This document shows, piece after piece, positions 1 through 32,870 of a stretch of 32,870 nt of DNA. The stretch is from Chloroflexota bacterium. Its GTDB lineage: Bacteria; Chloroflexota; Dehalococcoidia; GIF9; AB-539-J10. The number at the start of each line of letters is the position of its first letter. The stretch's first letter is position 1. The notes below the pieces were generated by a model that saw nothing but the letters and a program-made list of their open reading frames with translations, was not told where the DNA came from and made no database searches. The stretch is taken from contig JAUWQP010000009.1 of the NCBI GenBank assembly GCA_030611015.1, positions 1 through 32,870 on the forward strand, in the 5' to 3' direction. Position numbers and translations under genes: made by a program.

Positions 1-79
1 AAAACAGTTTAGAGATTTGAATTTTGATAGTTGGATTTGTTTAGGGCTTAGAAATTAGGATTTAAAATTTAGCCACTGC

Positions 80-116
80 GATTGCCACGCCCCGACTTGT
101 CGGGGCTCGCAATGAC
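80..116. repeat. Stem-loop repeat, family A
   Basis: The core is the inverted repeat GCCCCGAC-TT-GTCGGGGC (89-106), flanked by GATTGCCAC on the left and TCGCAATGAC on the right. The inverted version of the same unit is found inside the helicase gene at 28890-28926, and a variant ends the gene at 23854-24369. It behaves like a REP/small palindromic element: no coding capacity and multiple copies. Confidence 0.85.
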
Positions 117-206
117 ACGGCAGGTTATTACCCAATGTTACAAACATATAAAGTGTCACCCATCTATCTGAACTAGCTCATTTACGCTATACGACGGCGA
201 CGGAAG

Positions 207-218
207 TGCTGATATAAT
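207..218 (+). promoter_or_regulatory. cca promoter, extended -10
   Basis: TGATATAAT ends at 218, a TGn extended -10 with a perfect TATAAT (213-218). No good -35 is present at the usual distance. The start codon is at 228, so transcription would begin only a few bases before it, giving a leaderless or nearly leaderless mRNA. Confidence 0.6.
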
Positions 219-227
219 ACTAAGGTA

Positions 228-1487
228 ATGAATTTAGCCCGGCAAATAGAGCGATATCTCCCCCGGCAACTCCTGGAGCTGGTCAAGGATATCAGCAGAC
301 AGGCTGCCGAGCGGGGAGAAAGGGTATATCTCGTCGGTGGCGTAGTACGAGACCTGCTTCTAGGCTACCCTAATTTAGACCTTGACTTGGTGGTCGAGGG
401 TGATGCGGTGAAATTGGCCCAACAAGTGGCGGAAACCAGTCAGACAAAGTTGCTGGCCCACCGCCATTTCGGCACCGCTAAGCTCAGCTATGGGGATTTC
501 ACCCTGGACCTGGCAACAGCACGAAAGGAAACCTACGCCAGACCGGGGGCATTACCTACAGTCACCCCGGGCACTCTCAAGGATGACCTCATCCGCAGAG
601 ATTTCTCCATCAATGCGATGGCTATATCCCTCGGTTCAAATGATTACGGGGAGTTGGCTGACCCTCATCAAGGTAAAAACGACCTAGAGCATCGGCTTAT
701 CCGTATTTTGCATCCCGGAAGCTTCAGCGACGATGCCACCAGAATTTTACGGGCCGTTCGTTATGAACAACGGCTGGGTTTTGAGCTTGAAACACAGACC
801 GCTCAGCTACTTAAACGGGATACTTCCATGCTGGATACAATAAGTGGCGACCGAATCAGACACGAGTTGGAACTACTTTTTAAGGAAAAACAGCCAGAAT
901 TTGCTGTCAGGCGGCTTGCCGAGCTAGGAGTGCTGCCAAGAATAAGCCCCTTCCTCAAAGGCGATGGCTGGATAGCTGAGAAATTTGACAGAGCGCGCCG
1001 TCTAAAGAAGCCCACCCAATTGCCCTCGCTCTATTTCTGTCTTCTTATTTATTCATTTGGCGAAAAGGATATTGAGAAATTTCTCGCCCGTCTTAACATA
1101 CCGGCAAAATTATCCCGAGCCATACGCGATACGCTCCGCCTCAAGACCAGCCTTCCACTCCTGGACAAGTCTTCCCTAAAACCCAGTGAGATTTATTATC
1201 TGCTCCGGGAATATGAGCCCCTGGCGGTACAGGCAAATGCTATAGCCACAGACGAAAAAGAATGCACCCCATCCTTAATCGTACATCAGCACCTCCAACT
1301 GTTTCTCACAAAACTGCGCTATGTCAGAACTGCCCTTAACGGAGAAGAGCTAAAAAGACTGGGCATCCCCGCTGGGCCGGAGATGGGACAGGTCCTCCAG
1401 ATATTGCATAAGGCGAAATTAGATGGAGAGGTTAGAACCAAGGCAGATGAAAAAAAACTAGCCCTCTCTTTATCACCGAAGTTATAA
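228..1487 (+). CDS. cca: CCA tRNA nucleotidyltransferase / poly(A) polymerase family
   Basis: This enzyme adds or repairs the 3' CCA end of tRNAs using CTP and ATP. The N-terminal head has the class II nucleotidyltransferase signature LVGGVVRD (residues 35-42), followed by the metal-binding pair D51/D53 in DLDLV. RRDFSINAMA (124-133) and the neck motif ILRAVRYEQRLGFE also match the family. At 419 aa it has the usual length, with a helical C-terminal body and no obvious HD domain, so CCA-adding versus poly(A) activity cannot be separated by eye. The ATG at 228 follows an extended -10 at 213-218 so closely that the transcript is probably leaderless. The last bases overlap the stop of the convergent VTT gene. 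Confidence 0.95.
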   Translation: MNLARQIERYLPRQLLELVKDISRQAAERGERVYLVGGVVRDLLLGYPNLDLDLVVEGDAVKLAQQVAETSQTKLLAHRHFGTAKLSYGDFTLDLATARKETYARPGALPTVTPGTLKDDLIRRDFSINAMAISLGSNDYGELADPHQGKNDLEHRLIRILHPGSFSDDATRILRAVRYEQRLGFELETQTAQLLKRDTSMLDTISGDRIRHELELLFKEKQPEFAVRRLAELGVLPRISPFLKGDGWIAEKFDRARRLKKPTQLPSLYFCLLIYSFGEKDIEKFLARLNIPAKLSRAIRDTLRLKTSLPLLDKSSLKPSEIYYLLREYEPLAVQANAIATDEKECTPSLIVHQHLQLFLTKLRYVRTALNGEELKRLGIPAGPEMGQVLQILHKAKLDGEVRTKADEKKLALSLSPKL

Positions 1488-2075
1488 TGGTGGGAAGGGA
1501 AGAATATTCAAGACCGCCGGGCCGAGGTAGCAGGCCAAGAGATACTTGGGGAATTTTCCTGCCCAGCAAGGCAAGAGAAATTTCCATACCGGTAGTTTAG
1601 AGGCTCCGGCCAGGAGTCCGGCTACGTCAAATGGCAATATAGGTTGAAGAGAGACGAAGAAGATGCCCCACGGGCCATATCTCTTCATCCAGCCTACAAG
1701 CCTTTCATATCCCGGTGCGCTCTCGGCTAGTATGAATCTCTTTCCCCAGTAGCCGGCATAATAGCCAGTTATTTCTCCCAAGGTGCCAGCACTACTAGCT
1801 ATAAGAGCTACAAGAATAGGGTCCCATTTCGATGCCGCTGTTATCATTATGGCGACGAAAATAGGTACTGGAATAATAATACTGGCGTTACTTACCAGAG
1901 TGGTTACAAAAACAACTAGGTAAGCTGTAGTGGCCAATCCTTCAACTGAAAGATCAAAATAGGCCATCAGATATCGAAGGAGGAAATAAAGGCCGACGCT
2001 GAGACCAAGAATGCCAACGGCATAAATCGTCGCCAGAAGCCACCTATTTCGCTTGATTTGCTCCACTATACTCAT
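1482..2075 (-). CDS. VTT/DedA-family (SNARE-associated) membrane protein
   Basis: This 197-aa integral membrane protein has a basic N-terminus, a first transmembrane helix, and the VTT-domain core. The core includes a glycine-rich stretch (SSAGTLGEITGYYAGYWGKR) and a later membrane re-entrant region with FFVSLQPILPFDVAGLLAG, characteristic of DedA-like proteins. Members of this superfamily are linked to lipid (undecaprenyl phosphate or phospholipid) translocation and membrane homeostasis; the substrate here is unknown. It is the last gene of the minus-strand group downstream of ispE (43-base gap) and could be co-transcribed with it. Its stop overlaps the end of cca by six bases on the opposite strand. 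Confidence 0.85.
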   Translation of the reverse strand: MSIVEQIKRNRWLLATIYAVGILGLSVGLYFLLRYLMAYFDLSVEGLATTAYLVVFVTTLVSNASIIIPVPIFVAIMITAASKWDPILVALIASSAGTLGEITGYYAGYWGKRFILAESAPGYERLVGWMKRYGPWGIFFVSLQPILPFDVAGLLAGASKLPVWKFLLPCWAGKFPKYLLACYLGPAVLNILPFPPL

Positions 2076-2118
2076 ATTTTCACTTCACTCTAATCTTCTC
2101 CCTTCAGAGAAGAGCGTT

Positions 2119-2967
2119 CTAGCCCCCGGGAAAAGGAGACGTCACGTAGCATTCCAGCCCTTGTCCTCTCAAGTTTAGACTTATCACTTTGGCCTGCCTC
2201 TCCTCGGAGAAAAAGGTAAAAAGACATGGTCCGGAGCCAGCGAGATAAACTCCCGGAGCTCCAGCTTCTTCCAGGGTCTTTCGATATTTGTCCAGCCCGG
2301 GGAAGAAATCAAAGGCTACCATTTCGAAGACATTAAACATAAGACTATGGTCAATCGCTTTCCCTTGCTTCAAATAGGATAAGGCCTGTTGAATAAACCG
2401 GCCTTCGGTGTAATGAGCAGCATTTAATTTACCATACATTTGTTTTGTTTTGCCCGAGATTTTAGGCAATGGCGGTACTAATAACACAAAGTAGATTGAA
2501 GGCAAGGATGGCAGCGGGGTTACTTTTTCTCCCTTCCCTTCTACCCAAGCCGTGCCCTTATGGGTAAAGAAGGGGACATCCGAGCCTAACTCAGATGCTA
2601 ATTGGACCAGCTCAGGAAGCGACAGCCTCAATTCCCAAAGCTCATTTAGAGCCAAAAGGGTGGCAGCAGCATCACTGCTGCCGCCACCCAACCCAACACC
2701 CCAGGGTATATGCTTGCGAAGTTCGATGCGTGCCCCCAAACTATATCTTGTGCTTTTCTTAAGCAGAGTGGCTGCCCGTGTTACCAGGTTATCACGCTTT
2801 AAGCTGGGCTCATCACATTCAAAGCATATTGCCTCGTCTGGCTGAAAATTGAGGACGTCGCATAAGTCTATTGACTGAACAATGCCGGAGATTCGATGAT
2901 AATCATTAAGCTTGCCCAGTACTTCGAGGACAAGGTTTATTTTGGCCGGGGCATAAACAGTCAACAT
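2119..2967 (-). CDS. ispE: 4-diphosphocytidyl-2-C-methyl-D-erythritol kinase
   Basis: IspE phosphorylates CDP-methylerythritol in the MEP isoprenoid pathway. From the ATG at 2967 the protein is 282 aa and begins with the GHMP-kinase motif PAKINL (7-12). It carries the glycine-rich ATP loop GVGLGGGSSDA (90-100) and the catalytic-region motif GSDVPFF (D130). The frame stays open upstream to 3072, but those 35 extra codons only translate the stem-loop repeat at 2996-3057 and overlap ksgA. The start at 2967 fits the family, since the kinase fold begins right there. It lies 13 bases after the ksgA stop, in the same operon. Confidence 0.93.
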   Translation of the reverse strand: MLTVYAPAKINLVLEVLGKLNDYHRISGIVQSIDLCDVLNFQPDEAICFECDEPSLKRDNLVTRAATLLKKSTRYSLGARIELRKHIPWGVGLGGGSSDAAATLLALNELWELRLSLPELVQLASELGSDVPFFTHKGTAWVEGKGEKVTPLPSLPSIYFVLLVPPLPKISGKTKQMYGKLNAAHYTEGRFIQQALSYLKQGKAIDHSLMFNVFEMVAFDFFPGLDKYRKTLEEAGAPGVYLAGSGPCLFTFFSEERQAKVISLNLRGQGLECYVTSPFPGG

Positions 2968-2980
2968 TATAATCTTTGAG

Positions 2981-3898
2981 CTACACACCCCCGATGTCAT
3001 TCTGAGGGAGCGTGGCGACCGAAGAATCTCGAGATCCTTCGCTTCGCTCAGGATGACATAGGCAGGGAGCAAATGTTTCCCATAGCTTCCTCCACTCCTC
3101 CAGGCTAAGAGTTTCAGCTCGCCGTTTAGCGTCTATTCCAGTCTTCTCCAGTAACAAAGCAACCTGGCCTGGCGGCATCCCCAAAGCGTGTGCCAGGGAA
3201 TTGCGAAGCTGCTTGCGAGGTGAGCTGAAACCATGCATCACTATATCAAAAAAACTAGCAACCTCGGGTACCTCGATAGGCGGCTGAGGGTAAACATCCA
3301 GGCGTAAAATAACTGATTCTACTTTCGGCGGGGGATAAAAACTTGCCGCCGGCACATAACATATAATATCAGGCTTGCTATAAAACTGAATTTTCACACT
3401 GAGCAAGCTCATCTTGCCAGGGGTGGCAGCAATAGCTTCACCGACTTCCTTCTGTACCATTACCACCATTGCTGAAGGTCGGGACTCTCCCTCGAGAAAA
3501 TGGCGCAATACCGGTGAAGTAATGTAATAAGGAAGATTAGCTATAACTTTATAACCTCGGACAAGTTCGGAGGCAGATAGATTATTTTGTAGAAGCCGTT
3601 GAGGGGTAACCTTGAGTATATCAGCATGGACAATTTTAACGTCAGGAAAGTCAGCCAGTCGTTTTTTCAGCAGGGCAACTAATTTGGAATCAAGTTCAAC
3701 GGCAATAACCCTGGCTCGCTGTTTGGCTAACCCCTCAGTTAGTATGCCCAGCCCCGGACCTACCTCGACCACAATGTCCCCGGGGCTGAGTTCGGCAGCA
3801 GATAGAATACGCTCTAATACAGCTTCACCTATAAGGAAATGCTGTCCCAAGCGTTTTTTCGGTCTGAAGCCAAATTGGCGAAGCAATTGCCGATACAA
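2981..3898 (-). CDS. ksgA: 16S rRNA (adenine1518-N6/adenine1519-N6)-dimethyltransferase
   Basis: KsgA/RsmA dimethylates two adenines in helix 45 of 16S rRNA during small-subunit maturation. The Rossmann methyltransferase fold shows the SAM loop EVGPGLGILT (45-54) and the catalytic NLPYY (121-125), preceded by the family N-terminus KRLGQHFL. The start is TTG, five bases after the stop of the dehydrogenase gene, which suggests translational coupling. The last 25 residues, beginning CHPERSEGS at 281, are not native KsgA sequence: they are a translation of the stem-loop repeat at 2996-3057 and a few bases beyond. The enzyme core is complete without them. Confidence 0.95.
   Translation of the reverse strand: MYRQLLRQFGFRPKKRLGQHFLIGEAVLERILSAAELSPGDIVVEVGPGLGILTEGLAKQRARVIAVELDSKLVALLKKRLADFPDVKIVHADILKVTPQRLLQNNLSASELVRGYKVIANLPYYITSPVLRHFLEGESRPSAMVVMVQKEVGEAIAATPGKMSLLSVKIQFYSKPDIICYVPAASFYPPPKVESVILRLDVYPQPPIEVPEVASFFDIVMHGFSSPRKQLRNSLAHALGMPPGQVALLLEKTGIDAKRRAETLSLEEWRKLWETFAPCLCHPERSEGSRDSSVATLPQNDIGGV
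2996..3057. repeat. Stem-loop repeat, family B, spanning the ksgA 3' end
   Basis: The element runs from GTCATTCTGAG to CTCAGGATGAC, so its ends are imperfect inverted repeats, with a second pair inside (AAGAATCTC / GAGATCCTT). A half copy with the same end lies at 5123-5148. It encodes the final codons of ksgA on the minus strand and gives a misleading open extension upstream of the ispE start. Confidence 0.88.
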
Positions 3899-3903
3899 AA
3901 GTG

Positions 3904-4767
3904 TCAGTCCTGCGCAAACAATTGATAGAAGCCCTTTCCCGTTTTCCTTCCCGTGTACCCAATTTCCACCATCCTCTTCAACAACGGAGTAGGCTTATAC
4001 CTTTCCCATCCAGTCTGCTGGTAGATGCCCTCTAACAGGTCCACAATAACATCTATACCAATTAGGTCGGCTAATTCAAATGGCCCCATAGGCCAATTAA
4101 AAGATAGCCGCATCAATTTATCTACATCTTCTATACGTCCTGCACCCTCCTCTAATAACTTCGCCGCCTCATTCACTGTCAACATATAGATTCTATTAGC
4201 CACAAACCCGGGGGAGTCCTTGACTACCACAGGTTCCTTGTCTAGAGATTTCACAAAATCGAGAGTTACCTTTACACTCTCCTCGGAAGTGAGTAAAGAC
4301 CTCACTACCTCCACTCCCTTCATTAAAGGCACAGGATTCATGAAATGTGCCCCGATAACTTTATCGGCGCGCCTGGTTGCTGAGGCAAGTAGGCTTATGG
4401 GTATTCCTGATGTGTTAGAAGCCAGAATCGTTTCATTGGGGCAAATTTCCCCAAGTTGCTCGAATATCGGCAGCTTTACCTCTGCCCTTTCAAATACCGC
4501 CTCTACAACGTAGTCAGCATCTTTAGCGGCATCTTTCATGTCAACTGAAGTGCGAAGTCTCGCCAGTGCTTCATTCATCTCTTCTTGTTTAATTTTTTCT
4601 TTCTCCACAAATTTACCCAGGCTTGCTTTTATTTTGTTCATACCACGGTCAAGAAACTCTTGTCTTATGTCAACCATGGTTGTCTCATAGCCCGCTTGAG
4701 CCGATACCTGAGCTATTCCACCACCCATAGTTCCTGACCCAATAACGCATACTTTCTTTATTGTCAT
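3904..4767 (-). CDS. 3-hydroxyacyl-CoA (3-hydroxybutyryl-CoA) dehydrogenase
   Basis: This NAD(P)-dependent enzyme interconverts 3-hydroxyacyl-CoA and 3-ketoacyl-CoA in beta-oxidation or butyryl-CoA metabolism. It has the Rossmann loop GSGTMGGGIA (10-19), the substrate-side motifs ASNTSG and HFMNPVPLM (containing the catalytic His), and the C-terminal helical domain with NEAAKLLEEG and GPFELADLIG. At 287 aa it is a stand-alone dehydrogenase of normal length, without an enoyl-CoA hydratase fusion. It heads the minus-strand operon with ksgA (gap of five bases) and ispE, an unexpected pairing of fatty-acyl metabolism with rRNA modification. The acyl-CoA synthetase gene further upstream is a plausible metabolic partner. 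Chain-length specificity cannot be read from sequence. Confidence 0.93.
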   Translation of the reverse strand: MTIKKVCVIGSGTMGGGIAQVSAQAGYETTMVDIRQEFLDRGMNKIKASLGKFVEKEKIKQEEMNEALARLRTSVDMKDAAKDADYVVEAVFERAEVKLPIFEQLGEICPNETILASNTSGIPISLLASATRRADKVIGAHFMNPVPLMKGVEVVRSLLTSEESVKVTLDFVKSLDKEPVVVKDSPGFVANRIYMLTVNEAAKLLEEGAGRIEDVDKLMRLSFNWPMGPFELADLIGIDVIVDLLEGIYQQTGWERYKPTPLLKRMVEIGYTGRKTGKGFYQLFAQD

Positions 4768-4849
4768 ATATTTATAATCTCCAAAACTCCTGTAAGCCGT
4801 GCACCTGCCCTCGATTCCTAAACCGGGAAGCAGTCCTTGCCAGCTAGCT

Positions 4850-4950
4850 CCAGCCAGGCACCTCTATGTCACACTGGAAGTGCTATTTACCGCTGCTTCC
4901 TTCCGGACCTGACGGGGTTCATAGTCCCCAGTTGCATAGAACCCGACTAT
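4850..4950 (-). ncRNA. ffs: Signal recognition particle RNA (4.5S-like)
   Basis: Read on the minus strand, positions 4913-4892 give GUCAGGUCCGGAAGGAAGCAGC in two parts: the symmetric-loop side GUCAGGUCC, then GGAA and GGAAGCAGC, the hallmark of the SRP S domain that binds Ffh. The flanks fold into one long hairpin by eye: CUAUG with CAUAG, ACUGG with CCAGU, and an outer helix of AGUCGGGU (4948-4941) with GCCUGGCU (4859-4852). The ends are set by that outer helix and may be a few bases off. A longer form with extra outer pairing (CCGGG near 4980 with CCCGG near 4825) cannot be excluded. Confidence 0.95.
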
Positions 4951-5122
4951 CAACACCGCTCAACAAAAACAAAATCTACCCGGCAGTAAACCTCAAGCAG
5001 GAATTCGGCCCCGCTATAGCGGTTTTCGGGTACAGGGCACCGCTAGCTCCCCGCCTAGCACGGCTCACTTCATGATGTTACCAATAAGTGTTAACCACGT
5101 CAACATTGGAATAAGCGGGACT

Positions 5123-5148
5123 AGATCCTTCGCTACACTCAGAATGAC
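5123..5148. repeat. Half copy of stem-loop repeat family B
   Basis: AGATCCTTCGCT and CTCAGAATGAC correspond to the right half of the repeat at 2996-3057. The left arm is missing, so this is probably a degraded or solo half unit. Confidence 0.65.
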
Positions 5149-5252
5149 ATTATTGGATGTCGTTTAACAACCCCGGATAATTTGCGTGGCTTCTTTCACG
5201 CTACGGCCAATTTTGAGAACAAGATAGATAAGACTAATATCTACTCTTTCAG

Positions 5253-6752
5253 TTAGTTCTGGGGTCGCTCTCTTTCCTTGAGCTTCTTTCTAGATATCTT
5301 CCCCGAGCTAGTTTTAGGTATGCTGTCTACAAATTCAATTCTCTTGGGAAGCTTAAAATCAGCCAGGTTTTGGTAACAAAGGTTGGACAGCTCTTTGGCC
5401 GTGGCATGTTGCCCTTCTTTAAGCACTACGAAGGCTGTGGGTATCTGTCCTCCATAACCATCGTCAATGCCTACATAGGCTGCCTCAGCTACGCTAGGAT
5501 GGCTCAGTAGCACGAATTCAACTTCTGACGGGCCAATCTTGAGTCCAGAAGACGTGACTATTATGAACGACTTCTTCTCTATATACTCCAAGTAGCCTTC
5601 TTCATCCATCCTGACGAAATCTCCGGTATAAAACCAGCCATCCTTAAGGACTTGAGCCGTGAGTTCAGGAGCTTTATAGTATCCTTTCATCACCCAGCGG
5701 GCATTGAACACAGCTTCCCCTATTTCACCCTTGGGAACCTCCTGGCCGTTGTCATCCAGTATCTTAAGGCAGCAAATTGGCTTGCCGACAGTCCCCAGTT
5801 TACGGCTGTTAAAGGTGCTTATGGAAACGGCTGAAACTTCCGTGAGACCGTATACCTCATAAAGAGATAAACCGAACTTCTCCTCCAGAATACTCATCAG
5901 CACAGGAAAGGATTTTGCCCCGGCAGTAACAGCCAATCGCAGCGAATTCAGATTGTATCCTCGCAAAATTTCATCTCGCAGCATAGCCAGGGCATTGTAC
6001 ATGGAAGGAACCCCGAAGATAATGCTTCCCCTCTCCTTTTCCACAGCCTTCAGGACAGCTCTGGGAGTGAAATTAGGGATAAGCACGACAGTAGAGCCTA
6101 TGATAATCGAGCCAAAAAGAACCTCGAATAAGCCATAAAGATAAGAAAAGGGAACAATGTCTATGATGACATCTTCCCTTTTCCGTTGTATGCCTGCGGA
6201 GACTATGGGGGGAGTTCCCATAAGGGAAGCATGTGTATGCACCACGCCTTTTTGCTTCCCCAGTACGCCAGAGGTGTAGAATATAGTAGCTTCGTCCTCG
6301 TCTTTTATATCGATATTCGGTGATATGGAAGAGCTGTTAGCTACCATCCTGGTGTAAGAGCCTGCATCAACCTCAATTACGTGTTTTAGCAAAGGAATAT
6401 GAGGCAAAACTGAGGAAAGTATCCGAGAAAATCTCTTCTCCGTTATCAGAATTTCCGAGTCGGAGTCTCGCAATAAAGAATCAAGTTCAGGCGCTTTAAG
6501 CGCAGTGTTGAGTAGCACAGCCACACCTCCACCCCTGATTACCCCGAAATAATTGATGACCCACTTAGGTCTATGGGACATCAAGATAGCCACATGGGTA
6601 CCCTTTTTCATCCCCATATCCAGGAGGACGTTGGCTACTCTGTTAGAAGTCTCATCTAGTTCCTCATAAGTAACCCTCTGAGCACCAAGAACAATGGCTT
6701 CTTTATGTGGTATTTCCCTGGCAGTATTTTCTAAGGCCTCTATAATATTCAT
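5253..6752 (-). CDS. AMP-forming acyl-CoA synthetase / ligase
   Basis: This 499-aa ANL-superfamily adenylate-forming enzyme probably activates a fatty or aromatic carboxylic acid to its CoA thioester. The ATP loop is present but unusual: YTSGVLGKQKG at 159-169, against the common YTSGTTGxPKG. The other core motifs are standard: YEVYGLTE, GWFYTGDFVRMDEEGYLEY, and the C-terminal PKTSSGKISRKKLKE with the catalytic lysine. Substrate cannot be assigned. The gene stands alone on the minus strand upstream of the SRP RNA; the 3-hydroxyacyl-CoA dehydrogenase gene lies further downstream in the same orientation and could act in the same fatty-acid pathway. Confidence 0.9.
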   Translation of the reverse strand: MNIIEALENTAREIPHKEAIVLGAQRVTYEELDETSNRVANVLLDMGMKKGTHVAILMSHRPKWVINYFGVIRGGGVAVLLNTALKAPELDSLLRDSDSEILITEKRFSRILSSVLPHIPLLKHVIEVDAGSYTRMVANSSSISPNIDIKDEDEATIFYTSGVLGKQKGVVHTHASLMGTPPIVSAGIQRKREDVIIDIVPFSYLYGLFEVLFGSIIIGSTVVLIPNFTPRAVLKAVEKERGSIIFGVPSMYNALAMLRDEILRGYNLNSLRLAVTAGAKSFPVLMSILEEKFGLSLYEVYGLTEVSAVSISTFNSRKLGTVGKPICCLKILDDNGQEVPKGEIGEAVFNARWVMKGYYKAPELTAQVLKDGWFYTGDFVRMDEEGYLEYIEKKSFIIVTSSGLKIGPSEVEFVLLSHPSVAEAAYVGIDDGYGGQIPTAFVVLKEGQHATAKELSNLCYQNLADFKLPKRIEFVDSIPKTSSGKISRKKLKERERPQN

Positions 6753-6872
6753 CTCTGCCTTCGGAAAATCCTAATGACAAAAAGTATATCTTAATAAAAG
6801 GTATATGGTAAAGCCCTCAGCCATGATTGCTGGGAAAAGAATAGATCGTTTTGCAAAGACAACATGTGGAGA

Positions 6873-6897
6873 TATCGTTAACACGTGGGACAAGTAC
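6873..6897. repeat. Short shared motif, copy 1
   Basis: TATCGTTAACACGTGGGACA and the following AGTAC match 18751-18776 at about 21 of 25 positions with one indel. Both sites are intergenic. The motif may be a remnant of a mobile-element end; no transposase is nearby. Confidence 0.4.
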
Positions 6898-6930
6898 CAG
6901 TTATTAACAACTTGAGAAAGCACACCATCA

Positions 6931-7452
6931 CTAAAAAGAAGAGATTAGCCTCAACACCACTGAGGTTTCAATCTGCCTCTCGGGGATGTTCCAATATGTC
7001 CGCAAGAGCCTATCCTTTTCCCTGGATGACACCAGTTTGAAACCATGTTTCTCGTAGAATCGAATAGCCCAGGTGGCGTCAGCCCAGGTCCCTACCAGGA
7101 CTTCCGGAGTCTCGGCCAAGCCTCTGAGATATTCAAGTAGCTTCATGCCAATTCCCCTTCTCTGGCATCCTGGAAGCACATAATCATGCCTGATCAACGT
7201 GGTATCTTTAAGAGCTTGAATTCCTGTCACTCCGAGCAAATGCCCGCCTTCCGCCCAGCCAAAGAATCTAACACCAGCCTCAATTTCTCCTTCTAATTCC
7301 TCAGCTGACATATATGGTTCCTTCCATCTATCACCGGGGATTACACCTTTGTAAACTTGCGCAGCATCGTTTATGACCTTGAGTATAGCATTGAAATCTG
7401 AAGCCAATAAGCTACGAACTTTGTTTGAAACAGGCAGTAGTGGGGAACACAT
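6931..7452 (-). CDS. GNAT-family N-acetyltransferase
   Basis: This 173-aa GCN5-related acetyltransferase carries the acetyl-CoA-binding loop QRRGIG (97-102) after a beta strand (RHDYVLPG), and the typical C-terminal FYEKHGFKLV. The domain fills the whole protein. The acceptor (small molecule, peptide or antibiotic) is not evident. The start is 13 bases after the stop of the ClpP-like gene, so the two are likely one transcript. No strong ribosome-binding site precedes the ATG, and a slightly later start is possible since the first ten residues are not part of the fold. Confidence 0.88.
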   Translation of the reverse strand: MCSPLLPVSNKVRSLLASDFNAILKVINDAAQVYKGVIPGDRWKEPYMSAEELEGEIEAGVRFFGWAEGGHLLGVTGIQALKDTTLIRHDYVLPGCQRRGIGMKLLEYLRGLAETPEVLVGTWADATWAIRFYEKHGFKLVSSREKDRLLRTYWNIPERQIETSVVLRLISSF

Positions 7453-7465
7453 TTCTCGGCTGATG

Positions 7466-8056
7466 TTACGGCTTCTGCAGTTGTTGTGTCACTGGTCGTT
7501 GTTGAGCTTGTATAGCAATTACTTCGCTTCCTGCTTCAAAAAGCTCTGACTTAATTGCGTGCACCAGTCCCCAGGATTGCGCCTCCTCCGGATTTAGAGT
7601 CGTCCTCTCAATCATAGCATCAGTAATGTCTTTAGTGCTTTTACCCGTATTCGCTGCGATTACCTTAGCAATATTCTCCACGTCAATCCTCAACCCCTTC
7701 AATCTTTCCTCCAGCAGTTTCTCGTCTAAATTCTGTTCCCCTCTGAATTGGACATTAACGCCGTGAAACAGGAATCTCGCCTGGGGTACTGATACCCTTC
7801 TCGAACCGGCACAGTATAGGACAATGCCAATTGAGTCCACACTGCCAAAATTGTGTGTGGTTATGGATACAGGCAATCCTTTCAAATAATTATATGCGCT
7901 TAAACCATGGATAACAGAGCCACCAGGCGACGAGATAAGGATGGTGAAATCCTGTGTTCCTTGCTTCATTTTTTGGTCAACGGCGCTCATCAGAGCATTG
8001 ACAGTAGCGTCAATCACCGGAGCGAAGAATCTAATTACAACTGGTTTCGTAGCCAT
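7466..8056 (-). CDS. ClpP-like serine protease family protein
   Basis: This 196-aa protein of the ClpP/crotonase fold has the oxyanion-loop motif SPGGSVIHGLSAY (43-55). The nucleophile region GSVDSIG places Ser75 where ClpP has its catalytic serine, and FLFHGV places His98 at the catalytic histidine. The segment ERTTLNPEEAQSWGLV aligns with the ClpP region that holds the catalytic Asp, but no Asp is present. ClpP's usual partner genes (clpX, tig) are absent. An excellent ribosome-binding site (GAGGAGGA) precedes the ATG. Likely a divergent ClpP paralogue or a stand-alone membrane-independent peptidase; it is not the housekeeping ClpP on this evidence. Probably co-transcribed with the downstream GNAT gene. 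Confidence 0.8.
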   Translation of the reverse strand: MATKPVVIRFFAPVIDATVNALMSAVDQKMKQGTQDFTILISSPGGSVIHGLSAYNYLKGLPVSITTHNFGSVDSIGIVLYCAGSRRVSVPQARFLFHGVNVQFRGEQNLDEKLLEERLKGLRIDVENIAKVIAANTGKSTKDITDAMIERTTLNPEEAQSWGLVHAIKSELFEAGSEVIAIQAQQRPVTQQLQKP

Positions 8057-8174
8057 GTTTTATCCTCCTCAGAATAATTCAGATGTCGCCTAACATATCA
8101 CAGATTTGAGAAGTCAGAGCGACAGAAGCCAAGAGCTGGAACTTCATATGTTCCGCTCTCGCAAGTCAGACAAA

Positions 8175-8660
8175 TCACTCTGCGAATCTCCCATCATCTT
8201 TCGATCCTGAAAGCTTGTGCACATTTTTCTCTAGCCATCCTATCCTTTCCACTTCCCTTATGTCAAATTCTGGAATATAAGGTTTAATATCCAGAAGGGG
8301 GGTTCCATCTACAATGTCCACATCTCGAATATGGAGCATATTCCCTTCAACCTTGACAAGGCACACTACCGAGATGCCAATAGGATTGGGTCTACCGGGA
8401 CCTCGCATGGCAAAGACTCCATGCCTTTCGTTATCCATATAGGGCTTTGCTATCAATGTCGAACCTTTAGATAAGTGAAAGTGGTATAGCAAAATAATGT
8501 GAGAGAAACCTTCAATATCCTTTAGGCCTTCAGTGTATTCCGGGAATACCTCGACTATCCCATTGATACCTTTAGCAGCTGCAGGCTGTATAGGCGTCCC
8601 TTTGGGTTCCTTTAAGGGAGAATGAATAACTCCGATTGGCTTGTACTTTATCTCATTCAT
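8175..8660 (-). CDS. trmO: tRNA (N6-threonylcarbamoyladenosine37-N6)-methyltransferase TrmO
   Basis: TrmO (YaeB/TsaA) methylates t6A37 of threonine tRNA from SAM. The 161-aa protein begins with the family hallmark KPIGVIHSP and ends its beta-barrel core with RGPGRPNPIGIS (86-97) and DVDIVDGTPLLDIKPYIPE. It corresponds to the single-domain form common in archaea and many bacteria, without the extra C-terminal domain of the enterobacterial enzyme. It is monocistronic as far as can be seen, divergent from ligA with a 183-base gap. Some members of the TsaA-like family act on other substrates, so the exact target is inferred. Confidence 0.88.
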   Translation of the reverse strand: MNEIKYKPIGVIHSPLKEPKGTPIQPAAAKGINGIVEVFPEYTEGLKDIEGFSHIILLYHFHLSKGSTLIAKPYMDNERHGVFAMRGPGRPNPIGISVVCLVKVEGNMLHIRDVDIVDGTPLLDIKPYIPEFDIREVERIGWLEKNVHKLSGSKDDGRFAE

Positions 8661-8815
8661 GCTTTCGCCCTTTTACATATGCAGGCCTCGGTGTTGCCCA
8701 GAGACGAAGCAGGGGAAATCGTTCCCCATAGTACTCGTCTAATTGTAGCACACAGCATAGGGTCAATGAATTGGAGAGGAGCTAGTCGCAAGGCAAGATT
8801 CATAGGGGGGAGTTT

Positions 8816-8824
8816 TGCTATACT
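8816..8824 (+). promoter_or_regulatory. ligA promoter, extended -10
   Basis: TGCTATACT is a TGn extended -10, with TATACT at 8819-8824. It lies about 20 bases before the ligA ATG, so the leader would be about a dozen bases. A good -35 is not obvious. Confidence 0.5.
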
Positions 8825-8828
8825 ATAA

Positions 8829-10865
<2,037 letters not shown>

Positions 10866-10938
10866 GAAAGATTTAGGAAAACGTAGAAGAGATTTACAAC
10901 TCTCTATACGGAAGTTCCCAAACGCTGAAAGTCTTAGG

Positions 10939-10980
10939 TGAGGTTTGAGCCAGTTCACTGCATTTTGTAATGAAACCTCA
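10939..10980. terminator. Inverted repeat after ligA, possible bidirectional terminator
   Basis: TGAGGTTT (10939-10946) and AAACCTCA (10973-10980) are perfect arms separated by 26 bases. The site lies between the convergent ends of ligA and the small minus-strand gene. There is no U tract, so a factor-independent terminator is only a possibility. Confidence 0.35.
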
Positions 10981-11030
10981 GCCCCCGCCTGTGAAGTTCC
11001 AGCTTTGGAGTGTAGAATTCCGCTTTCTCT

Positions 11031-11276
11031 TTAACCCAAGACGGAAATAGATTGAACCACAGTCAAAACCACAAGCGCAGCGGTCAGTACAATCAGCACA
11101 ATTGAAAGCCTCTTACTCGTCCTATCTAACTTTATTAACGTGTTTAGCAAATCAGATACGAATGGCGTTATGATACCCATATCGTTTGGTGAAACATTAT
11201 TTAATGTCACTGTTTTCAGGCGCTTTTTATCATCCCACTCGAATGATATTTCCCCTTTAGATTCTACGCTTTTCAT
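11031..11276 (-). CDS. Small tail-anchored membrane protein, unknown function
   Basis: This 81-aa protein has a polar, charged N-terminal half and one hydrophobic segment at the extreme C-terminus (LSIVLIVLTAALVVLTVVQS), giving a tail-anchored topology. I do not recognise a family. It is probably real: a strong ribosome-binding site (AAGGAGGT) lies nine bases before the ATG, and the transcription unit begins in promoter cassette copy A. It is the first gene of that unit, convergent with ligA. Function unknown. Confidence 0.65.
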   Translation of the reverse strand: MKSVESKGEISFEWDDKKRLKTVTLNNVSPNDMGIITPFVSDLLNTLIKLDRTSKRLSIVLIVLTAALVVLTVVQSISVLG

Positions 11277-11323
11277 CTCGCTTTACCTCCTTGCTAGCTC
11301 ATCGCTTTACCAAAGTCATCAAA

Positions 11324-11350
11324 TCATGCTACTCCAGTCGGAGTATACAT
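11324..11350 (-). CDS. Possible leaderless 8-codon upstream ORF (MYTPTGVA)
   Basis: The ATG at 11350 occupies the same position within cassette copy A as the start codon of the zinc-ribbon gene within copy B, just after the predicted transcription start. Here it opens only eight codons before TGA. It may be inert, or a short upstream ORF affecting the 81-aa gene that starts 48 bases further on. Confidence 0.2.
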   Translation of the reverse strand: MYTPTGVA

Positions 11351-11412
11351 CCTAATCTAATTGTACCACTTACTAGCTCAGTGAAGTTTGAGGATAGCTT
11401 GAGGCTTTATCA
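11348..11412 (-). promoter_or_regulatory. Promoter cassette, copy A
   Basis: This 65-bp block is 59/65 identical to 12034-12098 without gaps; 36 consecutive bases are identical. On the minus strand it holds TGGTACAAT, a TGn extended -10 (hexamer at 11365-11360). Further upstream lies the direct repeat CCTCAA-N5-CCTCAA, spaced by 11 bp, which could be an activator or repressor site. It lies upstream of the 81-aa gene. Confidence 0.7.
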
Positions 11413-11425
11413 CCATATTGAAGGC

Positions 11426-11689
11426 CTAATCTTTCTTCCTCAATATTACCCGACTTGCTACTAGGGCAGCCGTTAGGATAAGAAATAAACAGAAGGGCCC
11501 GACAATCCACTTGACAATCCATGCGGTAAATTCTGTATTTCGCCCTGCAAGGATGGCACTCTGGGTAAGCTCGTCTTGCGCCCATCCCGGCATTGGCTCG
11601 CCATATATCATAGCCGCTTTCATGCCGACGACCAGTATAATGATGCCTACAGCCCCTAATAGAATGAGACGAAGCTTCCTTTTATCCAT
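11426..11689 (-). CDS. Small two-TM membrane protein, unknown function
   Basis: This 87-aa protein has two transmembrane helices: one near the N-terminus (LILLGAVGIIILVVGMKAAM) and one near the C-terminus (IVGPFCLFLILTAALVASRV). A short loop of about 30 residues between them has a PMPGWAQDE sequence, and both termini are basic, so both are probably cytoplasmic. I do not recognise a family. A ribosome-binding site (GGAGAGGT) directly precedes the ATG. It lies 50 bases downstream of the zinc-ribbon gene and ends just before cassette copy A, so it is most likely expressed from cassette copy B together with the zinc-ribbon gene. Confidence 0.65.
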   Translation of the reverse strand: MDKRKLRLILLGAVGIIILVVGMKAAMIYGEPMPGWAQDELTQSAILAGRNTEFTAWIVKWIVGPFCLFLILTAALVASRVILRKKD

Positions 11690-11739
11690 CTTACCTCTCC
11701 AAATTCGCCAGCTGAGCTACTCACACAATATCATGCCAA

Positions 11740-12036
11740 CTACTCGCCTCCAGCTTTATTACTCTTTTCAGGTTTCGCCAATGCTTTTGCCGCTCTCTCC
11801 TGCAACTCCTTCAGCTTCTCTGCCCCCTTCCACTGCTCTAACTTGTCCTCCAAGACTTTAAATTCTTTCACTTCCCCCTTGTCCAACTTAATGCGCAGTA
11901 ATGACTTACACGTATCACACAACAAATCACCGCTATAATCCTGGTCAACATATTCTGGAAATTTAATAGTATTTTCACACATAATGCACGCAATCTCAGC
12001 CCTTTTTCTCTTTATCACCATAGCCAAGGTACGCAT
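11740..12036 (-). CDS. Zinc-ribbon protein, unknown function
   Basis: This 98-aa protein has a four-cysteine zinc ribbon: IACIMC then, about 18 residues later, LLCDTCKSLLRIKL. A charged, probably coiled-coil C-terminus follows (lysine/glutamate/alanine rich). The ribbon resembles the second half of the protein at 15340-15585: both have CxxC, a spacer containing YSG, CxxC, and a strand ending in GEV. The ATG at 12036 lies inside promoter cassette copy B, only about three bases after the expected transcription start, so it may be a leaderless start. The alternative ATG at 12021 would give a protein five residues shorter. The role is unknown; such ribbons bind nucleic acids or proteins. Confidence 0.7.
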   Translation of the reverse strand: MRTLAMVIKRKRAEIACIMCENTIKFPEYVDQDYSGDLLCDTCKSLLRIKLDKGEVKEFKVLEDKLEQWKGAEKLKELQERAAKALAKPEKSNKAGGE

Positions 12037-12098
12037 CCTAATCTCATTATACCATTCGCTAGCTCAGTGAAGTTTGAGGATAGCTTGAGGCTTTCTCA
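12034..12098 (-). promoter_or_regulatory. Promoter cassette, copy B
   Basis: The near-identical partner of 11348-11412. On the minus strand it contains TGGTATAAT, a perfect TATAAT at 12051-12046 with the TGn extension. The same CCTCAA-N5-CCTCAA direct repeat lies upstream. It drives the zinc-ribbon gene, whose ATG is within the duplicated block, and probably the two-TM gene after it. Confidence 0.75.
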
Positions 12099-12146
12099 AC
12101 TGTAGTTGGTCACCAACAGCTCTAATAAGCTAGCCTTGACCACCTG

Positions 12147-13106
12147 CTATTTCTTTATCGCCACGTATGCTTCAACTAGGAAGACGATATTCGTTGCCGC
12201 CAGATGAAGTGCATAAGCAGCGTAGTGGTTTGGAACAATAGTTCTCTTTTTCCCTTGACCATGTCTCGCTAATCTATTACTTGTAGTAGGTAGTCCACTT
12301 TCTAATGTTGCTCTTAAGGAACCAAAATGACCTTGTAAAGGCCTAGGAATTAATCCATTTCCAATACAAATATCGATTAAAGGCTTTGCAGTTGCGTTCT
12401 CAGGGAATTTCCAACCCATCAGTGAGCAAATCGATTTCATCGTGCTTTCAAATGCTTTTAACGCATTAGAAATAGCGTCTTTGTTGTTACCCTCGCGGTA
12501 ATGTTTGTGGGCATCTAAGAATTCTTCGGAAGCTCCCTCAAAACCCGGTTGTTGGAGAAGAGAAATAGCTGGGAGCACGGCTTCAGTATGCATATATTGG
12601 GAGTCCATCCGAACAATCATACCACCAGCATATTGGTAACCAATCCCATGTTCCTTAAACCTAGTATTTAATTCGTTAATAGCATCGTCAGGCTCTTGGG
12701 TAATTTTTGCTCTGAGTTTTTCTACACCATCTAATTTCGAGCAAACTATTTCAATCATGCGAAAAGATACTTCAATCAAGCTTAATATATTGTCAATGTT
12801 GGATTCTTCTAATAAAAAGGTGCAACATTTCGTAAATGGCTTATCTCCCTTTCTGCCTAACGATGAAAGTCCTAATTCTCTACATAATATGTCGTGTATC
12901 GCAATCCAAATATTGTCTGGTGGTTCGTTACTATAGTCGTAGCTGCCTTCTCGCCAAGTACCAATTGCGGTTCGCCAAATATATATTATCTGGTTTCGCA
13001 AACCTTCTGGTATTTCATCATATTTATAAACATCAGGTTGCCCTACTTGTTCCTGCTGCTTTTTTCGCTTTGAATAAATATCATATACGGGCATTTCTAC
13101 CATCAT
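12147..13106 (-). CDS. STM4504/CBY_0614 family protein (Abi-like C-terminal region)
   Basis: This 319-aa protein matches from memory the STM4504/CBY_0614 family. It opens with MPVYDIYSKRKK and PDVYKYDEIPEGLRNQIIYI, then an alpha-helical middle, then a conserved C-terminal block with AHKHYREGNNKDAISNALKA, ATAKPLIDICIGNGLIP, LRATLESGLPT and RLARHGQG. The C-terminal block resembles the Abi_C/HEPN-like helical domain found in abortive-infection proteins. RLARHG could correspond to the R-x(n)-H motif of such domains, but catalysis is unproven. The function of the family is not established. The first codons (ATG at 13106 or 13103) are weak; the family start may be the ATG at 13094. It is isolated on the minus strand in the accessory island. 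Confidence 0.82.
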   Translation of the reverse strand: MMVEMPVYDIYSKRKKQQEQVGQPDVYKYDEIPEGLRNQIIYIWRTAIGTWREGSYDYSNEPPDNIWIAIHDILCRELGLSSLGRKGDKPFTKCCTFLLEESNIDNILSLIEVSFRMIEIVCSKLDGVEKLRAKITQEPDDAINELNTRFKEHGIGYQYAGGMIVRMDSQYMHTEAVLPAISLLQQPGFEGASEEFLDAHKHYREGNNKDAISNALKAFESTMKSICSLMGWKFPENATAKPLIDICIGNGLIPRPLQGHFGSLRATLESGLPTTSNRLARHGQGKKRTIVPNHYAAYALHLAATNIVFLVEAYVAIKK

Positions 13107-13370
13107 ATCATGAATGATTCTCCGCTTTAATTCTCATTTTCGGGGCGGTTTAAGTTAGTGTGGTTTATGCAGCCTTTCTAATATAGGATATTCCAAAGTG
13201 TAAAGCTAAATGTCGGCAAAATCCGGGCTTCAGGCCAAATCAACCTAAAAGCAGAAGACTAAAGCGAGTTAAGCCAATCAAGCTTGCTGTTTAAGGTGAG
13301 TAGCATTTGCTTAGCATCAACAGAATCAGCCATAATATCGCGTGACTGAATTCCCATAAACTCTAAGTCA

Positions 13371-13946
13371 ATGAAACTCATAGTTGGTTTGGGGAATCCC
13401 GGTAAGACTTATGCCCATAATCGCCACAATGCTGGCTTCCGGTGCCTGAATTACTTCGCCAGGCTTCATTCTATTCGCTTTGACCACAGGCAATGCCGGG
13501 CTAGGGTAGGCATTGGCGAAGTAAGAGGTGAAAAGTTGCTGCTGGCAAAGCCCAGGACATTTGTGAATCTCAGCGGCGACCCCGTGGCTTGCCTGGTGCG
13601 TAAGCATGACATTCCTTTGAGCAACCTCTTGATAATCTATGATGACCTCGATTTGCCTCTGGGCAAAATTCGCCTGCGGCAGAACGGAAGCTCGGGAGGA
13701 CACAAGGGAATGAATTCCGCTATTTCCGCCCTCGGTAGCGAGGACTTCCCTCGAGTCAGGGTGGGGATTGGGCGGCCCCAGGGAGAAGAGCAATCCATCG
13801 GCGAGGACGCTATAGTCAGTTATGTGCTCAGCGATTTCTCCCCTCAGGAAGAAGCAACAATTAAGCCTGTAATTGCCACGGTGGCCGAAGCCATTGACTG
13901 CTTTCTTACTCAGGGAATAGAAGCGGCAATGAGCAAGTTTAACTAG
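13371..13946 (+). CDS. pth: Peptidyl-tRNA hydrolase
   Basis: Pth releases tRNA from prematurely ended peptidyl-tRNAs, an essential recycling step. The 191-aa protein has the complete active site: GLGNPGKTY (N9), HNRHNAGF with the catalytic His19, PRTFVNLSG (N66), and IIYDDLDLPLG with Asp91/92 followed by GSSGGHKGMNS. Length and order are normal. The 3' end, from codon 171 to beyond the stop (13881-14010), recurs as a 79%-identical copy at 15101-15230, so this gene end looks like an integration or recombination site. No strong ribosome-binding site precedes the ATG. Confidence 0.96.
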   Translation: MKLIVGLGNPGKTYAHNRHNAGFRCLNYFARLHSIRFDHRQCRARVGIGEVRGEKLLLAKPRTFVNLSGDPVACLVRKHDIPLSNLLIIYDDLDLPLGKIRLRQNGSSGGHKGMNSAISALGSEDFPRVRVGIGRPQGEEQSIGEDAIVSYVLSDFSPQEEATIKPVIATVAEAIDCFLTQGIEAAMSKFN

Positions 13947-14010
13947 CCGCTTTACGAAGCTACGTGCCATGCCGTATTAAAAAGAAAATTTAACCAAATA
14001 GCGGATTGTT
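13881..14010. repeat. Direct repeat, left copy (pth 3' end and flank)
   Basis: This 130-bp stretch covers the last 22 codons of pth and 64 bases beyond. It aligns without gaps to 15101-15230, with 27 mismatches counted by hand. Within the coding part most changes are synonymous. Confidence 0.85.
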
Positions 14011-14350
14011 GCTCCTTGGCTCTATAGGATGTCTTGGACACCGCACAAAACAATATCGACAATCCCTTTACTAACAGTACTATAGTACTATAAGGCGATC
14101 ATAAATTTGGTAGTCAAGTGTGTGCCTTAGTGGATTGCGCAGTTCTCACAATGCTTAGTCCAGCATATATTGATATCCTATAGCGGACGAAGGGGGTAAG
14201 GTGAATAACTGGATACTTCTGTTACTAATGTGTGATTGACAGTAAACAAGACCATGCTATATGATAGTCTTAGAGAGAAATTCCAAATAACGTTTAATAA
14301 CCAAAATCCATAGGGCTTAACAGTTTTAAATTTTGAAAGGGAGGATGAAC
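13947..14350. other. Intergenic region between pth and the DUF4382 gene
   Basis: The region contains the non-coding part of the left direct repeat (to 14010), a 14-bp perfect palindrome AGTACTATAGTACT (14076-14089) that could be an operator, and the promoter of the DUF4382 gene. No further gene is visible. Confidence 0.6.
14236..14263 (+). promoter_or_regulatory. Promoter of the DUF4382 gene
   Basis: TTGACA (14236-14241), 16 bases, then TATATG (14258-14263) preceded by TGC, a TGn extended -10. TATGAT two bases further on is an alternative -10 with an 18-base spacer. Confidence 0.55.
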
Positions 14351-14947
14351 ATGAAGAAATTCTTATCACTGACGATTATTCTGGCAGTGGTGGCTGCATT
14401 ATCGATTACTCTGGCGGTGCTGTCTACATCAGGAGTAGGTTGTATTTCTCCAGAACAGGCACTAGAAACAGGAACCTTGAAACTCTATCTTTCAGATGCG
14501 CCGACAGACGCCGAAAATGTTACAGGTGTTTACATTACTATTGATGAAATTCAATACCATCGAGATGGTCAATGGATAACATGCGGGGAATTTGTAGTCC
14601 CTCAAAAATATGACTTATTGGAATTAACCGGGGGAAATTCCACCTTATTGGGTGAGTTGACATTGCCTTCTGGGAATTACACTCAAATTCGCTTCATGCT
14701 TGATATTCAAGAAATAGGTCCACCCCCAACCAGTCCGGGCTGTTATATCGAATTTGCTGATAACTCCACAGAGCCTCTCTTCGTCCCGAGCGGTGGACAG
14801 ACAGGCTATAAAGGAATAGGCCGATTCGAAGTTCCTGTTAATGGAACTGTGGTGGTTACCGCGGACTTCGATGTTCGTGAAGCTGTTGTTCTAGCAGGTT
14901 CTTCATACATCTTAAAGCCAACAATCAAGCTGATAGTCAACGACTAA
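14351..14947 (+). CDS. DUF4382 domain-containing secreted protein
   Basis: An N-terminal signal sequence (MKKFLSLTIILAVVAALSIT) is followed by GVGC, a weak lipobox candidate. A DUF4382 domain follows: GTLKLYLSDAPTDAENVTGV, then VYITIDEIQ, a LLELTGGNSTLLGELTLPSG segment and the closing YILKPTIKLIV strand. DUF4382 proteins are exported beta-rich proteins of unknown function, common in archaea and in several bacterial phyla. The start is the ATG at 14351, seven bases after GGGAGG; upstream in-frame TTG and ATG codons are ignored. The TAA at 14945 is followed in the same frame by 72 further sense codons, so the protein may be a truncated version of a longer one (see next entry). Confidence 0.85.
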   Translation: MKKFLSLTIILAVVAALSITLAVLSTSGVGCISPEQALETGTLKLYLSDAPTDAENVTGVYITIDEIQYHRDGQWITCGEFVVPQKYDLLELTGGNSTLLGELTLPSGNYTQIRFMLDIQEIGPPPTSPGCYIEFADNSTEPLFVPSGGQTGYKGIGRFEVPVNGTVVVTADFDVREAVVLAGSSYILKPTIKLIVND

Positions 14948-15166
14948 GCTGGAAGTATCCGTGGCTCAATTACAAATACTTCTCATCGCACCGATATGAT
15001 TGTTATTGCCAACGGAGATAGAACTTGGGCTGACACAGAAGTCAATGACCCAGTTGGTGAGGATTCCATATTTTCTAATTCAATTGCCAGCGAGAGAATA
15101 GTGGCGGAAGCCATTGATTACTTTCTCACCCAGGGGATAGAAGCGGCAATGAGCAAGGTCAACTAG
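14948..15166 (+). pseudogene. In-frame remnant after the DUF4382 stop, fused to a pth 3' fragment
   Basis: Directly after the TAA of the DUF4382 gene the same frame stays open for 72 codons to TAG at 15164. The first part, AGSIRGSITNTSHRTDMIVI, resembles the AGSI-xGxV/IT beta-strand extensions that follow DUF4382 domains. From 15101 the frame is a diverged pth C-terminus (VAEAIDYFLTQGIEAAMSK). No start codon or ribosome-binding site of its own is evident. Either one base change in the stop codon separated this tail from a longer DUF4382 protein, or the openness is fortuitous. Confidence 0.55.
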
Positions 15167-15230
15167 CCTCTTTATAAAGCTACATAGTATACCCTATTCA
15201 AACGGGAATTTAGCAATACGGCGGTTTGTT
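15101..15230. repeat. Direct repeat, right copy (diverged pth 3' end)
   Basis: Partner of 13881-14010. It encodes VAEAIDYFLTQGIEAAMSKVN and a stop, then non-coding flank that decays from about 85% to about 65% identity. The sequence to its left has no resemblance to pth, so the boundary is sharp at about 15098-15101. Confidence 0.85.
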
Positions 15231-15268
15231 AAGTCTAAATCCAAATTATTCGTCAGGGGAAAACACCA

Positions 15269-15288
15269 TGCTATAATTTCAGTATAAT
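15269..15288 (+). promoter_or_regulatory. Promoter of the zinc-finger/DUF998 pair
   Basis: TGCTATAAT (hexamer 15272-15277) is a TGn extended -10. A second TATAAT lies at 15283-15288. No convincing -35 is present for either. Confidence 0.5.
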
Positions 15289-15339
15289 GAACTTAGTAAC
15301 TGGAATATTTTAGACATTGCCAATGTACTAAGGAGAGAA

Positions 15340-15585
15340 ATGCGTTTTAAATGTGTCACTTGCGGAATTGAGTTCGATACTATAGAGCAGCTAGCTCGCC
15401 ATAAGCAACAGCACCAGGCTGGTCCAAGAAGCTCCTCAGGAGTAATTTGCCTGGGCTGTGGTAAAAGTATCCCTTTGGAGTCATCTAAAGCTAACTACAG
15501 CGGGCCACTCGCTTGTCCTAACTGTCGACGGACAATGACCGTCGTATTAGAAGATGGTGAAGTGGTTGCATCTCGGCTTGGCTAA
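15340..15585 (+). CDS. Small C2H2 plus zinc-ribbon protein
   Basis: This 81-aa protein has two zinc modules. The N-terminal one is a classical C2H2 finger, C-x2-C-x12-H-x3-H in FKCVTCGIEFDTIEQLARHK. The C-terminal one is a four-cysteine ribbon, VICLGCGKS then about 18 residues later LACPNCRRTMTVVL, ending in GEVV. The ribbon is similar to that of the protein at 11740-12036, including the YSG before the second cysteine pair. A clear ribosome-binding site (AAGGAG) precedes the ATG. The stop is five bases from the DUF998 gene, so they form an operon. Probably nucleic-acid or protein binding; exact role unknown. Confidence 0.78.
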   Translation: MRFKCVTCGIEFDTIEQLARHKQQHQAGPRSSSGVICLGCGKSIPLESSKANYSGPLACPNCRRTMTVVLEDGEVVASRLG

Positions 15586-15590
15586 CGTCT

Positions 15591-16226
15591 ATGTCTAAAC
15601 GTCTGAACATCCATAGTGTCCCGGCTCTAGTCGGTATCGTGGGACCCATTGTGGTGGCTGTCGGGGATCTCGCAGCATCTTCATCCGTTCCCGGTTACAG
15701 CCTGGTCCGTGATTCAGTCAGCAGCCTGGCATTGACTAGCATAGGCTGGCTACAATCAATTTGCTTTCTAGCTATGGGCCTGCTGTTGGTGATCTTTGTC
15801 GCCGGGCTGTTTTTTAATATTCGTAGAGCCCGGGTCTTCCATGCCGGCATCGTACTTCTTGCTCTCTGTGGCTTCGTGCTGATGTTGATTGCCACCTTTC
15901 ATATGGACCACCCTGGAGCTCCGCCTATTGATGGAACAATCCACACGATAGCATCTTACGGCCTTGGCTTGTTATTCCCCATCGCCATTTTGTCGCTCAC
16001 ACCTAGCCTCAAGAATACCCCGAATTGGAAAAACATCTTTATCTATACACTTATTGCCGGTGTTTTAGCTTTGGCTCTGATATCGGGGGCATTGCTTGCC
16101 GAGCAACGAGGCTGGTTCGGTCTGTATGAGCGAATTATAATACTCAACGCGCTAGTCTGGGTGGAGGTAGTAGCAATCCATTTTCTACGCCTGCTGCTGA
16201 GGCAGGAGCCAAAGCCTCAATCCTGA
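15591..16226 (+). CDS. DUF998 family membrane protein
   Basis: This 211-aa protein has about six hydrophobic helices spread over its whole length. The arrangement matches DUF998: a first helix with VGIVGPIVVAVGDL, a conserved YSLVRDSVSSLAL loop, then HAGIVLLALCGFVLMLIATF, FHMDHPG and GTIHTIASYGLG. The function of DUF998 is unknown. Its start follows the zinc-finger stop by five bases without its own ribosome-binding site, so translation is probably coupled. Confidence 0.82.
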   Translation: MSKRLNIHSVPALVGIVGPIVVAVGDLAASSSVPGYSLVRDSVSSLALTSIGWLQSICFLAMGLLLVIFVAGLFFNIRRARVFHAGIVLLALCGFVLMLIATFHMDHPGAPPIDGTIHTIASYGLGLLFPIAILSLTPSLKNTPNWKNIFIYTLIAGVLALALISGALLAEQRGWFGLYERIIILNALVWVEVVAIHFLRLLLRQEPKPQS

Positions 16227-16268
16227 CAGCATCTCAATTTTGCCCGAGTCTGAGTTGGACTGAAGTTG

Positions 16269-16448
16269 ATGATCAGGCGTAAGCCAAAAGAGGTTAAAAC
16301 GAAGGAATATTTGGGCAAGAAAGTATTGCGAGTAACACCAAAAACCACGAAACTGTTGAAACAGTCGGTTAGGCAGTTCTGGGCGAGGTCTAAGCAGAAA
16401 TATGAGATATCACTTGCCAGCCCGACTGACTTGTTAGAGCACGAATAA
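16269..16448 (+). CDS. Doubtful small basic ORF
   Basis: About 59 residues, rich in lysine and arginine (MIRRKPKEVKTKEYLGKKVL at the start). It has only a weak upstream purine run and no recognised family. It could be a small nucleic-acid-binding protein or a fortuitous frame; base composition does not settle it. Confidence 0.25.
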   Translation: MIRRKPKEVKTKEYLGKKVLRVTPKTTKLLKQSVRQFWARSKQKYEISLASPTDLLEHE

Positions 16449-16563
16449 GAACACAATGACGGGCACTTGTCTGCCCATCCAGAAACGAATAATTTAGAGT
16501 CCAACCAAATATACGCATAGGACCATGTTCTCTTAGGGTGCAAGGTATCGTCTCTTCCAGTCT

Positions 16564-16743
16564 GCTATCGGGACAAGATTAAGCAGGACGAGGAAAGTGT
16601 TGAGGCTTTTCTGGGCGGCATAGTCCACGAGGCTCTCAAGAAATGCTACGACCACGTCAAGCTGGCCAGGCTAGTCACGCTGGATGAACTGCTCGTCTGC
16701 TATGACAATCTCTGGCAGCAGAACTGGCACGACGGGATTGTTA
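16564..16743 (+). pseudogene. Orphan internal fragment of the RecB/Cas4-like nuclease gene
   Basis: These 180 bases align without gaps to 17611-17790 (codons 22-81 of the intact gene), with 19 mismatches counted by hand, about 89% identity. It still reads in frame as CYRDKIKQDEESVEAFLGGI and onward, and keeps the active-site GGxxH histidine. It has no start codon, no Fe-S cysteines and no nuclease core. Similarity stops abruptly on both sides. Together with the intact gene it flanks the HigBA pair. Confidence 0.85.
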
Positions 16744-16761
16744 GTAGGGGGAGGAGGCTTG

Positions 16762-17037
16762 TTACTTAGGTCGCAGGTTGATTTCCAATTCAGCATCAAG
16801 TGCATCAGCCAGGCGTTTAACAGTAGATAAAGACGGTAACGAGCTTCCGCTCTCCAGCCTGGCTATGCTCTCCTGCTTAGTATTCATTAGCCTTGCTAAT
16901 TCCTCTTGGGTCAACCCCTTCGCTAGCCTTAGCCGAATCAAGGCAGCTGCCAACCTGTATTCAGGTTCAAGAGCTTCGTACTCTGCCCTAAACTCAGGGT
17001 CTTTAAGAAGTTTCTTCTTGTGCTCTTTCCAATTCAT
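16762..17037 (-). CDS. higA: HigA-type antitoxin, XRE family
   Basis: This 91-aa protein has a C-terminal helix-turn-helix: LIRLRLAKGLTQEELARLMN, then TKQESIARLESGSSLPSLST. A charged helical N-terminus precedes it, as in HigA-type antitoxins encoded after their toxins. It would bind and neutralise the HigB-like toxin and repress the shared promoter. The gene starts four bases after the toxin stop, with the ribosome-binding site AGGAGGTGA built into the end of the toxin frame. Confidence 0.9.
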   Translation of the reverse strand: MNWKEHKKKLLKDPEFRAEYEALEPEYRLAAALIRLRLAKGLTQEELARLMNTKQESIARLESGSSLPSLSTVKRLADALDAELEINLRPK

Positions 17038-17041
17038 CTCA

Positions 17042-17383
17042 TCACCTCCTGGATAGATAATCGTCGCGCCTGCGCCGGGCTGTTTCTATGTCCCCTCTTG
17101 GCACCGGACCTGTCTTCTTAGTAAACCCATGCAGCAAGACAAACGTCTCACCGGTGGCCAAAAAGTAGATAATACGGTGCCGATTTCTACCATGCCGGAT
17201 TCTCAACTCCCAGAGTTGTTTTTCGAGATGCCGGGCATATGGCATCCCCAAATCAGCACCGAATTCCTCAAGTAAATCCAAAGTCCTAACAATTCCGGCT
17301 CTCGACTTCGCATCCAGGGAGTCGATAAATTCAGCAACCGGGACTTTACCAACCCCTGACTGGTAGCACTCTATGTTCCACAC
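17042..17383 (-). CDS. higB: HigB/RelE-family toxin (phage-derived Gp49-like)
   Basis: This 113-aa protein has the Gp49/HigB pattern: a short N-terminal strand, EFIDSLDAKSRAGIVRTLDL, then LWELRIRHGRNRHRIIYFLA, FVLLHGFTKKTGPVP and a basic C-terminal helix. Toxins of this family are ribosome-dependent or free mRNA endonucleases; the basic residues R, H and K in the core strands fit. Start is GTG at 17383, only about eight bases after the -10 hexamer, so the mRNA is probably leaderless. The toxin precedes the antitoxin, the usual HigBA order. The pair lies between a partial and an intact copy of the nuclease gene. Confidence 0.9.
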   Translation of the reverse strand: MWNIECYQSGVGKVPVAEFIDSLDAKSRAGIVRTLDLLEEFGADLGMPYARHLEKQLWELRIRHGRNRHRIIYFLATGETFVLLHGFTKKTGPVPRGDIETARRRRDDYLSRR

Positions 17384-17391
17384 TTAAGAAG

Positions 17392-17431
17392 AGTATAACA
17401 ACATTGTTATATATTGTCAACATTGTTCAGT
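17392..17431 (-). promoter_or_regulatory. higBA promoter and operator
   Basis: On the minus strand TTGACA (17420-17415) and TATACT (17397-17392) are separated by 17 bases, a near-perfect promoter. AACAATGTTG occurs twice, once overlapping the -35 and once in the spacer. Each copy is nearly palindromic, which fits a double operator for the XRE antitoxin. Confidence 0.8.
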
Positions 17432-17546
17432 TCGGGTAGCATAAGATTATGTTTTTCCTCAACTTGCCTCGGTCTTGCCAGAACGCATTCTTTATGGCTG
17501 CTTTCTCTGGTATACTTGAGTTGACTGGTCGCCTGTAGGTTTGATT

Positions 17547-18740
17547 ATGCCAATCTATTCTCATTCACAGCTAAGCACTTATGAAGAGTGCCCACTTAAG
17601 TACAAGCTCCGCTATCGGGACAAGATTAAGCGGGACGTGGAAAGCGTCGAGGCTTTTCTGGGCGGGACGGTTCATGAGACCTTGAAGAAATGCTACGACC
17701 ACGTCAAGCTGGCCAGGCTAGCCACGCTGGATGAATTACTCGCCTCCTATGACAACCTCTGGCAGCAGAACTGGCACGACGGGATTGTTATCACCAGGAA
17801 AGACGTGACCGCTGACGATTACCGCGCTCTGGGCAGGAAGATGATAGAGACCTATTACCAGCGCCATGCTCCTTTTGACCAGGATATAACAATCGGCACC
17901 GAAATGAGGATTAGATTTTCCCTCGATGACGGCGGTAGATACAAGTTCCAGGGAGTGATTGACCGGTTGGCAAGGACGCAGGGCGGCATCTACCACATCC
18001 ATGACTACAAGACCTCTGCCTATCTGCCGAGCCAGGAAGACATTGATAACGACCGGCAACTCGCCTTCTATCAGATTGGAGTGCAAAAGAGATGGCCCGG
18101 TGTTCAGGAAATACAGCTAATATGGCATTATCTGGCTTTTGACTGCCTGCTTGTGTCACAACGTTCGCAGGAGAAAATTGCTGAGCTGGCGGAGGAAACC
18201 ATCAGGTTGATTGACGAGCTAGAAGCTACCGAGGAGTTTTTACCGAAAGAATCGGACTACTGCAAGTGGTGCGAATATCCAGACCTCTGCCCGACGAGAA
18301 AACATCTCTACACTGTAGAAGCCTTGCCCGCCAATGAATATCTGAGTGAGCCCGGCGTTGTCTTGGTCAACAGGTATGCTGAATTGAAGGAAAAAGCTGG
18401 CGAAATTGATGAGGAGATGGCGAAGGTGAAGGATGCGCTTATTGACTATGCCCGACAAGAAGGAGTCACGGTGCTAAAAGGAAGCAGATACAAGGTGAGG
18501 GTTAAGTTTGGCGAGAAGCTGGGATTTCCACGCAAGGGCGAACCAGCCCATGAAAATCTGGATGACACAATAATTCAAGCGGGCAAATGGCCGGAGGTTT
18601 CGCAGCTTGACACGACAGCACTCACCGGAATCGTTGAGAAAGGTCTGTGGGACAAAGAACTCATTGACCAGGTGATGAAATATGGCAGGATAGAAGAAAC
18701 GAGTGCAGTCTATTTGTCAAAGCTAAGTGAAGAGGAGTAA
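17547..18740 (+). CDS. RecB/Cas4-like PD-(D/E)XK nuclease with Fe-S cluster
   Basis: This 397-aa protein belongs to the PDDEXK_1/RecB-nuclease superfamily. Visible motifs are YSHSQLSTYEECPLKYKLRY with C15, GGTVHETL with H43, GVIDRLAR with D139, HDYKTS with D153 and K155, and QLAFYQIG with Q171. A later C-x2-C-x5-C (C239, C242, C248) together with C15 would hold a 4Fe-4S cluster, as in AddB and Cas4. The C-terminal 150 residues are helical and not recognised. There are no cas genes or CRISPR repeats, so a repair role is more likely. ATG at 17547 is preferred over TTG at 17541. A fragment of a homologue lies at 16564-16743. Confidence 0.88.
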   Translation: MPIYSHSQLSTYEECPLKYKLRYRDKIKRDVESVEAFLGGTVHETLKKCYDHVKLARLATLDELLASYDNLWQQNWHDGIVITRKDVTADDYRALGRKMIETYYQRHAPFDQDITIGTEMRIRFSLDDGGRYKFQGVIDRLARTQGGIYHIHDYKTSAYLPSQEDIDNDRQLAFYQIGVQKRWPGVQEIQLIWHYLAFDCLLVSQRSQEKIAELAEETIRLIDELEATEEFLPKESDYCKWCEYPDLCPTRKHLYTVEALPANEYLSEPGVVLVNRYAELKEKAGEIDEEMAKVKDALIDYARQEGVTVLKGSRYKVRVKFGEKLGFPRKGEPAHENLDDTIIQAGKWPEVSQLDTTALTGIVEKGLWDKELIDQVMKYGRIEETSAVYLSKLSEEE

Positions 18741-18750
18741 TAACAGGGCG

Positions 18751-18776
18751 TATCGTTTAACTCATGGAACAAATAC
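18751..18776. repeat. Short shared motif, copy 2
   Basis: TATCGTTTAACTCATGGAAC followed by AAATAC; it resembles 6873-6897. Located just after the nuclease gene. Confidence 0.4.
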
Positions 18777-18935
18777 TTAGCTTGTCGATCGTCTGGTCAA
18801 CTATGGCGGCGGGCTACGTTTTTCCAGAAACTCATTGCCGGCATGTGTTGGTGATAATTGCTCTTCCACATCATCACTGATAAGCAATAGCAAACTTAAT
18901 GGAACGCAGATACGCTGTAACCATACGAGACGAAG

Positions 18936-19808
18936 TCATCTTGAGGCTACAATATATCCGGCGACGAGAATTAGAAAACCACCGACAAGCATGAGTGGGG
19001 TGGGTGGCTGGGCTAGAAAGAGAAAACCGAAAACCACAGCGCTGGCGGGCTCCAAATAAGTGAAAACCACTGCCTTCTGAGCCTTTATCATTCCAAGGCC
19101 TTTGAGGTAGAGTGTAACGGCAAATGCTGTGTTGAATATACCCAAGACCAGCAGAAGTATCCATGAAGCTAAATCTGGAGAAAAATCAATGCCTATTACA
19201 AAGGGAAGGAGGCAAATTGAAGCTACGCAGTAAGAATAGAATGCTACAACTAGACTTGAGAAGCTGGATAAAGCCTTCTTAGATACAATGACGAATCCTG
19301 CATAGGCAAGGCCGGCAAGTAGCCCAAGAATGATGCCCAACAGGTCGAAGCCATCAGGGCCGCTAATCTGAAGGTTCTGCTGATATGAAATGACCGCTAT
19401 TCCTGCCACGGATATGGCCAATGCAAGCAGGGTAGATTTCTCAAGTTTCTCTTTAAGAACCAGGGGGGCAAGTAAAGCTACAAAGATGGGTGCCATGTAA
19501 TTCAGTAAGACCGCGTTGGCGATGGCAATGAGCTTCATCGAATGGAAAAGTAAAGCCCAACCCAAAGCGAGCAGGCAGCCTAAACTCAGCATAATCTTCC
19601 AATGCCTGGCAGCACTCATCACTTCGCGTTTTCGAGTTAAAAGTACTACAGGCAGTAGTGTGAGGCTGGCGAATACCACTCTAAAGAAAGCGATAGTATA
19701 GGCATCATAGGGGACCAGGTTCACAATCACACCATTAGAGCCCCAGATAACAGCTGCCGCAGCTACATAGAAGTATCCCGAAAACTTTGCATCGAATTGC
19801 TTCAGCAT
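18936..19808 (-). CDS. EamA/DMT-family transporter
   Basis: This 290-aa polytopic membrane protein has about ten hydrophobic helices in two EamA repeats. The first contains AAAAVIWGSNGVIVNL and FFRVVFASLTLLPVVLL; the second contains GLLAGLAYAGFVIVSKKALS and later YLEPASAVVFGFLFLAQPPT. This is the drug/metabolite transporter superfamily, usually exporters of amino acids, metabolites or drugs. The substrate cannot be deduced. It is monocistronic on the minus strand, with about 240 bases to the divergent Fpg-like gene. Confidence 0.9.
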   Translation of the reverse strand: MLKQFDAKFSGYFYVAAAAVIWGSNGVIVNLVPYDAYTIAFFRVVFASLTLLPVVLLTRKREVMSAARHWKIMLSLGCLLALGWALLFHSMKLIAIANAVLLNYMAPIFVALLAPLVLKEKLEKSTLLALAISVAGIAVISYQQNLQISGPDGFDLLGIILGLLAGLAYAGFVIVSKKALSSFSSLVVAFYSYCVASICLLPFVIGIDFSPDLASWILLLVLGIFNTAFAVTLYLKGLGMIKAQKAVVFTYLEPASAVVFGFLFLAQPPTPLMLVGGFLILVAGYIVASR

Positions 19809-19994
19809 AACTACTCAGGCTTTATAAAGATGGAAAGATATGTCCGCCATTATACACTATGAGTTCTCGCCGCCTCTTTCGTGCAAAGCCGTAGTCTTAG
19901 CCAGGGAATAGAGCTCTCGGCTGCCGGCGCCAGTTCACAGCCCTCATTACACCCTTTAGGGAATTATTGTCTCAATATTTTGAGTCCGGTCATC

Positions 19995-20021
19995 TTGATA
20001 TACTAAAATCTGTGGTATCAT
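19995..20021 (+). promoter_or_regulatory. Promoter of the Fpg-like gene
   Basis: TTGATA (19995-20000), a 15-base spacer, and TATCAT (20016-20021) preceded by TGG, a TGn extended -10. The ribosome-binding site AAGGA follows at 20040-20044 before the ATG at 20052. Confidence 0.5.
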
Positions 20022-20051
20022 CTTGGACTGGTACCGTTTAAGGAATTAAAC

Positions 20052-20876
20052 ATGATAGAACTGCCGGAAGCTGCCGTTTTAGCCAAACAGATTAATGAGA
20101 CTGTTGGCGGTAAGAAAATTAAGAATGTTATTGCTGCCCAGAGCCCACACAAGTTGGCTTGGTATTTTGGTGACCCGCAGGAATACAAAAGTCTGTTAAC
20201 CGGCAAGGTAATCAGCGATGCCGTGAGCTATGGGGGGCAGGTAGAAATAACGGCTGGTAACGCGAAGTTGTTATTCAGTGACGGTGTGAATTTACGCTAC
20301 TACAATAAGGGTGAAGGGCTATCGGACAAGCACCAGTTACTACTTGAGTTCGATGACGGTTCGTCTCTGGTTGGTTCAGTACAAATGTACGGCGGTCTAT
20401 CGGCTTTTCCAGAAGGGAAAAATGATAATAAATACTACCTTATAGCCAAAGAGAAACCATCTCCTTTGTCCGATGACTTCGACGAAGCCTATTTTAACTC
20501 TTTGTTTGACGAGGGCACTGCAAAATTGTCGCTGAAGGCGTTTCTAGCGACGGAACAAAGGATACCCGGACTGGGTAACGGCATTCTACAGGATATCTTA
20601 TTTAACGCGAAAATGCATCCGAAGAAAAAGGTTAATTCGCTCTCCATTACAGACCAACGGGTTCTATTTGATTCTATTAAGGACACTCTTTCGGAAATGA
20701 CGGCGAAGGGCGGACGGGATACCGAGAACGACCTTTCGGGTAAACCGGGAGGATACAAGACTAAACTAAGCAAAAATACCGTCGGGCAGCCCTGCGCCGT
20801 ATGCGGTACATTGATCAAAAAAGAGGCGTATTTGGGCGGGAGCATTTATTACTGTGACAGGTGCCAGAGGACGTAG
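20052..20876 (+). CDS. Fpg/Nei-family protein lacking the catalytic proline
   Basis: This 274-aa protein has the architecture of formamidopyrimidine-DNA glycosylase: an N-terminal beta domain, the helix-two-turn-helix with QRIPGLGNGILQDILFNAKM, and a C-terminal zinc finger (C248, C251, C268, C271). The N-terminus is MIELPEA instead of MPELPEV. The proline that forms the Schiff base in Fpg/Nei is therefore isoleucine, while Glu3 is kept. The lysine-containing loop near residue 57 of Fpg is also changed (SYGGQVEI). It may bind damaged DNA, act by another chemistry, or be an AP lyase variant. It has its own promoter and ribosome-binding site. Confidence 0.85.
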   Translation: MIELPEAAVLAKQINETVGGKKIKNVIAAQSPHKLAWYFGDPQEYKSLLTGKVISDAVSYGGQVEITAGNAKLLFSDGVNLRYYNKGEGLSDKHQLLLEFDDGSSLVGSVQMYGGLSAFPEGKNDNKYYLIAKEKPSPLSDDFDEAYFNSLFDEGTAKLSLKAFLATEQRIPGLGNGILQDILFNAKMHPKKKVNSLSITDQRVLFDSIKDTLSEMTAKGGRDTENDLSGKPGGYKTKLSKNTVGQPCAVCGTLIKKEAYLGGSIYYCDRCQRT

Positions 20877-20942
20877 GTGGAGCAAATGCAGAATCATACT
20901 GCAGTATGAAAACAAAAGCCTGGATCGTGCAACCAGACCGGA

Positions 20943-21542
20943 CTAGAATAAAAAACGCTGCGCAACAAACAAGCCGCCTGCTCCAGCTATCGCGATTAAC
21001 CAGAAGCCTTTGTTCCACTTGAAAACCTTTACGCCATCCAGAGGACCGAACGGTATCAGGTTGAACAGTGCCAGCCAGGTGTTAATGTACGCTCCCAGGG
21101 TGAAGAGCAAAGCCGGTCGAATAGCATCTAGCACCAGGAACACCACTGCCAGACCGATATTAGTAGCTGGGCCAGCCAGTGAGATGAGCCCGAGCTTCCT
21201 GTTGCTCAGACTGATTGTTCCCCCTGCAGTTGCTCTGGGCTGTATCATGACTGCGCCAGGAGCAGCAAAGATAAAACCGAAAAGCGAGATACCCAATGCC
21301 ACGATTAAGCCTAGTGGCCACATCACATACTCTGCGAAGCAGTTGAACCTTCTGGCAACAAGCCGATGAGCTAACTCATGAAAGACAAACCCCAAGGAAA
21401 CAGCGACTAGAGCTATGCCGACGGCGAAAACGAGGATGGCCGGCTGCTGAAAGGCGCGAAAGCCACCGGAAAGGGCAATACCAAATGCCAATGCCAGAAC
21501 GAGCGCCGATATGACCAGGTCCCTTAACTCTTTCGCTCTCAT
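20943..21542 (-). CDS. M50-family (site-2-protease-like) membrane metalloprotease
   Basis: This 199-aa protein has about five or six hydrophobic helices. The zinc site is complete: HELAH (H55, E56, H59) in a membrane helix and NLIPFGPLDG with the third ligand D169. This is the small M50 form without PDZ or CBS domains. Such proteases cut within the membrane; the substrate here is unknown. The predicted start (ATG at 21542) has the sequence AGGAG directly next to it, too close for normal use, so the real start may lie a few codons downstream. It is convergent with the Fpg-like gene. Confidence 0.88.
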   Translation of the reverse strand: MRAKELRDLVISALVLALAFGIALSGGFRAFQQPAILVFAVGIALVAVSLGFVFHELAHRLVARRFNCFAEYVMWPLGLIVALGISLFGFIFAAPGAVMIQPRATAGGTISLSNRKLGLISLAGPATNIGLAVVFLVLDAIRPALLFTLGAYINTWLALFNLIPFGPLDGVKVFKWNKGFWLIAIAGAGGLFVAQRFLF

Positions 21543-21719
21543 CTCCTGGTCAAGTTTATCGCATATTAACCACAGCTAACAACTATGACGTTAGCAAACA
21601 GCCGCAGAGCAAAGCAAAAGGCCCGGATATCCCCACGCCGGGAAAACCGAGCCCTTCTGAGTTCTGTTAGACTATGTAGTAACAGCCCTACTTGCTGATA
21701 TGGGTATTATTCTCCTACT

Positions 21720-21749
21720 TTGCCTCTGCTGGTGGACACCGAGTATAAT
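21720..21749 (+). promoter_or_regulatory. Promoter of the PhoU-domain gene
   Basis: TTGCCT (21720-21725), an 18-base spacer, then TATAAT (21744-21749). It lies about 30 bases before the ATG. Confidence 0.45.
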
Positions 21750-21779
21750 GGCTATGATTCCTTAGTACGATAATTGGCG

Positions 21780-22763
21780 ATGAGGTCAATCATTGTGAAA
21801 CTGCCCAAGCTGGACATAAATTTCTGTAAGGTCGTCATTGGTGTCGGTTTTTCGTTGCTTTGGGCCAGGGTCATGTATCTGGTTTGGCAACAACCATCCT
21901 TTATAACCTTCGTATGGTTCTATCTTTTGATAGGAAGCGTAATACTAAAGTGGGTAATCTTTGTGATAGTTGACCGGATCCATCTAAAGGTAAGGATTAA
22001 GGCGGTGAGTGGGGAACTAGATGCAGCTAGCACGCGAGTTCACCAAGCGACCAAGGGCGAGTTCAAATCCGATGGGCAACAAGTGAACATAAACAACGTG
22101 GCCGATGTTGGCTTAACACAGAGGTTGAACCAGATTGAACACGACGTATTGTCCTTCGGCAATGTGGTGGAGATAGCCCTCAAAAGCTCTGTAGAGAGCC
22201 TACAGAGAAGGGATGTCGACCTTGCCACTCAGATTATCAGGCATGACCAGGAGCTGGATCGCATGGAATTTGCTATACGGCAAGACTGTATGAGTCTTCT
22301 GGCTGTTGGTTACTCCTGGGGTAGCCACCTCCGCATGATAGTTGCTTTACTGGGCATTATTACGGAACTGGAGCGCATGGGGGATTATGCCGAGGGCATA
22401 GCCAATATCACATTGATGATAGGCAATCAGCCGCCATTGAAGCCACTTATAGACATTCCCATTATGGCACAAAGAGGAACGGAGATGCTGCGAGGGAGTC
22501 TGGAGTCCCTATCAGAAAGAGATGTGGAAAAATCCAAACACGTCTGCCAGATTGATGATGAGGTAGACGCCCTTTATGACCAGGTATTCCGCGAGCTTCT
22601 CTTGTTTATGGTCGAGAACCAAAAGAACATCACGCAGGCTACTCGACTGATATGGGTAGCACACAATCTGGAACGTTTCGCCGATAGGGTAACAAATATC
22701 TGTGAGCATGTTGTCTTTGGTATAACCGGGGAGATGGTTGACATAGGCGCATCAAAATATTGA
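21780..22763 (+). CDS. Membrane-anchored PhoU-domain protein
   Basis: The 327-aa protein starts with two predicted transmembrane helices: VVIGVGFSLLWARVMYLVW and FITFVWFYLLIGSVILKWVI. A linker follows. From about residue 110 there are two PhoU-type three-helix bundles with the E/D-rich metal-binding pattern, namely RLNQIEHDVLSFGNVVEIAL, DQELDRMEFAIRQDC, TELERMGDYAEGIANI, then IDDEVDALYDQVFRELL and HNLERFADRVTNICEH. PhoU normally is soluble and controls the Pst transporter and PhoR. Here there are no pst or pho genes nearby, and membrane anchoring suggests a different partner, for example a Na/Pi-type transporter. ATG at 21780 is preferred; TTG at 21774 is possible. Confidence 0.82.
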   Translation: MRSIIVKLPKLDINFCKVVIGVGFSLLWARVMYLVWQQPSFITFVWFYLLIGSVILKWVIFVIVDRIHLKVRIKAVSGELDAASTRVHQATKGEFKSDGQQVNINNVADVGLTQRLNQIEHDVLSFGNVVEIALKSSVESLQRRDVDLATQIIRHDQELDRMEFAIRQDCMSLLAVGYSWGSHLRMIVALLGIITELERMGDYAEGIANITLMIGNQPPLKPLIDIPIMAQRGTEMLRGSLESLSERDVEKSKHVCQIDDEVDALYDQVFRELLLFMVENQKNITQATRLIWVAHNLERFADRVTNICEHVVFGITGEMVDIGASKY

Positions 22764-22965
22764 TGCAGCTCAGTTCAATAATACAAAAACGATGCCGTCA
22801 AAGTTCTGTTCCCCGGCGATAGCATAGTGTTTTGCCTCGGAAATCGTCGCCGCCGTTTAACAATTGGGCGGATTGTTTACCCCTCCCAGCACTTTGCCGG
22901 GCGCAGACGATTGCAAGGAGTTTCCCGGGATTTAACATTCAGGGGCTATCATCATCCCTTTCATC

Positions 22966-22974
22966 TGGTATAAT
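22966..22974 (+). promoter_or_regulatory. Promoter of the SurA_N-type gene
   Basis: TGGTATAAT, a TGn extended -10 with a perfect hexamer at 22969-22974, is 45 bases before the ATG at 23020. No clear -35 is visible. Confidence 0.55.
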
Positions 22975-23019
22975 ACGTAGAAAGGAGACACTGCATTTCA
23001 ATGACCTGGAGAGGAGAAT

Positions 23020-23685
23020 ATGCTAAAGAAACTAGACAGCATAAGTTTGAACCGTAAGAAAGGGAAGTTTATAGCAGGAGCAGCGGTAATAGTGGCAGCA
23101 GCAGTTCTAACAGCGGCGCTGGTGCTTGCCACCATTGCGGCACCGGGTAGCGAGGTCGTAGCTAGAGTAAACGACGAAGCGATAACGGCAGGAGACGTGA
23201 CAAAACTGCGGGTAAAAGTATATGAATCTTACAGAGTGCAGATATCGGAAGAGGAAGCTCTGGAGCAGCTAATAGAGGAGACAGTGTTATACCAGGAAGC
23301 TGAACAGCAGGGTTATGCCCCCACAATGGACGAGGCAGAACAAGAATTGGAAGCCCGCGTGGCGTCGTCGGGGAGGACGATGGAAGATTTTGAGGCGGAC
23401 TTGGCTAAGTCTGGCTTTTCTTATGAGGAATACTTGCAGGATTTTCAGAGACAGTTGGCGATTAATAGTTATCTGGATGACGCAGTCCAGGTTCCTGAGG
23501 TTACTGAGCTAGAAGCCAGGGTATTCTACGAGAATTACAAGCAAGAATCTCCAGAAGCAGAGCTTCCGCCATTTGAACAACTGAAATCGGAAATAATGGC
23601 CCTTTTGGAACAGCAAAAGCAACAGGAAGCTACATCTCTTCTCATTGAGGAACTCAAAGAGAAGGCTGATATAAAATACAAGTAA
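23020..23685 (+). CDS. SurA N-terminal-domain (SurA_N_3-like) membrane-anchored chaperone-like protein
   Basis: This 221-aa protein has one N-terminal transmembrane anchor (FIAGAAVIVAAAVLTAALVL) and an extracytoplasmic helical domain. The start of that domain, EVVARVNDEAITAGDVTKLR, and EEALEQLIEETVLYQEAEQQ are the SurA/PrsA/PpiD N-terminal chaperone signature. The region between the halves of the chaperone domain, where a parvulin rotamase domain often sits, contains nothing like one, so prolyl isomerase activity is unlikely. It would act outside the membrane in folding of secreted proteins. A strong ribosome-binding site (GAGAGGAG) precedes the ATG. Confidence 0.85.
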   Translation: MLKKLDSISLNRKKGKFIAGAAVIVAAAVLTAALVLATIAAPGSEVVARVNDEAITAGDVTKLRVKVYESYRVQISEEEALEQLIEETVLYQEAEQQGYAPTMDEAEQELEARVASSGRTMEDFEADLAKSGFSYEEYLQDFQRQLAINSYLDDAVQVPEVTELEARVFYENYKQESPEAELPPFEQLKSEIMALLEQQKQQEATSLLIEELKEKADIKYK

Positions 23686-24332
23686 AATGTAGCAACACTG
23701 GCAGCGCATTATCTTGTGGACATCGTGTCCCGAAGGGCACCTTGCTCAATAATACCTCATAGCTTTCATGTTTCCTCTGCGGGACGAAATCATGTTACAA
23801 TACAATTCGCTGAGCCTGAGGACTGTATGCTAACATAGTATATTGGCTGGAGAATGAACATCACAGTCATTGGAGATTCAGCTTGTTCTGCGAAAGAAGC
23901 CAGGCTGGCAGAAACTGTGGGTGAGTTGTTAGCCCAGCGAGGTGCTACCGTAGTATGCGGTGGCCTGGGTGGTGTGATGGAATCTGCCTGCCGCGGAGCT
24001 AAGTCAAAAGGTGGCCTGACCGTGGGCATTTTGCCTGGACAAGATGCAAGCATGTCAAACCGCTGGATAGATATTCCCGTGGTTACCGGCATGGGCGAGG
24101 CCAGAAATGTCGCGGTGGTGAAGTCAGCCCGGGCAATAATCGCTATTGGCGGTGGCTACGGAACGCTAAGTGAAATTGCTCATGCTCTGAAGAATGGTAT
24201 CCCTGTCATCGGCTTGAATACCTGGTCGCTGTTCAGGAACGACGTGGAGGATGATTCCATAATCAGAGTTCAGAGTGCCGCCGAGGCAGTGGATAAAGCT
24301 ATTGCCCTGGCTGAGAGGCGCAAAAATCATGA

Positions 24333-25712
<1,380 letters not shown>

Positions 25713-25713
<1 letters not shown>

Positions 25714-26708
25714 TGCGGGTATTAAACGGTGTGCATCAAATAAAAATTCCTGCTCCTGGAAATGCCTCGTGGCCTACCAATGCTTATGCAATTGATGGCA
25801 GTAATGGTCATATATTGGTTGATCCCGGCTGGGATAGCCAGGAATCTCTGTGGGCTCTCCAGGAAGGGATAAAAGGGGCAAGTCTCAAGCTTCGAGACAT
25901 CAAGAAAGTGGTTATCACCCATATACACCCCGACCATTATGGGTTGTCAAGCAAGATAAAGCAAATTTGCGGCGCACAGGTAGCCATTCACAGGATTGAT
26001 GCGGGTGTTATTCTCCCCAGGTACAAGGATTTTGCTGACCTGGTTAAGAAGGTTAAAGTGCTGCTTCAGCAGAATGGCGTTCCTGAGGATGAACTACACC
26101 AGTTTAAAGAGGCTTCGTTATGGATGAATAAATATGTCACCCCGACTGTGCCTGACGTAAACTTAGAGGATGGCGACATAATTTCCAATGATTCTTTCGA
26201 ATTTGAGGTGTTATGGACGCCGGGGCACTCGCCAGGCTATGTCTGCCTTTATGAACGAGAGAGGAGGTTTATTCTCACCGGCGACCATGTCTTGTATGAT
26301 ACCATTCCCCACGTTGGCTTCAATCCCCAATCTGGCGATAACCCCCTGGGCGACTATATTTCTTCACTTGAAAAACTAGAGCGCCTTAAGGTTCATTTTA
26401 TACTCCCGGGACATGGGCCGGTGTTCAATGCTTTAGGGCTGAGAATAGAAAGGGTACTACAGCACCATGAGGAAAGGAAGAGAGCCATCATGAGGTCTCT
26501 AAACAGCGGTTTGAAGACAGCCTACGAGATAGCTCAGCAAATTCCCTGGATGGTCAACGAGGGGGGCACTGCTTTTCAGGATTTGGCAGTCTGGGACAGG
26601 CGAATGGCTGTTACCGAGACCATTGCTCATCTTAAGCTCTTGCTGGAGGAAGACAGGGTGGGCAATGTTGATATGGATGGTGCTTCTTTATATTTAGCTA
26701 AGGACTAG
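25713..26708 (+). CDS. MBL-fold metallo-hydrolase (LACTB2-like)
   Basis: This 331-aa metallo-beta-lactamase-fold protein has the metal-binding motif THIHPDH (H70, H72, D74, H75), the second histidine at TPGHSPG, the bridging aspartate at LTGDHVLYD and the last ligand at LPGHGP. The C-terminal 80 residues form a winged-helix-like domain, as in LACTB2-type hydrolases, which cut single-stranded RNA or act as thioesterases or lactonases. The substrate is not deducible. Translation is coupled to enolase. A hairpin follows the stop. Confidence 0.88.
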
Positions 26709-26719
26709 CTCGACCCACC

Positions 26720-26738
26720 TTCTCCCTTGAAGGGAGAG
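26720..26738 (+). terminator. Hairpin after the MBL gene
   Basis: TCTCCCT and AGGGAGA form a 7-bp perfect stem around a three-base loop, twelve bases after the stop codon. No U tract follows, so it may be a weak terminator or an RNA 3'-end stabiliser. Confidence 0.4.
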
Positions 26739-26780
26739 GAGTGAGGTGCGGGTGCAAATTAAATGAAAAGGAGAACAAAT

Positions 26781-26846
26781 GTAGTGCGAGGCTTTAGCCT
26801 CGTGCTGCGCGACCCTAAGGGGTCGCACTACGAAATTTGGAGGTGA
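26781..26846. repeat. Stem-loop repeat, family C, copy 1 (upstream of gap)
   Basis: GTAGTGCGA ... TCGCACTAC form the outer inverted repeat. Inner stems are GAGGCTTTAGCCTC and CGACCCTAAGGGGTCG. The right flank (GAAATTTGGAGGTGAA) is also shared with copy 2. Confidence 0.85.
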
Positions 26847-26925
26847 AGAATTCCCAGAATAGCCAACCAGAATTTGAGTCTAAGCTAAGGTAAAATCAAA
26901 CAGCATATAAATGAAAAGGAGGTAA

Positions 26926-27945
<1,020 letters not shown>

Positions 27946-27993
27946 CTGCCATCAAAGCTCTCCCCCAAAGAGAAAGGAGGCTGTTTAGGAAAT

Positions 27994-28083
27994 GTAGTGC
28001 CAGGCTTCAGCCTCGTGCTGCTGCATCCCGGCTTTCACCGGGACAGGCTCTGAAGGGTCGCACTACGAGATTTGTAGGTGAAA
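27994..28083. repeat. Stem-loop repeat, family C, copy 2 (downstream of gap)
   Basis: It has the same outer GTAGTGC / GCACTAC arms and GGCTTCAGCC inner stem as copy 1, but an extra hairpin (TCCCGG-CTTTCA-CCGGGA) sits in the centre. Right flank GAGATTTGTAGGTGAA matches copy 1. Confidence 0.85.
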
Positions 28084-28222
28084 GGCTTTCGTAGGGCGGG
28101 GATTTACTCCCCACCAGTAAGAGGCGGCACATGAAATGCTGTCCTGCAAAAATGCCTAAAATTGAACGGAAACCAAACAGCCCCAGAAAAAGAATATAGG
28201 GTGAACTAAGGAGGGATCAACA

Positions 28223-28510
28223 GTGCATGTCAGTATGTGCCAAATTGAGCTTCGCCTCCCCGAGAACCATTCACTTAAAGGTAAGAGACAGGTAATTCAG
28301 TCTATCGTCACGCGGCTACGAAACAGGTTCAATGTTTCCGTAGCTGAGGTGGACAATCAGGGTTTATGGCAAATAGCCACTTTAGGCATAGCTTGCGTTA
28401 GCAGCCACAGAAGGCATGCCGATGAGATTTTGTCCAATGTCGTGAAGTTCATCGTCCAGAACTACCCCGATGTTGAGCTATTGAGTTCGGAAATAGAAAA
28501 CTTCCCCTGA
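28223..28510 (+). CDS. DUF503 / YlxP-like protein
   Basis: This 95-aa protein has the DUF503 pattern: an N-terminal strand, IELRLPENHSLKGKRQVIQS, RLRNRFNVSVAEVD, LGIACVSSHRRHADEIL and a final strand ending in EIENF. The family (YlxP) is small and of uncertain function, often near ribosome-maturation genes. The start is GTG with an excellent ribosome-binding site (AAGGAGGG). Its TGA overlaps the ATG of the helicase gene by one base, indicating coupled expression. Confidence 0.9.
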   Translation: MHVSMCQIELRLPENHSLKGKRQVIQSIVTRLRNRFNVSVAEVDNQGLWQIATLGIACVSSHRRHADEILSNVVKFIVQNYPDVELLSSEIENFP

Positions 28511-30810
28511 TGGATGCCGCTGCTTTTCTCCACCACCTTGTCAATCTGACTGATTACCGCCACCAGATCGTCCATATTGAACGCATTCCCCATCAGGGCG
28601 CTATCTTTGGCAAACTGGATAACCCCCTTCACCCCGGCCTTCAAGCATGCCTGGAATCCCTGGGTATATCTGCTCTTTACAGCCACCAGGCAAAAGCCTG
28701 GAATGCCATTCTGGCCGGGAAAAACGTGATTATAGCCACGCCCAGCGCCAGTGGCAAGACCCTGTGCTATCATCTAGCCACGCTCGATGCGTTTTTACAT
28801 GATAAGGATAGCCGTGCTCTTTATATCTTCCCCACGAAAGCTCTGGCCCAGGACCAGCTACGTAGCGTAAGACAAATCGCTAGCCTCCTGTCATTGCCAG
28901 CCCCGACAAGTCGGGGCGAAGCAATCTCCCCGGAAGCCATGGCTACTTTCGACGGGGATACACCACAGAATGAGCGAACAAACATAAGAAAACAGGCAAG
29001 GATAGTGCTCACTAACCCGGATATGCTCCACTTGGGCATTTTGCCCAATCACCAATCGTGGTCCAGATTGTTTCACAACCTCAAATATGTCGTAATAGAT
29101 GAAACTCATATTTATCGAGGTATTTTCGGCTCTCAGGTAGCCAATGTCCTGCGAAGATTGCGGCGGCTTTGCGCCTTTTATAACTCCAATCCCCAGTTCA
29201 TTTGCTGCTCAGCCACCATCGCCAATCCCCAAAAGCATGCCCAAAACCTCGTCGGCTTGCCTTTTGAAGCCATTGTTGAAGACGGCTCACCACATGGCGA
29301 AAAATACTTTGTTTTCTGGAATCCACCTGTCATTGATGAGGCTAAGACCAGCCGGCGCAGTCCCAACAGCGAGGCAGCTTCTCTTCTCGGAGAGCTTGTT
29401 CAAAAAGAGATTCGTAGTCTGGTGTTTGCCCGCACTCGCAAGCTTACCGAACTCATTTATATCTATACCCAGGGACAACTACCACCTCCCCTGAGGGGTA
29501 AAATCAGCCCTTACCGGGCAGGGTACCTTCCTGAAGACAGACGCCGAATTGAGCATCAATTTTTTGACGGTGAGCTTCTCGGCTTGGTCGCCACGACTGC
29601 CCTGGAGCTGGGAATAAACATTGGCGATTTGGAGGCAACCGTTCTCACCGGCTATCCCGGCAGCATCGCCAGCGCCTGGCAGCAAGCCGGGCGCAGCGGA
29701 CGCAGCACCCTCAGCTCTTTGAGCTTTCTTATCGCCCAGGAAAATCCGCTCGACCAATACCTGATGCGCAATCCAGATTTCTTTTTCAGCAAGAACTTTG
29801 ACAACGCCATAATCAATCCTGACAACCCTTATATCCTGAAGCCCCACCTCCTTTGCGCCGCCTGGGAGAAACCGCTAGAAGCTAAGGATGAGGAATTTTT
29901 TGGCGAAATTAGTACCATGCTAGCCGAGCTGGAACAAAAAGGGAGGTTAAGAAAACACCATGAGAGGTGGCATCCCGCTCCTTCTATCTCCTATCCCGCA
30001 CAGGATATAAATATCAGGGCAACATCAGGACAAAATTACGCTGTCGTTGATGGTCGGGAAGGTCGCTTGTTAGAGACAGTGGAAGCCAGCGTCGCCTTGT
30101 TCCAGGTACACCCGGGCGCCATCTACCTCCACCAGGGTGAATCTTACCTTGTCACGGCACTCGATTTAGCCCGGCGCATTGCCTGGGCGGAACCGAGGTC
30201 TGTAGATTACTATACTCAGACTATGGAAATAAACGACATCCGGGTCACGCGGCTGCTCAAGGAAAAAGATTGCCATAGGGTGAAGGTCTGCTTCGGAGAT
30301 GTTGATGTCACTACCAAGTTAGTTGGTTTTAAGAGGAAAAAACAGTTCACGGAAGAGGTCATCGGAGAGGAGCCTCTTGACCTCCCGCCAGTAAACTTCC
30401 CCACCAAAGCCCTGTGGTTTAACCTGCCTCAGAAGGCAATTGATAGGATAGCCGATGCCGGGCTCGACTTCCACGGCGGTTTACATGCCTGCGAACATGC
30501 TGCCATTGGCATACTTCCCCTATTTGCCCTTTGCGACCGCAACGACATTGGCGGCGTTTCCACTGCTTTTCATCCCGACACCGGCAAGGCACAGATTTTT
30601 ATTTACGATGCCCACCCCGGCGGCATTGGCATCGCTGAGAAGGGATTCGAGGCAACTGAGGAGCTCTGGCAGGCCGCTCTGAAAGCCGTGAAAGAATGTC
30701 CCTGCACTGACGGCTGCCCCTCTTGCGTGCAATCGCCCAAGTGCGGCAATAATAACCAGCCCCTGGATAAAGAAGCTGCCATAGTATTGCTTGAAGAGCT
30801 TGTGGCCTGA
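28510..30810 (+). CDS. MrfA/YprA-type superfamily 2 helicase with DUF1998 domain
   Basis: This 766-aa DExH-box helicase has the Walker A motif ATPSASGKT (76-84), motif II DETH (197-200), motif III SAT, a second RecA domain with LVFARTRK and QQAGRSGR (motif VI), and a C-terminal DUF1998 region with HACEHAAIG. A four-cysteine metal site ends it (CPCTDGCPSCVQSPKCGN). This is the layout of MrfA (B. subtilis YprA), a 3'-to-5' DNA helicase of mitomycin repair, and of eukaryotic Hrq1. Residues 127-139 are encoded by an in-frame stem-loop repeat (28890-28926), between the first RecA motifs and motif II. Start overlaps the DUF503 stop. Confidence 0.93.
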   Translation: MDAAAFLHHLVNLTDYRHQIVHIERIPHQGAIFGKLDNPLHPGLQACLESLGISALYSHQAKAWNAILAGKNVIIATPSASGKTLCYHLATLDAFLHDKDSRALYIFPTKALAQDQLRSVRQIASLLSLPAPTSRGEAISPEAMATFDGDTPQNERTNIRKQARIVLTNPDMLHLGILPNHQSWSRLFHNLKYVVIDETHIYRGIFGSQVANVLRRLRRLCAFYNSNPQFICCSATIANPQKHAQNLVGLPFEAIVEDGSPHGEKYFVFWNPPVIDEAKTSRRSPNSEAASLLGELVQKEIRSLVFARTRKLTELIYIYTQGQLPPPLRGKISPYRAGYLPEDRRRIEHQFFDGELLGLVATTALELGINIGDLEATVLTGYPGSIASAWQQAGRSGRSTLSSLSFLIAQENPLDQYLMRNPDFFFSKNFDNAIINPDNPYILKPHLLCAAWEKPLEAKDEEFFGEISTMLAELEQKGRLRKHHERWHPAPSISYPAQDINIRATSGQNYAVVDGREGRLLETVEASVALFQVHPGAIYLHQGESYLVTALDLARRIAWAEPRSVDYYTQTMEINDIRVTRLLKEKDCHRVKVCFGDVDVTTKLVGFKRKKQFTEEVIGEEPLDLPPVNFPTKALWFNLPQKAIDRIADAGLDFHGGLHACEHAAIGILPLFALCDRNDIGGVSTAFHPDTGKAQIFIYDAHPGGIGIAEKGFEATEELWQAALKAVKECPCTDGCPSCVQSPKCGNNNQPLDKEAAIVLLEELVA
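28890..28926. repeat. Stem-loop repeat family A inside the helicase gene
   Basis: The unit contains the perfect inverted repeat GCCCCGAC-AA-GTCGGGGC, with outer ends GTCATTGC and GCAATC. It is the reverse complement of the unit at 80-116 with few changes. It is read through in frame as about 13 residues (LPAPTSRGEAIS and neighbours). Confidence 0.88.
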
Positions 30811-30845
30811 GAGTCAATGAGTATTTTAGAAAATCACAAAAATCA

Positions 30846-30873
30846 TTGACAATTTCTTCAATAGTGCTATCAT
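30846..30873 (+). promoter_or_regulatory. Promoter of the leader peptide / lipoprotein unit
   Basis: TTGACA (30846-30851), a 16-base spacer, then TATCAT (30868-30873) preceded by TGC. It combines a perfect -35 with a TGn extended -10 and is probably strong. The leader to the lipoprotein start is about 190 bases. Confidence 0.65.
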
Positions 30874-30973
30874 AGTATTACATAAGAAATAACGCTCCGA
30901 GAAAAATAATACAAGGCTTGTGCTCGAGGGGGAGTGTCAGTGAGTTATGGAGGTTTGAGCGTGAGGAGGTGAC

Positions 30974-31030
30974 ATGCCATGGACTGAGATTTTGAAGAAA
31001 CCAGATTATTGCGGCTGTTTAAAAACGTAG
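30974..31030 (+). CDS. Possible 18-codon leader peptide
   Basis: ATG at 30974 follows GAGGAGGTGAC, a near-ideal ribosome-binding site, and the frame reads MPWTEILKKPDYCGCLKT before TAG. A hairpin (31031-31050) begins with the base after this stop codon. The lipoprotein gene then starts 39 bases after the stop. The layout fits a translated leader whose translation controls folding of the hairpin. It does not resemble a leader family I know. Conservation in related genomes would decide. Confidence 0.4.
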   Translation: MPWTEILKKPDYCGCLKT

Positions 31031-31050
31031 TTGCCCAAGTTATTGGGCAA
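31031..31050 (+). promoter_or_regulatory. Hairpin between leader ORF and lipoprotein
   Basis: TTGCCCAA and TTGGGCAA form a perfect 8-bp stem with a four-base loop, directly after the leader stop codon and eight bases before the lipoprotein ribosome-binding site (GGGAGGT). It could act as an attenuator, block or mRNA-protecting structure. Confidence 0.55.
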
Positions 31051-31069
31051 GCGAAAAGGGAGGTAAAAT

Positions 31070-32794
31070 TTGAAAACAATTTTTAGTTCGATGAAACACA
31101 GTTACTTTTCAAAAATTGGCATCTTGTTGATTGTGGTAGCCTTAGTCGCCGGGATAGTTAGCTGTGTTCCTGCTGATACCTACGAATTGATTATGGCAGA
31201 AAACCCTGCTGGAGCTGGAACGGCGACCGATGAGACGGGTACGTCGCCTTACGCGGAAAACAAGGTAGTCGATATAAAAGCAGTAGCCGCCCCATGCTAC
31301 CGGTTTGTTGGCTGGACTGCGCCAACAGGCACGTTCGGTAACGCTACCGCAGCAGAGACCACCTTCACCATGCCGGCTCGAGATGTCACCGTCACCGCCA
31401 ATTTTGAGCCCGTTCCGCCCGACCACTACAAGTTCTACACAGTGGACTGGGAGGAAGGGCTGTACGTAGGGAAGGAAGTGCAGCTGGTGGACCAGTTCGG
31501 CACTTTCAACGCAACGGTGGGAGATCCCGTATCCTTCGGCAACCCTGTCCAGAAGATACACAATGATGATGTAACACCGATTGCCGACGAGAACCGCCAC
31601 TACACTTTGTACTCGCTAGGCTACGGAGAAGAAGAGCCCATGCTAGACTCGTGGCAAGTGGTGGTCAAGAACCAGTTTGGCGAGAACCAGGAGCTGACGG
31701 TGGTCGGTCCGTACTACCTGGCTGTACCAACCACGAAGGAGGGCCACGAAGAGCCGGTTTGTCTCAACCACTTCTTGGTCTACGAGGTTATTGGTAAAGA
31801 GTTCCCTGAGGTGGGTGTGAATCTCAAGGACCAGTTCATCGAGGAAGATGTCGTGGTTTGGGAACCCATTTACTTCGCCAACCCCGTTCAGAAAACAATA
31901 GTTGACAGCGGCGAGGTAACGGAGATCGAGGACCGGGACCCGCATGGGCATCTGGTATTCTACTCGATAGAAGACATAGGGTTCAACGAGTCTATCGAGA
32001 AGAGTATACAGATTGCTAATCAGTTCGGTAACCAGACCCTAGACCTGACCTACCGAGACGTGCTCGCCGTGCCTTCCCAGAAGATATCCTGGGAACAGCC
32101 GCTCGACCACTTCAAGTGCTACTGGGCTATGTGGGCTGATGAACCACCGCCAACGTTCCCGGCGGAGGTGCAGCTGGAGGACCAGTTCATAACAGAATGG
32201 CTCGGCGAACCTCTCATCGCATTGGTGGGAGAGCCCGCCTTCTTCGCCAACCCTGTCAACAAGTGGCACGGCGAAGTGTGGACGCCGATCTCGAACTGGA
32301 ACGACCACTACACGTTCTACTACCTAGAGTACGAAGAAATGACTCCGGTGTGGGAAGTGACGGTCAGCAACCAGTTTGGGATAGACCAGGTGCTGTACGT
32401 GGGAGGTCCGGACATGCTGGCTGTACCTACCAAGAAGGGGCTTCACGACTGGCCGGTGGGCCTCGACCACTTCCTGGTCTATACAGTCCTCGGAGAGCCC
32501 CCAGTCTTAAATGAAGAAATTTGGCTCTGGGACCAGTTCACCGACCAACCGGCTACGGTGTATCCGGCCGCCTACTTCGCCAACCCCGTCCAGAAAATAC
32601 ACGGCAGTGAGGTAACGGATATCAAGAACGATGAGCATCTGGTATTCTACTGGATAGACGGCGGGGATTTCTACGAGGAGTGGCTACCGATTGACAATCA
32701 GTTCGGTCCGCAAGTCCTTATGGTGGGCCAGGATGATATTGATTTCATCGGCGTGCCGTCACAAAAGGTAAATTTTAGCATAGCACCTGATTAG
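31070..32794 (+). CDS. Large lipoprotein with bacterial-repeat domain and four DQF-type tandem repeats
   Basis: The start is TTG, five bases after GGGAGGT. The 574-aa protein has a signal peptide ending in a lipobox (GIVSC, C32). A domain like the bacterial repeat family (RFVGWTAPTGTFGN...TFTMPARDVTVTANF) spans about residues 38-113. Four tandem repeats of 105-120 residues follow, built on DHFKFY/HFLVY, VQLVDQF, FANPVQK and an NQFG...LAVP unit. Repeats 1 and 3 resemble each other most, as do 2 and 4, so an ancestral pair was duplicated. DQF/NPV-type repeats of this kind are found in secreted proteins of archaea and Chloroflexota; their role is unknown. Likely exposed on the cell surface. Confidence 0.82.
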   Translation: MKTIFSSMKHSYFSKIGILLIVVALVAGIVSCVPADTYELIMAENPAGAGTATDETGTSPYAENKVVDIKAVAAPCYRFVGWTAPTGTFGNATAAETTFTMPARDVTVTANFEPVPPDHYKFYTVDWEEGLYVGKEVQLVDQFGTFNATVGDPVSFGNPVQKIHNDDVTPIADENRHYTLYSLGYGEEEPMLDSWQVVVKNQFGENQELTVVGPYYLAVPTTKEGHEEPVCLNHFLVYEVIGKEFPEVGVNLKDQFIEEDVVVWEPIYFANPVQKTIVDSGEVTEIEDRDPHGHLVFYSIEDIGFNESIEKSIQIANQFGNQTLDLTYRDVLAVPSQKISWEQPLDHFKCYWAMWADEPPPTFPAEVQLEDQFITEWLGEPLIALVGEPAFFANPVNKWHGEVWTPISNWNDHYTFYYLEYEEMTPVWEVTVSNQFGIDQVLYVGGPDMLAVPTKKGLHDWPVGLDHFLVYTVLGEPPVLNEEIWLWDQFTDQPATVYPAAYFANPVQKIHGSEVTDIKNDEHLVFYWIDGGDFYEEWLPIDNQFGPQVLMVGQDDIDFIGVPSQKVNFSIAPD

Positions 32795-32854
32795 TCGGCG
32801 GGAGACCAATAAGCGTGATAACAGTGTCGCTCCCTGAGTAAGCGAGAAGGGGGT

Positions 32855-32868
32855 GGGGGTTAACCCCC
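32855..32868. other. Perfect palindrome at the window end
   Basis: GGGGGTTAACCCCC forms a 14-bp palindrome 61 bases after the lipoprotein stop. The window ends two bases later, so whether it belongs to a terminator or a larger repeat cannot be seen. Confidence 0.4.
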
Positions 32869-32870
32869 CC

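Follow-up and report, generated by a model that had tools for sequence, protein, structure and literature searches.

The window is the whole stretch of DNA that was analysed, 32,870 nucleotides in length; it is contig C34 of genome G000, whose assembly comprises 1.79 Mb in 116 contigs. An intact pth gene in the window, encoding peptidyl-tRNA hydrolase, is followed by a gene for a secreted DUF4382 protein and then by a second, partial pth 3' end. The locus was compared with those of congeners, which are Dehalococcoidia metagenome genomes from a public collection, several of them belonging to the CSMAG set. The features of the locus are given below in order of position.

13371-13946, plus strand: pth, peptidyl-tRNA hydrolase, 191 aa, intact (Pfam PF01195, E 3e-64)
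13881-14010, plus strand: proximal (left) pth 3' end, comprising the last 22 codons, stop included, and 64 nt of G016-like flank (repeat search, identities)
14005-14011, no strand: left insert junction, where homology to an unlinked DUF4382 locus of G008 begins at 14005, with GTT/TTGTT in common (alignment)
14071-14094, no strand: palindrome in the DUF4382 leader (repeat search)
14236-14265, plus strand: predicted sigma-70-like cassette promoter, TTGACA-18-TATGAT, 11 of 12 positions matching (from sequence)
14351-14947, plus strand: cargo gene, secreted DUF4382 protein, 198 aa (Pfam PF14321, E 1e-31)
14948-15099, plus strand: C-terminal remnant of an ancestral, longer DUF4382 gene, severed at the right junction (homology to G003:C56 and G004:C17, which run on beyond)
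15098-15103, no strand: right junction, DUF4382 remnant to pth codon 170, the same in G016, with about 3 bp of microhomology (GTG) (alignment)
15101-15230, plus strand: displaced (right) pth 3' end, its left edge common to G016, its 3' flank native (G012/G005 type), its constraint gone (repeat search, comparison with congeners)
15340-15585, plus strand: native downstream gene, C2H2 zinc-finger-like, directly after pth in G012 and G005 (Pfam, congener loci)
15591-16226, plus strand: native downstream gene, DUF998 (Pfam, congener loci)

The two pth ends form an ungapped direct repeat of 130 nt with 79% identity in a repeat search of the window; window self-BLAST gave the pair E = 9.7e-26, far above chance, and no third site with this sequence was found elsewhere in the genome assembly. 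The repeat consists of the final 22 pth codons, including the stop, and 64 nt of flank. Its coding part is identical at 58 of 66 nt, and 5 of the 7 codons that differ do so synonymously. An earlier, sequence-only reading had described this repeat and its mostly synonymous differences, and both were confirmed by repeat search, self-BLAST and codon comparison. The same reading held that both copies had once served as functional pth ends. The synonymous divergence supports that view, with the qualification that the displaced copy has since lost constraint, as seen in a change from F to V in the window and in an extra base causing a frameshift in G016, a genome of another species in the same genus.

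The start of the DUF4382 gene is better set at 14351, which is preceded by AGGGAGG, a good ribosome-binding site as read from the sequence. The gene is 94% identical in nucleotides between the window and G016 with a dN/dS of about 0.22, which places it under purifying selection. The promoter, the palindrome, the DUF4382 gene and the lack of an integrase in the block, all of them noted before, were found again with Pfam and in the sequence. Pfam detected no integrase or transposase among the proteins searched from 12147 to 18740, and the repeat search of the window found no terminal inverted repeats at the insert. No other DUF4382 source was found in the same genome besides the window copy, and DUF4382 had no match in phage records searched by tblastn or in viral contigs.

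Unlinked DUF4382 loci of other congeners carry the gene with a longer downstream coding region, and the edges of the insert, set against these loci, coincide with the edges of the repeat. The upstream region of G008:C15 aligns with the window from 14005, and the first repeat ends at 14010. On the other side, G004:C17 and G003:C56 align as far as about 15095-15099, at the start of the second pth end, and beyond that point continue with the rest of the old C-terminal region. In these alignments about 3 bases are common to each joint and the pth region, GTT on the left and GTG on the right. Because both edges align with unlinked DUF4382 loci, the insert is a fragment of such a locus, cut within the old C-terminal domain, with both edges known.

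In G012 and G005 the site is empty: the zinc-finger gene and DUF998 come at once after a single pth end. Relatives with such sites, which the sequence-only reading had proposed to look for, thus exist. In six nearer congeners the site was examined (G012, G003, G017, G019, G015 and G005), and all of them lack the block. It is found in G016, an independent assembly, where pth, the first flank, DUF4382, the remnant and the second pth end stand in the same order as in the window. The joint between remnant and pth is identical in the two, and the G016 leader has an extra stretch of about 150 bp or more. The second pth end of G016 matches for about 77 bp and then gives way to different DNA, with MarR- and MATE-like genes recognized by eye; this genome is 57% complete and its contig is short, and the native flank is out of view. 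As a separate observation on the other side of the gene, an AbiJ_NTD4-DUF7014 gene lies between ligA and pth (12147-13106, minus strand) while ligA and pth are adjacent in several relatives, so that the upstream side of pth is variable too.

Divergence estimates for the block and for core genes differ markedly. For the pair G000 and G016, dS is 0.158 (bootstrap 0.09-0.23) in the DUF4382 gene, and the distance is 0.186 in the 5' non-coding part of the block and 0.169 in the remnant. The corresponding dS values are 0.523 (0.43-0.66) for ligA and 0.519 (0.36-0.79) for the pth body, about three times higher. A block dS so far below those of ligA and pth shows a horizontal move, and the block is younger between G000 and G016 than their core genes. 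In the comparison with G012, the congener with the closest pth, dS is 0.248 for the pth body, and the native sequence following the second copy has diverged by 0.205. By identities, the upstream part of the window pth is native, nearest to G012 and G003, and the 3' flank is donor-like (G016 type). In the 64-nt flank, copy 1 is identical to G016 at 54 of 64 positions and copy 2 at 45 of 64; behind copy 2 the flank can be aligned with G012 as far as the zinc-finger gene. At the 10 flank sites where G012 and G005 agree with each other against G016, copy 1 reads as G016 at 6 and copy 2 as G012 at 7; these sites are few and not unanimous, and would count against the cassette model set out below. 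On a plain reading, the locus would run as native pth to about codon 170, then foreign block, then native DNA again, with the resident pth end displaced.

Besides G000, a partial second pth on the same contig was found in G050, G053 and G056 (3' side) and in G062 and G063 (5' side), among about 62 genomes of the order with full-length pth; in G063, the pth adjoining the partial copy is cut by the contig end. Comparison at the DNA level adds G037 (65 bp spanning the stop codon) and G003 and G064 (flank only in both). The partial pth copies range from 65 to 268 bp, and their position, 3' or 5', differs between genomes. The cargo differs as well, being Bro-N in G050, an MqsA/DUF4258-type pair in G063, NUDIX in G062 and a response-regulator protein in G003 by Pfam, and NifS- (cluster), ArsR- and HicBA-like genes by eye in G053 and G056.

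The divergence of the paired pth copies bears on their origin. Simple local copying would give identical ends at first, of which the useless one would then gather changes of every kind. The dN/dS between paired copies is 0.06 in G000, 0.03 in G016, 0.13 in G053, 0.12 in G062 and 0.04 in G063; in G050 and G056 it is 0.43 and 0.34, and local duplication followed by decay fits these two equally. When six loci are pooled, synonymous changes account for 56 of the 100 codons that differ; without constraint, about 24% would be expected. In the best cases this is as expected if the two ends had belonged to working pth genes of different lineages while they diverged, and had met only later. Low dN/dS and mostly synonymous differences indicate that the incoming DNA brought its own pth end. 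This idea, already present in the earlier reading, gains support from the window, from several independent cases, from the G016-type inner flank and from the continuity of the downstream copy with native flank.

Same-contig partial copies were counted for pth in 6 of about 62 genomes, against 0 for enolase and 1-2 for ligA, together 1-2 of about 123 (one-sided Fisher p 0.006-0.018), the two controls having been chosen by hand. The excess is no more than suggestive of pth as an insertion hotspot. A second case lies 2.4 kb further on in the window, where 16561-16743 repeats 17608-17790 (183 bp, 89%), the 5' part of a PD-(D/E)XK gene at 17541-18740. This repeat encloses a Gp49-like toxin gene (17042-17383) and an HTH antitoxin gene (16762-17037), both on the minus strand, and G022:C17 (L125) carries a partial copy of the same PD-(D/E)XK gene with other cargo. 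The recurrence of this arrangement at the PD-(D/E)XK gene argues for a general process that often hits pth, a recurrent but not unique target, rather than for a pth-specific system. Two-copy direct-repeat pairs of 50-400 bp with a gap of 0.25-6 kb numbered 9 in 282 kb of G000, 4 in 384 kb of G012 and 0 in 250 kb of E. coli K-12, counts that rest on genome samples in which only some pairs were inspected as insertions. A literature search for pth as an integration site, judged by title and abstract, found no relevant paper.

Several other repeats and gene arrangements were observed in the window and its relatives. Direct repeats of 65 bp with 91% identity at 11348-11412 and 12034-12098 surround two small unknown ORFs; they are dispersed and also occur in G019 (L036 6801-6864). 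In G000 C16 (L090 2274-4140), a 57-bp gene end is present three times with cassette-like stretches between, as if by repeated insertion at one gene end. G012 C1 (L160 193-9380) and C13 (L178 365-7791) carry hairpin-forming repeats of about 64 bp at spacings of 0.4-2.7 kb, with 15-16 copies in the sample. These arrays could be a dispersed palindromic element or the recombination sites of a cassette array, and their conserved ends are unlike attC by eye. In G012:C11 (220319-222670), ligA forms a single 795-aa frame; residues 397-513 and 475-672 are matched separately and give an internal duplicated overlap. Near the contig end of the window, 31503-32707 encodes a 574-aa protein with internal repeats (DUF7450 by Pfam).

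The arrangement at pth is probably best explained by a portable, integrase-free cassette, established by homologous and illegitimate recombination with the pth end as homology arm. In a G016-like lineage, a DUF4382 fragment with its own promoter, cut in the old C-terminal domain, would have come to lie behind pth through homologous recombination in the pth end at one edge and an illegitimate, microhomology joint at codon 170 at the other. The outcome would have been an intact pth with the cargo behind it and, to the right, a second pth end. The finished block, with pth-end homology on both sides, then passed to an ancestor of G000, probably after the split from G012, a transfer seen in the block divergence; recombination in the pth ends would have produced a complete, hybrid pth at the left side and shifted the resident end downstream. 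Afterwards the displaced end lost its constraint, and DUF4382 stayed under purifying selection. The homology arm would thus be the end of an essential gene, with survivors only where one whole pth remains, and a finished pth-flanked block could be transferred later by ordinary recombination. The left crossover falls in the pth end at a position that is not exact, and the right junction has about 3 bp of microhomology. Among 20 congeners, the DNA-uptake gene families ComEC and DprA (over cut-off) occur in 14 and 17, which speaks of capacity and not of use. Ku occurs in 1 of 20, so that Ku-dependent end joining is unlikely to be the usual route. Counting against the cassette model, 130 bp at about 80% identity is a poor substrate for RecA-type recombination; the imprecise left crossover, the short and incomplete view of G016 and the decay-like copies of G050 and G056 weigh on the same side.

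A true target-site duplication keeps a small but real share of the probability. The DUF4382 fragment would have been caught at a staggered break or during template switching, with the resident pth end copied so that the copies were first identical, and the block would have been inherited vertically and lost in relatives. The coincidence of repeat edges with insert edges, the microhomology of about 3 bp and the decay-like copies in G050 and G056 agree with this, and loss would be easy given direct repeats. However, the divergence between the copies is mostly synonymous, several losses would be needed for the six nearer congeners without the block, and the divergence of the block lies far under that of the species, a dS contrast that already weakens this explanation. 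Decay of a complete second pth, or tandem duplication of pth and its neighbour followed by deletion, is a generally known way for duplicate gene ends to arise. Here it is very improbable, as the second copy is immediately preceded in both species by a DUF4382-gene remnant and not by pth, the cargo is single and the congeners have one full pth each; a complete second pth at 15101, which the earlier reading had named as one outcome that would count against it, was not found.

Site-specific integration at pth of an element that bore or borrowed an integrase and was later stripped to DUF4382 would give the classic picture for a gene 3' end, with the gene end restored and the old end displaced. It is improbable in view of the searched proteins, which include no integrase, the lack of a conserved core, the partial pth copies of 65-268 bp at varied positions, 5' as well as 3', and the want of a DUF4382 match in phage records and viral contigs. 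Of the earlier proposal of integration at the pth 3' end, integration with a displaced end therefore stands, supported by the empty sites and the horizontally acquired block, while an attachment site in the integrase sense does not, there being no integrase, no identical core and no constant repeat length or position. An assembly chimera of metagenome strains could be suspected in a 116-contig assembly with 6.7% contamination, but it is hardly credible when a second species, assembled independently, has this junction too, with substitutions and additional sequence in the leader; moreover, repeats merely 79% alike are unlikely to mislead an assembler.

The cassette reading can be compared with known systems. 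To our knowledge, insertion with long target duplication has no settled mechanism. In three papers, it is described for restriction-modification genes, mainly in Helicobacter pylori, with Nobusato et al. 2000 (Gene 259:99-108) and Furuta et al. 2010 cited there as primary reports (PMC1643837, PMC3031569, PMC3874152). The pth cassette resembles it in a cargo of about 1 kb, no transposase, variable direct repeats of host sequence of about 100 bp and an empty site, and toxin-antitoxin genes are among the cargo at other loci here (the PD-(D/E)XK site and the G063 pth). It differs in carrying DUF4382 and no restriction-modification or addiction module, in copies that are homeologous (donor versus native pth end) and not plain target copies, with local copying possible for G050 and G056, and in that one core gene is struck repeatedly across an order. 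Because the local-copy and cargo features fail, the pth cassette would be a variant akin in outward features and not a member of this class.

Homology-facilitated illegitimate recombination has been proposed for V. cholerae immunity arrays (PMC5361080), and there are reports of it from naturally competent species and from conjugation in E. coli (PMC3240628). It would share with the pth cassette a homologous anchor on one side, an illegitimate joint on the other and a resident gene end displaced downstream of the newcomer; here, however, a housekeeping gene, pth, serves as the anchor, and once complete the block went from one species to another as one piece. Integrative elements at the 3' ends of tRNA, tmRNA and protein genes likewise restore the gene end and displace the old one, but the pth cassette has no integrase, no fixed core site and variable boundaries, and does not belong to the integrase-borne class. 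Unlike a DNA transposon, it has neither transposase nor inverted ends. It looks like a known, little-studied integrase-free route for the spread of genes between species.

A wider proposal is offered tentatively and is considered rather doubtful. In this order, integrase-free cassettes may systematically carry core-gene ends as homology arms with pth as a favoured port, each event keeping one complete gene and displacing the resident end, which would amount to a gene-end-guided route for toxin-antitoxin, defence and surface genes. The entry of small transposase-free genes into bacterial chromosomes is poorly understood. The divergence of two gene ends separates a donor-carried end from a copied target, and it favours the donor-carried end in several independent cases. 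Such repeats preserve traces of gene flow among uncultured Dehalococcoidia that can be dated, and pth could serve as a sentinel locus.
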